From positions 1 through 64,000 of the IMG/VR virus record IMGVR_UViG_3300031787_000063: a DNA stretch of 64,000 nucleotides, one strand, 5' to 3'. Shown here piece by piece: positions 1 to 64,000 of the stretch (the stretch's first letter is position 1; each line of letters begins with the position of its first letter). The stretch is from a virus. Under the pieces are notes generated by a model. The model ran no database searches. It worked only from the letters and a program-made list of their open reading frames with translations, and was not told the DNA's origin. The position numbers were made by a program, and so were the translations under genes.

Positions 1-33
1 CAGCCTTTAAATCCTTTTTAATAGGAGAAGATT

Positions 34-201
34 ATGAAAATTAACGCAAACGAAGCGACTGAACTAATAGCCGGAGTGCTAGAAGAACTCAGCAAAAGTG
101 TCTTCCAAGGTAATCACGAACAAGACTTTTTGTGGAGAGCTAGAGTCATCGTTGGTTCTCTTGAAAAGCTTGGTATAGAAGTGGAGTATGAAAATGACTG
201 A
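34..201 (+). CDS. Small hypothetical protein (55 aa)
   Basis: Unrecognised acidic 55-residue protein. The ATG follows an AGGAGAAG ribosome binding site by 5 bases. Its end overlaps the next gene by 8 bases, as expected in this tightly packed early operon. No transmembrane segment or motif is visible. Confidence 0.7.
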   Translation: MKINANEATELIAGVLEELSKSVFQGNHEQDFLWRARVIVGSLEKLGIEVEYEND

Positions 202-358
202 AATACTCTACTGTCCAAAGAACAACGAGCTACTTCTATTCACGGGATGCTACGAACTTGACGTACAGACAAAGACCATGATACTATACTTACAGACTAG
301 GCGTAAGCGAATGGTGACTGTAGCTGCTAGTGAACTTGTACATATAGGATGGTTATGA
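194..358 (+). CDS. Small hypothetical protein (54 aa)
   Basis: Unrecognised 54-residue protein. It starts inside the end of the preceding gene and overlaps the next gene by 4 or more bases, so translational coupling is likely. No recognisable domain. Confidence 0.6.
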   Translation: MTEILYCPKNNELLLFTGCYELDVQTKTMILYLQTRRKRMVTVAASELVHIGWL

Positions 359-570
359 CCTACCTTGAAGCTCGCAACTCCGGTTATCCATTCAACAGAC
401 GCAAGTACAAAGACGGATGGTATATACGAGACTTGAGAAGAAATGTAGACTATGCTATGCGAGACTTGTCTCAGAGATTCTGGAGCGAGAATGATCTTGC
501 GGCAGATGATTGGCATACGGTTAGAGGTACAGGATTAGATCTTGAAACACAGGAGAAAAAACATGAGTAA
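349..570 (+). CDS. Hypothetical protein (73 aa)
   Basis: Charged 73-residue protein of unknown role, rich in Arg, Asp and Tyr. The start may be 349 or the in-frame ATG at 355, which overlaps the previous stop as ATGA; the second looks more typical for this genome. The end overlaps the zinc-ribbon gene that follows. Confidence 0.65.
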   Translation: MVMTYLEARNSGYPFNRRKYKDGWYIRDLRRNVDYAMRDLSQRFWSENDLAADDWHTVRGTGLDLETQEKKHE

Positions 571-808
571 CATAAACGGATATTGTCCTTTCTGTAGTGC
601 AAACTTAGACGGAGACTTAGTAATCAACTATCCCCTTAGTCAAGGCAAGTCCATGGAAGAAGCTCTTGAATATGCTAAGCACTACGCTGGATGGGACGAG
701 TATAAAGAGAAGAATAAATGGGGTAGAGCCATCTCTCTATATTGTAGAGATAGGGACCGCACTGTAGCATATCGTTGTCCTGAATGTAATAAGACTTGGG
801 ATAGATAA
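563..808 (+). CDS. Small zinc-ribbon protein
   Basis: An 81-residue protein with a CPFC pair near the N terminus and a CPEC pair near the C terminus. This four-cysteine arrangement is expected to bind one zinc. The start at 563 is chosen because an AGGAG lies 7 bases upstream; an upstream TTG at 542 would extend into the previous gene without a ribosome binding site. The role is unknown; such proteins often bind nucleic acid. Confidence 0.75.
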   Translation: MSNINGYCPFCSANLDGDLVINYPLSQGKSMEEALEYAKHYAGWDEYKEKNKWGRAISLYCRDRDRTVAYRCPECNKTWDR

Positions 809-823
809 TTTTTCTGTTATAAT
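796..823 (+). promoter_or_regulatory. Sigma70-like promoter with extended -10
   Basis: TTGGGA at 796-801 and TATAAT at 818-823 are separated by 16 bases. A TG dinucleotide one base before the -10 makes it an extended -10 element. It sits 25 bases before the GTG start at 849 and probably drives the replication genes. Confidence 0.65.
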
Positions 824-848
824 AGTAGAAGATATCAAGGAGGCAACC

Positions 849-1310
849 GTGAATATCTTTGTAACTTCATCGTGTCCAATTAAATCAGCTCACTATCTAG
901 ATGACAAGCGTAAAGTAAAGATGGCTCTTGAGTCAACTCAAATGCTTTGCACCGCACTCAATGTCAATGGAGTCAAGACTCCTTACAAGACCGGACATCT
1001 CAATCATCCTTGTACTATTTGGGCTAGAGCTAGTCAACAGAACTGGCTATGGCTTTGGCAACATGCTATGGAACTATGTCACGAATACCGTAGAATTTAT
1101 GGTAAAGAACATGCATGTGTAAAAGTTCTCAATGAAATTAAAAATCAATACAAAGTGCTACCAGATGTAGGACAAACTCCTTTTGCTAACTGTGCAAGAT
1201 CAAAAGAACGTGGTATTGATTTCACTACTGAACAAGATGTAAGCATCGCTTACAAGTTATATCTAAACGAAAGATGGGATAATGATAAACGTGAACCAAC
1301 ATGGAGCTAA
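849..1310 (+). CDS. Conserved phage protein (DKxxVKM...TQMLCTA family)
   Basis: A 153-residue protein starting with GTG after a strong AAGGAGG. It has the hallmarks of a widespread phage family: an N-terminal DDKRKVKMALEST segment, TQMLCTA, a central HPCTIWARAS block and a C-terminal PTW. I recall family members being annotated as hypothetical or as pyrimidine-dimer glycosylase-like, but I cannot confirm any catalytic assignment from the sequence. It lies just upstream of the DNA polymerase, so a DNA-metabolism role is plausible. Confidence 0.75.
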   Translation: MNIFVTSSCPIKSAHYLDDKRKVKMALESTQMLCTALNVNGVKTPYKTGHLNHPCTIWARASQQNWLWLWQHAMELCHEYRRIYGKEHACVKVLNEIKNQYKVLPDVGQTPFANCARSKERGIDFTTEQDVSIAYKLYLNERWDNDKREPTWS

Positions 1311-1311
1311 A

Positions 1312-1515
1312 ATGAAAAGCCTTCTTGAAGTAGAAGAACTATCTGTATCCGAAATTACCCTAAAACAGTTACAAGAATTGCACGATAACCTAGCAGAAGA
1401 ACTCTGTATGGATCAAGACGCACAAACAAACAACGAATTGTTTAAGCGATACGTTAAAGCTTATGATAAACTACAAGAGCTACTAGTAGAGTACCATGAG
1501 AGGAATAATGGATAA
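1312..1515 (+). CDS. Hypothetical helical protein (67 aa)
   Basis: Acidic 67-residue protein predicted to be mostly helical. The ATG at 1312 is preferred because a GGAG lies about 5 bases upstream; an earlier ATG at 1282 lies within the previous gene. It overlaps the polymerase start by 8 bases. Function not recognised. Confidence 0.65.
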   Translation: MKSLLEVEELSVSEITLKQLQELHDNLAEELCMDQDAQTNNELFKRYVKAYDKLQELLVEYHERNNG

Positions 1516-3793
1516 ACGATACGTACTTATTGATACCGATGAGAAGTTTCAAGAAGCAGTAGACCATCTCAATAGTGTAGAGTATGTGGCTTATGATACC
1601 GAGACTACTGGACTAAATGTTCGCAAAGAAGAAGTGATTGGGTTCTCTTTTACAGGATCAGTAAAACTAGGCTACTATCTTCCGCTGTATCAATGGAACA
1701 ATAAAACTCAAGAGCTTGAAGATCATCCAACCTTCAATACTATTAAGCAACGTCAGCTATTGGATATTTTAAAAACCAAGAAACTGATAATGCACAATGC
1801 TTCCTTTGATGTTAGGATTACTGCGAACTTTTTTAAAGTAAACCTACTGACTAGTCTCCATGCAGATACTCAATTGATGGAGCATACTCTCAATGAGGAA
1901 GGACCGTTTGCTTTGAAAGAAGTTTGTACTATCAAAGCAAAAGAACTAGGACTAGACTCGCAAGACTTTGCCAATCAGGAACAGCTTGAACTAAAAGAAT
2001 CTGTGATAGCTAATGGAGGTAAGTGGATCAACGCTCAGAAAGATATATATAAAGGCGACCTTGCTATTATATCCAAGTATGCTTGTGCTGACGTTGACTT
2101 AACTCTTCGTCTATTTCTCCACAACGAACAGAGATTGATTCAAGAAGGACTACATGATTTCTTCTATAATCAGGAAGTAATGCCGCTGCAGAAGTATGTT
2201 ACTATACGCATGGAGCATAGAGGGGTTCATATTGATCTAGCTCGACTCACAGAACTTTATAATAACATTACAGAAGATATTGTAAAGTATGAACAGGAAG
2301 TGGTAGAATCTTTATACACTCATCCGGCTTGGTCAGCATACATTGAATCTAAACTAAATGAGATCCCTGTATCTAATAAAGGTTCCTTTGCCCAAGAGCT
2401 TTGTCGTAGAGCTAATCTAGATCTTCCTATTTCAGATTCTGGAAAGTTCTCTATAAATAAAAAAACAGTGCAAGCTTTGCCGGAAACTAAATGGAAAGGT
2501 TTTCTCCTTAGTAATGATACAGTATGGTTATCTTCTTTTGACATTCATGATATTAGAGTTGCTCTTTATAAAAAAGAAAACGAAACAGAATATCTTATCA
2601 ACATTCAATCCAAGACACAGCTTGCCGATTTAGTATTCAACTTTATGGGAGTAGAGCCACTAACGAAGACAGCTAAAGGATCTCCTCAGTTCAATGAGGA
2701 TTTCGTTGAAAGCATTTCTAAGGATCATCCTTGGGCTGAGAAGTTACGAGTGTACAATAAGCTTAATAAGATTAGAAGCAGTTACTATGAGAGATTTCTT
2801 GAGAACCATGAAGACGGAGTTTACTATCCCACGTTCAAACAACATGGTACTACTTCTGGAAGATACTCAAGTGACTTCCAACAGTTGCCTCGACCTAAAG
2901 ATGAAGATAGTGTAGAGCATGAACTAGTAAAGAAATACAACGATTCGATTCGAGAACTTGTTATCCCACCTCCGGGCTATGTGTTTATTGATGACGACTA
3001 TGAGTCTCTAGAACCTCGTTGTTTTGCTGATGATGCTGGAGATGAAGCTCTTATTGACATCTTCACAAAGAACCTAGATATGTATTCAGTGGTTGCTATC
3101 ATGGCAGAAAATATCAAAGATGCATCTGCTGATAAGAAAGCTGATAACTTTCTTAAAAAGAAATATCCACAGAAAAGACAGAACGCCAAGGCTTATGCTC
3201 TTGGTATTCGGTATGGGATGAAAGAGTTTAAGTTAGCAAAGAGTTTGGACATCGACGAAGATAAAGCGGCAGAGATTATCAAAAACTATTTCAAAGCTTT
3301 CCCCGGATTGAAAGCTAAGATGGATAAGTATCTTCGAGAAGTCAAAACCACTGGTAAGGTTACTAGTAAGTTTGGAAGAGTGCGACACTTGCCTAGAGCT
3401 AAAGAAATTTACGAAAAATTTGGGGATGGTATTTTAGACTTTAGAAATCTAAAAAAGATTTCGATTAAGACTAATGTTCCAATGGATGAACTAAAGATGA
3501 TTCGTAAAGAATACAATAATCTATTGAACAATGCTTTGAACTTTCCCATCCAATCTGCCGCCACTTCTATTGTAAATAGAGCTGCAATAGCCATGACAAA
3601 GAAGTTTATGGATAATAAAATAGATGCTTGGGTTAGTTTACAGATTCACGATCAGCTAGTTACAACTTGTAGAAAAGAGCTTTGTGAGAATGGAAAAGTT
3701 ATTGTACAATATGCTATGGAGGAAACTAATAAATTAGCCATGCCTCTTATAGCTAAACCAGAAATAGCAAGAAATTTAAGGGAAGGTCATTAA
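1508..3793 (+). CDS. polA: Family A DNA polymerase with 3'-5' exonuclease
   Basis: A 761-residue replicative polymerase. The N-terminal DEDDy exonuclease shows YDTETTGL (D30, E32), HNASFD near residue 96-101 and YACADVDLTLRL. The polymerase domain shows TTSGRYSS, motif A DDDYESLEPR near 493-503, motif B R557-x3-K561-x7-Y569-G570, and motif C H714-D715-Q716. Two details stand out. The position equivalent to E. coli Phe762 is Leu565. The usual HDE of motif C is HDQ. There is no 5'-3' exonuclease domain. The start at 1508 follows AGAGGA; the upstream in-frame ATG at 1496 lies in the previous gene. Its helicase and primase partners are not in the window. Confidence 0.95.
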   Translation: MDKRYVLIDTDEKFQEAVDHLNSVEYVAYDTETTGLNVRKEEVIGFSFTGSVKLGYYLPLYQWNNKTQELEDHPTFNTIKQRQLLDILKTKKLIMHNASFDVRITANFFKVNLLTSLHADTQLMEHTLNEEGPFALKEVCTIKAKELGLDSQDFANQEQLELKESVIANGGKWINAQKDIYKGDLAIISKYACADVDLTLRLFLHNEQRLIQEGLHDFFYNQEVMPLQKYVTIRMEHRGVHIDLARLTELYNNITEDIVKYEQEVVESLYTHPAWSAYIESKLNEIPVSNKGSFAQELCRRANLDLPISDSGKFSINKKTVQALPETKWKGFLLSNDTVWLSSFDIHDIRVALYKKENETEYLINIQSKTQLADLVFNFMGVEPLTKTAKGSPQFNEDFVESISKDHPWAEKLRVYNKLNKIRSSYYERFLENHEDGVYYPTFKQHGTTSGRYSSDFQQLPRPKDEDSVEHELVKKYNDSIRELVIPPPGYVFIDDDYESLEPRCFADDAGDEALIDIFTKNLDMYSVVAIMAENIKDASADKKADNFLKKKYPQKRQNAKAYALGIRYGMKEFKLAKSLDIDEDKAAEIIKNYFKAFPGLKAKMDKYLREVKTTGKVTSKFGRVRHLPRAKEIYEKFGDGILDFRNLKKISIKTNVPMDELKMIRKEYNNLLNNALNFPIQSAATSIVNRAAIAMTKKFMDNKIDAWVSLQIHDQLVTTCRKELCENGKVIVQYAMEETNKLAMPLIAKPEIARNLREGH

Positions 3794-3975
3794 TGCTAGA
3801 AGCAATTTTACTATTAGCATCATCTGCGTGTATCATATTTTTAGTTAACAGTAATTTAAAATTACAGAAAAAAATTAGTAAATATGAATTTGACATCTTT
3901 ATGCAAAATGTGGATAAAGAACTTACATCATATACAAGAGAGGACTACACTGTGGTTGAAAGGATTTTACAATGA
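3793..3975 (+). CDS. Small membrane protein (60 aa)
   Basis: The N terminus is one hydrophobic helix (roughly residues 3-20) followed by a charged soluble tail, a single-pass topology. The ATG overlaps the polymerase stop codon by one base. Function unknown. Confidence 0.65.
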   Translation: MLEAILLLASSACIIFLVNSNLKLQKKISKYEFDIFMQNVDKELTSYTREDYTVVERILQ

Positions 3976-4193
3976 AACGGAGCGAATTTATATCAATGCT
4001 ATCTGAAGTGGTTTCAAGAAGAAACACTGGACATTATTCTTATAATGAAAAAGCTCACGCAGAAGATGTTTTACGTTTTCTAGAAAGTCTTGGAATCATT
4101 GCACCTACTTATGAGAAAACAGTTATTAGGAGAGATATAGAAGCCATACCTTATGAAGATACTATTATTATAAAAGGATGGGAAGATGAGTGA
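3972..4193 (+). CDS. Hypothetical protein (73 aa)
   Basis: Soluble protein of unknown function starting in an ATGA overlap with the preceding stop. It contains an HAEDVLRFLE helical segment. Part of the coupled small-gene string downstream of the polymerase. Confidence 0.65.
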   Translation: MKRSEFISMLSEVVSRRNTGHYSYNEKAHAEDVLRFLESLGIIAPTYEKTVIRRDIEAIPYEDTIIIKGWEDE

Positions 4194-4362
4194 AAAAGAA
4201 GCAGAAGAAGTTTTAAGAAAGTTTCTAGAATATAAAATGATGTGGCATAGTCAAGATAACTATGCTAATAAATATGACGTACATCATGCCATGAACGTAT
4301 TAGGTCCAAAAAAAGTAGATGAAATTACTAAAGAATTTCATAAAATTTGGAATGAAGAATGA
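4186..4362 (+). CDS. Small acidic hypothetical protein (58 aa)
   Basis: A 58-residue ORF with AAGGATGGGAAG just before its ATG, overlapping the previous gene by 8 bases. It is highly charged and predicted helical; no family recognised. Confidence 0.55.
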   Translation: MSEKEAEEVLRKFLEYKMMWHSQDNYANKYDVHHAMNVLGPKKVDEITKEFHKIWNEE

Positions 4363-4418
4363 AACAAATTATTATACTAATAGTTATGATAATTCTTTTA
4401 AATTATATTAAGGCGTAA
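4359..4418 (+). CDS. Possible 19-residue hydrophobic peptide
   Basis: An ATGA overlap with the previous stop opens a 19-codon frame that is almost entirely Ile, Leu, Val and Met. It could be a tiny membrane peptide. The coupled start supports it, but length alone makes this uncertain. Confidence 0.3.
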   Translation: MKQIIILIVMIILLNYIKA

Positions 4419-4419
4419 T

Positions 4420-4680
4420 ATGTTTGCAAAACGAAGTCAAATGATTAAAAATATAGAAGAAAAAATAAAAAGTTGTGGACCTAACACATCTCAAACAGCA
4501 GAAAAAATTCTTGAATTAGTAGAGATGTTTATGGAGCCAAAGTTAAGACCTCTTACTAAAAAAGAAGTTGATGACCATGTCTTAGTAAAGCAGGTTCATG
4601 CGTCAAGAAAAGATGAAGTCAGAGAATACGTAAGTAACCTCGATTATGAAAAAAAACGTGAATGGATTCCGGAGGAATAA
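4420..4680 (+). CDS. Hypothetical protein (86 aa)
   Basis: Soluble, charged 86-residue protein with no recognised domain. The ATG follows an AAGGCG sequence by 4 bases, and its stop overlaps the start of the next lipoprotein gene as TAATG. Confidence 0.65.
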   Translation: MFAKRSQMIKNIEEKIKSCGPNTSQTAEKILELVEMFMEPKLRPLTKKEVDDHVLVKQVHASRKDEVREYVSNLDYEKKREWIPEE

Positions 4681-4817
4681 TGAACTTTAAAACTTTTATT
4701 ACTTTGTTTTTACTTGGCATTTCATGTTCTTGTTCTATTACTTATGAAAAAAATTTCGGAGAAGATGAAGAAGAAAAGCATCAAAGATATCCTGAAACAG
4801 GATCATTTAGACCATGA
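4680..4817 (+). CDS. Small lipoprotein (45 aa)
   Basis: The N terminus is a short signal peptide with a lipobox (LLGISC), followed by a short acidic tail, so a lipid-anchored envelope peptide is predicted. GGAGGA lies directly upstream and the ends overlap both neighbours. Small lipoproteins in phages can act in lysis (outer spanin) or superinfection exclusion, but nothing here decides between them. Confidence 0.6.
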   Translation: MNFKTFITLFLLGISCSCSITYEKNFGEDEEEKHQRYPETGSFRP

Positions 4818-5353
4818 AAAATGAATACTATCTTGGATCAGATATATTACTTATCTGTGAAGCATTTGCAGAAAAAGTAGTGCATACTAACAAAGATGAA
4901 TACTCAAGACGTAAACAATCAGATTTAGCTAAAATAAAAAGAGATATAGTTATAGGTAAACTCGCTGAATGGGGAGTCTATATGATATATCTTCAACGAG
5001 GTAAATCAGTACGCAATTGCCCTGACATGAGCATATATGAAAAAGAAGAAAAATCTTTTGATGCCGATCTTCGTTGGGGGTTATACAATCTACATATAAA
5101 ATCTCAGACATCAGAATCAGCATTTCGTTATGGAGATAGTTGGATATTCCAATCTAAAGATCCTTTATTTGAATTTAGTGGAGACTATGATATAGTAATA
5201 GGGTGTAGGGTTGGAGTAGATGATTTTGAAAGAGGTGCATTTGTAGAGATACTTTTAGAAAAACCTTTTAGAAATCTAATATTCGGAGACACTAAACTAA
5301 GTAAGTTTTCTGGAAATAAAAAAGCTGTTTACTTAAAGGATAATAATGGATAA
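4814..5353 (+). CDS. Possible PD-(D/E)XK-like nuclease-fold protein
   Basis: A 179-residue protein starting in an ATGA overlap. The segment with an early Glu (LAEWGVY), then FDADLRW, then LHIKSQ resembles the spacing of the E...D...xXK core of restriction-endonuclease-fold phage proteins. A His occupies the usual second acid position before the Lys, so activity is uncertain. Its place between polymerase and exonuclease genes fits a DNA-processing role. This is inference from motif spacing only. Confidence 0.5.
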   Translation: MKNEYYLGSDILLICEAFAEKVVHTNKDEYSRRKQSDLAKIKRDIVIGKLAEWGVYMIYLQRGKSVRNCPDMSIYEKEEKSFDADLRWGLYNLHIKSQTSESAFRYGDSWIFQSKDPLFEFSGDYDIVIGCRVGVDDFERGAFVEILLEKPFRNLIFGDTKLSKFSGNKKAVYLKDNNG

Positions 5354-5555
5354 TAAAGGACGTTCTTTGGGTGTAATAAGTTTAGATGACGAATGGTTCG
5401 ATAGTACTGTAGATATGGTAAGAGAGGAATTACAGATTCCTTTTTTAGATTTAGAACAAAAAGAATCATTGGAACGAGTTGTTATGATGAGTATTGCTTT
5501 TTACTTTATGTTTGCAAGAGAGTCTACAAATAAAACTACCAAATTAACTCAGTAG
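5346..5555 (+). CDS. Hypothetical protein (69 aa)
   Basis: Acidic soluble 69-residue protein. It overlaps the preceding gene by 8 bases and ends 5 bases before the exonuclease start. No motif recognised. Confidence 0.6.
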   Translation: MDNKGRSLGVISLDDEWFDSTVDMVREELQIPFLDLEQKESLERVVMMSIAFYFMFARESTNKTTKLTQ

Positions 5556-5560
5556 GTGTT

Positions 5561-6352
5561 ATGAAAGAACTAAGTACAGGACAAATTACTTTTATTGTAT
5601 CTCATTATAAAAAAGGAAAGGGTAGGAAAGCTATAACTCGCTTATTCAACCGTAAGTATGGTACAAATATCACAGAATACTCTATGCGTAGGAAACTTGA
5701 AAAGCTAACAAAAGACGTAGAAAGAGATGTCCCAAAGGTTTTGTATGTAGATATTGAGACAAAACCTTTAAAGGCATGGGTATGGGGTACGTTTGACCAG
5801 AATATTCCACTAGAAATGTTGATTGAGGATTGGTCTGTACTTTCATGGTCGGCAAAATGGGCTGGAGCACCCGAATCGGAAGTCATTTACATGGACAATC
5901 GCAAAAAAAAGGGAAGTGCTTTGACAAATGACAAGGAATTGTTGAAGCCACTATGGAAACTTATGGACGAAGCTGATATAATCATCGGTCAAAACTCTGA
6001 TAGGTTTGATTTACCAAAGCTAAACGCTAGATTTATCGAACATAGCATGGGATGTCCAAGCCATTTTGAATCCATTGATACTTATAAGATGGCTAAGAAG
6101 TTCGGATTCACTTCACACAAACTAGCATACATGACAGCTAAGTTAAATAAGAAATATAAGAAGCAAGATCACTCAGATTTTAGGGGATTTAAGTTGTGGG
6201 ACGAATGTATTAAAGGTAATATAAAAGCATGGAAATCTATGGAAACATATAACAAATACGATGTATTATCTTTAGAAGAACTGTTCCTACAACTAGCAGA
6301 TTTTATTAAAAACGAAAAGGTAGCCTCGGCTTTACGTGTTTATAAAAAATGA
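5561..6352 (+). CDS. RNase H-like 3'-5' exonuclease (DEDDy type)
   Basis: A 263-residue protein. Residues about 1-55 look like a small basic helical (helix-turn-helix-like) region. Residues about 60-255 form a DEDD exonuclease: VLYVDIET (first D and E), IIGQNSDRFDLPKLN (second block) and YNKYDVLSLEEL (Tyr three residues before the last Asp, hence DEDDy). This layout matches the predicted RNase H-like exonuclease family (YprB-like). It is separate from the proofreading domain of the polymerase and may process recombination or replication intermediates. Confidence 0.8.
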   Translation: MKELSTGQITFIVSHYKKGKGRKAITRLFNRKYGTNITEYSMRRKLEKLTKDVERDVPKVLYVDIETKPLKAWVWGTFDQNIPLEMLIEDWSVLSWSAKWAGAPESEVIYMDNRKKKGSALTNDKELLKPLWKLMDEADIIIGQNSDRFDLPKLNARFIEHSMGCPSHFESIDTYKMAKKFGFTSHKLAYMTAKLNKKYKKQDHSDFRGFKLWDECIKGNIKAWKSMETYNKYDVLSLEELFLQLADFIKNEKVASALRVYKK

Positions 6353-6765
6353 TTATAGTAAAAAAACTAGAGTGGATGAGAGACTATGTTGATGCTGTTT
6401 CTCATTTGCTCCCAAAAATTAAACAACTCAAAAAGATTTCCTCAAAGACAGGAAACAAAGAACGCTTCCAACACTGTCACGGATTAATAACTTACTTTGA
6501 TAAAAAATCATTTCGCATTACTTTATATGTAACATACCATGAAACTCTTAGTGATAAAATCATAGACTATAGTACTATAGATCTTCTACAGTATTTAGCA
6601 CATGAGCTTGCTCATTTGGAACATTGGGATCACACTCCGGGACATAAACAATTAGAATGTATCTTAATGGGAATTTTTATGACAAGACTTGCTCAGGATG
6701 GCTATGTTTCAGAAGAAGAAGAGGAAAAAAACGGTTCATTTTATGAAAGGGAGGACGAAGAATGA
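6349..6765 (+). CDS. SprT/WLM-like zinc metallopeptidase
   Basis: A 138-residue protein with HELAHLEHWDHTPGH, that is HExxH plus further histidines expected to bind zinc, as in SprT-like proteins. The acidic C terminus (EEEEE) is unstructured. SprT-family proteins act on DNA-bound proteins in cells and viruses; the phage role is not established. The start overlaps the exonuclease stop as ATGA, indicating coupling. Confidence 0.75.
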   Translation: MIIVKKLEWMRDYVDAVSHLLPKIKQLKKISSKTGNKERFQHCHGLITYFDKKSFRITLYVTYHETLSDKIIDYSTIDLLQYLAHELAHLEHWDHTPGHKQLECILMGIFMTRLAQDGYVSEEEEEKNGSFYEREDEE

Positions 6766-7430
6766 TTATTGCTTTCTCTGGTACTAAATTTGCTGGAAAA
6801 GATACTGCTGCAGAAATACTAATAAAAAGACATGGCTTTAAGAGAATTGGGTTGGCAGACAAATTAAAAGATATTTGTTCTGATGTTTTTCAAATTCCAA
6901 GAGCTGACATGGATGATCCTAGTAAAAAAGAATATCCTTTCAAAAAAGAAGTAACAATAAGTATAGAAAACATTGATGAGTTATTACGGAGGGTTCAAAG
7001 AGATGGATTTGAATTTGACTATGAAGAAATATACAGAGGAGTTTGTAAGAATTTTCATGGTAAAAATCTTACAAGTATTCGTGACATTCTTCAAACTATC
7101 GGCACTGATTTATTTCGCACTTATATTAAAGATGACATTTGGTTAGAGTATATTAAAAAAGAACTTTCGCCAGAAGATAACATTGTAATTACTGATGCTA
7201 GATTTCAGAATGAGAGAGATTTTCTAAAGAAAATGGGAGCTATATTAATTCTCGTTAATAGACCGGGATATGAATCAAAAAGTTCTCATATAAGCGAAAA
7301 CCAGTTAGGATCTCCTTCTGATTATGATGTAGTAGCAATGAATGATTCTAGTATAGGTCATCTGCAATCTAGCATATCTATGTGGTATGAAATGAGAAAA
7401 CATGAGCTTTTACGTTATTCTAGAAAATAA
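6762..7430 (+). CDS. Deoxynucleoside monophosphate kinase
   Basis: A 222-residue kinase with P-loop GTKFAGKDT at residues 6-14, a LADKLKDI segment as in T4 gp1-type dNMP kinases, and VITDARFQNERDFL near residue 145. It converts dNMPs to dNDPs for DNA synthesis. Together with the class II ribonucleotide reductase and ThyX elsewhere in the window it forms the phage nucleotide supply route. Confidence 0.88.
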   Translation: MIIAFSGTKFAGKDTAAEILIKRHGFKRIGLADKLKDICSDVFQIPRADMDDPSKKEYPFKKEVTISIENIDELLRRVQRDGFEFDYEEIYRGVCKNFHGKNLTSIRDILQTIGTDLFRTYIKDDIWLEYIKKELSPEDNIVITDARFQNERDFLKKMGAILILVNRPGYESKSSHISENQLGSPSDYDVVAMNDSSIGHLQSSISMWYEMRKHELLRYSRK

Positions 7431-7767
7431 CTACACTAAAAATGTAGATAATTTAGAAGTGGGGGATCTTGTACTGTGCGAAGATGGATACTACTATCCC
7501 GTCAAAAGTGTACTAGTAACTTCAGGATATCCTTTATTTTGTAGGTTATCTAATGGATTGACCTATTATATTCCAGAAAGAATGTTCATAAAAACAATCA
7601 AAGGGTTTAAAAAACCAGAGCTTTGGGACATTATACCAATTGACAAAACCTTAACTCCTCAAATAGTAAGCGTTACGAATATTGAAAAAATTATGTTTTT
7701 TCGTGATATACTTATAGATGGTAATATGATAACTCCAGAGGGCGTGATTTTTAAATACTCAAGCTAA
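7402..7767 (+). CDS. Degenerate Hint-like domain protein
   Basis: A 121-residue protein. The pattern VGDLVLCEDG, a middle beta-rich block, and a C-terminal LIDGNMITPEGVIF resembles a Hint (hedgehog/intein) fold. The terminal His-Asn and the N-terminal nucleophile needed for splicing are absent, so it is not a working intein. It starts 29 bases inside the kinase gene. The fold call is tentative. Confidence 0.45.
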   Translation: MSFYVILENNYTKNVDNLEVGDLVLCEDGYYYPVKSVLVTSGYPLFCRLSNGLTYYIPERMFIKTIKGFKKPELWDIIPIDKTLTPQIVSVTNIEKIMFFRDILIDGNMITPEGVIFKYSS

Positions 7768-7776
7768 AGGCAAAAG

Positions 7777-8151
7777 ATGGGTAGAAAACGTGATAAAGAA
7801 GAAGATAACCATGAGCAAAATGAAGAAATTATCAAACAACTTAAGGCAGCAAATAGAAGGCTTAAAAGCGATAACCAAAGATTAAAATCAGAAATCGCTA
7901 CTTTGCAGGAAGCTTTTAAGAAAACCAGTATCTACATTAAAAATAATACAGATCAGGTTTCGGTTGAAAAAATTATAGAGGGAGTTAAAAAAGGATCTAA
8001 TCTTGAACAGATTAAAAAAAGTTCTAAATGTGAAAAATGTGGTTCTACTAATGTAAAAGATTTAGCAGTGCCTACAGTTGGTAGAATACTTCTTTGTGGA
8101 GATTGCAAACATCGTAAGGTATTAAAAAATGAGAAAGAAGAAAAAATCTGA
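7777..8151 (+). CDS. Coiled-coil and zinc-ribbon protein
   Basis: A 124-residue protein. Residues about 15-50 form a strongly charged coiled coil; residues about 87-115 hold a CEKCGSTN...LLCGDC four-cysteine zinc ribbon. A nucleic-acid-binding or transcription-associated role is plausible but unproven. It overlaps the HNH gene by 23 bases. Confidence 0.65.
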   Translation: MGRKRDKEEDNHEQNEEIIKQLKAANRRLKSDNQRLKSEIATLQEAFKKTSIYIKNNTDQVSVEKIIEGVKKGSNLEQIKKSSKCEKCGSTNVKDLAVPTVGRILLCGDCKHRKVLKNEKEEKI

Positions 8152-8536
8152 ACCCATACTATCCTCTACTGATAAAAGATTTAGAACTGTTCTAATTTCG
8201 GTATTACGTAGATTTTCTAGATTTTGGGAACCTTCTAATAGCGTATTAAAAAAGGCACGTATTGCTAGAGGCATGTATCAATGTTCTCTTTGTTCCAAAG
8301 TTGTAGGATCAAAAGAAATGAAAGTTGATCACATAGAACCTGTGGTTCCTGTTACAGGATTTACTACGTGGGATGATCTTATATCTAGGCTTTTTTGTGA
8401 AGAGTCGGGACTTCAAGCTATATGCAAACCTTGCCATGACGAAAAAACTAAAAAAGAAAATGAACAAAGAAGGCGTTGTATGAAAGAAAAAGCTGTGTTA
8501 AAATATTACAAGGATAAGATGGATAAAGATGAATAA
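8129..8536 (+). CDS. HNH endonuclease
   Basis: A 135-residue protein with paired cysteines CSLC, the VDHIEPV core (HNH first His) and AICKPCHDEKT (second Cys pair and final His). This is a complete zinc-stabilised HNH nuclease of the 5-methylcytosine-restriction/phage type. It is free-standing; it may be a homing nuclease or take part in DNA processing. It is not next to the terminase, so a packaging role is less likely. Confidence 0.85.
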   Translation: MRKKKKSEPILSSTDKRFRTVLISVLRRFSRFWEPSNSVLKKARIARGMYQCSLCSKVVGSKEMKVDHIEPVVPVTGFTTWDDLISRLFCEESGLQAICKPCHDEKTKKENEQRRRCMKEKAVLKYYKDKMDKDE

Positions 8537-9044
8537 TTTGTTCGGAAAAATAATTGATACCTTTATAATACTGGTTTTAACAGTATCCTCCATTGTTTGT
8601 TTTATTTTACAATTTAACATAAAAACTAATGAACCACTTTTGATGGATGATGAGTTTTTGCCATTTTTTGAAAATTTTAAAAAAGATGCCGATAAATATA
8701 AAGTAGTTCCTGATTTTAAAAATATGAGTACTACTTTCACTAATGAACTTCCAGAAGGAGTTTTAGCCTACTGTCTTCCTAAATTCAACACTATAAAAGT
8801 TTCCAGAGCAAAGTGGAATAGACTAGATCCACTATCTAGAAAACTACTCCTATACCATGAATGGGGGCATTGTGCTTTGAGAAGAGAGCATGTGGAATAT
8901 ACTTATAATTATTCCATCATAACATGCCCAGACAGTATCATGTATCCATATATAGACCCAACAGTAAGATGTTACGATTTATCCCCACAATGGTATGACA
9001 AAGAACTGTTTACCAATTTAAATAACAGGGAAACAATTCCCTAA
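8529..9044 (+). CDS. Membrane-anchored zinc metallopeptidase
   Basis: A 171-residue protein. Residues about 8-28 form one transmembrane helix or uncleaved signal anchor. The soluble part holds LYHEWGHCALRREH, an HExxH zinc site, so the catalytic domain is expected in the periplasm. Cysteines after the site could form disulfides. It is followed 8 bases later by a secreted serine protease, suggesting a shared envelope role. Confidence 0.75.
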   Translation: MNNLFGKIIDTFIILVLTVSSIVCFILQFNIKTNEPLLMDDEFLPFFENFKKDADKYKVVPDFKNMSTTFTNELPEGVLAYCLPKFNTIKVSRAKWNRLDPLSRKLLLYHEWGHCALRREHVEYTYNYSIITCPDSIMYPYIDPTVRCYDLSPQWYDKELFTNLNNRETIP

Positions 9045-9052
9045 GGAGATCT

Positions 9053-9796
9053 ATGAAGTTTTTAATTCTGTTACTACTAATGATTAATACTGCTTTTTCT
9101 AAAGAAATACTCCTAACAGAAGATAATACTGCTTCTCTATCCGGACCAGTTACAGCAAATTCCATAGGAGAATTAATGTTTGAACTATCAGAAGTTTCTC
9201 AAAAAGGAGATCCAAAAGATCCTATCTATCTAGTACTAAATACTCCGGGAGGTAGTGTAATGGCTGGATTAAAATTGATAGAGTATATGAATACCTTGAG
9301 ACGACCTGTGATTGTAGTGGCTAACCTAGCTGCTAGTATGGGGTTTCACATTCTACAACATAGTGAACGAAGACTAGTAACTCCTTTTGCTACAATAATG
9401 TCTCATAGAGCTAGTGGTGGATTTGAGGGAGATATTCCTCAACAAGTATCTAATAGGCTAAAGCACGTTATTGATTTAGTTAATAAAATGGATGCTCATG
9501 TAGTGTCTAGAACCAAAGGTAAGTACGATAAAAAATCTTACATGGAGTTGATTCGAGATGAGTATTATTCAGTAGGATCTGATGCAGTAGAGGATGGGTT
9601 TGCTGATGAAGTGGTTACTTTGAAATGTGATAATGCTTTGAATGCTTACGTACCTAAAATTGTAAATATGTTCATGTTTAGAATTAAAGTTAAAGTTTCT
9701 AAATGTCCATTAGCTAGTTTACCAATTCCAGATACTGATCAAGACAGTAGTAAAGTTTACGAATACTTTACAAACATCAGAGGAATGGAGCTATAG
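9053..9796 (+). CDS. Secreted ClpP/SppA-like serine protease
   Basis: A 247-residue protein. The first 16 residues are a signal peptide ending in AFS. The body is a crotonase-type Clp protease fold with the oxyanion NTPGGSV, nucleophile Ser in LAASMGF, His in IMSHRASGG and a candidate Asp in RDEYYSVGSDAVEDG, so the triad appears complete. Phage proteins of this fold are usually prohead proteases, but this one is exported and lies far from the capsid genes. A role in envelope proteolysis during takeover or lysis is inferred. AAGGAG precedes the ATG. Confidence 0.82.
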   Translation: MKFLILLLLMINTAFSKEILLTEDNTASLSGPVTANSIGELMFELSEVSQKGDPKDPIYLVLNTPGGSVMAGLKLIEYMNTLRRPVIVVANLAASMGFHILQHSERRLVTPFATIMSHRASGGFEGDIPQQVSNRLKHVIDLVNKMDAHVVSRTKGKYDKKSYMELIRDEYYSVGSDAVEDGFADEVVTLKCDNALNAYVPKIVNMFMFRIKVKVSKCPLASLPIPDTDQDSSKVYEYFTNIRGMEL

Positions 9797-9797
9797 T

Positions 9798-10055
9798 ATG
9801 GAATATGTTTTAGGAATATTTATAGCTATGGGGGGAGTAATCTTTGCTCTCCTCAAAATAAATAATAATCTAAGATCTAAAAATAAAATTAAAGATATAG
9901 AAATTGCTGATGCTAAGCTTGAATCAGAGCAAAATCAGATTAAAAAAGAAAAGCAAAAACTTCAAAAAGAACTAGCATCACTTAATACAAAAAAAGAAAT
10001 TGTATCAGACGAAGATGTGGAAGAGTTTTGGAAAAACAGAAAGAGGGATAAATGA
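9798..10055 (+). CDS. Single-pass membrane coiled-coil protein (possible inner spanin)
   Basis: An 85-residue protein with an N-terminal transmembrane helix (about residues 3-20) and a long charged coiled coil. This is the topology of Rz-like inner spanins. The next gene, also envelope-directed, overlaps it by 4 bases. Spanin assignment is inference from topology. Confidence 0.5.
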   Translation: MEYVLGIFIAMGGVIFALLKINNNLRSKNKIKDIEIADAKLESEQNQIKKEKQKLQKELASLNTKKEIVSDEDVEEFWKNRKRDK

Positions 10056-10438
10056 AAAGATCCTTTATAATTTTATTAAGTATAGTTATTAGTTTTATGT
10101 TATTATATCCTCAGGCACATGCTCAGGATGTAAAAGTAGTTAAAAAGGGAGAGGTTGTGCCATTTGATGGAGTTCTATTCACAAAAGAACTTGAAAAAAC
10201 TATTAGAATGGATATACAATTAGCTGAAAAAAAGGTAGAAACTTTGAGTGAACTTAATGATCTTAATGAAAAAGAGATTGATATTTTAACTAAGCGTCTA
10301 AACCTATATCAAGAAAAAACTATAGAAATGGCAGATAGGGAAGTAAGTAATGAGAATAGTACATTTTGGAAGCATACTATTTACTTTTTGTCTGGAGCTA
10401 TAATAACAGGATTGATCTCCTATGGCGTTAACAGATGA
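10052..10438 (+). CDS. Exported coiled-coil protein with C-terminal membrane helix
   Basis: A 128-residue protein. It has a cleavable signal peptide (residues 1-24, ending AHA), a helical coiled-coil middle and a hydrophobic C-terminal helix (about 108-124). It starts in an ATGA overlap with the previous membrane coiled-coil gene, so the two may act together across the envelope. Confidence 0.6.
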   Translation: MKRSFIILLSIVISFMLLYPQAHAQDVKVVKKGEVVPFDGVLFTKELEKTIRMDIQLAEKKVETLSELNDLNEKEIDILTKRLNLYQEKTIEMADREVSNENSTFWKHTIYFLSGAIITGLISYGVNR

Positions 10439-10772
10439 CGAGCTTTTAGAGTTAGCTAAAAAAGATATAGAAGAAACAGAAGATCTTCACGATGTTTGGT
10501 ATTACCAACAGTCTCATTGTATATTCGATGGCAATTATGCCATACTAACAAACCATCTTTATTTCCACTATAAAAACTGGTCAATTAATCCCATAAGTCT
10601 TGATATTTTTATAGACTTCATAAAATTAAATACTAAAAATAAAAATTTCCTACTAATAGATAAAAATAAATGTAGTATAATAGTAGAGAAACTAATAGGA
10701 GATTATGTCAAAAACCAAAGGCAAATCCAAAAAGAAAAGAGATTTAGAAAAATATCCAGCTCTAAATCCTAG
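10422..10772 (+). CDS. Hypothetical protein (116 aa)
   Basis: Soluble protein of unknown function, overlapping the previous gene by 17 bases and the next by 68 bases. The long downstream overlap is unusual even here; the basic C-terminal tail may be dispensable. No motif recognised. Confidence 0.6.
   Translation: MALTDDELLELAKKDIEETEDLHDVWYYQQSHCIFDGNYAILTNHLYFHYKNWSINPISLDIFIDFIKLNTKNKNFLLIDKNKCSIIVEKLIGDYVKNQRQIQKEKRFRKISSSKS
10676..10681 (+). promoter_or_regulatory. Possible -10 element (TATAAT)
   Basis: A perfect TATAAT lies inside the end of the previous gene, 23 bases before the ATG at 10705, with AGGAG between. No convincing -35 is seen. Confidence 0.35.
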
Positions 10773-11289
10773 ACTTAATGCCAAAACTAGATTTGAAGTT
10801 TTGGATATGGATTATTTAAAAAAACTAAGTGACGAAGAATTAAAATATATGAACCAGTTTATGGGTGAGTATGTTAGTGGAGCTTTTAAAAAAGATGAAA
10901 CAGGAGATTATAGTGAGCAAAATCTTCATAAAACAGCAGAAGAAAGAAGGGAGTGCTATACTAGAAACAATACTAGAAACAGATGTGGATTGACAATATC
11001 TAACGCTACAGGGCAAACATTACGAGCTGATAATATACAAGACTTTATGGATAGTATTACGGACGTAGATGAATTAACACAATCAATAAACAAATTAAGC
11101 GATATGGTACTAGATGATTACGATGGGGAGTATTCACTTCTTGAAGAAGATGTATTACGTGAAATGATAGAGGATTATAATAAGTGTATAGACCCCAAAA
11201 CTGAGGCAGATAAAAAACTTGCTGAATCTAACTATGGAAAATCTTTAATTTCAAAATTTAACAATTCCCAATTTAACAAGGAAAAGTAA
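10705..11289 (+). CDS. Hypothetical protein (194 aa)
   Basis: Charged, mainly helical 194-residue protein of unknown function. It is the last gene of the early + strand operon and overlaps the convergent - strand gene 11251-11574 by 39 bases. No terminator hairpin is seen between the two operons, so their transcripts would overlap. Confidence 0.7.
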   Translation: MSKTKGKSKKKRDLEKYPALNPRLNAKTRFEVLDMDYLKKLSDEELKYMNQFMGEYVSGAFKKDETGDYSEQNLHKTAEERRECYTRNNTRNRCGLTISNATGQTLRADNIQDFMDSITDVDELTQSINKLSDMVLDDYDGEYSLLEEDVLREMIEDYNKCIDPKTEADKKLAESNYGKSLISKFNNSQFNKEK

Positions 11290-11574
11290 AGTTGCGGCTA
11301 ATGTTGGTATTACATATTTAAAAACAAGATTAACTAAATTTACATGATCTCGTATAGGATTCAGTTTTAATTCTAGTTCTGTCAAAAGATTATCTTCTTT
11401 TTCTTCAAATTTTTGCTGCATTAATTCTATTCTTTTTTCAGCTAAATCTGTTCTCTTTTCATGCAAAATTAAAGATTGAGTGTTTTCAGCTAGAATAATA
11501 TTAGTTTGATGCAATTTTTCAGTAATGGCATCTAATTTATCTTCTATTTTTGAAAGTCTATCTTTCTCGCTCAT
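11251..11574 (-). CDS. XhlA-like coiled-coil membrane protein
   Basis: A 107-residue protein with a long coiled coil (about 1-80) and a C-terminal transmembrane helix (about 88-105). This matches the shape of haemolysin XhlA/holin-associated proteins. It is the last gene of the late operon, where lysis-associated genes are common. Function inferred from topology and position. Confidence 0.55.
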   Translation of the reverse strand: MSEKDRLSKIEDKLDAITEKLHQTNIILAENTQSLILHEKRTDLAEKRIELMQQKFEEKEDNLLTELELKLNPIRDHVNLVNLVFKYVIPTLAATLLFLVKLGIVKF

Positions 11575-11576
11575 AA

Positions 11577-13862
11577 CTACTCTTTTTGTTCAGATTTAGG
11601 TTGGTTTCCTGATAATTCTTCCATATATTTTCTAAAGGGAGCATACGACATTAGCGTATTTAAAATAGCCATCCTTCTCATTTCATCTTTTTGCTCAATG
11701 GCTTGAGAAAGATAATTACTCATATACTTCATAACTGGACTATTTCCTACGACTGGATCATTATCCATGGTATCTTTAATTGTTCTTAGTACTGAAGTAT
11801 CTGGGCTTACTAAAGTAGTAGTAGGTAGATATGGAATTGGACCTTTTACCCCTTTCTTTGCAGCCGCACCAATTTGTGCTATGACGTTTGGAATTTCAAC
11901 TGGAAGATCCGTAAGTTTTCTTGATATACCTTTCTCTCTTAAGTTAGGCTCGATTGTACCACCTTGCATATAACGAAATACTTCAATATCCCCTAGGATA
12001 GGTTTTAAATCTTTTTCTAATTGAGCTTTTACTTCTGGCAAAGCTTGTTCGAGATTCTGCATAGCCTGTACGTATTTTTCTCTAGCAATCTTACCAGCTA
12101 CAGTATCTTTTGGTTGATTGAGCAAAGTTCTATATAGGGTTTCAATGTCTTTTAAAGTATCCTCAGGTCTTCTGCCTTGGTGTATATTCCCCAATATTTC
12201 AGAAGCTGTCATAATTTTATTACTTTTGCTGTTTAATATTGACATAGGAGAAGAAGATTGAATTATTGTATCTAGATTTTGTTTCGCTTCTTTTTCTGCT
12301 TTTATCAAAGCTAACTGTAATTTTTCAGGATTTTGTACATCTATGTTTTTACTTTTTAGATTCTGAACACCTTTATTCACAGAGGCTACTAGTTTATTTA
12401 CATCCTTCTCGCTCACTCCTTCTCCTAAAAAAACTGCCATTTTCTTTTTTAGCATATTTTGTAGTTCATCTTGAGGAGTTTCTGCTACAAACTTTCTATA
12501 AATATTTAGCATCTTAGGATCATTAGCCACTACTCTTAGAGCTTGAGCATCATCAATGCTAGTATCTATCATGTTAGCTAGTAAATCTTTTGTTTGCTTA
12601 AGACTGTCTTGTATATCTACTGGAAGATTAGGATCGCTAAATCTAAGCTCATCTAATCTTTTCGCTACTTTATTAACTTCGGCTAGAGATACAATATTTT
12701 CTCCGGCTTCATTTTTTGTTTTATTTAAAATTCCGGAAACTACATTGATAATATCTTTTGCTTTATCTACTGGATATCCTTCTTGCATTAATGATTTTTT
12801 TAAACCATTTAGCGGATCTTTTAAATTAATTTCTCCGTCCGTATTGTCGATAATAAAATCTTTAACTCTTCTAAGGTCATCCAATGTGTTAACCATAGAA
12901 GTTCTAGTATTCTTGGCTATTTCATAAGGAACATCTAAAAGACGAGCTGTGTCTTTTTGAGCAACAAAACCTCTACCTTCCTTTCCAGCTTTAATTGCTT
13001 TTAGAACTATATCTCCAAATTGGCTAGTTTCTCCTCTTGCTATTGTTTCAGCTAAAGAAGATTTCGCAGCATCATACAAAGTACCAGCAGTTTTTCCAGC
13101 ACCAGACAGCGTTCCTCCAAGTAAAGCACCAGATTTAGCACCTCTAGCTAAATCCTCTGGAGTTATATCAGTTTTAACTCTACCTGCTTCATAGGCAGCT
13201 CCTTGTACAGCTCCAGCAGCAGCTCCTCTAGTAGCAGCTCCGGCTATTTTTGCTCCTCCTTTAGCTACTTTTGCTAAAGTAGGAACAGTTTTTCCTACTG
13301 CTTGGGCTCCTTTAATAATTTGTGCGGCTTTTGGTATTTTTGATGCTAATCTAGCAATAGATCCAGCAGTACCAACTCCTGCAGTTAGTGGAGCTAAAGC
13401 AGCACCTTGAGCTACCCCTCCAACAAGTCCTCCTGTAAGTGTCCAACCGGGATACTTTTTTTGCATTTCTTCGTATTCAGCTTGTATTTCTGGAAGCAAT
13501 TCTTCTACACTTCTCCCAGTAAGTCTGCTTCTAATCTGAGCTTCTGCTTCATCAGCTCCTTCAAAAGCAGCTTCTTGAATAGCTCCTCTTGTAGCAGCTT
13601 CTAGAGGTCCAGCTACACTCTCGTCAAAGAATTGTTCTGTTGCATTTATTCCGCTTTCCAGTAAGTCTGCTCCTTTTTCTAGGAGATTTTTTTCAGGCAT
13701 TTCAGCAACAAACTTTCTTTTAGGTGCACTTTTTGCAACTGGAGCTACTGTTTCTTGTAATAGATCTTCATCTCCAACTGCTTGAGTTAAATCCATTTCT
13801 TCAGGAGAAACTTCTGAGGGAGTTACCTCTAAAATATCTTCATCGTTAATTATTCTTGCCAT
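11577..13862 (-). CDS. Large internal virion (ejection) protein
   Basis: A 761-residue protein with an acidic N terminus, an Ala/Gly-rich stretch with weakly hydrophobic segments (about residues 115-270) and a long helical C-terminal half. Size, composition and position at the end of the tail block fit podovirus ejection proteins that form a channel through the envelope. Family similarity cannot be shown from sequence alone. Its start overlaps the preceding stop by one base. Confidence 0.6.
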   Translation of the reverse strand: MARIINDEDILEVTPSEVSPEEMDLTQAVGDEDLLQETVAPVAKSAPKRKFVAEMPEKNLLEKGADLLESGINATEQFFDESVAGPLEAATRGAIQEAAFEGADEAEAQIRSRLTGRSVEELLPEIQAEYEEMQKKYPGWTLTGGLVGGVAQGAALAPLTAGVGTAGSIARLASKIPKAAQIIKGAQAVGKTVPTLAKVAKGGAKIAGAATRGAAAGAVQGAAYEAGRVKTDITPEDLARGAKSGALLGGTLSGAGKTAGTLYDAAKSSLAETIARGETSQFGDIVLKAIKAGKEGRGFVAQKDTARLLDVPYEIAKNTRTSMVNTLDDLRRVKDFIIDNTDGEINLKDPLNGLKKSLMQEGYPVDKAKDIINVVSGILNKTKNEAGENIVSLAEVNKVAKRLDELRFSDPNLPVDIQDSLKQTKDLLANMIDTSIDDAQALRVVANDPKMLNIYRKFVAETPQDELQNMLKKKMAVFLGEGVSEKDVNKLVASVNKGVQNLKSKNIDVQNPEKLQLALIKAEKEAKQNLDTIIQSSSPMSILNSKSNKIMTASEILGNIHQGRRPEDTLKDIETLYRTLLNQPKDTVAGKIAREKYVQAMQNLEQALPEVKAQLEKDLKPILGDIEVFRYMQGGTIEPNLREKGISRKLTDLPVEIPNVIAQIGAAAKKGVKGPIPYLPTTTLVSPDTSVLRTIKDTMDNDPVVGNSPVMKYMSNYLSQAIEQKDEMRRMAILNTLMSYAPFRKYMEELSGNQPKSEQKE

Positions 13863-15478
13863 TATTTTTCAACTCCGGTTACTCCATCTTTTTGAATAAT
13901 ATACTGAGATCCGTCTTTTAAAGTTACTGTGTCTCCCGGATTCTTTTTAGTTTTTAAAGTTATTGTATTAGGTTGATTAAATTCGTCTAAAACATCCGAA
14001 TAAACTCCCAAGTCATAATTAAATTTTTCGGCAGTTTTTCTTATAGGAGAAGCATAACTTTTTGTTATATCTGATTTTTTGATTTCTTGAACTTTTCGCA
14101 TAACTCTTTGCATTGCTTGGAGTTCTGCTGGGGTTAAATCACTACCTTTCGATTTAGATTCAATTTTTCCAAGAATATCTCTAATATTCATTCCTCCAGC
14201 TAAAACTTTCATATCTTCATTTCTAACAACTGATTGATCTCCTTGAGCAGTTTTAGCATATCTCATAAATGCTGCTGCAGCCATAGTTTTATAATCGTCC
14301 GCTCCAGATTGTAAAGCCGCTTCTAAAAGAGCATCAGCTTCTTTAGATCCCTTATAAAGAGTATATGCATCGCTTTTTTTCAACTTCTCAACTGCAGAAT
14401 CTACTACTTTGTGAGTTTGAACTTCTCTGTCAAATTGTTTTTTGTCTTGATTAATACCAGACATTTCTCTTTTCAAATCTCTAGTTAACTGATTTTCTTC
14501 TTGTTTTAACTTTCTATTAAGTTCATTCTCTGTTTTTCGTTGATCAAGCTCTTGCTGTTTAAGTTCTCTATCTAGTTTTTCTTTCTGAGTTTTTTGAATA
14601 ATTTCTTGCTTTTTAGCTTCAGACTGTATTCTAGCTTCTGCAACTTTTGCTTTAGCAGATAATTTTGTATATAACGCTTGAGCTAATGTTGGATATAATT
14701 TCTGTACTTGGGCAAAAGTTAAATTTTTAAAATTAGGAAGGTTTTTTACATCTAGATTCAAATCTATTAAAGATTGTCTTGTCATCTCAGACAAAGCACT
14801 ATTTGGATCATTCTTTGCTTGTTCTTGTTCAAGCTCATTTCTAAGTTGAAGATCTTTTATAGGTCTATCTATTCTTTCTTCTAATCCCTTATAAACACTC
14901 AAATCAGCTTTAACAGGTCTTCCTAGTCCCAATCCTCCAAAAGCTGAAGCAACTTTTTTTACAGACTTACTTAAACTTAAACGATCTTTCTCTTGATTTC
15001 GTTTTTTTATTAAATCAGCCATATCAGACTGAGGACTTCTTTGAATTTGTTCTTGTATATCATCAACTTCAGGTTGAGCATCTTCTGTAATTTGAGGTTC
15101 AGGAATATTGGCTTGAACTGCTTGCTCTCTAACTGCTTGCTCTCTAACTGCTTGTTCTTTAGCTGCTTGTTCTTCTGCTTGTTTGAACATAGATTCGTAA
15201 TCTGGAAGCTCTTGTTGAAGAATAGCTTCCTCTTCTTCATCTACTGGAATGTTTAATGGTGGACTTTTTATATCTTGCATATTAACGGGAATATTCTCAT
15301 CATCTACCAATGGTATTTCTCCATCTAGTTTTGGATCGTACATTTCCGAATCACTTGTGTCAATTTCTGACAAATTCGGAACCTCTGGAGTAGTAGCATA
15401 CTGTAAATCTGGGTACAGCTTCGCAGCATGGTCCATTAACTCCGGAGGTAACATTGGTTTTTTTACGTTAATAGCCAT
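13862..15478 (-). CDS. Coiled-coil internal virion protein
   Basis: A 538-residue protein. The N-terminal third is acidic and low-complexity, with an EQAVR-type pentapeptide repeat. A basic coiled coil (about residues 270-350) rich in Gln, Lys and Glu follows, then a helical C terminus. Probably a second ejection or internal scaffold component, judged by position between other virion genes. Confidence 0.6.
   Translation of the reverse strand: MAINVKKPMLPPELMDHAAKLYPDLQYATTPEVPNLSEIDTSDSEMYDPKLDGEIPLVDDENIPVNMQDIKSPPLNIPVDEEEEAILQQELPDYESMFKQAEEQAAKEQAVREQAVREQAVQANIPEPQITEDAQPEVDDIQEQIQRSPQSDMADLIKKRNQEKDRLSLSKSVKKVASAFGGLGLGRPVKADLSVYKGLEERIDRPIKDLQLRNELEQEQAKNDPNSALSEMTRQSLIDLNLDVKNLPNFKNLTFAQVQKLYPTLAQALYTKLSAKAKVAEARIQSEAKKQEIIQKTQKEKLDRELKQQELDQRKTENELNRKLKQEENQLTRDLKREMSGINQDKKQFDREVQTHKVVDSAVEKLKKSDAYTLYKGSKEADALLEAALQSGADDYKTMAAAAFMRYAKTAQGDQSVVRNEDMKVLAGGMNIRDILGKIESKSKGSDLTPAELQAMQRVMRKVQEIKKSDITKSYASPIRKTAEKFNYDLGVYSDVLDEFNQPNTITLKTKKNPGDTVTLKDGSQYIIQKDGVTGVEK
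15116..15175 (-). repeat. Four 15-bp tandem repeats in coding sequence
   Basis: Four nearly identical 15-base units lie in frame, encoding a repeated REQAV-like pentapeptide in the 13862-15478 gene. The first two are identical and the last two have a few changes. Copy number may vary between relatives. Confidence 0.85.
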
Positions 15479-15486
15479 AAATCATC

Positions 15487-15669
15487 CTACATTCTATCAA
15501 TTAAAATTCCATTATCTTTTATAATTCTACTTTCTAACTCAGAAATTACAGATTCTGAAACTTCACTAGAAGGAGAATCAGAAGATGGTGCTGATGGAGC
15601 TGGCGTAGGAGCAACTGGTGATGTATCTTCTGTTTTAATTTCTACTGAGTTTTCTTCATTATTTGACAT
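15487..15669 (-). CDS. Small acidic Ser/Pro-rich protein (60 aa)
   Basis: Low-complexity 60-residue protein with a PAPSAPSS-type linker region. It sits between two virion genes and is 8 bases upstream of the coiled-coil gene. Probably a minor virion or assembly protein. Confidence 0.55.
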   Translation of the reverse strand: MSNNEENSVEIKTEDTSPVAPTPAPSAPSSDSPSSEVSESVISELESRIIKDNGILIDRM

Positions 15670-15686
15670 AAATTACTCCTTTTATA

Positions 15687-16721
15687 TTATATTGCACTAG
15701 CAGAGGTTCCTGCAAGTCTACGTTTCTTTTCTTCATCAGTTTCTTGTTTAGCAGGTGCTTCCATTTGAGGTTTAGGTGGTTGTTGCGGCTGCTGTTGTTG
15801 AACTGGAGGTTGTTGCTGTTGAGGCTGTTTCGGCTGCTGTGATTGTTGAGGTTGCTGTTGAGGTTGTTGCGGTGGTTGTTGCCCCATTTGTGGCATAGCA
15901 GGATTACTAGCCTGTTGTTGCATTTGATCTCTTGTTGGAGTTGGCGGTTGATTTAACATACCTCTTAATTGATTAAATGGTTGTTGCATCATTTGTTGTT
16001 GACCTCCTGCCATAACCTGATCTAATGTCGTTTGTAAGCTACCTAGAGAATTTCCGGCTGCTCCCATTTGTTGTGAAGGATTGATCCCTCCTGCAGACAT
16101 AGACGGATCACGATCTTTTGATCCACTAGGAACAAGTCGCCAATCTGCAGCACCTCTTCTACCATGCATTGGACCCGTAACCCATTTCATTCCCGGAGGT
16201 GCTGGGCGAGGAGGATTTCTTCTATCATTTTGTAATCTTTCTTGCAAAGATCCCGGAGGCGGTCTATTAATAGGGTTTTTTCCTCTAGGAGGTTTTGCTC
16301 CTCCTATCATCCTTTCTCCCAAACTCGCCATTCCACCAGAACCCGGACCTAAAGTTTGAAGTCTAGGCTTGTCAGTAGTAGATCTACCGTAAGGATTTAA
16401 GCCTTTGGCAGATTCCATTTCAGCTCGTCTTTCTTCTGGGGAAAGAGCCGCACGTCTTTCTTGTTGTGCTATTTGTTCTGGAGTCCTAGGGCTTAGTTTT
16501 TCCATTTCAACTTCTCTATCAAATAACTGTGCTGGAGGTTTTCCTCCTTCAACTGGTCTGTTATTGCTTGGAGGTCGCTGTACAGGTCTTTTTCCTCTTC
16601 TTGGACCGCTTAAACGAAACGCTTCTGATGCTCGTCTAGCATTTTCAGGTGTGGTTCTACTACGGGATCTTGAAGAAGATCCTGAAAATCCGCTTAATGA
16701 ATTAGCTAAATTACCAAACAT
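15687..16721 (-). CDS. Gln/Pro-rich virion-associated protein
   Basis: A 344-residue protein. The N-terminal half is rich in Arg, Gly and Pro; the C-terminal third is dominated by QQPQQ-type runs. It is largely disordered. Its place in the ejection-protein block suggests an internal or flexible structural role. No catalytic motif is visible. Confidence 0.6.
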   Translation of the reverse strand: MFGNLANSLSGFSGSSSRSRSRTTPENARRASEAFRLSGPRRGKRPVQRPPSNNRPVEGGKPPAQLFDREVEMEKLSPRTPEQIAQQERRAALSPEERRAEMESAKGLNPYGRSTTDKPRLQTLGPGSGGMASLGERMIGGAKPPRGKNPINRPPPGSLQERLQNDRRNPPRPAPPGMKWVTGPMHGRRGAADWRLVPSGSKDRDPSMSAGGINPSQQMGAAGNSLGSLQTTLDQVMAGGQQQMMQQPFNQLRGMLNQPPTPTRDQMQQQASNPAMPQMGQQPPQQPQQQPQQSQQPKQPQQQQPPVQQQQPQQPPKPQMEAPAKQETDEEKKRRLAGTSASAI

Positions 16722-16736
16722 GACTACTCTCCTATA

Positions 16737-19106
16737 TTATTTTTTTGTATTTGCGTTATTAAAACTTTGAGCCGTTGTTGGTTTATTCAAATCTTTTTTT
16801 TGTCTTAAAGTTTGTCCAGTTTTTATTAAATTGGGATTGTCACCTATTAAATCTTTGTTGGCTTCATAAGCTTCTTTCCAATTAGAATATCCTAAATCTT
16901 TATATCTAGTACCTAAAGTATCGCCTTTTTGAATAGTATACGATCCTCTATTTATAGCTTGATTTACCTGACCTTGCGTTGGCATATTAGGATTTGGTAA
17001 CGCTGGTCTAGGAGCTGGTTTAGGTTGAACCGCAGGTTTAGGTTGATTCATTTTATCTACTTGACCTTGGATGTCAGCAGGTAAGGTGTATGTTTGTGGT
17101 TTTGCAGGAGGTTGGTTTGCAGGGGGTTGGTTTGCAGGGGGTTGGTTTGCAGGGGGTTGTTCAGCAGCAGGTTTTCTTCCTGCTTGTTGAGCTTGTAGTT
17201 TTTCCTGAGCCCGTCTTTTATCTCTTTCTAGTGGTGATTCATATATATTTAAGCCTGTTCGAGCTAAATCTGCACCAGATGATATTAAATTTTGTTTTGC
17301 AACAGCTTCATTCATAGCCATATTTGCAAGATCTCCACGAACTCCTCCAACTTGTTTTAGAGTTTCTAATCTAGTACCAGATTGAGCTTTTGCTAAATCT
17401 GCTTCTTCTTGAGTTTGTTGTCTAGATAAATTAGTTCCTCTTTGTATATCTTGTTCTAGTCTTTGACTAGCAGAGGCTTCTCTTGCTAAGTTAGTTTCAG
17501 ATTGAGTTCCCATTACAGATTGTCCACCAGCCAATGCAGAAGCCAAAGCAGAACCTGCTCCAGTAGCTCCTTGTCCCATTCTAGCCATTTGCTCTAAAGC
17601 AGCAGCTCTAGCTCCTGCAGCAGCTCTACCAGCTCGAATATCTCCTTCTTGCTGCATTTTCTTTTCTTCAGCAGTTATTCCTCCGCCAGCAATTCTGTCT
17701 GCTATAAACTTTCTTTCCTGTTTATATCTTTCAGGATCATAAGTCATTTCTGCAAACTTTTTATCAGATGCTTGTAATTCTTCTAATTGTTCTTTTGAGT
17801 ATCCTTTAGCTTTGCCAAATCCTTCTTGTCCAGCCTCATAAGCTAATGCTGCTTCTGCTGCACCTATTCCAGTATCTACTAATCCCCTATTTCTACCCAC
17901 AAAGTTACCGATACCAGTAGTAATGTCATTAAAACCATCTCCTATACTATCAAAAAATCCACCTTGATCTGCTTGTCCGGCTGGACCTCTACCTGCTTGA
18001 AAACCATCTCCAAATCCAAAAAGATCTTTTAACATTGCAGTATTTTCTGATCCTTTTCCTCCTGCTCCTAAATCTGGAAGTTTAATGCCGGGAATGTTTG
18101 GAAGTTTCATACCTGACATTCCTAAACTTGGCAATAATCCGCTAGTGCTAAATCCAGCACCTAAATTTTGTATTGACTTTAACCAATCAGATCCTCCACC
18201 TCCAGCTCCCGACGATCCTCCTCCCATTCCCATATCTGGAAGTAGTCCCTGAGTAGCTCTTTGAAGACGATCCATTGAAAACTTACCGCCAGCAAGTTCA
18301 TCAATCGCTTTAAATCTGGTTGGGTCCATATATCCACTAGCTCCTATTAACCCCATTGCAAGATCTCTATTATTGCCTGTTACGGCTCCGCCTAAGGCTC
18401 TAGAAAAATCTTCTCCAAATCCTAAAGCTCCTCCTAGACTTTGACCTATTCCCTTTTTATCTCCTGTAGCTAAGGAACCTATCAAATTTGAAGTATTTCC
18501 TCCAAATCCTAGTCCTCCGGCTAAACCTGATATTAAGCCTTTTTTATCTCCTGTTAATGCAGAACTTGCCATTCTCATAGCATTAGGGTTTGCTAAGGCA
18601 CTCATAAAAGGATTACTGCTACCTGCAAAACTGCTCATAGCCCCAGATGATCCCAAACTACCCAATCCAGCTAACGCAGCTCCTTTTAAATCTCCCCTAG
18701 CTAATGCAGAGCCTCCTTGTAAAGCTTGCATCATTGTAGGACTAAAACCAGCTAAAGAACCTACTGCCCCAGCAGCTTGACCTAAATCAAATTTACCACT
18801 AGAAGCCATATTTCCTAAAGAGCTAACTGCTCCATAGGCTCCTCCAGTTAAAGCATTCCCTGCTAATTGTGTCAATAGAGGAGCGTATTGTTCCATTCCT
18901 TTTTTAGATTCTCTTGTTATATTAGAACCAGCTTTTACGATATCTTTACTACCAACAGTTCTTCCCACTTGGGATACAGTATCCCCAACACCTTTTGAAA
19001 CACCAGTTCCAACATCTTTTACGGCTTTAGTAACTGTTTTTCCAACGTCTCCGATGGCTTTTCCAACAGATCCTAAAAACCCACCTTTCTTTTTTTTCCC
19101 ACCCAT
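16737..19106 (-). CDS. Large Gly-rich virion protein with C-terminal LysM
   Basis: A 789-residue protein. Residues about 1-80 are basic and Gly/Lys-rich, followed by a long Gly/Ala/Leu repeat region (about 80-270), helical regions, a PPANQ proline repeat (about residue 650) and a LysM peptidoglycan-binding domain near residues 725-775 (YTIQKGDTLG ... NLIKTGQTL). An internal virion protein that contacts the cell wall during DNA delivery is the likely role. Confidence 0.7.
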   Translation of the reverse strand: MGGKKKKGGFLGSVGKAIGDVGKTVTKAVKDVGTGVSKGVGDTVSQVGRTVGSKDIVKAGSNITRESKKGMEQYAPLLTQLAGNALTGGAYGAVSSLGNMASSGKFDLGQAAGAVGSLAGFSPTMMQALQGGSALARGDLKGAALAGLGSLGSSGAMSSFAGSSNPFMSALANPNAMRMASSALTGDKKGLISGLAGGLGFGGNTSNLIGSLATGDKKGIGQSLGGALGFGEDFSRALGGAVTGNNRDLAMGLIGASGYMDPTRFKAIDELAGGKFSMDRLQRATQGLLPDMGMGGGSSGAGGGGSDWLKSIQNLGAGFSTSGLLPSLGMSGMKLPNIPGIKLPDLGAGGKGSENTAMLKDLFGFGDGFQAGRGPAGQADQGGFFDSIGDGFNDITTGIGNFVGRNRGLVDTGIGAAEAALAYEAGQEGFGKAKGYSKEQLEELQASDKKFAEMTYDPERYKQERKFIADRIAGGGITAEEKKMQQEGDIRAGRAAAGARAAALEQMARMGQGATGAGSALASALAGGQSVMGTQSETNLAREASASQRLEQDIQRGTNLSRQQTQEEADLAKAQSGTRLETLKQVGGVRGDLANMAMNEAVAKQNLISSGADLARTGLNIYESPLERDKRRAQEKLQAQQAGRKPAAEQPPANQPPANQPPANQPPAKPQTYTLPADIQGQVDKMNQPKPAVQPKPAPRPALPNPNMPTQGQVNQAINRGSYTIQKGDTLGTRYKDLGYSNWKEAYEANKDLIGDNPNLIKTGQTLRQKKDLNKPTTAQSFNNANTKK
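17101..17160 (-). repeat. Four 15-bp tandem repeats encoding PPANQ
   Basis: Four 15-base units with only one to two differences lie in frame and encode a PPANQ-type linker upstream of the LysM domain. Length variation here would change the spacing of the LysM domain. Confidence 0.88.
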
Positions 19107-19108
19107 AT

Positions 19109-19462
19109 CTATATTTCCTTAAAATAAAATTCCATTTCTTCGGATTCGTTAAATAAGACCATCCCGTAACTTGATAATGCTAACCTAGATAATTCTTTAT
19201 TATTAGCATCTTTGTGGATTGATCCAGTTATTCTAGTTATTCCATTTTCTTTTGCAATAGAACAAACCTTATCTGCTAAACTTCTAGCAGCAAATCCTTT
19301 ATTTCTCATTTCTGGAATAACATATAAATCTTCAATATAACACTCATTATCTTCTTTATTTAAGTGGAATGTTATAAATCCTAAATTAGTGTAATGAATT
19401 CTAGGTCCAAATCCTTTTTCTTCTGAGTAATGCTTAAACATTTTTTCTAAAATATTGTCCAT
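19109..19462 (-). CDS. GNAT-family N-acetyltransferase
   Basis: A 117-residue GNAT-fold protein. DLYVIPEMRNKGFAARSL is motif A, the acetyl-CoA pyrophosphate site (R-x-x-G-x-A). The substrate is unknown. It is one of two adjacent GNAT genes placed inside the virion operon. Confidence 0.8.
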   Translation of the reverse strand: MDNILEKMFKHYSEEKGFGPRIHYTNLGFITFHLNKEDNECYIEDLYVIPEMRNKGFAARSLADKVCSIAKENGITRITGSIHKDANNKELSRLALSSYGMVLFNESEEMEFYFKEI

Positions 19463-19466
19463 ACAA

Positions 19467-19790
19467 TTACTCTATTTCCTTATAATAAAAAATCATAGCA
19501 CCCTCTTCAGTATAAGGAATAAAACCTAAGGCTAACATAAACTTATGAGATGACTCCCAATTAAGAGCTTCTCTATCAGTACATCCGTATGTTACTTTTG
19601 GTTTAGTTTTTTCGATTAGTTCATCCCATAGTTTTTTTGTAGCTCCAGATTTTCTATGCTCTTTCTCTACAAAAACATCTATGATCATAATTTCGGTTTC
19701 GTTTAATTGTCGATATGTTACGAAACTAAAATCGTTATATATGATTTTAGCTCCCTCTCTTTCTTCTATGTATTTTTCCCAGAGTTTCAT
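19467..19790 (-). CDS. GNAT-family N-acetyltransferase, second copy
   Basis: A 107-residue GNAT-like protein, divergent from its neighbour. The motif A region is VFVEKEHRKSGATKKL; both proteins end in an FYxKEI sequence, suggesting an old tandem duplication. It has its own upstream late-type motif at 19815-19826, so the GNAT pair and the ejection genes may form a separate late transcript. Confidence 0.75.
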   Translation of the reverse strand: MKLWEKYIEEREGAKIIYNDFSFVTYRQLNETEIMIIDVFVEKEHRKSGATKKLWDELIEKTKPKVTYGCTDREALNWESSHKFMLALGFIPYTEEGAMIFYYKEIE

Positions 19791-19814
19791 ACTATCTCCA
19801 ACATATCTCTATTA

Positions 19815-19826
19815 AATATTTGTTAT
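19815..19826 (-). promoter_or_regulatory. Late-type motif (ATAACAAATATT)
   Basis: Read on the - strand this 12-mer is one of ten copies of an ATAACAAATATA-like motif found before late genes. It starts 24 bases upstream of the GNAT start at 19790. Confidence 0.55.
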
Positions 19827-19828
19827 TA

Positions 19829-20320
19829 TTAACTAATAGCTAATAAAATTAATCTATAGTTTACGCCCGGTTTTAACCCTGCGATATGACGTATGTACGA
19901 AGTAGAACCAATGGTTTCAGTAGTTAGAAATGGTGCTGCTATAGGAAATAATCCAGAGCTGTCTAGTCCTATGTTATCTCCATTTTCAGTAATTAAGGTG
20001 TCACCGTCCTCCGCAGCTAGAAATTCTCCTAATCCTGACTGACCAGCATCTAATAGAACTATATTAATACAAATATAACCTTTTAAATTTTTTAAATTAG
20101 TGAGAAGTCTTTGATTTATCTGAGGTACTCCTGATTCATCTACTTTAGTGTCTAAGATCTTAAATTCAAAAGGTAAGTTATCGTCTACAGTAAAATTTTT
20201 ATTAAATCCAATTACAAGTTTATCAATAAAAGGATTCAATATTCCACCTAGAGTATCAGCTAATTGCTTCTGCTCCTCTGGGAAATCATTGGTTTTTATC
20301 CTAACTGATTGTAATTTCAT
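19829..20320 (-). CDS. Hypothetical tail-associated protein (163 aa)
   Basis: Beta-rich 163-residue protein whose start overlaps the stop of the large tail hub gene by one base. Position suggests a small tail component. No family recognised. Confidence 0.6.
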   Translation of the reverse strand: MKLQSVRIKTNDFPEEQKQLADTLGGILNPFIDKLVIGFNKNFTVDDNLPFEFKILDTKVDESGVPQINQRLLTNLKNLKGYICINIVLLDAGQSGLGEFLAAEDGDTLITENGDNIGLDSSGLFPIAAPFLTTETIGSTSYIRHIAGLKPGVNYRLILLAIS

Positions 20321-23148
20321 TACTTATAATCTCTATCTGGTATCATATATCTTCTTAAAGATAATGTCAATCCATATAGTTGAAAAGATTCTAATGCAAC
20401 TTTATGTATTAATTTACATCCTAAAAATCTACATCTCTGCTTTCTTAAAGGAACGTAAGTACGAACTTGGGATTGATCTCCTTGACCTCCCCAAATAGTT
20501 CCGTCTCCCCATGACATTCCTCCAAAAGTTCCAGCAGATGTATTTTTTATAGTGATTTCTTCAAAGTTATCACTGATATCACTATTATACCCTACATCCA
20601 CGGTAGAAAAAGATCTTCTTTCAAACATAAAAGTGGCTGTTGAAAATTGTTTATAAGACGCTGGATCTCCATCGTGTTGAGGAGCGTACTCTATTTCTGT
20701 AACGATTCCTTTATAAATTAACAATTTACCCTGAACAAAAGCAGGTGGTACGTGTAAAGTTATTTCAAAATTTATGTTATTTAAATTAGTTATGTAAGAT
20801 TCATACTTCTTAACACCTTCAGAACGATTATAATTTCTTAAAAAACTATTAGGGGATTCATTTAATCTATCAATCATTTTGTTATACTGAACTTGAATAT
20901 TTTGAAAATCGGAAGACGTAGTATATTCGTAATCAGTATTTCCATGACTGTCCGGACCAGACCAATCAGAAGAAGGGTCTGCCTGTCTTAATCTATCTCG
21001 TAATCCTATTAGAGTTGAATTTAAATTATCTCCAATAGAAATCTTAAGAGCATCGTAAAATCCTCTAACTTTCAACTTTCCATCCAAATCTAAATGTTTT
21101 AAAGTAGAGTTAATTTCTGTAATTGTTAGATACTGCTCTTGCAATACAACATCTCCAACTTTTAAAGATTGGAAAATTGGTAAAATTATGATATTTCCAT
21201 TTAATTTATTTTGAGATAGTTCTGTTATTAATTCTCGATCAGCGAAATCAAATCTATCAAAGTTTTTTCTTTCAGCTTCTACATAATTATCAGAAGATCC
21301 AAAATATAACCTATCTTGATGTTGATTTAAAGCTCCGCATGTTTTAGAAATTTTCCACTCAGTCCATGCTTGAGTCATTGTATTATATCTGTAACATACT
21401 GTTGCTATGGTGTCTGATTTTTTAGCCACTGTCCAAAATAATAATGCTTTATCTGACTCATAAGCTACGCAAAAAGAAACTGTAGAAATTGCTGGAGAAG
21501 TAGCTAAAAATGGCAGTAATTTATCTTGAATTGGTTGAGATACTGATTCTATAGAAGATTCGTTTAACTTCATTACTCCTTGGTTTCCAAAGTAATAACA
21601 CTGATTTCCTAAAGTCACTGCAGTATCTGGAGATTTTATGATAGAAGTATTATCAAAAACTCCAACATCCCATGTAGGATTTGCTCCCGGATCTCCAGCT
21701 AATCTAAATACTCCATCATTTTTTAAAATAAATAGAGATTCCCTTAGTGCAATTATTCTTTCTATTTGTTGATCTCTACTGCCGATATCAATGTAGTTAA
21801 GCAATGGAACAGCTTCTAATTCTTGGTATTTTGAATAGTATAATCTGTTTCCAAATTTTTCAGTGGTGCTGGTTAATTTTGTTGTTATAGTCGATCCGGT
21901 TCCAAGTTCAGGACTGAAATTTAAAACAATAGAAGCATCTGTAGTTCCTATGTAAAAATCATCATCTTCTAAGGTTTTCTTTTCCAATAAAATTTTACCC
22001 GGAGCTTCTCCATACACGGATAGGTAGTAAGCAGATACTGTTTCATTTGCATCAGCGTTTACAATTCTTACAAAAGATTTTGCAGTTTCTTCTATAGTTC
22101 CTATTTTTATTTTTTTGGAAACAGCATCTTCTATTGTATCAAAAGTATAAGTAATTCCGTTAACAACAAGAGTGCTTGTTCCTGCTGTAATTCCGTCCAT
22201 GTCGAGTAAAGTAAATATAGCTCTGTGCCTAGTTCTAGTATTACCATAGAACATGTGCCCTTTAAACAAAGCAATGTCTTTAGCCGCAGGAGGTGGCTCA
22301 TTTGCTTTAAGAGCACCTTCTCCGCTATATTGATTCGTATATAATGGAATTCCTGCTAATCTCAAATCTTCTGACAAAGAATCTACCACTATAACTTCTT
22401 TAGTTAAAAGTTGAGCTGCAGTAACAGATGATTCATATACTTGATATACTTCATCAGATGGAGTTCCAAAAGTAGACATTTCAGATCTATAAATTCTGTA
22501 CTTGTATTCTGTAGTATCTACTGTGTATGGAATTTGAAACTTTAATTGTACATTCCTATCTCCATCAGAATTATTAGAAATTACCATTGGAGTAGATGGA
22601 GCACCTAATATTAAATTTTGATTTCTGTCTGTATATAACCATAAAATTCTATAAGCAACGGTATTTCCTTTTTTAAAAAACCCAGAAGTACCAACTAATT
22701 CTAAAGTTCCGGCAATAGCTTTTGGACCTCCTGCATCTTGAATAACATTTGCAATTGAAAAATCAGAAGCCGAGGTTGCGGATATTTTTTTAACTCCATT
22801 TAAAGTAGTAATGTATAAATTGCTTTTAGCTTCTGCATGTTTTAATCTATATCCAGAAGATGCTTCATAATAATTTCCTGCAAAATTTGCAAAAGTTCCA
22901 AATCCATTATCATAAGATAAAGTAGAATTAACGTGACGTATAATTCTTCCTTTATATTCTAGTAATTGTTTTATTGGAGAGCTTGTAGCAGGAGTGCTGT
23001 AAATAGCTATTCCTCTTCTAGGAGAAATAACGCCTTGTCTATCTATAACAGTATTATTTGCTTTTAGAAGTGCTCCGGGAGATATTTCTGTTAAGCTTTG
23101 ATAGAATGTTTGTAAACCTACGGCTTTTAGATTAATGGATTGTGCCAC
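20320..23148 (-). CDS. Podoviral tail hub/nozzle-type protein
   Basis: A 942-residue, beta-rich protein. The N terminus (ALLKANNTVIDRQGVISPRR) and length fit the large hub or nozzle proteins of short-tailed phages (P22 gp10/T7 gp12 functional analogues), which join the adaptor to fibres and close the tail. It lies directly downstream of the adaptor gene, the usual order. No enzymatic motif. Confidence 0.7.
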   Translation of the reverse strand: MAQSINLKAVGLQTFYQSLTEISPGALLKANNTVIDRQGVISPRRGIAIYSTPATSSPIKQLLEYKGRIIRHVNSTLSYDNGFGTFANFAGNYYEASSGYRLKHAEAKSNLYITTLNGVKKISATSASDFSIANVIQDAGGPKAIAGTLELVGTSGFFKKGNTVAYRILWLYTDRNQNLILGAPSTPMVISNNSDGDRNVQLKFQIPYTVDTTEYKYRIYRSEMSTFGTPSDEVYQVYESSVTAAQLLTKEVIVVDSLSEDLRLAGIPLYTNQYSGEGALKANEPPPAAKDIALFKGHMFYGNTRTRHRAIFTLLDMDGITAGTSTLVVNGITYTFDTIEDAVSKKIKIGTIEETAKSFVRIVNADANETVSAYYLSVYGEAPGKILLEKKTLEDDDFYIGTTDASIVLNFSPELGTGSTITTKLTSTTEKFGNRLYYSKYQELEAVPLLNYIDIGSRDQQIERIIALRESLFILKNDGVFRLAGDPGANPTWDVGVFDNTSIIKSPDTAVTLGNQCYYFGNQGVMKLNESSIESVSQPIQDKLLPFLATSPAISTVSFCVAYESDKALLFWTVAKKSDTIATVCYRYNTMTQAWTEWKISKTCGALNQHQDRLYFGSSDNYVEAERKNFDRFDFADRELITELSQNKLNGNIIILPIFQSLKVGDVVLQEQYLTITEINSTLKHLDLDGKLKVRGFYDALKISIGDNLNSTLIGLRDRLRQADPSSDWSGPDSHGNTDYEYTTSSDFQNIQVQYNKMIDRLNESPNSFLRNYNRSEGVKKYESYITNLNNINFEITLHVPPAFVQGKLLIYKGIVTEIEYAPQHDGDPASYKQFSTATFMFERRSFSTVDVGYNSDISDNFEEITIKNTSAGTFGGMSWGDGTIWGGQGDQSQVRTYVPLRKQRCRFLGCKLIHKVALESFQLYGLTLSLRRYMIPDRDYK

Positions 23149-23150
23149 GG

Positions 23151-24146
23151 CTACCTCCTTCTATTTCTAGCAACTCCAGTCATCAATGCTCTATTAACTA
23201 CTTTTCTTGGAGCACCCTCTACTCTATTATCGAGCATAGAGGACATCTTAGCTTCCATTTCGTTAATTTTATTAGTGGCATTATTTAATCCCTCAGTGTC
23301 TCCCATTGCTTCCAAAATTCTTTGAGCTACTCTTTGAGCTAATACGGAGTGCAATTCTGTTGGAACATTAGGGATACAACTTTGTCCTGCTAAAGCAAAA
23401 TAGTCACCTATTTCTAAATCAACAGGTATATCAGAAGGATTAACATTAACTACTTTTGCACTAGAATTCAATGAAGTTATTGTTATGTTAATTTTTAGTA
23501 CATTGTGAGGAGATTTTGATTTTATAAAATCATACTTTACAGATTCATTGTTAGTGCCGGGGATTGCAATTGCATAACCTGTAGGTATTGAATGTAGCGT
23601 GATATCTCCAGTTATTCTGTTTATATTAGAAATAATAGCTACCGCAGAGTCTTTAACTAAAGTATTGGGACGAAGATAATAATAAAAAGCAAGTCCTCCA
23701 TAAGCTGCAGGACCAACAGTAGGGTGAAGTACTATATCACTTCCCATCAGATAGAATCTTCTAAATCCCGTAAAATCATTAGAGCCAGTTCCACTATATA
23801 GACCTGTATAGCGATCATCAATTGCAATCTGAGTCATTTCATACTCATTTTGAATAGGACCAGTTATAGTGTCTATGAAACAAATTTCTCTAAGTTTATT
23901 AGCTAAAGCTCTTTCAGGTATTGGATAATGAGATTTATTTGGAATAATAGGAGTCATTTCTCTGTAAATAAAATACTCCTCTTTTGTTTGCAAAACAGAG
24001 GGTACAAGACCAATCATCATCTCTTCATTCATTAAGTCAATGAAGTCTTGATCTGTAAATGTATTTTGGTTATCAGGAACCAATGCTCTACGCTTAATTG
24101 ATTTAAGCATTTCGCTAGTGGTTAACCCTACTTTTATGCCACTCAT
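23151..24146 (-). CDS. Head-to-tail adaptor (P22 gp4/T7 gp11-like)
   Basis: A 331-residue protein. The N-terminal TSEMLKSIKRRALVPDNQNT, then FTDQDFIDLMNEEM and a PIIPNKSHYPIPERALANKL segment, are typical of podoviral adaptor proteins that dock beneath the portal. It is next to the hub gene and overlaps the previous gene by one base. Confidence 0.75.
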   Translation of the reverse strand: MSGIKVGLTTSEMLKSIKRRALVPDNQNTFTDQDFIDLMNEEMMIGLVPSVLQTKEEYFIYREMTPIIPNKSHYPIPERALANKLREICFIDTITGPIQNEYEMTQIAIDDRYTGLYSGTGSNDFTGFRRFYLMGSDIVLHPTVGPAAYGGLAFYYYLRPNTLVKDSAVAIISNINRITGDITLHSIPTGYAIAIPGTNNESVKYDFIKSKSPHNVLKINITITSLNSSAKVVNVNPSDIPVDLEIGDYFALAGQSCIPNVPTELHSVLAQRVAQRILEAMGDTEGLNNATNKINEMEAKMSSMLDNRVEGAPRKVVNRALMTGVARNRRR

Positions 24147-24508
24147 TATTTTTTCTTACTTTTTAATTCTTTAATTTGAGCTTCTAATTTAGCGATCTCA
24201 TCCTCAACGTCAGACATTTCACTAGAATCTTCCATTTCATCTTCAGATTCTTCGTCTTCCATCTCATCTTCACATTCTTCGCCCATTTTACCTTCTAGAA
24301 CTTCTTCTGCTTTTTCAAGACCTTTTTTAAGTCCTTCTTTAGAATCAGATGCTACAGTTACTTTTTTCAAGCCATCTGCCAAATCTTCTCCCAAAATATC
24401 AGATAATTCTTTTGCCATAGCAGCCTTAGCTTCCATGTGACGGTTCATTTTAGGACCGCCTTGTTCTTCGGCTTTTTTAGCCAATAGTTTCAAAAATTCT
24501 TCCATCAT
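24146..24508 (-). CDS. Acidic coiled-coil protein (120 aa)
   Basis: A 120-residue protein with a Glu/Asp-rich region followed by a C-terminal coiled coil ending in basic residues. It sits between a fibre gene and the adaptor. Possibly an assembly chaperone; unproven. Confidence 0.6.
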   Translation of the reverse strand: MMEEFLKLLAKKAEEQGGPKMNRHMEAKAAMAKELSDILGEDLADGLKKVTVASDSKEGLKKGLEKAEEVLEGKMGEECEDEMEDEESEDEMEDSSEMSDVEDEIAKLEAQIKELKSKKK

Positions 24509-24541
24509 ATATTCCCCTTTGTAATGGAATCACACTTATTT

Positions 24542-24643
24542 TTATTTTTTTGTTTCGACAGCTACCAAATCAACAACAGCAAGAACATCGTTCTGTCCTG
24601 CTGCTATTAATTCTGTTAGTTCCGTTATTTTTTTATTAACCAT
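24542..24643 (-). pseudogene. 33-codon duplicate of the fibre N terminus
   Basis: A 33-residue frame starting 2 bases after the 888-residue fibre gene. Its sequence (MVNKKITELTEL ... AVVDLVAVETKK) copies the first 33 residues of that fibre almost position by position, then stops. It looks like the remnant of a duplicated fibre gene, or a free-standing anchor peptide. Confidence 0.6.
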
Positions 24644-24645
24644 AA

Positions 24646-27312
24646 TTAATATTCTGTTTCTAAATAAACTGAAGAAATATCAATACCTACAGCCGCTGCA
24701 GTACTACCAGTATTTCTCCATAATTGCCATGTCAACAATTGGTTCACTGCTGGTATGTTTGTATTAATTGATCCAGAAGAAGCTACTCCCAGTCGTATAT
24801 TTCTAACTTCGTAAAAAACTGTTGTGGAGTTAGGAGCTGCATACAAAATAAGATGATACATATCAGTTGCTACGGTTGGTGATTTTGTGAAATCTGTCCC
24901 TAGATCAATTTTTGTTGCTACCCCAGCCCCGTCATTAAACATTATTTGAAAGTTAGCATCAGTAGAATCATGACCCATGCCGATAATATTTGTAAGTATA
25001 CTAGGCTCACCAGCGGAGGGAAGAGTTAATGTTGAAGAAGTCAAACCTACAAAAGTACGAGCAGTGGGAACTAAAGCCGCATCACTAATTCCAAACCTTG
25101 TTTGAAAAAAGAATCCGCCAGCATTTGAAATATTGCTAAGACCTACCTGTAAAACTGCTGATCTTAGACCAGAGGATGAGCTTATTGCAGCAGCAGAAAC
25201 AAATCCTATTCTTTTTTGCCAAGTAAACGAGTTTGTTGTTGCTATAGTTCTTGCTGTAGCTGTTCCAGTAGCAGTTGGAGCTATTTGTCCAATAACAGTA
25301 GAAGTGTTAGCGTTAGCGTTTGGAAGCCATAAAGATATGTTAGATTGACCGATGTGTGGTTGGAAAGGATATGCTCTTCCATCTTTGTTAATTTGTCCCA
25401 TCATCTGTCTACCGCCAAAAGACTCAGAGTAAAGTGTTGCACCGGAAGCAGGAGCAGACGGTTGGGAAATTTCATCAAAAGTTAAACTAGATTCATTCCC
25501 TGTATGAGTAGAACGAGTTCTAAGATCGGCAGCACTAACATTATCCACGTCAGATAACCCAACTGCAGTCTTATCTAATGTTTGAAAAGTTTTATCGCCT
25601 CTGTAATATTGAGAAGCTGTACCTGCAGTGATTGTAGGTTCTTTTTCATTTAGTTGAGTTTGAATAGATGAAGTGGCATCAAGATAACCCAAAGTAGTTG
25701 TTGTAACGCTTGAGTTAGTAATTTTTCCACTTGAATCAGATGTTACGACGCTAGAAGGAGTTAAATCAATAGATACAACAGAAGATGCCGCCCCCGTAAT
25801 TGTATCTTGTTTTTCATTAATTTGTTGCTGAATTGTTGTTGCAGTATTAATTCCCTCAAGCGTAGCAAACTCTGCATTAGATACAACTCCGCCATCAATT
25901 TTAGCAGCATCAATAGTTACTGATTGAACTGCAGTTGTAAAGTCTGAAATTGTAGAAGCAAGCTGTGTACCAGTATGAGTTGAACGATCTCTAAGACTAG
26001 CTGCGGATATATTATCTACATCCCCTAAACCAACTTGAGCTTTTGTAACGCTGTGGGGATTATTAGTTAAATTTGCATGTGCATCTACTTTAGCCTGAAC
26101 TTCAGTAGAAGTTTCATATTGAGGATGCGGATCTAAAGCTTCAACGTGATTTGTCATTGTTGAAGATACAGAAGTGTAAATATTTTCTAATGCACTCTGT
26201 ACGTTTGTTGCAGAAGCCACAGATGAAGTTAGAGATATGTCTTCAGAAGTGAGAACTATGTCTCCTTGGAATCCATTTACGGAAACAACTAAGCTTCCAC
26301 CCGGAGATCTCTGCCATTCAAGAGATTCAGATAGAATAACATCATCTCCAGCATAGAATACAATATCTCCAGCTCCAAAATTTACCGTACCTGCTGCAGA
26401 AACACGATAAATATGTCCAGCATCTGTAGTAGGATTTGATGGTCCATTTTGTAAGGTTGGAGTGTTAGTAGACGCATCCCAAGTTCCTTTATATTCAAGA
26501 ACATTTCCGGGTAACATACTATTAGGAATTTTTCCAGAAATATCTAAAGTAGCCAGACCTCCTGCGACTCCATAATCATTTTCTATATCTGTAACTCTGT
26601 TTCCAATAGATATTCTAGCCGCTTCTTCAGAAGCTAAAGCATCATGAACTGCATCAACGCTTGGAGCATGAGTTGTGTCGTTATTTACAATAGATTGAGA
26701 AATTACTGCAGATTGAGCCGCAGACTCAAAATCGCTAATGGTAGAAGCTAATTGAGTTCCAGTATGATTAGAACGTAATGTAGCATCTACATTTGGAACT
26801 GAAGATAATCCTACTTGAGCTTTAGTAACACTGTGAGGATTTGAAGTGTCGCTAATATGCGATTGAATATTTGAATTTTTTGGCTCAAAATTAAGATCTG
26901 ACTCTCCTTTAGTGTATACGTCTGCAGAGTTGGCTTTTAAGTTTAAAGCATCTTGAGTTGCTATACTAATGGGTTTATTGGCATCGCTAGTATTATCTAC
27001 TTCAGATAAACCTACTTGTGATTTTGTAACTTGGTGTGGATTTGCTAAATCTGTTATGTGAGATTGTAAATCAGCATCGTCTGCTTTTAGATCTAGAGCA
27101 GTTTGAGTTGCATTTGAAATAGGTTTATTTACATCAGATGTATTATCTACATTAGATAAACCGACATCTGATCTGGTAAGATTTAACGAATTTTTTAATC
27201 CACTGACTTTTATTTTTTTAGTTTCAGGAACTGCTAAATCAACTATAGGAAGAACATCATTTTCTGTAGCTGTTGTTAATTCAATAAGTTCTGTAATTTT
27301 TTTATTTGCCAT
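24646..27312 (-). CDS. Tail fibre/collar protein with phage fibre repeats
   Basis: An 888-residue protein. The N-terminal NKKITEL-type module (about 1-45) is common at virion attachment ends. About five repeats of the GLSNVDNTSDVNKPIS / THTGTQLAS type follow between residues 50 and 610. The C-terminal 250 residues are a distinct beta-rich domain, probably the exposed tip. Synonymous variation among repeats suggests gradual divergence. Confidence 0.8.
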   Translation of the reverse strand: MANKKITELIELTTATENDVLPIVDLAVPETKKIKVSGLKNSLNLTRSDVGLSNVDNTSDVNKPISNATQTALDLKADDADLQSHITDLANPHQVTKSQVGLSEVDNTSDANKPISIATQDALNLKANSADVYTKGESDLNFEPKNSNIQSHISDTSNPHSVTKAQVGLSSVPNVDATLRSNHTGTQLASTISDFESAAQSAVISQSIVNNDTTHAPSVDAVHDALASEEAARISIGNRVTDIENDYGVAGGLATLDISGKIPNSMLPGNVLEYKGTWDASTNTPTLQNGPSNPTTDAGHIYRVSAAGTVNFGAGDIVFYAGDDVILSESLEWQRSPGGSLVVSVNGFQGDIVLTSEDISLTSSVASATNVQSALENIYTSVSSTMTNHVEALDPHPQYETSTEVQAKVDAHANLTNNPHSVTKAQVGLGDVDNISAASLRDRSTHTGTQLASTISDFTTAVQSVTIDAAKIDGGVVSNAEFATLEGINTATTIQQQINEKQDTITGAASSVVSIDLTPSSVVTSDSSGKITNSSVTTTTLGYLDATSSIQTQLNEKEPTITAGTASQYYRGDKTFQTLDKTAVGLSDVDNVSAADLRTRSTHTGNESSLTFDEISQPSAPASGATLYSESFGGRQMMGQINKDGRAYPFQPHIGQSNISLWLPNANANTSTVIGQIAPTATGTATARTIATTNSFTWQKRIGFVSAAAISSSSGLRSAVLQVGLSNISNAGGFFFQTRFGISDAALVPTARTFVGLTSSTLTLPSAGEPSILTNIIGMGHDSTDANFQIMFNDGAGVATKIDLGTDFTKSPTVATDMYHLILYAAPNSTTVFYEVRNIRLGVASSGSINTNIPAVNQLLTWQLWRNTGSTAAAVGIDISSVYLETEY

Positions 27313-27322
27313 ATTTCTCTCT

Positions 27323-27538
27323 TTATTCGGGTTCTAGAATGTTGTTATCTTCCGTAATAAGTGCATGTCCATTTTCAGTTAGAATTAGAGTTGGAGTAAA
27401 AAATTCAATTCCTCCTAGTGTAACTCCATCTCCTCCGAAAAACTTTTTTAAATCAGTGTCAAAAACTATTTCCGCTTCTTCTAATAATAAGTTTTCTCGC
27501 AATGCTGTTGCTATACGGGGTACTTTTAAAATTGCCAC
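27323..27538 (-). CDS. Small fibre-associated protein (71 aa)
   Basis: A 71-residue protein whose EAEIVFDTDLKKFFGGDG segment resembles the conserved fibre-base segment found in phage 'hyaluronidase-like' and fibre proteins. It lies directly upstream of the fibre gene. Probably part of the fibre attachment unit. Confidence 0.6.
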   Translation of the reverse strand: MAILKVPRIATALRENLLLEEAEIVFDTDLKKFFGGDGVTLGGIEFFTPTLILTENGHALITEDNNILEPE

Positions 27539-27744
27539 TAAGCCACCTCAAAAACTACAAGTCTGTCACCCCAATCTAATAAAGATCCAGTGTTTTCTCT
27601 TAATCCCGCATCAATATCAAGGTCGTTTACTTGAGATTGATTAAAATCTATTATAGCAGATCCATAAGCTTGTGGTGTTACTTTTACAAATTGAAATTCT
27701 CCAGTTAAAGGATTAAAAACCAATTTTATATTTGCACAACACAT
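27538..27744 (-). CDS. Small fibre-associated protein (68 aa)
   Basis: A 68-residue protein. NPLTGEFQFVK is typical of phage fibre base segments. It overlaps the next gene by one base, and the two may form a short base complex. Confidence 0.6.
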   Translation of the reverse strand: MCCANIKLVFNPLTGEFQFVKVTPQAYGSAIIDFNQSQVNDLDIDAGLRENTGSLLDWGDRLVVFEVA

Positions 27745-27745
27745 A

Positions 27746-28732
27746 CTAAACCTTTTCTACTGAAACTATAGTGTTATTGGAATCGTAACCTATAACTACA
27801 GTAGCTAAGTGCTCTCTGTCTAATCCCTCGTTCTCTACTAATATAAAAACATCAGAGGTTCCGGAGGAAGCAGACGTTGTAACCCCTATAGTCTTATTAC
27901 GAACATACAAGGAGTCTCCATTTATATTTGTTATAAATTTATTAGTGGCATCTAAAACTACTTTTGTCGCCTGTGCTATAGAATTCCCACTAGAACCTGT
28001 TGAAATTGCTACCATTAGTCCAACTTTCCCAGCTACTAAAGGATCAACTCCTGCACCATTTACATTATACCACACATAATATTTATCTACGTCATTTGCT
28101 GAATTTATTAAAAAATACTTACTATTTAAATTATTAGAGTCTTTTCCGCTAGTATTTTTAGTGTATATTCCTGAATTAAAATCGTAGGAATTAGTTTTTA
28201 TTCCTACTGTAGAGCTTGAAATTATAACATAAGTCATTGAATATACTGCTAAAAAATTAGAATCCATAGATATAGCTAGGGCTATTTTTTGAGCCATCAA
28301 AGACGTACTGTGACTTGATAGTAAGTTTATTGCGATATCTCTGTAAACCCCCGGTACAGAAGGTGGAGTATTATTAAAATCAACATTAAACCATACTAAA
28401 ACAGCTCCAATTTCATCGTATACTACAAAACCTTTTCCAGCCAAAGAAGCTGGGGTTTTATTATTTAAATTTATAGTTGTTTTATGAGCTGTACCAACTG
28501 AATCGGCATTAAATATAAACCGTGTTTTTTCATAGCATCCTTTAGAGTAGTAGTCAACTTGACTTATTAATTTGCAACCATTTGGTCCATCAATGTAGGA
28601 CATTTCGAATTTACCAAAGTTAGCAGGAAGAAAGCTGTTAACATTAATAACATTAAAAGCCTGCTCTGCTTCATCGTGAGCAGAGGTAATTGCATTTGTA
28701 TAGTCTAGTGAAGTTTTGCTTTTATCGGACAC
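27746..28732 (-). CDS. Putative tail/fibre structural protein (328 aa)
   Basis: Beta-rich 328-residue protein with repeated YYVWYNVNGAGVDP/VLVWFNVDFNNTPP-type segments. Such repeats are seen in phage virion decoration or fibre proteins. It lies in the fibre block and its start overlaps the upstream stop by one base. Exact role unknown. Confidence 0.6.
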   Translation of the reverse strand: MSDKSKTSLDYTNAITSAHDEAEQAFNVINVNSFLPANFGKFEMSYIDGPNGCKLISQVDYYSKGCYEKTRFIFNADSVGTAHKTTINLNNKTPASLAGKGFVVYDEIGAVLVWFNVDFNNTPPSVPGVYRDIAINLLSSHSTSLMAQKIALAISMDSNFLAVYSMTYVIISSSTVGIKTNSYDFNSGIYTKNTSGKDSNNLNSKYFLINSANDVDKYYVWYNVNGAGVDPLVAGKVGLMVAISTGSSGNSIAQATKVVLDATNKFITNINGDSLYVRNKTIGVTTSASSGTSDVFILVENEGLDREHLATVVIGYDSNNTIVSVEKV

Positions 28733-28989
28733 TACTTCCTCATTTTGCTAGATAGCGATCTCCCAAAATACAAAGAAGCACAAATAATCAATAATTCCAA
28801 GCTATTGTCAACATCCACACCTTCTACTATTTTAGCAAATTTATTTATTAAAGAAAATAAACTTACTATAAATGAAATTAATAGTAAAGTAAGAGAAACG
28901 CTAGGAAGTTTGCGAATTGGATCTCTGACGAATATCAGAGGAATTCCTTCTTTTTGTAGTTTAGAAATCAATATTTTAATTTTATCCAT
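28732..28989 (-). CDS. Two-helix membrane protein (85 aa)
   Basis: An 85-residue protein with two hydrophobic helices (about 30-50 and 62-78) and a basic C terminus. Holin function is possible from size and late location, but the conserved-looking FVRDPIRKLPSVSLTLLL segment occurs in non-lysis phage proteins too, as far as I recall. Confidence 0.55.
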   Translation of the reverse strand: MDKIKILISKLQKEGIPLIFVRDPIRKLPSVSLTLLLISFIVSLFSLINKFAKIVEGVDVDNSLELLIICASLYFGRSLSSKMRK

Positions 28990-28990
28990 C

Positions 28991-29263
28991 TTATTTTTCG
29001 CCTATTTTTTTACTTCTACCCCAAAGATCTCGACATGCCCAATATTGAGCACTTAATTTACTTTTCTTTTCATCACAAGAATGTCTTGCTCGAAATGATT
29101 TTTTAGCTTCCTTAGAGTAGTTGTGCTTATATCCATCAGCTCCGTAGTGTACAATTTTTTCTTGACCATTTTCACAAGCTTTCACCATCTTTTTTTTACC
29201 GGGACGAGTGGAAGATCTTGGAGAATTGCAGGATAATGTATCTCTTAATTTTTTAAATTTCAC
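28991..29263 (-). CDS. Small basic Cys/Lys-rich protein (DUF5872-like)
   Basis: A 90-residue basic protein with KACENGQEKIVHYGADGY and FRARHSCDEKKSK segments, resembling small proteins found in many aquatic phages and large viruses. It is the last of three consecutive related basic genes. Possibly virion-packaged and DNA-binding; unproven. Confidence 0.6.
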   Translation of the reverse strand: MKFKKLRDTLSCNSPRSSTRPGKKKMVKACENGQEKIVHYGADGYKHNYSKEAKKSFRARHSCDEKKSKLSAQYWACRDLWGRSKKIGEK

Positions 29264-29511
29264 GTTAGCCTACTTCTTAATTTTTTAAATCTAAGTTTTC
29301 CGTATTGTCTGCCTTCTCTAGTAGCTTTGTTTTTATCAGCCACGGCTCTTTTTTTTTGAGAAGGACTCAGTTCTTTCCAAGTTTTAGGAGTGTCTGCTGT
29401 AATTTTTTTAGAAGGTCTACATTTTGGAACGGTTTTTAACTTACCAGAACCGCACTCGTTTCCTTTTTGATCAGTCCATTTTTCAGCAAACCATCTTTTA
29501 AGCCCTTTCAT
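29260..29511 (-). CDS. Small basic protein (DUF5872-like)
   Basis: An 83-residue basic protein with KRWFAEKWTDQKGNECGSG and VPKCRPSKKI. The start at 29511 is chosen because it overlaps the previous stop as ATGA. It ends in an overlap with the next basic gene. Confidence 0.65.
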   Translation of the reverse strand: MKGLKRWFAEKWTDQKGNECGSGKLKTVPKCRPSKKITADTPKTWKELSPSQKKRAVADKNKATREGRQYGKLRFKKLRSRLT

Positions 29512-29645
29512 CTGTATTTGCCGCCACGCTTTTTGTATTCTTTTACTATCCAAGCAGAAGCGTAAGCAGAAGGAAATACTCGAAACTTTTTTTTAGCCTC
29601 GACTTTCACTCTTGCATATAACTTAGAATCAGAAGGAGTATTCAT
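29508..29645 (-). CDS. Tiny basic protein with KFxVxPSAYAS motif (45 aa)
   Basis: A 45-residue protein with KKFRVFPSAYASAWIVKEY and a GGKYR end, the recurring phage/large-virus motif that accompanies the two basic proteins downstream. It is preceded by a good ribosome binding site. In some viruses the three segments are parts of longer proteins, so this may be a split family. Confidence 0.65.
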   Translation of the reverse strand: MNTPSDSKLYARVKVEAKKKFRVFPSAYASAWIVKEYKKRGGKYR

Positions 29646-29647
29646 AT

Positions 29648-29872
29648 TTATTTAATAATTCCTCTTTTTCTTCTAGCCTCTTCTTCCTTCTTTCTAAGTT
29701 CCTCGGAAGTTCTCTGTGCTCCTCTCATAGCAGGATCTTGTGGTCCACTAGAAGAAAGAGTGCTTCTTAATCTAGAAAAAAAACCGGGTTGATTTTTTTC
29801 TAATTCTTTCCGCTTTTTTTCTTCTTCCATTTTTCTTTTTAATTCTAGTCCTCTTTGTATAACATCTGCCAT
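29648..29872 (-). CDS. Small charged coiled-coil protein
   Basis: A 75-residue, very Lys/Glu/Arg-rich protein with a central FFSRLRSTLSSSGPQ loop between two charged helices. The ATG at 29872 overlaps the region of the upstream stop. Function unknown. Confidence 0.55.
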   Translation of the reverse strand: MADVIQRGLELKRKMEEEKKRKELEKNQPGFFSRLRSTLSSSGPQDPAMRGAQRTSEELRKKEEEARRKRGIIK

Positions 29873-29874
29873 AA

Positions 29875-30051
29875 TCACTCCTTACAATTACATCCTAATT
29901 TTTCTTTAAGTTTAGCATATCTTTTTTTACCTTTATTAGATTTCGTGTATTCAGCCGCTACTTTTGGTTCAATCCCTACTTTTTTAGCAAATTCTGGATT
30001 TGTCTCGGCTGCTTTCATAAATCTAAACTGTGCTTTACTTTTTGCTGGCAT
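29875..30051 (-). CDS. Small DUF3008-like basic protein (58 aa)
   Basis: A 58-residue protein beginning MPAKSKAQFRFMKAA, the signature start of a family found in many phages (DUF3008-like), with a Lys-rich C terminus. Usually of unknown function. It follows the large fibre gene. Confidence 0.65.
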   Translation of the reverse strand: MPAKSKAQFRFMKAAETNPEFAKKVGIEPKVAAEYTKSNKGKKRYAKLKEKLGCNCKE

Positions 30052-30060
30052 TGGTTATCC

Positions 30061-33000
30061 TTACGGAGTTATTGTTTGTTTAACTACCCAAATCCCACTT
30101 TCTCTTCTTTCTGTAACTAAATTAGATCCACTAGGACGAATTCTGTAAGTTCCATCTGTATTAGGATCTCCAAAATAAAATTCAGATGTTCTAGTGATTT
30201 TATTATTATCCATATTAAGTTCTGGAGCTTGTATAGTTACTGATCCTCTTGTTCCAGTTCCTGCTGCGTTTCCAGTTTGGATAAAAATATTACCACTATT
30301 AGCCGCAGTTCCTGTTCCTTTTATAAATGCGTCTCTTGTTTTGACAAAAACACTCCCAGAACTTATTTGTAAGTTACTTGCCGGATCATTATAGTTTGAA
30401 TTTGATTGTGATTCTAAAAAAACATCTCCTGCTGTAAAAGTTCCATCCACTGTACCTTCAACTGCCGATCCTTGAAATCCAATTCCCCCAGAACTAGCAC
30501 CTTTAGAAGTACCAGCTTTTACCATTGCAAAATTCCCAAGATTATTGGTTACGTTTACAACTATTTCAGGATATCCAGATCCTAAAGTAGACAGAAAGAT
30601 CTGTTCGGTGCTGGAACTATTTCTGATATTAATACCTCTAATACAATTTAATCCGAAATCATTAACAGTTAGCATTCCAAAATTACTTGTAGTGCTTATG
30701 TACGTATTATTTGCTCTTAGTCTAATATCTCCTCTAGTTCCACTTGTTACTGTTCCTGTCTCAATATCAATTGAACCAGAATTTCCAGAACCCGGTACGT
30801 TACCCGTTTGTAGTCTGGTGCTACCAGTAGAGCCAGAAGAACTTGCATTTAAAATTCTACCAGATCCAAAGATTGTACCTCCAGTATTCCCTCCAGTTGT
30901 GGAATCATTACGTCCTGATAAAACAATAACTTGTCCAGTGGTGGCGGCTGTTGAAGTAGATATGGCAATACCAGATGCAACAAATATCCCACCTGTCCCG
31001 TTTAGTGCCGTACCTGAAATGATATCAATATATCCAGAGGAGCCACCATTTGCGTTTCCACTATACACCCTAGTTGGACCACTATTTCCAGAAGTATTTG
31101 GTGTTCCAGTTGTAATAACTATTTGTCCAGTATTTGCTTGAGATGTAAACCCTGTTTGAATAGCTACAGCTTTAGAAGCAACTGTTGGAGTTGATACTTT
31201 ATCTGCAGATGCTACATATAAATCTTCTGAATTTGTAACTGGAGGTTGGACAAATATAAATCCAGCTCCGTATGGATGTCCTATTTGTAAACCATCAATA
31301 AGGGTTGTTCCATTTAATGTTGCGGCATTTCCTGAACTTGGAGTTATTTCCAGAGTTCCTGTCATGGTATCGCCAGATTTACTGACTTTATTAGACAATG
31401 CAGTAGAAGTAGCTGTCGAAATAGGTTTATCTGCATCGCTCGTATTATCTACATTAGAAAGTCCTAAATCTGTTTTACTTAATACAACAGTCCCTGTTTG
31501 ATCATTTACAGAAGTAACTCCAGCAGCTAGATTTAATACAACAGTCCCTGTTTGACCATTTACGGAAGTAACTCCCACTCCAGCAGCTACAGTAGCATCT
31601 ACATAAGTTTTAACAGCTTTTTGAGTAGGATATAGAGTATCTGATGTACCTAAACCAGTGTCAGTACTTTTGTTAGAAATATTCTCAGCAGTAAATCCTA
31701 AAGAATTTTGCTTAGCGTCTAAAGCTGATTGAAGATCTGTTTGGAGTGCTAGAGTTCCGCCAATATCTCCCCAAGATGTGGATAGTATTACGTCTCCAAC
31801 TTGACCATTTACAGATGAAACAGCTCCTCCAGCCCCTCCTTGAATATCAACAGTTACATTTCCATTAACATCAGAACTAGCAGTTACACTACTTCCTGTG
31901 AAGTTAATAGAAGCTACTGCTGCCGTTATTTGAGTTCCTTCATCTTTTATAATTAAAGAAGATCCACCTCCTCCAATTACTAAGTCTCCAGATCCTAAGA
32001 CAGAATTCCCATTAATAGTTTTAATGTTTGTTCCAGATACAAGAGTATCCTGTTTTCCAGAAAGTGCAGTAGAAGTGGCTGTAGATATTGGTTTATTTAA
32101 ATCAGAAGTGTTATCTACATTAGAAAGACCAACATCTGATTTTGTTAAAGTTTTATTTTTCCAAAGTGATGTGGAATTTTCATAAGCAATAACTTGAGCA
32201 TCCGCAATGCCATTTATTGACACATTGTGTAGTTCTTGTAATTCGTATCCATTTTGTATACTTACTTGAATTACCCCCACATTTTGATGCTTTCTAATTA
32301 AGTATCCAATAAACACTGCATGATTTGGAGCGGAAGGTTTTACATTTGTAATTCCCCCAGCGACTGTAGGACTAAGCCATAAAGGATCTCCTTCTGCCCA
32401 TCCAACAATATCTGTATTTAAATTTTCTAATCTTCCTTGTTCTACAATAATACCATCGGTCATGTTTGCAATATCTGTTTGCACAAGACCGTATGTTTTA
32501 CTAGAAGTCATTTCTGAATTTGCTTGAGCTAATGCAATTCTTGGTCTGTCTCCTTGTACTCCGCTCAAGTATATAGCAGTCATTTTTGGAACAACAGATC
32601 CAGTAGCATTAAATGCAGTTGTGATCAATCTCTCTGCAGATGTTGAAGCAGGGGCTCCTGCCGCATCAATTGTTAAAGTATTAGCTAAATCATTATAAGT
32701 TAATGTAATGTTTGAACCAGCTACTAAAAGAGAATTAACTCTATCATCAACGGCTTCGCTAAAATCAGTTACATCAGTTGCAACATGTGTGTGAACAGTG
32801 TTAGCTTTTCCAGATAAAGCAGTGGCTGTAGCAGTGGATATAGGTTTATCAGCATCGCTAGTATTGTCTACATTAGAAAGACCAATATCTGTTTTATCAA
32901 GTACAACGTCTCCAACTTTTGTGTTTACCGAAGTAACTGGAGCCGTTCCTCCTCCTGTAGAATTAATGGTTATAGTATTTGCATCAGATGACAAACTAAC

Positions 33001-34638
33001 ATTTGATCCAGCTACTAGGGATTTAAATTGTAAAGTTTGTTGGTCTTTACTATCATAAATACCTTGTCCAGAACCTAAGTTTAATGCACTTTCTACTTTA
33101 TTTGACAAAGATGGAACTGTAGGAGAATCTGCTGTACCTCCTAAATCTCCAGCTAGTTTAACTAATCCTTTTACAGTAGTACTAGCATCTGGAGCACCTG
33201 CAGAAACTGTAGCATCGACGTATGTTTTCACAGCTTTTTGTGTTGGATAAAGAACGTCTGACACACCTAACAAAACATCTGTACTTTTATTAACAACATC
33301 TTCTGGAGTAAATCCTAAAGAGTCCTGTTTTCCAGAAAGAGCAGAGGATGTTGCAGTGCTTATAGGCTTATCAGCATCACTAGTATTGTCTACATTTGAC
33401 AATCCAATGTCTGATTTATCTAGTACCACATCTCCGACTTTTGTGTTTACCGAAGTAACGGCAGATGTGGGAACTTCTGCTAGAGTGATGTATCCGGCAG
33501 GATTTGAAGCATCATATTTCAAATCAAGTTGTGATTTATTTACTGCATCTTTAGGATCATTTCCATTTTCAACAAATTTTATAGAGTTAAGACTTAATCC
33601 CCCAGATATTGTTTGAGGTATCTCGTTTATTTTAAAATCAACAGAAGTTGTACTTGAATCAAAAGTTATAATTCCAGCAATAGAGTCGTATGTGTATATT
33701 GTTCCTAAATAATCTAACCCTCCAGTTAAAACTAGAGCTTGCATTTGTTTTGATACTACTCCCGTAAAAAGATCACTTGAAACACCTCCTCCTACATTTT
33801 CGCTTCCATTAACAGAAAGAAAAATAGGGACGAATGTTCCGGGAACTAAAGGGTCTGGATAAAAATCTTGAAGTACAATTGAAAGAGGAGCGTTTTGCCC
33901 CATATTCAATGTACCTGACATTGTATCTCCAGATTTATTAACCTTATTTATTAAAGCTGGTACGGTTGGAGAATCTGCTGTACCTGACAAGTCTCCTATT
34001 AATTTAACTATTCCTTTAGTAGACGCAGTAGCATCATTTACTGAAGGGACTTCTGCTAGAGTAATATACCCAGCAGGGTTACTAGCGTCATATTTAGAGG
34101 CTAATCCCGGAACTGTAGGAGAATCTGCTGTTCCTCCTAAATCTCCCGTAAGTTTTAGTATGCCCTTTGTAGATGAGCTTGCATCTGGAATAGATCCAGC
34201 TCCAGTTGATTGCAAATTAATTGTTTTTGTAGCGTTGTCTCCAGTAATTGTAATGGAGTTATCGCTAGAAATAAGAGATAAAGTTTCAATGTCAGTCAGT
34301 TGATCGCCAGCAGGAACATCTATCTGAATAGCAGACCCACTGGCTTCATTAAAAGACGAAGCAATTACCTTTATGGCTACATCAAGTGCATCTAATACAG
34401 TGCATTCTAATTTAACTTCTTCGTAAGAAGAAATGTTAATTTTTTCATTAGCAAGTCCAGTTATTTCTTTTAAAAGAACAAAGTCATCTTGTCCTATTAA
34501 TCTGGCACTAACTTGTAATATATTTGATGGACCAGCATCTTCTACGACTACTCGAAGAATATTTTCTCCATCAATATTAATGACGCTTACAACTCCTGTT
34601 TGAGCTACGAGTTGATTAACTTTGGCTTTTGTATCCAC
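30061..34638 (-). CDS. Giant tail fibre (1525 aa)
   Basis: The largest gene in the window. An N-terminal beta-rich head (about 1-110) is followed by alternating units: GDLGGTADSPTVP (three copies), NTKVGDVVLDKSDIGLSNVDNTSDADKPIS-like units (four copies) and YPTQKAVKTYVDATV (two). A C-terminal Gly/Thr/Ser beta-helix-like region is homologous to the end of the neighbouring 631-residue fibre. Probably a trimeric receptor-binding fibre. Confidence 0.82.
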   Translation of the reverse strand: MDTKAKVNQLVAQTGVVSVINIDGENILRVVVEDAGPSNILQVSARLIGQDDFVLLKEITGLANEKINISSYEEVKLECTVLDALDVAIKVIASSFNEASGSAIQIDVPAGDQLTDIETLSLISSDNSITITGDNATKTINLQSTGAGSIPDASSSTKGILKLTGDLGGTADSPTVPGLASKYDASNPAGYITLAEVPSVNDATASTKGIVKLIGDLSGTADSPTVPALINKVNKSGDTMSGTLNMGQNAPLSIVLQDFYPDPLVPGTFVPIFLSVNGSENVGGGVSSDLFTGVVSKQMQALVLTGGLDYLGTIYTYDSIAGIITFDSSTTSVDFKINEIPQTISGGLSLNSIKFVENGNDPKDAVNKSQLDLKYDASNPAGYITLAEVPTSAVTSVNTKVGDVVLDKSDIGLSNVDNTSDADKPISTATSSALSGKQDSLGFTPEDVVNKSTDVLLGVSDVLYPTQKAVKTYVDATVSAGAPDASTTVKGLVKLAGDLGGTADSPTVPSLSNKVESALNLGSGQGIYDSKDQQTLQFKSLVAGSNVSLSSDANTITINSTGGGTAPVTSVNTKVGDVVLDKTDIGLSNVDNTSDADKPISTATATALSGKANTVHTHVATDVTDFSEAVDDRVNSLLVAGSNITLTYNDLANTLTIDAAGAPASTSAERLITTAFNATGSVVPKMTAIYLSGVQGDRPRIALAQANSEMTSSKTYGLVQTDIANMTDGIIVEQGRLENLNTDIVGWAEGDPLWLSPTVAGGITNVKPSAPNHAVFIGYLIRKHQNVGVIQVSIQNGYELQELHNVSINGIADAQVIAYENSTSLWKNKTLTKSDVGLSNVDNTSDLNKPISTATSTALSGKQDTLVSGTNIKTINGNSVLGSGDLVIGGGGSSLIIKDEGTQITAAVASINFTGSSVTASSDVNGNVTVDIQGGAGGAVSSVNGQVGDVILSTSWGDIGGTLALQTDLQSALDAKQNSLGFTAENISNKSTDTGLGTSDTLYPTQKAVKTYVDATVAAGVGVTSVNGQTGTVVLNLAAGVTSVNDQTGTVVLSKTDLGLSNVDNTSDADKPISTATSTALSNKVSKSGDTMTGTLEITPSSGNAATLNGTTLIDGLQIGHPYGAGFIFVQPPVTNSEDLYVASADKVSTPTVASKAVAIQTGFTSQANTGQIVITTGTPNTSGNSGPTRVYSGNANGGSSGYIDIISGTALNGTGGIFVASGIAISTSTAATTGQVIVLSGRNDSTTGGNTGGTIFGSGRILNASSSGSTGSTRLQTGNVPGSGNSGSIDIETGTVTSGTRGDIRLRANNTYISTTSNFGMLTVNDFGLNCIRGINIRNSSSTEQIFLSTLGSGYPEIVVNVTNNLGNFAMVKAGTSKGASSGGIGFQGSAVEGTVDGTFTAGDVFLESQSNSNYNDPASNLQISSGSVFVKTRDAFIKGTGTAANSGNIFIQTGNAAGTGTRGSVTIQAPELNMDNNKITRTSEFYFGDPNTDGTYRIRPSGSNLVTERRESGIWVVKQTITP

Positions 34639-34656
34639 GATACTCTCCTTATACTA

Positions 34657-36552
34657 TTATACTATATCGGTTATGCAGTTTATAAGATAAAATTGATTGC
34701 TACTATTTACAAATTCATATATATTAGCTCTATTAGCATTGACAGTAGTTACCATCATTCCAGCTTTTTGTCTTACACTTGCTGGAAAAGTAATACTTAA
34801 TGCTCCTCCAGTGGTATTGTTTGCTACTACTGTAAACCTTTTTCCCGGAATTCCATTAGAAAAAGTAATGCTAGTAGATGAAGTTAACGGTACATGGAAA
34901 ACTGTTCCAGTTCTAGCTAGTAGGTCTATATCAGATATTCCTGCTGGAACAATGCCATTTAGAGTTGTTGGAATTACAGAGTTACCACCATCTGCATAAA
35001 TATTTTTAGCATCAATATATAAAGAACCTCTATTTACAAAAGAACCTGCAGATCCCGTGGTGAGATAAATATTTCCGCTAATTCCAGTTCCTGCTGCTGC
35101 TCCAGTATTTATAGTTACATTTCCAGAATTTGCAGATGTTCCAGTTCCTTTAATCCAAGCAGGTCCACTTTTTACAAAAAGATTTCCAGAATTTACTTGA
35201 AGATTTGCTGCAGTAGAAGATCCAACATCTAAAGACATGGTTTCTAAGTACACTTCTCCAGCAGTATAAGTGCCATCAATCGTGGCTTTTACTCTAGATC
35301 CAGTAAAGGACATTCCTCCACCAGATGCATCAAGAATGTGAAATTGTCCACATGCAGCATAAGCATTAGCTGGATTATTTACTCCAATCCAAAGACTTGG
35401 ATATTGCTCACTTTGCATATCTGCCATCATAAAATTTTGAGTAGCAGAGTAAGGTGTTTCAGGTCTAACTTTTAAATTATTTCGAGTATCTACTCCATAC
35501 TGATTTGCAATAATTCTTGGTTGATTATTAACGGTGTCGTAAATGTAAACTTCTCTTCCTTGTATGTTTACATTACCTCTAAATCCAGTACCAAAAACTG
35601 AACCAGTTGCAATATTTACATTACCAGAATTACCACTAGAACCTGCAGCTACTTGACCAGAATTTATATATACTGGACCAGAACTACCTTGAGTAGAACC
35701 CGTTACAACATCTCCTGATTTAAGAGCAGCTTGTCCTGATCCTGCAAGAGTATCGGATGTTCCCGTTGCAAGATATAATTCTCCTGTGCGACTAGGGCTT
35801 ACTGTATTTCTAATACGACCTGAATTTATTTGAATAGCACCAGTTGCTGATACGTTTGTTTGATTATCATAGCCTTGAATTACATTGTCAATTGGTCCAG
35901 TGTTAATAAATAAAAGTCCAGAGGTTCCTTCTTTAGATTTTCCACTATATATATTTACTCCTCCGCTAGGTCCGAGTACTGGAGGTAAAGCTGATCCTCT
36001 ATTCTGACCGCTAAAAATATTAACATTTCCAGTTATTCCATCAGTAAAGGTGTATCCTGAATATAAATTAATATCCCCAGTATTTCCAGTTCCAAAATTT
36101 TGACCGGAAAATGCTTGGAATCCACCAGTGTTTCCAGTATTACCTGCTAATATAGCTCCAGTAGCAATTATGGTTCCTAATAATGAATTATTTCTAGTTC
36201 CTATGGTCCAATAATTTAAATTAGTGCCAGACGTTATGGTTGCCGCACTTACTAAATCTCTATTGACAGAAGTAGCAGTTAAGTTATCTAATCCAGTATT
36301 AGCTCCTCCACCACCTCCGCCTCCACCGGGAAGGTTTAATATCGTATTTAAATTGTAATCAATTGTTTTATTTGTAAGTGTTTGTGATTGAGAGCTTGTG
36401 ATTATCTCTCTAATTGAAGAATCTATGAATGTTTTTAATTTTTTATCAATGCTATTATGAAATAAAGCACCTTCTAAAAATAGATCATTGTCCACATCAT
36501 CGGTTACTCCACGTAAAAGAATGCCTTTTACAAATTCTTTTAAAATAAACAT
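34657..36552 (-). CDS. Tail fibre/spike with Gly-rich beta repeats (631 aa)
   Basis: A 631-residue protein with repeated FSGQN/YSGxTG-like turns typical of beta-helical fibres, and a polyglycine hinge near residue 75. The segment around residues 430-530 closely matches part of the 1525-residue fibre (shared LFVKSGPAWIKGTGTSANSG-type block), showing duplication and exchange between the two. Confidence 0.78.
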   Translation of the reverse strand: MFILKEFVKGILLRGVTDDVDNDLFLEGALFHNSIDKKLKTFIDSSIREIITSSQSQTLTNKTIDYNLNTILNLPGGGGGGGGANTGLDNLTATSVNRDLVSAATITSGTNLNYWTIGTRNNSLLGTIIATGAILAGNTGNTGGFQAFSGQNFGTGNTGDINLYSGYTFTDGITGNVNIFSGQNRGSALPPVLGPSGGVNIYSGKSKEGTSGLLFINTGPIDNVIQGYDNQTNVSATGAIQINSGRIRNTVSPSRTGELYLATGTSDTLAGSGQAALKSGDVVTGSTQGSSGPVYINSGQVAAGSSGNSGNVNIATGSVFGTGFRGNVNIQGREVYIYDTVNNQPRIIANQYGVDTRNNLKVRPETPYSATQNFMMADMQSEQYPSLWIGVNNPANAYAACGQFHILDASGGGMSFTGSRVKATIDGTYTAGEVYLETMSLDVGSSTAANLQVNSGNLFVKSGPAWIKGTGTSANSGNVTINTGAAAGTGISGNIYLTTGSAGSFVNRGSLYIDAKNIYADGGNSVIPTTLNGIVPAGISDIDLLARTGTVFHVPLTSSTSITFSNGIPGKRFTVVANNTTGGALSITFPASVRQKAGMMVTTVNANRANIYEFVNSSNQFYLINCITDIV

Positions 36553-36564
36553 TCATCCCACCAA

Positions 36565-37044
36565 TTATGTTTGAGCTATCCCAATACCTCTAAATTTAAT
36601 AATACCAGAGTATGTGGCTTGATTCCCACTAAGAGCTGTTGCAGTATATTGAATTTGCCCACTGGGAGTTATGCTAAAAGTAACTTTTGAATTACCAAAT
36701 CCCTCTTGTTGCAATCTCCATCCTACAGTAGTTCCTTGATATAATCCTGTAAGTTGGAATTCTTCATATCTTTGTTCAGTGTCCGTAGTTCTTGTAATGT
36801 TTCCACTAACTATAAAAGATCTAACATTTACAGAATCAAAAAACATACCTTGAATACTTTCTTGAGAAAGCTGTTCTGCATTTATTAATGCAGCAGTTTC
36901 AAGTAAATCGTAAGGACCTCTGATTGAAGCAAGAACTTTGGTGACTTCTGCTGCCCAATTGGTTGCAGATTCCCCCCAAGGCTGTTGTTCTCCTTGTTCT
37001 GGATATTCAAAAGGAACATTGTTCACTATTAAAGTTACAGCCAT
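36565..37044 (-). CDS. Small fibre-associated protein (159 aa)
   Basis: A 159-residue protein. Residues about 10-60 resemble a virion attachment segment (EQQPWGESATNWAAEV). The C-terminal ITPSGQIQYT...GIIKFRG resembles the end of the large adhesin encoded at 57770-60715, so a shared C-terminal fold is likely. A late-type motif lies 14 bases before its start. Confidence 0.65.
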   Translation of the reverse strand: MAVTLIVNNVPFEYPEQGEQQPWGESATNWAAEVTKVLASIRGPYDLLETAALINAEQLSQESIQGMFFDSVNVRSFIVSGNITRTTDTEQRYEEFQLTGLYQGTTVGWRLQQEGFGNSKVTFSITPSGQIQYTATALSGNQATYSGIIKFRGIGIAQT

Positions 37045-37058
37045 ACACCACTCCTAGA

Positions 37059-37070
37059 TATATTTGTTAT
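37059..37070 (-). promoter_or_regulatory. Late-type motif (ATAACAAATATA)
   Basis: An exact copy of the late motif, read on the - strand, 14 bases upstream of the start at 37044 and just after the terminator that follows the capsid gene. The AGGAG ribosome binding site begins 3 bases downstream, so any start of transcription must lie at or very near the motif. Confidence 0.6.
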
Positions 37071-37088
37071 TTAAGTGTAGAAAAAAAA

Positions 37089-37116
37089 AGGAGAAGCCGT
37101 AGCTTCTCCTTTTTTT
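37089..37116. terminator. Bidirectional intrinsic terminator after the capsid gene
   Basis: A 9-bp stem (AGGAGAAGC/GCTTCTCCT) with a 4-base loop is flanked by an A-run on one side and a T-run on the other. On the - strand it follows the major capsid stop by 24 bases and would end that transcript. Confidence 0.88.
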
Positions 37117-37140
37117 GTTACATTGCATAACTCATTGAAT

Positions 37141-38355
37141 TTAAGCTGTGATTCCAGTGAAAACAAGCTGATGACCGATCTTTGTACAGAACAAAGCTTG
37201 GTTGGTATAACAACGGATACCGATACCAGCATTATTTTCAAGATGATGGAAGAAATCCTCATTATTGAATGGGTTCTTGAAAGTAAGATCTGTAGAACCT
37301 ACACGTAGCATTTGCTCATGGTTAATAGCGTAAGCAAAACCTTCTTTTACGAAGATAGATGAAACAATAGTCATCTTACCATTCTGAGAGAAGAATTCAA
37401 GAGCTTCCGAACCATTTTGAGCAGTAGCTGACTTGTAGCTAACATCAAAACGTCTAGAACCTGCTTGCTCAGTCATTAGATCAGCCCAAGCTGCTGGGTT
37501 AACATAAACAGTCACATCGGACTGAAGACCCTTGGCTACTGGCTTTGCAAGACCTTTAGCAAGTTTATTGAAACTAAGAGTACCGCCTACAGCGTGAGTG
37601 TTACCTCTCCAAAGAGAATATTGAGAAGCAGAAATACCAAATAGAGATCCAGTATTTGTGATGATCTTATGAAGACCAGCCATCTCTTTACCTTTAGAAC
37701 CATACTCAAAAATTACATCTGTAGCAACTACGCCAGCAGGAAGTGCGTCAACTGTAACCGTTTTAAGGTCAAAATCAACTGCAGTTACTTTACAGTCACC
37801 ACGAAGGTTTCCTACTGAATCGAAGATCTCAAGACGCATATTTTCTGCACCGCCCCAAATTCCCGGAGCCCATTGACCAACAGCAATTGAGATTACGTTA
37901 CCAGCTACTGAACCAACTTCAGCAAGACCAACTTGACCGTAAAGAAGACGAATTTCAAGCTTTTTAGAAATAGAATCCATCATAGCTTGGAAGATATACT
38001 TTGTAGCTTCTTCAAATGCTCTTTCACCAGCAGAATCAGCAGCATACATAGTATCTAGTGCCATCGCAGAACGAAGCACCATTTGATAACCACGGATAGA
38101 CGCTTGCTTAATTACACCTGAAATAGGTGGATTAAGAGCAAAAGCACCTTCATCTGGCTCAGCAAAGCTTACGCCATGCTCCATACCAAGAATAACTGAT
38201 TGGTTATAATCAGCACCCGGACGCTTTTCTTTGCGAACGAATTTGATAGCATTAAGAAGCTTAGTGCCATCTGGGATAAGATTTTCTAGTTTACCATCGT
38301 AAACTTTTTTGTACAACCCGTTTAGATTGTCTAATGTGTTAACTGGACCGCTCAT
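37141..38355 (-). CDS. Major capsid protein
   Basis: A 404-residue protein following the scaffold gene and ending at a strong terminator. Codon choice is visibly less AT-biased than in neighbouring genes, as expected for a very highly expressed protein. The features VNTLDNLNGLYKKVYDGKLE at the N terminus and repeated helical and beta elements fit HK97-fold coat proteins of podoviruses. It has its own long leader with a late motif. Confidence 0.85.
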   Translation of the reverse strand: MSGPVNTLDNLNGLYKKVYDGKLENLIPDGTKLLNAIKFVRKEKRPGADYNQSVILGMEHGVSFAEPDEGAFALNPPISGVIKQASIRGYQMVLRSAMALDTMYAADSAGERAFEEATKYIFQAMMDSISKKLEIRLLYGQVGLAEVGSVAGNVISIAVGQWAPGIWGGAENMRLEIFDSVGNLRGDCKVTAVDFDLKTVTVDALPAGVVATDVIFEYGSKGKEMAGLHKIITNTGSLFGISASQYSLWRGNTHAVGGTLSFNKLAKGLAKPVAKGLQSDVTVYVNPAAWADLMTEQAGSRRFDVSYKSATAQNGSEALEFFSQNGKMTIVSSIFVKEGFAYAINHEQMLRVGSTDLTFKNPFNNEDFFHHLENNAGIGIRCYTNQALFCTKIGHQLVFTGITA

Positions 38356-38398
38356 ACTTTTCCTTTTTTATAAAATCAATTTTTTGTTTTTTATTTTT

Positions 38399-38443
38399 AA
38401 GCAATAAGTTTGTTTTACTTCGATATTTTTGGGGCTATTGCTT
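38399..38443 (-). promoter_or_regulatory. Stem-loop in the capsid leader
   Basis: An 8-bp perfect stem (AAGCAATA/TATTGCTT) encloses a 29-base loop in the untranslated leader between the late motif and the capsid start. It may protect the 5' end of the mRNA. No T-run follows it, so it is not a terminator. Confidence 0.45.
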
Positions 38444-38476
38444 GCCAAAAAGTCTGGTAAATCTTATTTACTCAAC

Positions 38477-38488
38477 TATATTTGTTAA
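38477..38488 (-). promoter_or_regulatory. Late-type motif (TTAACAAATATA)
   Basis: A one-mismatch copy of the late motif on the - strand, overlapping the last codons of the scaffold gene, about 120 bases before the capsid start. Confidence 0.55.
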
Positions 38489-39411
38489 CCTCTTAGAGAA
38501 TTAAAGAAATCTTTTGCTCTAATTTTTTTAGGTTCGTCATCTTTTTTAGAAGAAACGCCTACATCTTCAGTTTTTAAAGCTGGTTTTGGAGTACCATTTT
38601 TAGGCTTAACTGATTGAATTTGCTTATTTCTTATATTTCTAATTCTTTCTTTAGATACTAGATTTTCTACTTCGTCATCAGATAAAACACCTAGCATTTC
38701 AGAAATATCTCGTTTGTATTGTTGTTTTACAAAAGGAATGAGATCTTGCATAGTTAGATCAATTCCATTTGCATAAGCAATATAAGCTAAGTCTGCTAAT
38801 TTTTTAGAAATATACGTAGATTTAGGCAGTTGTCCAACTTCAATTGCTTGCACAATTTCATTTTCTAATTGCATTGCTGCTTCTTGTTGCAATCTAGCCT
38901 GTTCTTCGTGTCGTCTTTGTTCTTCTAGAGCTTCTTTTTCAGCCAGTAATTCTTCATATCTTCTTTTAGTTTCTTCAAGTGCAAGTTGCTCGGGAGTTTT
39001 TTGACTATCTTCTAAGTCTTCTCTTAGAATAGCTTCTGCAATTTGTCTTTTTTGTTCTTTACTTAAATTAAATTCTGGATTCATTATGACAGACATTGGA
39101 TTTGAAGTAAATTGTTCCAAAAATTCGTCAACATCGGCTTGAATTTCTTGTAGTTGTTTTGCAGTAATTGATCTTTCTTGGAAAGCTTGCTGTGCAGCTT
39201 TTTCCATTTGGAGTGCTTTTGTAATTCTATCACGATCTCTTAGATTTACCCGTTCCTTAATCTCTTTGCCATTAACTTTGAGATTAAATTCTTCCCACTC
39301 TTCTTGACTCATTTGATCTGGTTTTTCCGAAGCTTCTAAACCTTCAAAAGATTCTTCTGCTTCTGCAGATTCTAGAGATTCTGTGGATTCTGTTGAATTT
39401 TCGTCTGACAT
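38485..39411 (-). CDS. Scaffold-type protein
   Basis: A 308-residue acidic, strongly helical protein with a Ser/Glu-rich N terminus, a central coiled coil (about 150-190) and a basic C-terminal tail. It lies directly before the capsid gene. Composition and position are those of phage scaffolding proteins that shape the procapsid. Confidence 0.75.
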   Translation of the reverse strand: MSDENSTESTESLESAEAEESFEGLEASEKPDQMSQEEWEEFNLKVNGKEIKERVNLRDRDRITKALQMEKAAQQAFQERSITAKQLQEIQADVDEFLEQFTSNPMSVIMNPEFNLSKEQKRQIAEAILREDLEDSQKTPEQLALEETKRRYEELLAEKEALEEQRRHEEQARLQQEAAMQLENEIVQAIEVGQLPKSTYISKKLADLAYIAYANGIDLTMQDLIPFVKQQYKRDISEMLGVLSDDEVENLVSKERIRNIRNKQIQSVKPKNGTPKPALKTEDVGVSSKKDDEPKKIRAKDFFNSLRG

Positions 39412-39483
39412 ACATTTCCTTTTTACGCCCCAATGGGGTAGTGTAAAGTTAACACATCACATTATTGTGGTAGTGTCTATGTA

Positions 39484-39495
39484 CTTATTTGTTAT
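39484..39495 (-). promoter_or_regulatory. Late-type motif (ATAACAAATAAG)
   Basis: A copy of the late motif with mismatches at its 3' end on the - strand, about 70 bases before the scaffold start at 39411. The leader contains a CCCC-AAT-GGGG hairpin at about 39429-39439. Confidence 0.5.
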
Positions 39496-40341
39496 TTATT
39501 TATAACCTAATTGTTGTTTTTTTCTTTTTAAATAATCAGCATAATTTAAATCTTCTTCTTCTGGTTCAGATGCTAATTCTCTAAATGCAGGACCAATTGG
39601 TTCTGGAATTTCTTCTTTTGGCTCAACATCTAATAATTCCACTGGATGAATTCTTCTATTTAAAGTATCCTGTTCTTGTTTTTTTATTAAATCTAATATT
39701 TCAGGATCTCCATCTGCTTTTTCTTTAAAAAATTGTTCTTTTCGCTTCTCGGCTTCAATTTGTTTTAATTGTTCAGATTCTCCGGTATTTAAATCACTAG
39801 AAGATAAAGCCTGTTCAGCTATAGCTAAAGGAACTGCTGCTCTTTTGCCAAGCTTAGAAACTTTTCCAACACCTTCCGCTGCAGATCTTAGTAATCTTGA
39901 TTTTAATTGCTGTCTTGCTATATATTTAGCTGCTGGAGATGATGGTGGATGTATATTTATTTCGTCTGCCATATTCACAGGAATACTATAAGGTCCAGAT
40001 TTTGTGCGTTTCATCATTGCTTGAAATTTTTTTGTACCCGGTTTTAATTTTCCAGCTTTACCTTGACCTCTATATTCCTTTACTGCCTCTAATCTAGCTT
40101 GTTCCTTTATTTTAGCTTCTTTTATAGCTTGTCTTTCAGCTTTTCTATCTAAAGCTCTTTGTCGTTTAGAAGCTCTATTATGTTCTTCTATAAATTTTTC
40201 ACTATCAACTAAATCATTTGGATCTATTTTAGTTGTTTCTTGTTTAGAAGGGGTGGAAATAATTTGGTTTTCTTTTTCCATTTCTTCTATTTCTTTTAAA
40301 TAATCTGCAAAAGTTTTTTCTTTTTTCGACATATTACTCAT
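39496..40341 (-). CDS. Basic helical virion-associated protein (281 aa)
   Basis: Lys/Glu/Arg-rich 281-residue protein with a charged central helix and an Ala/Leu segment near residues 160-180. Its extreme C terminus (KRKKQQLGYK) resembles that of the upstream protein (KRKKRLGYE), suggesting a shared targeting tail. Head or internal protein by position. Confidence 0.6.
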   Translation of the reverse strand: MSNMSKKEKTFADYLKEIEEMEKENQIISTPSKQETTKIDPNDLVDSEKFIEEHNRASKRQRALDRKAERQAIKEAKIKEQARLEAVKEYRGQGKAGKLKPGTKKFQAMMKRTKSGPYSIPVNMADEINIHPPSSPAAKYIARQQLKSRLLRSAAEGVGKVSKLGKRAAVPLAIAEQALSSSDLNTGESEQLKQIEAEKRKEQFFKEKADGDPEILDLIKKQEQDTLNRRIHPVELLDVEPKEEIPEPIGPAFRELASEPEEEDLNYADYLKRKKQQLGYK

Positions 40342-41308
40342 AGCCTAACCTCTTCTTACGTTTATCTATTTCTTTTTGAACTTCGAGTTCTTGTATATCT
40401 TCTAATTGATCTAGCATGATATCTGCTGGAGAAGGACCTCCCGGAATTGCAGAATATTTATCTTCTCTCATCGTTTGTTTTATTTCTTCTGGATCTTTTA
40501 ATTTAGATCGTCTATAAACTTCTGCCGCAGCATCTGATACTCCAGTTGGATCTACCAAAGCGGTCCCTTCTAGTGCGGCTCCTAAAGTATCACCGGATTT
40601 TAAAGATGTATACAACCCAGCCCCTGCCGCCATAGGTCCTAAAATTGATCTCAATCTACCCCATAACGAAGGTTTTACATTTAATTTTTCAGATTGCTTT
40701 AATATTTCTTTTATAGTTTTTTCATCTTGCGGTAATTCTCTAACTTCTCGTATTAATTCCTTAGGTTCATATATATCATCATAATGATGTCCTTTAACAT
40801 AGGATTCTTCGGTAGTTGATTTAAAATCAGGTCTGATTAAATACTCAGATCCATGTTCTAATTCATGTCCAGCATCCGTTATAGCTTTTAATTTTTCAGA
40901 TTCTGTATATGGTTTTTTAATTACCATAAAATCAGGAGCCCGTCGTGATCCTTTTTGATCTGGAAGAGAAGAATAAAATCCAGCATTATTTTTTAATGCT
41001 TCTTTTACTTCTATTCCTCTTTTTGTATAAGCTTCTTTTGGTTCTAATATATATCTTTTTCCCGGTGTTGGATTTTTTTCATATATAGAATTTAAAATAT
41101 CTTCTATGGGACTATCTAGGGATACGCTTGACATTTTTTCATAACGTATAGCTCCTAAAGCTTGATCAATTAGATTAGCCGGATCATATCCCATCTCTCT
41201 TGCTTTTCTGATTAATTCTTCTGATTCCATCAAGGGGTTACTTGTGATGATATTTATCATCTTATTTATTCCAGCCGTATCTGCTTTTTTTAATCTTTTC
41301 TTCGTCAT
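40334..41308 (-). CDS. HExxH-containing virion-associated protein
   Basis: A 324-residue protein between portal and scaffold. Around residue 150 it has AGHELEHGSEYL, which fits an HExxH zinc-peptidase core. A Gly/Ala segment (MAAGAGLYTSL) near 240 and a charged C terminus ending KKRLGYE follow. A head maturation protease is usually encoded at this position, and no other is present in the block, so a proteolytic role is worth considering. The start at 41308 lies just after the portal stop. Confidence 0.6.
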   Translation of the reverse strand: MTKKRLKKADTAGINKMINIITSNPLMESEELIRKAREMGYDPANLIDQALGAIRYEKMSSVSLDSPIEDILNSIYEKNPTPGKRYILEPKEAYTKRGIEVKEALKNNAGFYSSLPDQKGSRRAPDFMVIKKPYTESEKLKAITDAGHELEHGSEYLIRPDFKSTTEESYVKGHHYDDIYEPKELIREVRELPQDEKTIKEILKQSEKLNVKPSLWGRLRSILGPMAAGAGLYTSLKSGDTLGAALEGTALVDPTGVSDAAAEVYRRSKLKDPEEIKQTMREDKYSAIPGGPSPADIMLDQLEDIQELEVQKEIDKRKKRLGYE

Positions 41309-41309
41309 A

Positions 41310-43334
41310 TTACTCTTGAGGCTCTGCTGGAATTGTGCTTGTTGGTAAATTTTCAAAAGGAGCTGGAGGAGTTGCTGGACTTGGAGTTCCCGGCATTTCT
41401 TGGTTCATAGTTTGTTCTGAACCTTCCATTACTTGCCCTATGGATGATTGATCTTCTGCGTTTTGTGGAGGATTGTTAGCTAAATCTTGACCAGTAGGAG
41501 CTTGTTGTGGAGCTGGAGGAAGTTGCTGTTGATTTGTCATAGTAAGAACAGCAGGATCTGCACTTCGAGCAAGTTCTATGTGTTCTTGAATATGTTGTAA
41601 AATTACAGCAGATTTTTCTTCGTCCATTCTTACATCAATATCATTTAAAATAATTCTATGCCTAAGAATATGTTCTTTATGATCATCAATAATTAATGCA
41701 GGAACTTCTAATCCTTGTAATAGTTTTTCGTTTTCCTGCTGAATTAAATTACTCTGATCTACCGGACTTTCTAACATCCCATCTAGTCTACCAGTATTAA
41801 TTACTTGAGCATATTGCTGAATAGAAAACTCTTCTGGTTTCATTTGCATTAATTGTTCTGCCATCTGAACACGACCAGCGGTTGTTTTTGCAAGAGGATT
41901 TCCTACATCAACAAGAATTCTATTAATATCTGGAATATCCGTACTTTTAAAAGATACTAAGTACTGTTTGTTGTTTACCCCAACAATAGATGCTACTCTT
42001 GGAGCCAATGCATAATCTTGAAGAATTTCTAGAATTGCAACCCCTAAATCTTCAATTAATTGTACATATTGATTTTGAAGACCAGATTGAAACTGAATTG
42101 CCATTGATTGAATTAGAGCTAAAGAGTTTCCTGATCGTAAATTTTGAGCAGGATCTGGAGTACCTCTTGTAACAGAATTTATTCCAGATAACTGTTCCAT
42201 TTTACTTTCTAATGTACTAAGAAAGCTAAATGTTTCTTGGGAAGTTCCTAAAAGATTCAATACCTCTGGTTTTTCTGTACCTTGAATTACATTCAGTCCA
42301 CCGCCAAGATTTGTAATGTCGATGTTTGATCCTGATTTTACAAATAAGTTTTGAGTAGCAAATGCAATATTGTTGGACATTATTGCTGAATAAAGATGAT
42401 TGATACCTTCTTGTAAAGGTAGTAAGTCAAATAAATTAGAATAACCAAAAGCTGTTCCAAGTATTTCATTTGGACTCATTTTAAATACTGGTATTCTCCT
42501 ATATGGTAACATCGAATCATGAATTATGATATCGTGATCTAAAAAAATTAACTCTCTGCCTTTTGGCATAGCATCTGTTTTTTTATGATACATTGTCCAT
42601 ACTTCAACTTCATCAGAATCGTTCTTTTTAAATATTTGCAAAGAATATCTATCTCTAGAATTTTTAGTATCTAAAGCTAGAATTTTATCTTGAAGTTCTG
42701 GATATTTTGCAGCTAAATCAAATTTATTTTTATAGGTACGTACTAAGATCCAATCATGGTTGTTATCTTCTCTATTTACATCAAATACTACATCAAATGG
42801 AGAAATATTGGTAAATCTCAAGTCTCCTTCAAATATCTTTTCTCCAGTTTCCTCATCCTCTTCAATTATTTTACCAGAAGTAGCATCCCATTCTACTTTT
42901 ACATATCCAGATCCTAAAACCACACTCAATTCAACGGCTTTATTGATATATCTTTCTAATCTTTTTTCTCTCATGTAGTAATCTAAAAGACCATTAGCAA
43001 GAGTAACTTGAGCACTTGATTTGTAATCCGCATTAGCAGCCCTAGCTTCCATCGAAGGTCTACTAGAAGTTGTCATAACATACATGTGCTGAGCTAAGTT
43101 TCTAATATGGTTAACTGGAAGTTGGGCAAGTTCTCCTTGCTCTCCTCCAAAAGTAATGGCATGTCCTGATGTCATATCTGTAAAATATGCACCATGATAT
43201 GCTGCCCAGCATGTTTTTAATTTTTCTAAATATCCATTTACAGTGAGAGTATTTTTCCAATCTGTAGCTTTTTCTAGCAAAACAGATGCGGTTTCCTTAC
43301 CTTCTCTAGCTGCAAAATATGTTTGTTTAGTCAT
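41310..43334 (-). CDS. Portal protein
   Basis: A 674-residue protein directly downstream of the terminase large subunit. Length and helical/beta content, the ARSxDPAVLT region and the C-terminal Pro/Gln-rich tail are typical of P22-like portals that form the dodecameric DNA channel. Many hallmark blocks (HIRNLAQHMYVMTT, TRGTPDPAQNLRSG) fit the podoviral portal family. Confidence 0.82.
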   Translation of the reverse strand: MTKQTYFAAREGKETASVLLEKATDWKNTLTVNGYLEKLKTCWAAYHGAYFTDMTSGHAITFGGEQGELAQLPVNHIRNLAQHMYVMTTSSRPSMEARAANADYKSSAQVTLANGLLDYYMREKRLERYINKAVELSVVLGSGYVKVEWDATSGKIIEEDEETGEKIFEGDLRFTNISPFDVVFDVNREDNNHDWILVRTYKNKFDLAAKYPELQDKILALDTKNSRDRYSLQIFKKNDSDEVEVWTMYHKKTDAMPKGRELIFLDHDIIIHDSMLPYRRIPVFKMSPNEILGTAFGYSNLFDLLPLQEGINHLYSAIMSNNIAFATQNLFVKSGSNIDITNLGGGLNVIQGTEKPEVLNLLGTSQETFSFLSTLESKMEQLSGINSVTRGTPDPAQNLRSGNSLALIQSMAIQFQSGLQNQYVQLIEDLGVAILEILQDYALAPRVASIVGVNNKQYLVSFKSTDIPDINRILVDVGNPLAKTTAGRVQMAEQLMQMKPEEFSIQQYAQVINTGRLDGMLESPVDQSNLIQQENEKLLQGLEVPALIIDDHKEHILRHRIILNDIDVRMDEEKSAVILQHIQEHIELARSADPAVLTMTNQQQLPPAPQQAPTGQDLANNPPQNAEDQSSIGQVMEGSEQTMNQEMPGTPSPATPPAPFENLPTSTIPAEPQE

Positions 43335-43347
43335 TAAAACCTCTAAT

Positions 43348-43359
43348 ATTATTTGTTTA
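43348..43359 (-). promoter_or_regulatory. Late-type motif (TAAACAAATAAT)
   Basis: A weaker copy of the late motif on the - strand, 13 bases before the portal start and overlapping the terminase stop. Confidence 0.4.
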
Positions 43360-44793
43360 ATTCTTTTTAAAGCTGAACATTTTAATTAAGTGTTCCTCAA
43401 ATCTTGTTTTTTCGGTATCATGCAATCTAAAACTGCCATCTCCGTATGTCATTCCATATCCTTTAGGGTATGGATTACGTGTATACGATATGTTACGCAC
43501 TAAATATGCTAAGGCATCAATCAAATCGTAATGTCCTCCATCTAAGGATCTCTCGTACTCTGTCTTAGTTTTATTCCAAGTTGCGTTTTTTAAATGAAAA
43601 ATCAATTGTTTACACTTTGGATTAATTATAATTCTTTCTTCTGCTATTAAAATTCGTATTTGGTTAATCCATGCATGTTTGTTATCCTTAGCAGTTGGAA
43701 TAAAAGTTATACCATAGTCAATTCCAAGGTCATTCAATAAAATCAAGTTGTTATTATCAGACACCCTTAAGAATGGTCTTTTAAGACCCCACAACTCCTC
43801 TTCCGTTTTTTTTACAGAGGCGGCTAAGTTAGCAGTAGTAAAAGATTTTCCTCTGAAAGTAGCCTCATCTTCTATTACTATTTTCCCCGTAAGGAAATCA
43901 TAATAAGCATATAATACACCAGTTAAGTCCTTAACTCCAATATCCATAGAAACATAAGAATCGTAATAGGGAGGTCTTTGGTAGTTTTTTACTATTCGTG
44001 CTAATGACTCATCGTTAGCTTCTGGAATTACTGCATGATCTTCATCAGTGATCATTATATTTAAATATTCTCTTTTGAAGTCTACTGAATCATACCCTCC
44101 AACTTCTTCAGCAAATCCATCAATATCTTCTTTTGTGTATCTTGGACATTGATAAATATCTCTTTTAATTAAGGTTTCTTTATATTCAGATTGTTTTACA
44201 ATATCCCAAAACTCATGACCCTGTGATCTTGGAAGAGTTGAGATAAGTATCATCGGTCCTCTAGTAGTGTTTAGTTTAGGATAAAGAACCGATCTAAGAC
44301 CGTATTTTAAATTAGTCATAAAGCCGCACTCATCCACTATGATCATGTGAGCTTTTGGACCCCTTGCTGACTCTATTTCTTCAGCATTAAATCCGTAAAG
44401 TTCTAACTTACTTTTTGTTGTAGGAAATACGTAAGATGATGAATCTCTATCGAATTTAGGTCTTATGTCTTGAGGAGCTGATTTAAATATTTCGTCAAAA
44501 GTAGCCTTAACAATTTTTTTACCTTGTTTTAATCTAGGTGCTACATAGCATATTGTTATATTTTTACGTGTTAACAGTTCTTCCACAGCCATGCCTAAAG
44601 CACCGTAGCTTTTACCAGACTGTCGAGAAAACACCGCAACGTGGGTTTTTCTTTTTATAGTTCGTACTTGATCTCTTAATACTTTTTGATTTGCATCCAA
44701 AAGAAAATCGGTGATCTTACCTTTTCTCCAGAGGATTTCTCTTGCTTGTTGAGGAGTTATATCTAGTGGAAGATTATTGTTCGCTTGTGTCAT
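43357..44793 (-). CDS. terL: Terminase large subunit
   Basis: A 478-residue packaging motor. The ATPase shows Walker A FSRQSGKS near residue 55-62 and Walker B MIIVDECGF near 152. The nuclease domain shows YVSMDIGVKD (first Asp), LRVSDNNN and a final GHYDLIDALAYL (Asp pair). It cuts and pumps DNA into the prohead. It overlaps the upstream gene by 20 bases, which is probably the small subunit. Confidence 0.95.
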   Translation of the reverse strand: MTQANNNLPLDITPQQAREILWRKGKITDFLLDANQKVLRDQVRTIKRKTHVAVFSRQSGKSYGALGMAVEELLTRKNITICYVAPRLKQGKKIVKATFDEIFKSAPQDIRPKFDRDSSSYVFPTTKSKLELYGFNAEEIESARGPKAHMIIVDECGFMTNLKYGLRSVLYPKLNTTRGPMILISTLPRSQGHEFWDIVKQSEYKETLIKRDIYQCPRYTKEDIDGFAEEVGGYDSVDFKREYLNIMITDEDHAVIPEANDESLARIVKNYQRPPYYDSYVSMDIGVKDLTGVLYAYYDFLTGKIVIEDEATFRGKSFTTANLAASVKKTEEELWGLKRPFLRVSDNNNLILLNDLGIDYGITFIPTAKDNKHAWINQIRILIAEERIIINPKCKQLIFHLKNATWNKTKTEYERSLDGGHYDLIDALAYLVRNISYTRNPYPKGYGMTYGDGSFRLHDTEKTRFEEHLIKMFSFKKN

Positions 44794-45193
44794 CTACAAC
44801 CTGCATGGCGAGTTGCAGCAATTGCTCATTATCCAGCGTAACTTTTGAAGATTTTTTAGACTTAGATTCCTCTAATGTCTTTCCTCGGATAAGCATTAAA
44901 GATTTAACATAAATTTCAAATGCTTTTACTTGGTTAAATTCTAGAGGCGAGACTTTTGCTGCTTGATATAATCTGCTAATCTCTAACTTACAAAGTTCTT
45001 CTTCATTAGAACCAACCGCTATTGTGCTGCTAGAAAATTTAGCTAACTCTTCTAAGTGACGCAGTTTATCTTTAGTAGCGTCTAACTCTTTTTGAAGTTT
45101 TAAATTAGTTTGAGTGAGCTTTTCTCCATATTTTTTAAGTTCTTCATTTTGAGTTAATAGATCCCTTACTTCCTCTGCTGGTATTATCTTCAT
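44774..45193 (-). CDS. Possible terminase small subunit
   Basis: A 139-residue protein with an N-terminal coiled coil and a helical C terminus, overlapping the large subunit start. Position is the main argument; no helix-turn-helix is clear. Confidence 0.5.
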   Translation of the reverse strand: MKIIPAEEVRDLLTQNEELKKYGEKLTQTNLKLQKELDATKDKLRHLEELAKFSSSTIAVGSNEEELCKLEISRLYQAAKVSPLEFNQVKAFEIYVKSLMLIRGKTLEESKSKKSSKVTLDNEQLLQLAMQVVDDTSEQ

Positions 45194-45196
45194 TTA

Positions 45197-45472
45197 CTAC
45201 CTCTTAGCAGTTAGATTCATGGCGGCTTTCAATCCATCCGAAGATACCTTAACTCTGTTAAGTTCATCTATGATATGTTGAACTTTAACATCCTGAGCCT
45301 CTATTCTTACAAGTGCTTGAGCTTCTAACTTCTTGGAATCAATATATTGCTTTGCAAGTATAAATCCAAGAACTCCTACTAAACATATAGCGTCAGCATA
45401 ACCTGCTGAAAATGCTATAATTCTAAGCACAAAAAGAGATACTAAAATGAGCATAAAATCTATTTTTCTCAT
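45197..45472 (-). CDS. Membrane coiled-coil protein (91 aa)
   Basis: A 91-residue protein with two hydrophobic segments (about 5-22 and 28-44) followed by a coiled coil. First gene of the virion operon, with a late motif 94 bases upstream. Could be an inner-membrane lysis or assembly factor. Confidence 0.6.
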   Translation of the reverse strand: MRKIDFMLILVSLFVLRIIAFSAGYADAICLVGVLGFILAKQYIDSKKLEAQALVRIEAQDVKVQHIIDELNRVKVSSDGLKAAMNLTAKR

Positions 45473-45565
45473 TAAACTTTCCTATGTTAAAAAAAGAGAC
45501 TTTGTGTTAATCGCTTGTAAAATATTTTATTCCAGAAGGAACAATCGAACTTACATTGTCTCAGT

Positions 45566-45577
45566 TATATTTGTTAT
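45566..45577 (-). promoter_or_regulatory. Late-type motif (ATAACAAATATA)
   Basis: Exact copy of the late motif on the - strand, 94 bases before the start at 45472. Probably the first promoter of the virion operon. Confidence 0.6.
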
Positions 45578-45653
45578 TATGCATAACCAAAAAATAATTT
45601 GGAGATCTTTTAAAATCGAGGTATATAATATTACTATACCGTACACGCAATTT

Positions 45654-45680
45654 TCGCAGTGAGTTTTAAACGAACTGCGA
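45654..45680. promoter_or_regulatory. Inverted repeat (TCGCAGT/ACTGCGA)
   Basis: A perfect 7-base inverted repeat around a 13-base spacer in the middle of the divergent region. It could be an operator for a dimeric regulator or a hairpin; no T-run follows. Confidence 0.45.
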
Positions 45681-45719
45681 TACGAATACTAGTATAACTC
45701 AATAGTATACTAATTAGGC

Positions 45720-45725
45720 TATAAT
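45720..45725 (+). promoter_or_regulatory. Possible -10 element (TATAAT)
   Basis: A perfect TATAAT in the divergent region, reading rightward toward the lysin gene. No clear -35 at the right distance, so only tentative. Confidence 0.3.
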
Positions 45726-45803
45726 TTTATGTAATTATTTTGACTTGGCAGATTACTAAGTATTTAAAAACATTGGTGACGCATTGCATTTTCTATGTAA
45801 CTA

Positions 45804-45815
45804 ATAACAAATGTA
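45804..45815 (+). promoter_or_regulatory. Late-type motif on + strand (ATAACAAATGTA)
   Basis: The only good + strand copy of the late motif, 17 bases before the lysin start at 45833. That it is on the + strand exactly where a late lysis gene reads rightward supports the view that the motif is directional. Confidence 0.6.
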
Positions 45816-45832
45816 TGCATGGAGGTTACTTT

Positions 45833-46234
45833 ATGATAACATTTAAAAAATCAGAAAAAAAGAAGTTTGGTAAATATTTTTCATCAAAAGAATTTGTTTG
45901 CTCTTGCGGTAAATGCAAGGATCAGTTTATTTCTCCTAAATTAATAGAGAAATTAGATCAAGTAAGAGAACAATTTGGAAAGCCTATAAAAGTAACGTCT
46001 GGGTACAGATGTCCACAGCATAATATTGCTATAGGTGGAAAAAATAATAGTTCCCATGTATCTGGATTAGCGGCAGACATTCAGCCAGCAGTTCTTAACC
46101 TAGATGATTTGGATCTTTTGTATGAGATATGCTATCATATATTTGATAATATAGGTGATGGTAGAGTTAAAAACTTTGTTCACGTAGATGTTAGGGAAGC
46201 TAAAAAAACTGGAAAAAGGCATTGGCTCTATTGA
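45833..46234 (+). CDS. M15-family peptidase (endolysin)
   Basis: A 133-residue peptidase. SGYRCPQHN, SSHVSGLAADI (His and Asp zinc ligands) and FVHVDVR (third His ligand) make the complete M15 D-Ala-D-Ala-type active site, cutting peptide bridges of peptidoglycan. A CSCGKC cluster lies near the N terminus. No signal peptide, so release would need a holin. The start at 45833 follows GGAGG and a late-type motif. Confidence 0.88.
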   Translation: MITFKKSEKKKFGKYFSSKEFVCSCGKCKDQFISPKLIEKLDQVREQFGKPIKVTSGYRCPQHNIAIGGKNNSSHVSGLAADIQPAVLNLDDLDLLYEICYHIFDNIGDGRVKNFVHVDVREAKKTGKRHWLY

Positions 46235-46512
46235 TGGATAAAAAAATAGGAAAAATAAACAGACTTTCTAAAAAAGTATCCAAAAAAGTTGGTTTGAATT
46301 ATTATGACGTAGATGCTATACTAAAGGTAGCAACTTATGAAATAATTGAGACTCTTAAAAATTCTCAAAAATTTTATTGGGAAGGATTGGGAGTTTTTTA
46401 TTTGTCGATAAATGACAAAGGATTATCCGTAAGAATAAAGTTAAGCGAAGAACCTTATAACAGACTAAACGAAAAATCAGAGGAGAAGTCTGATGAAATT
46501 ATTTTTGAATAA
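46234..46512 (+). CDS. HU/IHF-like DNA-binding protein
   Basis: A 92-residue protein. INRLSKKVSKKVGLNYYDVDAILKVATYEIIETL and FYWEGLGVFYL follow the HU family pattern of an N-terminal helical pair then a GxGxF-like turn into the beta arms. Likely bends or compacts DNA. Its ATG overlaps the lysin stop (TGATG). Confidence 0.6.
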   Translation: MDKKIGKINRLSKKVSKKVGLNYYDVDAILKVATYEIIETLKNSQKFYWEGLGVFYLSINDKGLSVRIKLSEEPYNRLNEKSEEKSDEIIFE

Positions 46513-46864
46513 TTCCCAAAGATCGTATCTTTTGGAAGTTTTTAAAGCATCTGAAAATAACGCTATAAATGGAAAAGACGCTGAATTAGCTGCTGCTTTT
46601 AGTGAGCTTTATGAAAAAATAAAGCCAACAAATGTAGCTTATTATAATTTAAATAGAAATGAAGCTGATATTATTGTAGAGTTTTGCGACATAGTATCCC
46701 ATTCCTTAACTAAGGCTATAAATTTCTTAAATAAAGACACTGAAAGACCTAGAGATGAAGTTGAAGATCTTTTAGATAAAGCAGAAAAAGCGAAAAAAGA
46801 AATAGAAGACGTATCTCAAGATTTAAGAAATAAAATCAAAGCTAATCCAGTAAAGGAAGAATAA
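46493..46864 (+). CDS. Hypothetical helical protein (123 aa)
   Basis: Helical, acidic 123-residue protein with a C-terminal charged coiled coil. It overlaps the HU-like gene by 20 bases and the ATPase by one. Function unknown, possibly a partner of the AAA ATPase. Confidence 0.6.
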   Translation: MKLFLNNSQRSYLLEVFKASENNAINGKDAELAAAFSELYEKIKPTNVAYYNLNRNEADIIVEFCDIVSHSLTKAINFLNKDTERPRDEVEDLLDKAEKAKKEIEDVSQDLRNKIKANPVKEE

Positions 46865-47886
46865 TGAATTTTGAAAAATTGCTTGGAATGGTAGATGAGC
46901 AAGTTGGAGAAGAGATAGAAAAAGACTGTAAGGAACAGATATGGTTTAAATTTGAAACACCCTCTGGAGTTTTTTATAGTCCATTTACTAAAAGTAAAAG
47001 TACTTTGACATATTTTAGCGGTCCTGAAGTTATGTCTAGTGAATTAAAAAATGCAGATCACTACGATGTTTTAACTGAAAATCTCGCAGAAGTTTACAAA
47101 CCAAATCAACCTAGTAGCCAAGCTCAAGAAATTCCAAATGGCATATATTCTCACGAATATGGAAACTCTGGATCTCCAGAACGTCTAGTACCTTTTGACA
47201 TACGGGAAGATAACTATATAGAACTCATGGAAAGTCTCAAAGAATTAGATTCTTCTATTGAAGACTTTGTAAATAATAGATCTTTATATGAAGATTCTTG
47301 TACTTCTTATAAATTGGGAGTTTTGCTGTTCGGTCCTCCGGGAACAGGTAAAACTAGCTACATGAGAAAACTTATAAGAAAAAAAGAAGCAATAGTTATA
47401 TTTATGGATGGAGTTCCAACTAGAAAGTTTCTAGAAAAATTAGAACAATCTACAAAAAATAGACTTAAGATTATAGTGTTTGAAGAGGCAGTATCTCTTT
47501 TAGAATCCTCAGAAGATATTAGAGAAATGCTAGATTTTCTGGACGGAGCTAGATCAGTATCAAATGCAATCTATTTTCTTTCAACCAACTATCCAGATTC
47601 TATTCCAGAAAATGTAATCAGAAATGGAAGAATAGATGTTTTTGTTAAAGTAGATTACCCTAATATATCAGCTAGAAAAAAATTAATTAATCTTTATCTA
47701 AAAAGAGAAGCCTCTGCTGAAGAACTAAAGTCTACAGAAAATATGCCAATTGTAGATATTCGAGAAATTTGTTTTATTCATAAAAAAACAGATAAATCCT
47801 TCGAAGATTGTGTTAAAATAGTAGAAGAAAAAAACAAAATGATAAAAAAACATTTTGGTCGTGCTAAAGAAATTAGACTAGCCTAA
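46864..47886 (+). CDS. AAA-type ATPase
   Basis: A 340-residue ATPase. An N-terminal domain of about 115 residues precedes the AAA core. Walker A is GPPGTGKTS (157-165), Walker B is IIVFEEA near 205 (Glu-Glu rather than Asp-Glu), sensor 1 is FLSTN and the arginine finger region is RNGRIDV. Target is unknown. It precedes the ribonucleotide reductase by 16 bases. Confidence 0.8.
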   Translation: MNFEKLLGMVDEQVGEEIEKDCKEQIWFKFETPSGVFYSPFTKSKSTLTYFSGPEVMSSELKNADHYDVLTENLAEVYKPNQPSSQAQEIPNGIYSHEYGNSGSPERLVPFDIREDNYIELMESLKELDSSIEDFVNNRSLYEDSCTSYKLGVLLFGPPGTGKTSYMRKLIRKKEAIVIFMDGVPTRKFLEKLEQSTKNRLKIIVFEEAVSLLESSEDIREMLDFLDGARSVSNAIYFLSTNYPDSIPENVIRNGRIDVFVKVDYPNISARKKLINLYLKREASAEELKSTENMPIVDIREICFIHKKTDKSFEDCVKIVEEKNKMIKKHFGRAKEIRLA

Positions 47887-47902
47887 ATATCGGAGGAAAT
47901 TG

Positions 47903-49756
47903 ATGAACAAATCAAATCGTTTGTTAAGCGAAATCGTTGCCTACAGAACTTATGCGAAACATTTGAACGCTTTCAATCGAAGAGAAAGTTTAGAGGAAAC
48001 TCTAAATAGAAACTTAACTATGTATTTGGAAAAATATCCAAAACTTAGTAGAGATATTATTAAAGCATTTAAGCAAGTTCATGATTTTAATGTAATGCCA
48101 TCTATGCGTTCTCTGCAATTTGGCGGAGAAGCTATTTTTAGAAACAATGTACGATTATTTAACTGTTCTTTTGCTAACATAACTTATCCAAGAATTTTTG
48201 CAGAAGCATTGTTTCTTCTTTTATCTGGAACTGGATTTGGTTATTCTGTCCAAAAACATCATATTGAACAATTGCCTCTTCTCAGAAAGCCTAAAGAAGA
48301 GGGAATTTATGTAGTGCATGATTCTATTGAAGGATGGGCGGAAGCTCTCAATCAGCTTATGTCTGCTTATTTTTATGGAGCAATACGTCCTATTTTTGAT
48401 TTTAGTAAAGTAAGACAGAAAGGATCTTATTTAGTTACTACAGGTGCAAAAGCACCGGGACCAGAACCTCTGAAAAAAATGTTGGAAAAAGTAGAGGAAC
48501 TTCTTGTAAAGTCTTTAGGTAGAAGATTAAATTCTCTAGAAGTTCATGATATCGTGTGCATGATAGCAGATTGTGTACTATCTGGAGGTATTCGTAGAGC
48601 TGCTCTAATTTCTCTATTTGATAGAACTGATACTGCAATGTTAACGTGTAAACACGGATCTTGGTGGGAAAAGCATCCTCACAGAGCAAGAGCAAACAAC
48701 TCCGCAGTTCTTCCTCGACACGAAACAACTTTTGAGGAGTTTAAAAATGTATACGATATGTGTATTGCTTCTAATGCTGGAGAACCCGGATTTTTTTGGA
48801 CAAATGATTTGGAATGGGGAACTAATCCGTGTGCTGAGATTGGTCTTCAATCAAACCAGTTTTGCAACCTCACAACAACTAATCTTACTGGAATAAAAAA
48901 TGAAAAGGACTTTAACAATCGTGTATATGCAGCCGCATTGCTTGGAACTCTCCAAGCTGGCTTCACTGATTTTCCTTATCTTTCTCAGAAATGGAAAGAT
49001 GTCACGGATAAAGAGGCACTTATTGGCTGCTCTTTCACCGGGATTGCCGACTCATCGAATCTCACTGGAGAACAACTTCAAGCTGCAGCTAGAACAGTAC
49101 TCGAAGTCAACGAAAAATACGCAAAAAAAATTGGAATCAATGTCGCTTCCAGAACTACTGCTATCAAGCCTGAAGGCACGGCTTCCTGCGTTCTTGGGTC
49201 TAGTTCGGGAATCCACGCTCGTCACAATGACTATTACTTACGTAGAGTAAGAATGAATAAAGACGATGAACTTGCTAGGTATCTCAGTAGAGTAGTGCCA
49301 GAATTAGTAGAAGATGATATATTCTCTCCATCCGGAGTTGTAGTTACTATTCCACAAGAGTCTCCAGAAGGAGCTATTACTAGACATCAAGAAAGTGCAG
49401 ACGCTTTGTTTGAACGAGTAAAGCACTACTACAATAATTGGGTAGTGCCGGGACACAGATCTGGAGCTAATACTCACAATATTAGTTGTACTATTAATTA
49501 TAAACCAGAAGAAGTCCCATTTCTTTTTAATAAGCTATGGGAAGACAGATTTCAATATGCAGCAGTAAGTCTACTTCCTTTTTCTGATGCCATTTATCAA
49601 CAAGCTCCATTTGAAGATTGTACAAAAGAAACTTTTCAAAAATATAATGAAATGGTAAAAGAAATTGATTTGATGAAAGTTTTAGAATTGGAAGACAATA
49701 CTAATAGGGCTGAGCAACTAGCTTGTTCTGGCGGTGTTTGTGAATTAACTTTTTAA
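47903..49756 (+). CDS. nrdJ: Class II (B12-dependent) ribonucleoside-triphosphate reductase
   Basis: A 617-residue reductase. MPSMRSLQFGG, the first redox cysteine in LFNCSFANI, the glycyl-type loop TNPCAEIGLQSNQFCNLT with the thiyl Cys and catalytic Glu, and the C-terminal CSGGVC pair fit the monomeric adenosylcobalamin-dependent family. It reduces ribonucleotides without oxygen or a second subunit. It is shorter than the Lactobacillus enzyme. GGAGG lies 7 bases upstream. Confidence 0.92.
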   Translation: MNKSNRLLSEIVAYRTYAKHLNAFNRRESLEETLNRNLTMYLEKYPKLSRDIIKAFKQVHDFNVMPSMRSLQFGGEAIFRNNVRLFNCSFANITYPRIFAEALFLLLSGTGFGYSVQKHHIEQLPLLRKPKEEGIYVVHDSIEGWAEALNQLMSAYFYGAIRPIFDFSKVRQKGSYLVTTGAKAPGPEPLKKMLEKVEELLVKSLGRRLNSLEVHDIVCMIADCVLSGGIRRAALISLFDRTDTAMLTCKHGSWWEKHPHRARANNSAVLPRHETTFEEFKNVYDMCIASNAGEPGFFWTNDLEWGTNPCAEIGLQSNQFCNLTTTNLTGIKNEKDFNNRVYAAALLGTLQAGFTDFPYLSQKWKDVTDKEALIGCSFTGIADSSNLTGEQLQAAARTVLEVNEKYAKKIGINVASRTTAIKPEGTASCVLGSSSGIHARHNDYYLRRVRMNKDDELARYLSRVVPELVEDDIFSPSGVVVTIPQESPEGAITRHQESADALFERVKHYYNNWVVPGHRSGANTHNISCTINYKPEEVPFLFNKLWEDRFQYAAVSLLPFSDAIYQQAPFEDCTKETFQKYNEMVKEIDLMKVLELEDNTNRAEQLACSGGVCELTF

Positions 49757-49772
49757 ACTAAAAAGAGGATTT

Positions 49773-50030
49773 ATGATTACTAAAAAATCTGCAATAAAAA
49801 TGACAAGATACGCAGAACAAGTAGTTCATAAGTCCTCTTCTGCTATAAACGAGCAAATTCAACTGCATGCTATGATTGGAATGTCAGAAATGGAAATTTT
49901 TGTAGATAAAAAAACTGCCAAAAAAATCATAAACTCTCTGGAAAAAAAAGGCTATTATACTAGAATTACAGAGTTTTCAGCATTGGAAAATGATTGCAGA
50001 CTTTATGTATCTTGGATGTCCAGTATCTGA
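49773..50030 (+). CDS. Hypothetical protein (85 aa)
   Basis: An 85-residue alpha/beta protein starting after AAAGAGG, 16 bases after the reductase. It overlaps the opposed zinc-finger gene by 28 bases at their 3' ends. Function not recognised. Confidence 0.6.
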   Translation: MITKKSAIKMTRYAEQVVHKSSSAINEQIQLHAMIGMSEMEIFVDKKTAKKIINSLEKKGYYTRITEFSALENDCRLYVSWMSSI

Positions 50031-50203
50031 TCTTTTTTCTTTTTCTCCCTACTGAGTTTCATTCTTTCTCTATTATAAATCCTGTAACAATCTGGACAAA
50101 CTTTACCATTCCAAAGTTGACCTGATTCATCTACAAATCTTGTAACACTTCCTCTAGATTCTGGAATTTTAGGTTTATCTTCATTGCAAATTTTACATTT
50201 CAT
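50003..50203 (-). CDS. Small zinc-finger protein
   Basis: A 66-residue - strand gene inside a + strand operon. CKIC near the N terminus and CPDC in the middle form a four-cysteine zinc finger; the C terminus is basic. The start at 50203 is chosen because AGGAG lies 10 bases upstream. It has its own late-type motif 16 bases upstream. Confidence 0.65.
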   Translation of the reverse strand: MKCKICNEDKPKIPESRGSVTRFVDESGQLWNGKVCPDCYRIYNRERMKLSREKKKKDQILDIQDT

Positions 50204-50219
50204 ATTTGTAACTCCTATG

Positions 50220-50231
50220 TACATTTGTTAT
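50220..50231 (-). promoter_or_regulatory. Late-type motif (ATAACAAATGTA)
   Basis: Same variant as the lysin motif, on the - strand, 16 bases before the zinc-finger start. Confidence 0.5.
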
Positions 50232-50249
50232 ACTAGGATTGGAGGACTT

Positions 50250-50594
50250 ATGAATTCGATAATACGATTTCCACAAAGATTAAAATATTCTAAAATCAAT
50301 CCCTTAGAAGATTTTTATAGTAAGTGTTTAATTTCTATAAATAAAGATCCTAATTTATCTGGGGTTCAAGTTTGGGCTTTTAGCGTCAATAAAAAAGATT
50401 ACAAAAAACTTACAAATTTAGTAAAAAAACATGTCAAAAAACAATATCCATTCCTTTCTTATAAAGAAGTTAAATTTAATGTTGGGTTTATAATGCTAGA
50501 CATAGGACCAAGAGTGGCTGAAATTCCTGAGGGATTTGTGGAAATTAATAAGGAGGAACTGTATGAAACTAGAAACAATGAAAGTAAGAAGTAA
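50250..50594 (+). CDS. Hypothetical protein (114 aa)
   Basis: Basic 114-residue protein. The ATG at 50250 follows GGAGG; upstream in-frame codons lie antisense to the zinc-finger gene. Function not recognised. Confidence 0.65.
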   Translation: MNSIIRFPQRLKYSKINPLEDFYSKCLISINKDPNLSGVQVWAFSVNKKDYKKLTNLVKKHVKKQYPFLSYKEVKFNVGFIMLDIGPRVAEIPEGFVEINKEELYETRNNESKK

Positions 50595-50697
50595 GGCATC
50601 TAGAAAATTTGGAATTAATATTATTTTTTCAAAAGGAAATATTTATTTAGAATTAGGATTGGGAAAACTAACTTATATTATAGGCTTAATGAAATGA
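50563..50697 (+). CDS. Small basic protein (44 aa)
   Basis: A 44-residue frame with a strong AAGGAGG, overlapping the previous gene by 32 bases in another frame. It ends in an ATGA overlap with the next gene. Probably real given the ribosome binding site. Confidence 0.5.
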   Translation: MKLETMKVRSKASRKFGINIIFSKGNIYLELGLGKLTYIIGLMK

Positions 50698-50864
50698 AAT
50701 GTCCATTCTGTACCGATCCATGTGGAAATGATCATTGTCCTTATTACGAAAAAAAAGAAGAGGATAAAGAATTAATAGGTCTTAAAGAGGAAAACAAAAG
50801 ACTTAAAGAAACCATAAAGCTATTACAAGAGTGGATTATAAAAAGAACAATAAATACACCATGA
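50694..50864 (+). CDS. Small Cys-rich coiled-coil protein (56 aa)
   Basis: A 56-residue protein with MKCPFCTDPCGNDHCPYY, a four-cysteine cluster with His that could bind zinc, followed by a coiled coil. Coupled to both neighbours by ATGA overlaps. Confidence 0.6.
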   Translation: MKCPFCTDPCGNDHCPYYEKKEEDKELIGLKEENKRLKETIKLLQEWIIKRTINTP

Positions 50865-51076
50865 AATATTTGATTTTGTTTTTATTCATATCTTGCAAAC
50901 CTAGAATAGTAGATAAGTATGACTATATAATAGTTCACAGTGGAGGTAAACAGATTTTGTGTGATTATAGAGATGATGATGGGGCATTCTCAAGATGCAA
51001 AGATTCTGAAGGAATTTCCTATCCTCATATATTCATACACGGAAATGGAGTTATTTTAATAAAGGATGAAAAATGA
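50861..51076 (+). CDS. Small lipoprotein (71 aa)
   Basis: Signal peptide with lipobox LFISC in the first 14 residues, then a small beta-rich domain. The ATG at 50861 overlaps the previous stop. Next to a transglycosylase, so a spanin or lysis-accessory role is possible. Confidence 0.6.
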   Translation: MKYLILFLFISCKPRIVDKYDYIIVHSGGKQILCDYRDDDGAFSRCKDSEGISYPHIFIHGNGVILIKDEK

Positions 51077-51435
51077 TTTATTTAACTATAGCACTTTTAT
51101 CAAGTCTTTATGGGGTTGATTCTGATTTAGCTATTAAATTAGCAAAAATAGAAAGTAATTTTAATCCAAAAGCTATGTCAAAAACAAAAGATGGAGGTCT
51201 GTTTCAATTGAATACAAGATATCACAAATTTCATAATCCTAATTGGATTTTTGATATTGAAATAAACAGTCATAGAGCAATGAAAACATTGGCAAATCTT
51301 AAGACTAAATGTAATTTAAAATTTAAAAATCATTTTGTGTTGTGTTATAATATGGGAACTAGAGGGGCTTCAAAATTAAAAAATCCCAACAATCAAACAT
51401 ATATTAAAAAATTAACCTCAGTTTGGAAAAATTAG
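51073..51435 (+). CDS. Lytic transglycosylase (SLT-like)
   Basis: A 120-residue SLT domain. AKIESNFNPKA carries the catalytic Glu; KDGGLFQLN and HFVLCYNMG complete the family pattern. A weakly hydrophobic N terminus could export it. It cuts glycan strands of peptidoglycan. It could act in lysis, or as a wall-penetrating enzyme. Confidence 0.8.
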   Translation: MIYLTIALLSSLYGVDSDLAIKLAKIESNFNPKAMSKTKDGGLFQLNTRYHKFHNPNWIFDIEINSHRAMKTLANLKTKCNLKFKNHFVLCYNMGTRGASKLKNPNNQTYIKKLTSVWKN

Positions 51436-51442
51436 GAGAAAT

Positions 51443-51703
51443 ATGAAACTAGTAAAATATCCAGCAAGAACTATTATTATGAAAATGTTTTGCGATTGCG
51501 GAAAAGGTGAATTTGTAGTGCATGCGTCTACAAAAGAAGGATTTATTCACCGATGTACAAATAAAGAATGCGGAGCCGAAGTTGTGCTGGCTCAACAATT
51601 CCCAACTACTGCTGCCGAAATTGTAAACATCGTGGTGGAAGATTTAAATGAAAAAAAGGAAGAGTCTAATACACTAGAGATTGCAGAAGGTAAAGAAGAA
51701 TGA
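51443..51703 (+). CDS. Small zinc-ribbon protein (86 aa)
   Basis: A CDCGKG pair and CTNKEC pair form a zinc ribbon in the first 45 residues; the C terminus is acidic. It overlaps the ThyX start as ATGA. Function unknown. Confidence 0.6.
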   Translation: MKLVKYPARTIIMKMFCDCGKGEFVVHASTKEGFIHRCTNKECGAEVVLAQQFPTTAAEIVNIVVEDLNEKKEESNTLEIAEGKEE

Positions 51704-52359
51704 GAGTAGAGTTAATATCCATAACAAAGCCAGTGAAAGAAGCTCTAACCGAGTTTTCATCTGAAGAACTTATGGCGTATGTAGCAAGGGTTTCCAATCC
51801 TAATAATCAAATGAATACAGCTACATCAAGTAAACTACTTGGATATTGCATAAAAAACGCACACTGGTCGGTATTTGAGCATGTAAACATGACAGTTCAA
51901 ATTACTACCAGTAGAGCAATTACTGCTCAGATTTTAAGACATAGAAGTTTTGTGTTCCAAGAATTTTCACAGAGGTATGCAGAAGCTACAAATTTCGAAA
52001 TATATGAAGCCAGAAGACAAGATGTTAAAAATAGACAAAATTCTGTAGACGATATGCTGGCAGATGATAAGGAATTTTTTAAAAATGCTCAGAATTATAT
52101 AAATGAAGAAGCTATGTTGCTATATAATGAAGCGTTAGCTAGGGGTATAGCTAAAGAACAGGCTAGATTTCTTTTGCCGTTGTCTACTGAAACTACTTTA
52201 TACATGACAGGAAATGTTAGAAATTGGATTCATTACATTCAACTCAGAAGTGAAAATGGAACACAAAAAGAACATGCAGATATTGCACTAGAAATAAAAA
52301 ATATATTTAAAGAACAATTTCCAGCAATATCGACAGCATTGGAGTGGGTAAATGAATAA
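51700..52359 (+). CDS. thyX: Flavin-dependent thymidylate synthase ThyX
   Basis: A 219-residue enzyme with the ThyX signature RHRSFVFQEFSQRY (RHR then seven residues then Ser). It methylates dUMP to dTMP using FAD and methylene-tetrahydrofolate. Together with the class II reductase and dNMP kinase it supplies deoxynucleotides to the phage. Confidence 0.95.
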   Translation: MRVELISITKPVKEALTEFSSEELMAYVARVSNPNNQMNTATSSKLLGYCIKNAHWSVFEHVNMTVQITTSRAITAQILRHRSFVFQEFSQRYAEATNFEIYEARRQDVKNRQNSVDDMLADDKEFFKNAQNYINEEAMLLYNEALARGIAKEQARFLLPLSTETTLYMTGNVRNWIHYIQLRSENGTQKEHADIALEIKNIFKEQFPAISTALEWVNE

Positions 52360-52900
52360 TTCCAATCTTCCGCCAATTAGAGTTTTTATTTGGAATAGAT
52401 TTTTATTCAATGATAATTCTAATTATTCTGGGAAAATCGGAGCACATTTAGTTTCTGTTAGAGCTAGGCAAAATCAAGCATTGCAGTTTACGGTGCTATT
52501 AGATAATGGTGCTTTGTTTACAGGTCTTCCAGCCCATTCTATATCATTCAGGGAGGATGAATTTGATTCTATATTAAATTTGCAAGATGCTCAAATGTGG
52601 GACTGTATCAGTGACGATATTGAAGTATTTACTATGGAAACTTTAAGATATGCAGAATGTGAGGTGTTCGGTAATCAAATTGCCGCATCTGGAAAATATC
52701 TGTTTACAATAGATTTTGTAGGAGAAGGGTATAGTAGACATCCTACTCACTGGAAACAGCTCCACGCAGTTCAAACTATGGCAGGACATTTTTTACTTTA
52801 TCCACAATATAGAATTAGATTTACTGATAAGGCACTTTGCTCTGGAGAAGATCTTCCGAAATATCAAGCCAACGAAAAACATTGGATAGTAGGGAGTTAA
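52352..52900 (+). CDS. Hypothetical protein (182 aa)
   Basis: Mixed alpha/beta 182-residue protein with a conserved-looking HPTHWKQLH block near residue 130. It overlaps ThyX by 8 bases. A family recurring in phage nucleotide operons, as I recall, but with no assigned function. Confidence 0.6.
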   Translation: MNNSNLPPIRVFIWNRFLFNDNSNYSGKIGAHLVSVRARQNQALQFTVLLDNGALFTGLPAHSISFREDEFDSILNLQDAQMWDCISDDIEVFTMETLRYAECEVFGNQIAASGKYLFTIDFVGEGYSRHPTHWKQLHAVQTMAGHFLLYPQYRIRFTDKALCSGEDLPKYQANEKHWIVGS

Positions 52901-52901
52901 A

Positions 52902-53315
52902 ATGCTTACTTTGATTTATGGAGGGATAACTCATCACTATCTTGCTTCAAATTTACCCTATTGTAATAGAATAAATAATGTTGGAACAATTCATAATGAG
53001 TACGTTATAATGATGATAGGGAATAAAAACAAAATTGGAGTTCTTAAGGGAAAAGATTCTGCTTGCGGAGATATTGTAGGACCTATATCTTCTTTCCAAA
53101 TATCTGAAAATGTTGATTTTATGCTAGGGGGATACAATACTAATTTTGATAAGTTTAGAAAAATTGGCATAGAACCTCCATCGTATAATGGTATAACTCC
53201 AGTTATTGGATTTGACTTTAAAATACCAGTGTACAAAAAAGATAATTTTAAGGTTTCATTAGATAATTTAGTCTCAATAGGAATAATAACCCATGCAATA
53301 AGTGTGAGTTTTTGA
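52902..53315 (+). CDS. Small beta-barrel-like protein (137 aa)
   Basis: Beta-rich, Gly- and aromatic-rich 137-residue protein that ends in ISVSF, a terminal Phe typical of outer-membrane barrels. No clear signal peptide, so outer membrane location is uncertain. Confidence 0.5.
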   Translation: MLTLIYGGITHHYLASNLPYCNRINNVGTIHNEYVIMMIGNKNKIGVLKGKDSACGDIVGPISSFQISENVDFMLGGYNTNFDKFRKIGIEPPSYNGITPVIGFDFKIPVYKKDNFKVSLDNLVSIGIITHAISVSF

Positions 53316-53569
53316 TGAAAAGAAGTAAAGCTTTAGAAATTATAGAACAACAATATGGAAAGTTTATTGACGATTGGCTTAAACTTGACATTACCGATGA
53401 AGAATCGTGTAAAAATTTTATACGGTTAGAAGAAAGAATTTTAACTGCTCTAGAAAAAGAAGGAATGTTACCACCTTTTACTTATCTAAAAAAAATAGGT
53501 ACTCTAGATACTGCTTGGGAGCCAGAAGATGAAGAAGATAGTAATAAAGATAAAAGCTCCAAAAATTAG
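53315..53569 (+). CDS. Hypothetical protein (84 aa), EGMLPPxxY family
   Basis: An 84-residue acidic protein. Its ALEKEGMLPPFTY segment matches TVELEGMLPPPDY in the gene at 55004, so the two are likely paralogues. Start at 53315 overlaps the previous stop. Role unknown. Confidence 0.6.
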   Translation: MKRSKALEIIEQQYGKFIDDWLKLDITDEESCKNFIRLEERILTALEKEGMLPPFTYLKKIGTLDTAWEPEDEEDSNKDKSSKN

Positions 53570-53666
53570 GAAACCAGTGGCGAAAAAGCCTAATACTGTT
53601 ATGAAATCTAAAAAAGACTACACAAGAAAAATAAAACATAAAAAAAGTTGTTCACCAGAAGAATAA
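53529..53666 (+). CDS. Small basic protein (45 aa)
   Basis: A 45-residue, very Lys-rich frame with GGGAG upstream, overlapping the previous gene by 41 bases. It resembles short Lys-rich phage peptides but shows no defined motif. Confidence 0.45.
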   Translation: MKKIVIKIKAPKIRKPVAKKPNTVMKSKKDYTRKIKHKKSCSPEE

Positions 53667-53697
53667 TGTTATTATATACGTAAGAAAAGGAGCAAAT

Positions 53698-53904
53698 ATG
53701 GCTAACACTTTTAAAACTCGGTATTCAAATGTAAATGGAAAAGCAACTAAATTTAACAAAAAACTAACAACAGGAACTCTTGATTTTATTGTACGTAAAG
53801 CTGGAGTAATTCCTGCGAAAAGTATTGCTGCAATTATTCATCGACCTCTTAAAACGGTCCAAAGCGTAGCCTCCCGATTTGGAGTTTCTTTAAGAGTTGG
53901 ATAA
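53698..53904 (+). CDS. Putative small DNA-binding protein (68 aa)
   Basis: Basic 68-residue protein. The IPAKSIAAIIHRPLKTVQSVASRFGV segment has the pattern of a helix-turn-helix. AAAGGAG is 8 bases upstream. It could be a transcription regulator. Confidence 0.55.
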   Translation: MANTFKTRYSNVNGKATKFNKKLTTGTLDFIVRKAGVIPAKSIAAIIHRPLKTVQSVASRFGVSLRVG

Positions 53905-53920
53905 AAAAATGGTGTCACAT

Positions 53921-54003
53921 ACCTCATGAATCTTGATACTGCTAGACAGTATAGGGATTTTGTCAAGAAAGTTGTGAGGTTGGCGAGCTATCGCCTATCA
54001 AGG
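53921..54003 (+). ncRNA. Candidate structured RNA leader with alternative pairing
   Basis: Helices seen: ACCTCA/TGAGGT (53921-26 with 53975-80) closing an inner CTTGA/TCAAG (53932-36 with 53963-67) and a TACTG/CAGTA hairpin; then a GGCGA/TCGCC hairpin with a GCTA loop (53982-95). The downstream ATCAAGG (53997-54003) contains the AAGG ribosome site of the next gene and can instead pair with CTTGAT at 53932-37. The alternatives exclude each other, as in a switch. No known riboswitch class was recognised. Confidence 0.5.
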
Positions 54004-54008
54004 AATTT

Positions 54009-54179
54009 ATGCAACAAAAATTAGAATTAACAGCTATTGGATATGTTTTTACACTAGCAAATATATACCTTACAGTGAGTGGTAAACCTTTGGCTGGAAT
54101 TGCTTTTGGATTAATTTCTTGTTATTTTTTTATAAAAGCTTTAATGATTAGAAAAAAAGATGATGAAGAAGATCGTTAA
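54009..54179 (+). CDS. Small membrane protein (56 aa)
   Basis: A 56-residue protein with two hydrophobic helices and a charged tail. AAGG is 5 bases upstream, inside the structured leader. First of a string of tiny membrane genes. Confidence 0.6.
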   Translation: MQQKLELTAIGYVFTLANIYLTVSGKPLAGIAFGLISCYFFIKALMIRKKDDEEDR

Positions 54180-54309
54180 TTTTTTAAAAACAGATTTAAT
54201 GAGAATGTCCCCTTACGAAAGATGGAGACTGTGTTTCCAAGTTGTTCAAGTTATGATAACTCTTGGAGTACCTTTTATTGCGGTATGGTTAAGCAAAAAT
54301 TGGAATTGA
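54163..54309 (+). CDS. Small membrane protein (48 aa)
   Basis: A 48-residue frame with a basic N terminus and one hydrophobic helix (residues about 24-42). It overlaps both neighbours. No clear ribosome binding site, so coupling to the upstream gene is likely. Confidence 0.5.
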   Translation: MKKIVNFLKTDLMRMSPYERWRLCFQVVQVMITLGVPFIAVWLSKNWN

Positions 54310-54458
54310 GTTTTTGGAATGGAGTTTTGGCTGGGGCAATAGTAACTTTTTTCGTATGCTCCGGAATTGTTGGGGAATTTTTCGTAAGTAAAGAGGTTTT
54401 CAAATTAAAAAGAATATATATTGATGGAAAAATATATAGATTATGTGAGGATAGATGA
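54285..54458 (+). CDS. Small membrane protein (57 aa)
   Basis: One hydrophobic helix (WNGVLAGAIVTFFVCSGIV) then a basic tail. The ATG at 54285 gives a sensible overlap; an earlier in-frame ATG at 54222 would add residues antithetical to the upstream gene's overlap. Confidence 0.5.
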   Translation: MVKQKLELSFWNGVLAGAIVTFFVCSGIVGEFFVSKEVFKLKRIYIDGKIYRLCEDR

Positions 54459-54619
54459 ATTACTTTTTAATATTAATCGTACTTTCTGGATCTGGGGTAT
54501 CAACCCAATCTATCCCTTTTGAATCAAGTGCTGGATGTCTTAAAGCATTATCATCAGTTTTAGAAATGGAAAAAGGAACTCACCTAACAATAAAATCAAG
54601 GTGTGTAAAAAATGATTAG
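54455..54619 (+). CDS. Small exported protein (54 aa)
   Basis: An ATGA-coupled 54-residue protein with a signal peptide ending near STQS, and two cysteines in the mature part. Probably periplasmic. Function unknown. Confidence 0.5.
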   Translation: MNYFLILIVLSGSGVSTQSIPFESSAGCLKALSSVLEMEKGTHLTIKSRCVKND

Positions 54620-54749
54620 TTTAATTATTGTGTGTGTTTACAACCTTTCTCTATTAGCTGGAACCGCATACTTAGTTCATAATGGGTGGAGTATATTTAC
54701 ATTTATCCCAGCATTTTTTCTTTTATTAGGAATAAAGTACAGGGAATGA
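54612..54749 (+). CDS. Small membrane protein (45 aa)
   Basis: Two hydrophobic helices with a short HNGW turn. Overlaps both neighbours. Tiny two-helix membrane proteins of this type are common in phage accessory clusters. Confidence 0.5.
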   Translation: MISLIIVCVYNLSLLAGTAYLVHNGWSIFTFIPAFFLLLGIKYRE

Positions 54750-54925
54750 ATTTTATAAGTCAAACTTTAAGCAACTTAACTTCTGGAGGAAAACTATATG
54801 TTTTCTTTCAGATTATCTATTTGGCAGGTGCTCTATTTTTTACTTATGTGCAGATTCAAATCTTAAAAGAACTAAAAAAGCCAAATAATTGCTGTTGTGA
54901 AAAAAATGAAAGACCCAGAAATTAA
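54746..54925 (+). CDS. Small membrane protein with Cys tail (59 aa)
   Basis: One transmembrane helix (about 18-38) followed by a basic tail with three consecutive cysteines. ATGA coupling with the previous gene. Function unknown. Confidence 0.5.
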   Translation: MNFISQTLSNLTSGGKLYVFFQIIYLAGALFFTYVQIQILKELKKPNNCCCEKNERPRN

Positions 54926-55007
54926 TCCTTATGCTATAATAGCTATGATGGTTCGAGTTGCTCTCTTGCCGTTCTTGTTACTACTTATATTGAGAGGTTG
55001 TCAATGA
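54906..55007 (+). CDS. Tiny membrane/lipoprotein-like peptide (33 aa)
   Basis: A 33-residue peptide with one hydrophobic helix ending in LRGCQ. The Cys near the end suggests a truncated lipoprotein signal or membrane peptide. A TGCTATAAT extended -10 (54932-54940) lies inside it. Confidence 0.4.
   Translation: MKDPEINPYAIIAMMVRVALLPFLLLLILRGCQ
54935..54940 (+). promoter_or_regulatory. Possible extended -10 promoter
   Basis: TGC-TATAAT inside a tiny gene, about 64 bases before the start at 55004. Similar elements occur at 818 and 60986. It may drive the downstream small-gene string. Confidence 0.4.
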
Positions 55008-55255
55008 AAAGAGATGAAATGATTGGGGCAATTGCCATGAGATTAAAAATTCTACATTTACAAGAATTTAATCAGTTTACAGACGGAGAAATGCCATTGC
55101 CATATCTATTGGATAGATTAGCATCAACCGCTCTAGAAACTGTAGAATTAGAAGGAATGTTACCTCCTCCAGATTACTCAGAAACTTATTATAGTAGTGA
55201 TGAGCCGGGAGGATATCATCCAAATAGATGGGAGGACGAAGATGAACAGGCGTAA
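55004..55255 (+). CDS. Hypothetical protein (83 aa), EGMLPPxxY paralogue
   Basis: An 83-residue acidic protein sharing the EGMLPP core with the gene at 53315. The start at 55004 overlaps the previous stop. Function unknown. Confidence 0.6.
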   Translation: MKRDEMIGAIAMRLKILHLQEFNQFTDGEMPLPYLLDRLASTALETVELEGMLPPPDYSETYYSSDEPGGYHPNRWEDEDEQA

Positions 55256-55514
55256 TTTTTTATTTCTAGCTTTTACAAGTGTCCTTGCTTGTACAATCAT
55301 TAAAGCGGCTGCTTCTGTAAAAGTTTACGTTACGGAAGGTAAACTGGGGTATAAAATTCCGGGAAATGTTGGAAGACAGTGCAAAAACTGCAAACATTTT
55401 GAGACGAAAGCCGAAGATGGAATTTGTAAACTTCAGGCTATGAAAAGCGTGATGAAATCACCAGAAGTACATGTCATTCCAGAAGCAACTTGTAACATGT
55501 GGGTACAAAAATAA
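55242..55514 (+). CDS. Secreted HiPIP-like Cys-rich protein
   Basis: A 90-residue protein beginning MNRRNFLFLAF with a twin arginine and hydrophobic core, like a Tat or lipoprotein signal (VLAC). The mature part has CKNCKHF, GICKLQ and ATCNMWV: four cysteines in the C-x2-C-x11-C...C-x2-W order of high-potential iron-sulfur proteins. An exported electron-transfer protein is predicted. Phage role unknown; an auxiliary metabolic function is possible. Confidence 0.6.
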   Translation: MNRRNFLFLAFTSVLACTIIKAAASVKVYVTEGKLGYKIPGNVGRQCKNCKHFETKAEDGICKLQAMKSVMKSPEVHVIPEATCNMWVQK

Positions 55515-55738
55515 TGGTAAATCGTTGGACTTCTGGATGTATGTATCGGCACTTGACATCTAAAGACTTAGACATCTTTGTAGTTAAAGTTAGATACCAA
55601 GATGAAAAAAGAGTTAAATTGTTAATTCGCTGGGTTTATAAAACAAATGGAAACTTTGCAGATCTGCCCGGATTAAGAGATGGTAAAGATAATATAGTAG
55701 TCTCAGCAGATCAGTATAAATATTGGAGTAGAATATGA
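55514..55738 (+). CDS. Hypothetical protein (74 aa)
   Basis: A 74-residue alpha/beta protein whose ATG overlaps the HiPIP-like stop by one base. Basic overall, with no recognised motif. Confidence 0.6.
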   Translation: MVNRWTSGCMYRHLTSKDLDIFVVKVRYQDEKRVKLLIRWVYKTNGNFADLPGLRDGKDNIVVSADQYKYWSRI

Positions 55739-55941
55739 TTTTAGATTTTGAAAAATTTATTAAAGAAAAAGTAGGAGAAGCCATCGAGGGCAGCTTTATG
55801 GACGCAAGTATTTTTGGAACAGGCTATATTAAAGTAACTTTCGTAAATAATGATTTAAATGTGGAACATATTCCATTTGATAAAGTAGAAGAGGAGCTTG
55901 AGGCTTTCAAAGAATTTAAAAAAGAAGTTGGTAAGATGTGA
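55735..55941 (+). CDS. Hypothetical protein (68 aa)
   Basis: Acidic 68-residue protein coupled by ATGA to the previous gene. No family recognised. Confidence 0.55.
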   Translation: MILDFEKFIKEKVGEAIEGSFMDASIFGTGYIKVTFVNNDLNVEHIPFDKVEEELEAFKEFKKEVGKM

Positions 55942-56045
55942 ATGTCGAAAGAGTAGTTTCTATATTTTTTGTTGCATTATACAATATAGGACTACTCTGG
56001 ATTATTGGGCTAGTTCTTAAAGCTCTATTAGAGCATAAAGATTAA
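55938..56045 (+). CDS. Tiny membrane protein (35 aa)
   Basis: A GTG-started 35-residue peptide with one hydrophobic helix. Its stop codon overlaps the stop of the opposed adhesin gene in a shared TTAA. Weak start, so moderate confidence. Confidence 0.4.
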   Translation: MNVERVVSIFFVALYNIGLLWIIGLVLKALLEHKD

Positions 56046-56947
56046 CTTGGAGTATTTGAGTACGAATTGACGAGTCTTATAGTTCCGCTGAAATTAAAAA
56101 TTCCCGGATATAAGTTTGAAATGCCTTCTGAAACTGTATCCATAACTAATACATAAGGGGTTACTGAATTGTTTAGATATACTTTGAACTCGTTAGTATT
56201 TTCTTGCACCATTCTTATGGTTATATCAGACCCAGATGGAAGAATATTATCTAAATAAAAAAATTGGGATTTACTACCAACTCCAGAACTTCTTCTTAAA
56301 GTTATTCCACTTGGTCGTAATGAAATATCTACGCTATTTGAAGAAGCATCTACAAAAGTATCAAATAACCCTATTGTAACATCACCAAATTCTGATCCAT
56401 CAGGAAGAATTCCTCCCCAATTTAAAACTTTTATCATATAAGTAACATCATAAGTAGCGACATTGTCTACACTTAAAGATCCTCCAATGGGAATTAAAGC
56501 TGATCCATGTTGATATTGATTCATACTAAAAGAATATGCGGCTCCTGTTGCTGGAACTTTATCAAATCCAGTGACAGGATCATATCCAAAACTATCAAAT
56601 ATCGTAAAATCAAAATCAGAAGCTACTAAAAATTGTCTAGGAATTTGTAAAACTCCACCATCTTCATCAATTATGGAAACTTTTACTACTTGAAAAACAT
56701 TTCTAGCTTTTAAGGATAATAAAATAGAAGCGGTTGGAGTGAGATTTGTTCCTGTTACGTCAAATTCTAAAGTTTTAGTTTGATTTCCCGGATTAGAGGT
56801 GTATAGAACGTCTACTTTTTTCCATCTAGTAGAATTAGAAAAATAACCATTACCAGATACTAAAGGATGTGCCTCCAATTCCACTTTATTAAGCGTAAAA
56901 ATTGCAGGATTTCCTTTCGTAATAGTTGGTTTAGTTATTATTGCCAC
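56042..56947 (-). CDS. Adhesin paralogue 1 (301 aa)
   Basis: A 301-residue protein. Residues 1-120 are the shared module (ITKPTITKG, VELEAHPLV, LQIPR) present in all three adhesins here; the C-terminal 180 residues are a unique beta-sandwich-like domain. Probably a receptor-binding virion protein. Last gene of the adhesin operon. Confidence 0.7.
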   Translation of the reverse strand: MAIITKPTITKGNPAIFTLNKVELEAHPLVSGNGYFSNSTRWKKVDVLYTSNPGNQTKTLEFDVTGTNLTPTASILLSLKARNVFQVVKVSIIDEDGGVLQIPRQFLVASDFDFTIFDSFGYDPVTGFDKVPATGAAYSFSMNQYQHGSALIPIGGSLSVDNVATYDVTYMIKVLNWGGILPDGSEFGDVTIGLFDTFVDASSNSVDISLRPSGITLRRSSGVGSKSQFFYLDNILPSGSDITIRMVQENTNEFKVYLNNSVTPYVLVMDTVSEGISNLYPGIFNFSGTIRLVNSYSNTPS

Positions 56948-56949
56948 AA

Positions 56950-57759
56950 TTATTCCTTGTAGTAAGCTGATGTAATGTTTCCAAAGTATGGTCTACCAAG
57001 AGGATAAAGCATACTCGAACTAGAATAACTGTGAACACTTACTCCATTTAAGTAAACTGTTACAGTTGAACCAATTCTTGAAAATTTAATTGTATTAGTT
57101 CCAGCAGCATTAAATGAATACTGACCGGGAAGCCAAGTGTCACCGTTGGTATTAATTTCAAAATATGTGCCGCTTCTATTGATCATGGCAACACTTCCAG
57201 TGAAAACGCCAAGTGTAGTGTTATCTGCCATGCCGACACCGATTTCTAAACAATCAGCACCCTCAAATAAATAGTTCACTTCAAAATCACTAGAATAACC
57301 TGTTGATGATTTCATCATATAAAACCAGTTTTGAGATGATGGATTAGTTAATACAGCCCCAACAGAGTTTGTAGTAGGTCCATTGGTTAAGTTCCAATTA
57401 ATATACTCTATTAAGGATATATCAAAATCTGCAGAGTTTAAAGATTCTCTTGGAATCTGCAGAATCCCATTGTCATAATCTACTATCAATAAACTTTCTA
57501 CTTGGAATTCATCCCTTGCTTTTAAAGAAAATAGGATTGAACCAGTGGGAGTTGGGTTAACTCCACTAACATCAAACTTTACATCTTTAGACTGATTTCC
57601 CGGACTAGAAATATAAATAATCTCCACTCTTCTCCATCTGGTAGAATCGGAGAAATAAGGATTTGATGTCACTAAAGGATGAGCTTCTAACTCTACTTTA
57701 TTTAGAGTTATTAAAGCCGGAGTTCCTTTTTCAATAGTTGGTTTAGTTATTATTGCCAC
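56950..57759 (-). CDS. Adhesin paralogue 2 (269 aa)
   Basis: A 269-residue protein with the same N-terminal module as its neighbours, diverging after about residue 120 into a lectin- or laminin-G-like beta domain (DFEVNYLFEG, MADNTTLGVF, NTIKFSRIGSTVTVYLNG). The latter pattern is typical of concanavalin-like carbohydrate-binding domains. A sugar-binding adhesin is likely. Confidence 0.7.
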   Translation of the reverse strand: MAIITKPTIEKGTPALITLNKVELEAHPLVTSNPYFSDSTRWRRVEIIYISSPGNQSKDVKFDVSGVNPTPTGSILFSLKARDEFQVESLLIVDYDNGILQIPRESLNSADFDISLIEYINWNLTNGPTTNSVGAVLTNPSSQNWFYMMKSSTGYSSDFEVNYLFEGADCLEIGVGMADNTTLGVFTGSVAMINRSGTYFEINTNGDTWLPGQYSFNAAGTNTIKFSRIGSTVTVYLNGVSVHSYSSSSMLYPLGRPYFGNITSAYYKE

Positions 57760-57769
57760 TTATAAATCC

Positions 57770-60715
57770 TTATGGAGTTGGTTTTAAAGATGCATTGAGT
57801 GTGATAATTCCTTCTATGTCATCATTAGTGTATTGAAGTTGTCCAGAAGGTGTAGCACTTAGAGAAACTCCCGTAGGTCCCAATTCGGTACTAGGCAATC
57901 CATCTACGCTAAGATATGTAATGGCATTAGAATAGTTCGAATCCCCCATTTCTACTCCTATTACTCCAGAATAAAATCTACCTTCGGAAATATAAGCAGT
58001 GGGTATTAAAGCTAATTGTTCATTTGATCCTGCATTCATTAAGGTATCTAGATAAATGTAATTAAATGCAGCATCAGGAATTCCTGTTAAAGCTGTAGTT
58101 CCATCTTGATTTAAAAATCTTAGATTACCATTATAATAACTAGATTGATATCCTAAGTTAATTATGATGTAATTTTTAAATAAAACTATTGTAGTTGCTG
58201 CTGCCGGAATTTTTCCTCCATTAGAAGCATTTGCACAGAATGCTGTGTCCAGTGTTCCATCGGAATTTAATCTGATAAGATGATTTCTACCAGATCCCTT
58301 ATATCCACTAAAAACTCCTCCGATTAATATTTTACCATTAGATTGAACTTTAACATTTCTAGTTTCGCTATTAAATGTGTACGAATCTACTGCATTAGTA
58401 CAAAAAGCCTCATCTGTTGTTCCGTCAGAATTTAATCTAAGAAAATAACCTCTTCCGCCAATGTTATTATAATTATAGAATTGTCCTGCAACTAAAATTT
58501 TTCCGTCATTTTGAATTTCTACACAATATATTTGTCCAGAAAATTTATTACCATCAGAAGCGTTTATACAAAAAGATTCGTCCAATGTACCATCAAAATT
58601 CAATCTTACCAATCTGTTTCTATTAGAAAAATTATTATAACTAGTAAAATTTCCTGCAATTAAAATTTTTCCATCCGATTGAATCGCTATAGAATTTATC
58701 CTATCTATAAACTTATTTCCATCAGATGCATTGGAACAAAAAAAATCATCAAGAGTTCCGTCAATATTTAGCCTTACCAATCTGTTTCTATTAGGAACTC
58801 CTCCATAATCTGTATAATCTCCAGCAACTAATATTTGACCATTAGGTTGAATTTTAATATCTCGAATTGTTGAAAATTTACTTTTTATAGTTTCACAAAA
58901 ATCTATATCCAAAGTAGAATCGGAGTTAAATCTGACCAATCCATTATATCCAGAAATTGTATCATAACCAGTGAAAGTTCCTCCAATTAAAAATTTTCCA
59001 TCCGACTGTATTGCTGTAGTCAGTACCGTGCTATTTATTTTAGCAGATTTACTAGAAACACTATCTGATAAAGTAGCATCTCTTGTTCCATTTGAATTTA
59101 AAACAGTTACAAAATTTCTATATTTAAAATTAGAGTAATTGGTAAAATTCCCCATTACCATAACTTTCCCACTACTTAACTCCAAAGCACATCTAGTTTC
59201 CGAATTAAATTTTAGACCGTCAGTGGAATTTATTGTATAAGGAGCGTCTAAAGTTCCATCGGAGTTCAACGCTACAAAGTAAGTTCTAGTAGAGGCTCCT
59301 CCATAATTACTAAAACCACCACATAACAAAATCTTACCATTTGATAACAATACAATTCTTCTTATGAAATCATAAGGACTCAGTTTATTAAATGTATTAT
59401 CATAAAAAGTACTATCCATAGTACCATCTGAGTTTATTCTTCTAAATCCAGCCGTGTTGTACGAACCATATACTTGTCCACCATAAAGTATTTTACCGTC
59501 AGGTTGCACTACTATAGAAAACACTGCAGGGTTAAGATTTTTATTATCCGAAGCATTTACGCAAAAATCATTATCTACTGTTCCGTCAGAATTTAATCGA
59601 ATCATCCCACTTCTACCAGAAGTTCCAGCGTAGCTTGTAAAACCTCCTCCTACTAAAATTTTATTATCAGTCTGTAATGCTATTGTAATTACATTACCAG
59701 TAAACTTACCTCCGTTAGAAGCGTTAGCTATAAAGTCTGCGTCCGAAGTACCATCTGAATTTAAGCGGACCAAATATCCAGTAAAATCGCCACCCACAAG
59801 TATTTTACCATCTGACTGCTGAGCTACTGAAATTACGGTGCTACTAAATTTATTATTATCAGAAGCATTTACACAAAATGCGTTATCTACTGTACCGTCT
59901 GAATTTAATCGAACTAATCTACTTCTACCAGAAATTCCACCATAAGTTTGAAAACTTCCGCCTACTAATATTTTTCCATCAGATTGGATTTCTATAGCAT
60001 GAATTTCAGAATTAAATTTATCATTAGAAGAAGCATTATTGCAAAATTCTACATCTAAACTACCATCTGAATTTAATCTAATTAGCCTATTAAAATTAGC
60101 AAATCCTTTTGAATTAGTGAAGGTTCCGCCAAGTAATATCTTTCCATCAGATTGTTTTTTAGCAAAGTTTATTACAGCATTAAAATCTGTAAAATCAGAA
60201 ATAATTCTCAAATCGCTATCTACTACGGGCATTTTTTTAGTAATAGAGTAATTGATATCAAAGCCGTATGAATTAGGGTTAAGTCGTGCGTTTTCAATAT
60301 TTTGAGGGGAGCTTACATTTGCAGAATATGCTTTTATAAAAGTAGCTGGGAGAGCTGGGTAATTGCCTGTACCTAGTGCTAAATCGAATTCTCCTGTAAC
60401 TAAACTAGACCTTGGAATTTGTAGGCTTCCTCCATCAAAGTCCGTAATTACCAATTTCTCAACAATAAAATCATCTCTAGAATCTGCTGTAACTAAAAAT
60501 GTAGCAGTTGGAGAAGATAAGGTTGCATTGAAATCCAAAAGCTCAGATTGACTACCAATCGTTGAAATGTATACAAGCCTAACACGATTCCAATTTGTAA
60601 GGTTTGAAAAATAAGGATCTGCAAGTACTAGAGGATGTGCAGCAAGTTCTGTTTTATCTAATGTAAAAACTGCCGGGACACCTTTAGAAACAACTGGTTT
60701 TATGATTATTGACAT
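57770..60715 (-). CDS. Adhesin with delta-60 repeat beta-propellers (981 aa)
   Basis: A 981-residue protein. Residues 1-115 are the shared module. About 12 clear and one degenerate delta-60 repeats (QSDGKILVGGxF...RLNSDGTLDxxF) follow between about residues 175 and 850. Most carry a Cys right after the final Phe (FCxNAS). The C-terminal 100 residues end in TPSGQLQYT, shared with the small fibre protein at 36565. Delta-60 repeats occur mainly in bacterial surface proteins, so capture from a host is probable. The 26 bases before its start follow a perfect late motif. Confidence 0.8.
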   Translation of the reverse strand: MSIIIKPVVSKGVPAVFTLDKTELAAHPLVLADPYFSNLTNWNRVRLVYISTIGSQSELLDFNATLSSPTATFLVTADSRDDFIVEKLVITDFDGGSLQIPRSSLVTGEFDLALGTGNYPALPATFIKAYSANVSSPQNIENARLNPNSYGFDINYSITKKMPVVDSDLRIISDFTDFNAVINFAKKQSDGKILLGGTFTNSKGFANFNRLIRLNSDGSLDVEFCNNASSNDKFNSEIHAIEIQSDGKILVGGSFQTYGGISGRSRLVRLNSDGTVDNAFCVNASDNNKFSSTVISVAQQSDGKILVGGDFTGYLVRLNSDGTSDADFIANASNGGKFTGNVITIALQTDNKILVGGGFTSYAGTSGRSGMIRLNSDGTVDNDFCVNASDNKNLNPAVFSIVVQPDGKILYGGQVYGSYNTAGFRRINSDGTMDSTFYDNTFNKLSPYDFIRRIVLLSNGKILLCGGFSNYGGASTRTYFVALNSDGTLDAPYTINSTDGLKFNSETRCALELSSGKVMVMGNFTNYSNFKYRNFVTVLNSNGTRDATLSDSVSSKSAKINSTVLTTAIQSDGKFLIGGTFTGYDTISGYNGLVRFNSDSTLDIDFCETIKSKFSTIRDIKIQPNGQILVAGDYTDYGGVPNRNRLVRLNIDGTLDDFFCSNASDGNKFIDRINSIAIQSDGKILIAGNFTSYNNFSNRNRLVRLNFDGTLDESFCINASDGNKFSGQIYCVEIQNDGKILVAGQFYNYNNIGGRGYFLRLNSDGTTDEAFCTNAVDSYTFNSETRNVKVQSNGKILIGGVFSGYKGSGRNHLIRLNSDGTLDTAFCANASNGGKIPAAATTIVLFKNYIIINLGYQSSYYNGNLRFLNQDGTTALTGIPDAAFNYIYLDTLMNAGSNEQLALIPTAYISEGRFYSGVIGVEMGDSNYSNAITYLSVDGLPSTELGPTGVSLSATPSGQLQYTNDDIEGIITLNASLKPTP

Positions 60716-60741
60716 TCTTCTTCCTTAGAAAAGGTTCTTAT

Positions 60742-60753
60742 TATATTTGTTAT
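60742..60753 (-). promoter_or_regulatory. Late-type motif (ATAACAAATATA)
   Basis: Exact copy on the - strand, 26 bases before the adhesin start at 60715. Ties the adhesin operon to late expression. Confidence 0.6.
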
Positions 60754-60809
60754 ATTATTTCAGTAAATATTGATATATAAGTCATTACTATTTCGTACTC
60801 TTTATCAAT

Positions 60810-60866
60810 AGCAGCATCGTTCCGACCCGATTTTTTTTCGGCTGCTGTGACGCAGCGTAAGCTGCG
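60810..60866. promoter_or_regulatory. Two stem-loops in the adhesin/early divergent region
   Basis: AGCAGC (60810-15) pairs with GCTGCT (60841-46) around a CCGA/TCG core and a T8 run. Directly after it CGCAGC/GCTGCG (60851-56 with 60861-66) forms a 6-bp stem with a GTAA (GNRA-type) tetraloop. These GC-rich hairpins stand out in the AT-rich region. Confidence 0.5.
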
Positions 60867-60877
60867 GTATGCACTAA

Positions 60878-60898
60878 GTTGACAACGAGGTTGACAAC
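60878..60898. repeat. Paired GTTGACAAC direct repeats
   Basis: Two identical 9-base copies (60878-60886, 60890-60898), 12 bases centre to centre, each partly self-complementary (GTTG/CAAC). Could be an operator; each also holds TTGACA, but no -10 lies at the right distance. Confidence 0.45.
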
Positions 60899-60908
60899 CG
60901 TTTCTCAG

Positions 60909-60920
60909 TATATTTGTTTA
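60909..60920 (-). promoter_or_regulatory. Late-type motif (TAAACAAATATA)
   Basis: A second upstream copy in the same - strand orientation, about 194 bases before the adhesin start. May be a distal late promoter. Confidence 0.45.
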
Positions 60921-60985
60921 CATTGTAGATATATACTGTGCATAGATTATTATTCACCTATTCGACTTTTCCTAATAACTCATGC

Positions 60986-60991
60986 TATAAT
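60986..60991 (+). promoter_or_regulatory. Extended -10 promoter (TGCTATAAT)
   Basis: TATAAT with TG two bases before, 17 bases upstream of the ATG at 61009. A weak TCGACT lies about 18 bases further up. Drives the rightward small-gene operon. Confidence 0.55.
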
Positions 60992-61008
60992 GTTCATAAG
61001 GAGTACTT

Positions 61009-61212
61009 ATGAAAACACCACTTAATATTGGCGATACTTACGAAGCTACTAGGCTGCTAAATCCAAAGAGATTCCCCAAGCAGGAAGATCCTCCTCGTTT
61101 TAAATTACTAGATATTTTTACAAAAGATAATACAGTATTGATAGAATTGGAAGATGGTACAAAGCAAGTAGAATCTGCTTGGTTTATAGAGTTCTATTGT
61201 AAGAAAGTATAA
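61009..61212 (+). CDS. Hypothetical protein (67 aa)
   Basis: Small alpha/beta protein with a VLIELEDGTKQVE beta hairpin. Good AAGGAG upstream. First gene of the right-hand operon. Confidence 0.65.
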   Translation: MKTPLNIGDTYEATRLLNPKRFPKQEDPPRFKLLDIFTKDNTVLIELEDGTKQVESAWFIEFYCKKV

Positions 61213-61245
61213 CAAAGTTAATACGGTTTATTCTGCGGAGACAAC

Positions 61246-61335
61246 ATGGAGACAACATTTATTCTCATCGGAACACATCTTTTGTTTGCCGCATCCGTGT
61301 GCATAGTTTATACTATCTTTGAGGAGTCTATATGA
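61246..61335 (+). CDS. Tiny membrane peptide (29 aa)
   Basis: A 29-residue peptide, mostly hydrophobic, following GCGGAG. ATGA overlap with the next gene supports translation. Confidence 0.4.
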   Translation: METTFILIGTHLLFAASVCIVYTIFEESI

Positions 61336-61652
61336 ACGATAAAGACAAAGAACCTTTTAAGTCTTGGTTTGAACAAGACAGAAAAGAATTTGAAGCAAGA
61401 GAGCCAGCAACATATACAGACTCAGATGAGTGGTGTATGAGAAAAGGCTGGATAGCTGCTTGTAAATACAAAGATAAAGAATACTCTAACTTAATGGATG
61501 CTATGAGTAAGACAAGCCAGTACAATTTCAAACTCCAAGCTGAAAACAAAAAGCTACGTGAAGCTTTGCAATCAATCGGGTATTTTCATCTCAGACCAGA
61601 ACAAGTAATCAGAACGGCTAGAGAAGCACTAAAAAAAGTGAACAAAGAATGA
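61332..61652 (+). CDS. Hypothetical helical protein (106 aa)
   Basis: A 106-residue protein with a W-rich N-terminal segment (PFKSWFEQD, EWCMRKGWIAAC) and a C-terminal coiled coil. Resembles common phage hypothetical proteins; function unknown. Confidence 0.65.
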   Translation: MNDKDKEPFKSWFEQDRKEFEAREPATYTDSDEWCMRKGWIAACKYKDKEYSNLMDAMSKTSQYNFKLQAENKKLREALQSIGYFHLRPEQVIRTAREALKKVNKE

Positions 61653-61804
61653 TTTACATGCATAAGAAAAGCGGAGAACTTATCCTAATTAACTGGAGCA
61701 ACGATATGGCTATACACATACAAAAAGAAGATAATCATGGAGTAATCTTCTATTCAGCATGGGTAGCTTTGGAAGATGAATATGAGTTCATTGGCGAACT
61801 GTAA
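61649..61804 (+). CDS. Hypothetical protein (51 aa)
   Basis: A 51-residue protein coupled to the previous gene by ATGA. Contains aromatic and acidic residues but no motif. Confidence 0.5.
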   Translation: MIYMHKKSGELILINWSNDMAIHIQKEDNHGVIFYSAWVALEDEYEFIGEL

Positions 61805-61817
61805 AGGTGGTGCATAG

Positions 61818-62048
61818 ATGAAATACTTATCAATAATTTTTTTGGCTATAGCCTGTTCCCCTTATCACAAACCTCAAGTAGAGTATAGCGTACCTCCGGA
61901 GCTTTCAGATTGTAAGATATTTACTATTTCTGATGGCTGGAAAGAATTGTATGTAGTCAAGTGTCCCAACGCTGATACGACCACTTCTTGGACCAGATCC
62001 TGTGGTAAGAATTGTACCACTACAGAACATGTGACGGTGACTGAATGA
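61818..62048 (+). CDS. Small lipoprotein (76 aa)
   Basis: Signal peptide with lipobox FLAIAC, then a Cys-containing domain (C...C...CGKNC). Likely lipid-anchored in the envelope. Coupled to the next gene by ATGA. Confidence 0.6.
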   Translation: MKYLSIIFLAIACSPYHKPQVEYSVPPELSDCKIFTISDGWKELYVVKCPNADTTTSWTRSCGKNCTTTEHVTVTE

Positions 62049-62365
62049 GCCAGAAACCACAAAATAAAGTTAAACAAACTTCAGGTGGTATTGGAGTAGA
62101 ACAGTATAATAAAGCTTTGGTTAGAGCTGCAATAGAAGCTACAAAGCTAACCTTTATAAAATCACCCTCTGACCGTCCTCTCGAAATAAATATTGTTGAC
62201 TCTGTATATGCCGTTCCCGGAAAGGTTATGCTTGTCCCAAATGGCACAGAAGTCGATGATCCATCAACTCCATACAAAGATCGCATAAAGCAATTAGAGT
62301 ACGAACTGGCTAAAGCTAAGAGAGCAAAGAAACATATTCTTAGTAATGTACGTACAGGTGCATAG
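62045..62365 (+). CDS. Hypothetical protein (106 aa)
   Basis: Soluble protein of unknown function with a charged C-terminal coiled coil. Last gene before the large non-coding region. Confidence 0.6.
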   Translation: MSQKPQNKVKQTSGGIGVEQYNKALVRAAIEATKLTFIKSPSDRPLEINIVDSVYAVPGKVMLVPNGTEVDDPSTPYKDRIKQLEYELAKAKRAKKHILSNVRTGA

Positions 62366-62430
62366 ATATATAAACACCAATTCTGGCGTATGTATACTGC
62401 CCAAATCAAATTCAAAGTCAAACCCACCTA

Positions 62431-62457
62431 CCCCCCTTGGGGTGGGGAGGGGGGGGG
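62431..62457 (+). other. C/G-rich tract with G-quadruplex potential
   Basis: CCCCCC, then GGGG-T-GGGG-A and nine G in a row. The four G-tracts satisfy the simple G-quadruplex pattern; the C-run before them could instead form a hairpin. Very unusual in this AT-rich genome. Could mark an origin, a packaging or recombination site, or a transcription stop. Confidence 0.7.
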
Positions 62458-62460
62458 ATA

Positions 62461-62640
62461 CTTGACCAAAGCATTTCGCTCAGGATTAATACCTGACTGA
62501 TTAACTCGGTCGGATATAATACCTGACTAAACTAATAAGCTCGGATACTAATACCCGACAAAACCATTTTGCTCAACTAATATAATACCTGACTAAATCA
62601 CTTCACTCAGTTATAGGGTATACCCGACCAATCTAATCGG
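62461..62640 (+). repeat. Tandem array of promoter-like hairpin repeats
   Basis: Five degenerate units, spaced 30-35 bases, built on CTCRG-N-TAATACCYGAC. The first three units can form hairpins (TCAGG/CCTGA, GTCGG/CCTGAC with a wobble pair, TCGG/CCGA), so pairing is kept despite base changes. Two units hold perfect TATAAT (62515, 62581), with YTGAC-type sequences about 16-20 bases before, resembling stacked promoters or iterons. Confidence 0.6.
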
Positions 62641-62674
62641 ATAGGCAAAGTTTACCTATCTTGTGCTTTTTTTT
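62640..62674 (+). terminator. Stem-loop followed by a T-run
   Basis: GATAGG (62640-45) pairs with CCTATC (62655-60); after 6 bases a T8 run follows (62667-74). It could be a weak terminator or an attenuator between the promoter-like array and the structured region. Related ATAGG...CCTA elements recur at 62751 and 63315. Confidence 0.4.
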
Positions 62675-62698
62675 AAACCATGAGACAATGATTGTATC

Positions 62699-63396
62699 AG
62701 AAGGAATAAACCTTCTAAAAAGAAAAGGAAAAAAGAGATAACATTAAGACGATAGGCAAAAAGTACCTAGCTTGAGTTATCAGAAAAAAAGAGATACAAT
62801 AGATAAGAGACAAGGAAACGAGTCTCGATAATCAAACGAACGATTGACGCATAGCGGTAACACTATGATAAGATCGGGGTAGCAGTAAGGTCTGACCTGT
62901 AACGTGACCTGAGTGAGTACCATATCGGTACGGCTATGCAAAGTAGGAGTAATGCCCTACGATAGGTTTTGCGGTGGTGCATTTAGACTCGTCGAGTCAA
63001 TCTATCAGTGAAGTCCAGCTTAAGCAACTGACTCGCTTTGACAAGCATAGGTACAGCGTTTGTCCCTTGTGGTGAGGGACTAAGTGAACAAAGTCACGAA
63101 CTAACGCTTCGCAGTATGTCGATAAGTACAGTAATCGAGTGTAGCAATGCGTCAACTATCAGGTTATAGATGATGCATCTCGTCTGGAAAGTATTACTGG
63201 AGATAAAGGGTATACTGTTTAGTGATTGAATGAGTACTGTATTGAGATTGTAGGGTACAAAAAGTATAGTTTTCCCTATCCTTTAGTAATGCAGTTTTAT
63301 AGTTCGGTATTGCATAGGTAATCTTTACCTACGCTTTACTTGGTGTAAAGCTACATGGTACGATAGTCTCAGTACAGTATTCTTTTTCTTACTGTA
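62699..63396 (+). ncRNA. Candidate large structured non-coding RNA
   Basis: A gene-free stretch of about 700 bases, less AT-rich than its surroundings, with at least 16 simple helices. A 9-bp long-range helix (62844-52 with 63147-55) closes a domain containing GTACC/GGTAC (62917/62927), GTAGG/CCTAC (62943/62956), GATAG/CTATC (62961/63002) around GACTC/GAGTC (62986/62994), AGCGTT/AACGCT (63055/63103) around GTCCCT/AGGGAC (63062/63075) and GTGA/TCAC, and TCGAT/ATCGA (63119/63134). Outer hairpins lie at 62699, 62737, 62807, 63315, 63333 and 63373. The size and phage context recall GOLLD and ROOL RNAs, but I cannot identify it. Confidence 0.55.
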
Positions 63397-63507
63397 TTAA
63401 AGAACGATTATTTTTACGATATATCTATACTGGTTAAATTTTTAGGGTAATCGAGTCATGTTTTTTAAAACATTATTCAATTATCCCACAAATTCAACTA
63501 GTTACAT

Positions 63508-63543
63508 TTTTGGGTACAATGCCCAAAATGCATAGGAGGCATT
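63508..63543 (+). promoter_or_regulatory. Leader hairpins covering a ribosome binding site
   Basis: TTTTGGG/CCCAAAA (63508-14 with 63522-28) is followed by AATGC/GCATT (63527-31 with 63539-43), whose loop holds the AGGAG site of the gene at 63544. The start codon follows directly, so the fold would hide the site and limit translation. Confidence 0.5.
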
Positions 63544-63762
63544 ATGATTACAGTTTTTGTCAAGTTTAATAAACACTATGGGGTAGAGCGTATCTATCCT
63601 GATTGCCCGATTACGGAAATCTTTGCCGATATTGCCAAAACGAAAACTTTGAGCGAGAATGATTTAGTGAACATTGAGAAGCTCGGTTATAAAATCGAAG
63701 TCCGTCCCACTGTTTACTATAAGTCCCCATGCGGTAGAGTTACTATTAACTTAGGAGAATAG
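63544..63762 (+). CDS. Hypothetical protein (72 aa)
   Basis: Small alpha/beta protein of unknown function, first gene after the non-coding region, with its ribosome site inside a hairpin loop. Confidence 0.65.
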   Translation: MITVFVKFNKHYGVERIYPDCPITEIFADIAKTKTLSENDLVNIEKLGYKIEVRPTVYYKSPCGRVTINLGE

Positions 63763-63763
63763 T

Positions 63764-63904
63764 ATGTTTAAAGTAGGTGCAGTATATCCCGATGGCAGTA
63801 AAGAAATAACTTACATCTCTAGTAGGTCTTTAGGTTGGATTCTTGCCATCATCAAGTCAAACAATAGAGAAGGCATCAGAACGCTTGTTCTAATAAAGGA
63901 GTAA
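63764..63904 (+). CDS. Hypothetical protein (46 aa)
   Basis: A 46-residue frame after AGGAG, one base after the previous stop. No motif. Confidence 0.5.
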   Translation: MFKVGAVYPDGSKEITYISSRSLGWILAIIKSNNREGIRTLVLIKE

Positions 63905-63905
63905 T

Positions 63906-64000
63906 ATGAAATGTAAAGTGTATTGCTATGCAACATGGTCAGAATACTCAAGACTATTGTTCAAGTATAGAGGCATTAGAATCAGAGTACATAACTCAGG
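63906..64000 (+). CDS. Hypothetical protein, cut by the window end
   Basis: An open frame beginning MKCKVYCYATW after AAAGGAG, running off the window. Basic and aromatic-rich, function unknown. Confidence 0.5.
   Translation, partial: MKCKVYCYATWSEYSRLLFKYRGIRIRVHNS

What the first reader, a model, noticed from the sequence alone, without database searches (positions are those of the whole stretch)
62699..63396. Possible undescribed large structured RNA in a phage
The only long gene-free stretch of the window folds on paper into at least 16 helices, including a 9-bp helix joining bases about 300 apart and nested three-way-junction-like domains. Large ornate RNAs (GOLLD, ROOL) are known from phages, and this has similar size and context, but I cannot assign it to either family.
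Basis: partly seen in the sequence, partly recalled or inferred. Interest (0 to 1): 0.87.

Follow-up and report, generated by a model that had tools for sequence, protein, structure and literature searches.

The report
New large structured phage noncoding RNA
An uncultivated ~80-kb phage and at least four relatives carry, in the same place, a roughly 580-base RNA whose shape is preserved by paired mutations while its sequence drifts; it matches no catalogued RNA family and sits at the head of an early-looking gene block.

Summary
The stretch holds a real structured RNA on the + strand. Homologues occur in four related IMG/VR records (G004, G005, G007, G009), behind the same leader. A covariance model built without the window and without G007 still finds both (E 0.0024 and 8e-6 in 544 kb). 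On the model alignment 97% of cells pair and 27 of 37 pairs show double changes (shuffled mean 13.6; 0 of 500 shuffles reach it). Nothing in Rfam 15, GOLLD, ROOL, OLE and HEARO included, matches the window or these homologues.

The boundaries move: the core probably runs from 62807, six bases after a promoter-like site in the same register in four loci, to a U-run near 63387; 62699-62806 is mostly promoter sequence.

Downstream, a 74-nt hairpin resembling an RNase III site is kept in three phages. In another relative, G016, the locus has a type II hammerhead on the 5' side and a probable type III on the 3' side, suggesting a released RNA. Function is inferred: a trans-acting ncRNA, probably early. 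GOLLD/ROOL-like self-assembly is possible but untested.

The parts
62366..62460 (+). Conserved leader: ACACC..CTGGYGT element followed by a C/G tract
   Evidence: Same element and C tract precede the RNA in G004, G005, G007, G009, and the element with a C tract lies at the end of contig G008; by eye
62461..62640 (+). Array of TGAC...TATAAT promoter-like repeats
   Evidence: Direct repeats D2, D3, D5; one consensus match CTGACT-16-TATAAT at 62493-62520. The scan as a whole is near its shuffle expectation, so promoter function is inferred
62642..62658 (.). Palindrome TAGGCAAAGTTTACCTA, operator-like, before a promoter-like site (TTGTGC-17-GACAAT, 62661-62689)
   Evidence: related copies at 62753-62769 and 63315-63331
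62699..62716 (+). Hairpin AGAAGG-AATAAA-CCTTCT at the start of a possible longer transcript
   Evidence: Similar hairpins in G004 and G007
62772..62800 (+). Promoter-like site TTGAGT-17-TACAAT of the core RNA
   Evidence: same 17-nt spacer and 6-nt distance to the core start in the window, G004, G005 and G009
62807..63387 (+). Core noncoding RNA, about 580 nt
   Evidence: Homologues and covariation; ends inferred
62807..62826 (+). 5' hairpin GAGAC/GTCTC
   Evidence: Present in G005 with the same sequence
62841..62876 (+). Stem H1b (62841-62845/62872-62876) enclosing hairpin H1 with CGGTAA loop
62888..62910 (+). Hairpin H2 with ACCTGTAA loop
   Evidence: Double changes at all 4 compared positions among four phages
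62917..62931 (+). Hairpin Ha (GTACC/GGTAC)
62934..63050 (+). Domain closed by Hb (62934-62939/63045-63050), with extra hairpins in the window and G007 and the GCAA hairpin Hx (63016-63030)
63056..63107 (+). Three-way junction: stem Hd, arms He and Hf, joining strands UAA and GAAC
   Evidence: 16 pairs, 100% of cells paired, 15 with double changes; recovered in held-out sequences
63129..63199 (+). Stem Hg (63129-63135/63193-63199) followed by GAGATAAAGGG
   Evidence: pairs fully in four phages, double changes at 6 of 7 positions
63232..63387 (+). 3' domain: 20-bp stem 63232-63251/63363-63382 then U-run 63383-63387, terminator-like
   Evidence: Same arrangement in G005, a related one in G009
63429..63502 (+). 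Long hairpin between RNA and next gene, possible RNase III processing site
   Evidence: z -6.9; G005 z -6.7 with changed sequence; G009 folds alike when whole
63544..63762 (+). First gene of the downstream block (72 aa); a similar protein follows in G005
   Evidence: no Pfam match

Best explanation
A ~580-nt structured noncoding RNA of a new family. It is transcribed on the + strand from sigma70-type promoters at the head of an early-type gene block (rIIA-like, DnaB-like helicase). It ends at a 3' domain followed by a U-run, or is cut from longer transcripts at a processing hairpin, and then acts in trans as a folded RNA. Shown: conserved secondary structure, strand, locus, and absence from Rfam. 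Inferred: transcription, exact ends, processing, early timing, and action in trans. Most likely role, weakly supported: an abundant RNA that binds host or phage machinery, or its own copies, during infection.
For: Covariation with controls; independent recovery of window and G007 by a model built without them; one copy per genome in all five records of the family; promoter-like site in the same register in four loci; 52 of 60 comparative pairs already in the unconstrained fold from 62807; 3' stem plus U-run in three phages; hairpin between RNA and genes in three phages and hammerheads around the corresponding stretch of G016.
Against: No transcript data. Only five sequences, two of them cut by contig ends. 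Alignment A6 is fitted to the structure. Single promoter scores are ordinary (3 to 37% of random positions score as well). The G016 RNA is only marginally similar and its 3' hammerhead is below the Rfam cut-off. Folding energy of the core is unexceptional. Always lying upstream of the same block would also fit a cis-acting leader.
Confidence: 0.6

Rival explanations
1. Cis-acting leader: the structure is the 5' untranslated region of the downstream operon and controls its transcription or translation, for example by antitermination or RNA stability.
For: Same strand and upstream of the same type of genes in the window, G005 and G009; a hairpin links RNA and first gene.
Against: Its 3' domain ends in a stem plus U-run; hairpin or ribozyme sites appear to separate it from the genes; its size and multi-domain form exceed usual leaders (general knowledge).
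Confidence: 0.22
2. Replication origin: tandem promoters and an RNA that primes replication through an R-loop, in the manner of ColE1 RNA II or the T7 primary origin.
For: Promoter-like array, palindromes and C/G tract next to a long gene-free stretch.
Against: GC skew follows gene direction and shows only a small local turn here; conserved domains extend through the whole RNA; hammerheads in G016 would cut a primer.
Confidence: 0.1
3. No RNA function: DNA hairpins or chance folding in a non-coding spacer.
For: Folding energy of the core is not exceptional in this genome; the - strand also folds better than shuffles.
Against: Compensatory changes far beyond both controls, G-U pairs in the + sense, recovery by a held-out model, conserved UAA and GAAC junction strands.
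Confidence: 0.04

Closest known systems
ROOL RNA
   Same: Large (659 nt in the solved example), structured, carried by phages and prophages, no known protein partner (PMC12286853)
   Different: No match to its Rfam model in the window or homologues; context here is an early-type block, with only two tRNA genes (2.8 and 13 kb downstream) rather than a tRNA island
GOLLD RNA
   Same: Large phage RNA of unknown function, domain-wise variable 5' part (PMC12286853)
   Different: No model match; GOLLD often exceeds 800 nt and its expression rises at lysis (PMC12286853), whereas an early position is inferred here
Hammerhead ribozymes in phage-related regions (type II)
   Same: Relative G016 carries a type II hammerhead at this locus; hammerheads in phage intergenic regions and around genes are reported (PMC3088659)
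   Different: The window and its four homologues carry no Rfam hammerhead hit; a large ncRNA flanked by hammerheads on both sides was not found in the literature searched here

Membership tests
GOLLD (Rfam) | Match to the family covariance model | tested here: not met
   cmscan with all 4227 Rfam models at gathering and lenient thresholds, window and homologues
ROOL (Rfam) | Match to the family covariance model | tested here: not met
ROOL / GOLLD | RNA-only homo-oligomeric cage | not testable with these tools
   Needs mass photometry or cryo-EM (as in PMC12286853)
ROOL / GOLLD | Location near tRNA islands (frequent, not obligatory) | tested here: inconclusive
   tRNA-Met at record base 66365 and tRNA-Val at 76665 only; none found in G005, G009 or G016 stretches
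OLE, HEARO (Rfam) | Match to the family covariance models | tested here: not met
Hammerhead ribozyme (Rfam) | Catalytic core match in the window or family members | tested here: not met
   None in window, G004, G005, G007, G009; present only in G016
New RNA family defined here | Three-way junction with UAA and GAAC joining strands and covarying stems | tested here: met
   Window, G004, G005, G007 and G009; not found in G016

The most novel reading that the evidence does not exclude
A new class of large phage RNA, released from the early transcript by processing signals (a long hairpin in some phages, flanking hammerhead ribozymes in another), that works as an autonomous RNA particle during infection, possibly by self-assembly.
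Probability: 0.2. Interest if true: 0.87.

Novelty: new variant of a known kind. Interest (0 to 1): 0.64.

Why it matters
Few large ornate RNAs are known, and the functions of GOLLD and ROOL remain open. A further, unrelated phage family at the head of an early-type gene block, with a relative that may release its RNA by ribozymes, would show that phages have evolved such RNAs more than once. It also gives a compact comparative set with defined domains for structure and function tests.

Tried and rejected
Rfam at gathering and lenient thresholds: nothing in the window or homologues. blastn against phages and plasmids: no match. Pattern scans of viral contigs with an RNA 3' motif, the 5' GACGCAT motif and the leader gave only known loci or chance hits outside the family. 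Genome contigs with the rIIA-like profile and the terminase: no relative. The first MAFFT alignment misplaced the variable insert, so trimmed or compact sequences were used. Genome-wide folding z-scores were dropped as decisive evidence (a first run timed out). Chance-level model hits in G024 and at a second place in G005 were set aside.

Full report
What was checked. The window is bases 1-64000 of a 79,717-base IMG/VR virus record. Its proteins include a weak P22/SU10-type portal match, a terminase, a family A DNA polymerase and a ribonucleotide reductase. The terminase has only one, distant match among 50,697 phage records, at 27% identity, so the clade has no close cultured member in that collection. 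Between the gene ending at 62365 and the gene starting at 63544 there is no convincing ORF.

Folding. The reported stretch folds better than 20 shuffles on both strands (z -6.4 and -4.3). This is weak evidence on its own: the conserved core alone gives z -2.7, and several 300-nt windows in coding sequence of the same genome reach about -5.

Homologues. Nothing was found in Rfam, phages or plasmids. Relatives were reached through the terminase and through proteins downstream of the RNA. Searching these records with the DNA found the RNA in G005 (complete), and in G004 and G007 (both cut by contig ends). G009 was found by position, upstream of its rIIA-like gene, and then by similarity. In each, the RNA follows the same leader and C tract, and promoter-like sites precede it. 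The downstream genes could be compared only in the window, G005 and G009. A model search over 34 records finds one copy in each of the five genomes and no credible other.

Structure. On a trimmed alignment RNAalifold predicts 18 pairs, 15 of them with changes on both sides (the window and G007 rows had their inserts shortened by hand). Eleven hand-drawn stems, with registers fixed mainly by conserved flanking letters, pair in 98% of cells against 56% when arms from different phages are combined; the arms were chosen because they pair, so this number is biased. The cleaner test is model R2, built only from G004, G005 and G009: it finds the unedited G007 sequence (E 8e-6) and the window (E 0.0024) in 544 kb, with the three-way junction in the right place, and the next hit has E 6.4. 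On the resulting alignment 97% of cells pair, 27 of 37 pairs show double changes against 13.6 in shuffles (none of 500 reaches it), and sliding the partners by one to three columns drops pairing to 27-43%. The outer hairpins of the window and G007 are placed there on hairpins that are probably not the homologous ones, but the three-way junction (helices 6-8) is anchored by conserved UAA and GAAC strands: 16 pairs, all cells paired, 15 with double changes. G-U pairs are kept in the + sense, so the RNA strand is +.

Ends. A promoter-like TTGAGT-17-TACAAT ends at 62800. In G004, G005 and G009 the same spacer and the same 6 nt separate the -10 box from the start of the core; individually such scores are ordinary (3 to 17% of random positions), but the shared register is suggestive. 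Folded from 62807, the unconstrained minimum-energy structure already contains 52 of 60 comparative pairs, and forcing all of them costs 0.6 kcal/mol. At the 3' side a 20-bp stem closes a ~150-nt domain and runs into a U-run, also in G005; G009 has a related arrangement.

Separation from the operon. A long hairpin at 63429-63502 lies between the RNA and the next gene; it is kept with changed sequence in G005 (z -6.9 and -6.7) and folds alike in G009. It resembles an RNase III site (inference). In G016, a relative with 73% identity in the rIIA-like protein, the same place carries a type II hammerhead (42.5 bits, cut-off 37) and, about 300 nt downstream, a type III candidate with a complete CUGAUGA...GAAA core (25.1 bits, below the cut-off of 48.5, E 0.014). 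The stretch between them shares GAGAUAAAGGGU and flanking letters with the window, a score reached by 1 of 300 shuffles; it scores no better than shuffles against the other four, and the models do not recognise it. G016 may hold a diverged or a replaced RNA; the argument from it is by analogy.

Mechanism. Position at the head of a + strand block with L5 gp82-like, GP88, DUF932, rIIA-like and DnaB-like helicase genes suggests early, strong expression. The best-supported reading is an autonomous structured RNA acting in trans. The leader and origin readings are kept as rivals. What it binds is unknown; self-assembly as in GOLLD and ROOL (PMC12286853) is possible and untested.

Place among known RNAs. 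It matches none of 4227 Rfam families, and the literature searches found no description. It may work like GOLLD and ROOL; it is not a member of either. It is a new family of an existing kind, large phage ncRNAs.

Noticed in passing
L043:6829-6897 and L043:7201-7247 (record G016): Type II hammerhead above the Rfam cut-off and a type III candidate below it, on either side of the stretch that corresponds to the RNA; an 84-aa ORF (6577-6828) precedes the first.
   Followed up: partly
62430-62458, and the same place in G004, G005, G007, G008, G009 and G016: C-rich tract (followed by a G tract in the window) upstream of the promoter-like array; kept in all relatives that reach the locus. Purpose unknown.
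   Followed up: partly
62642-62658, 62753-62769, 63315-63331: Operator-like palindromes around TAGGCAAAGTTTACCTA just upstream of -35-like boxes; four in the window with up to 2 mismatches, 0.84 expected. A phage regulator may bind them.
   Followed up: partly
57770-60715 (-): 981-aa protein with eleven DUF5122 beta-propeller repeats (Pfam E 3e-118); no relative found in viral contigs by the pattern search.
   Followed up: no
L002:6366-6442 and L002:16666-16749 (record bases 66365 and 76665, outside the window): tRNA-Met and tRNA-Val genes in the block downstream of the RNA; an Rfam tRNA hit also in L042 at 972-1044.
   Followed up: no
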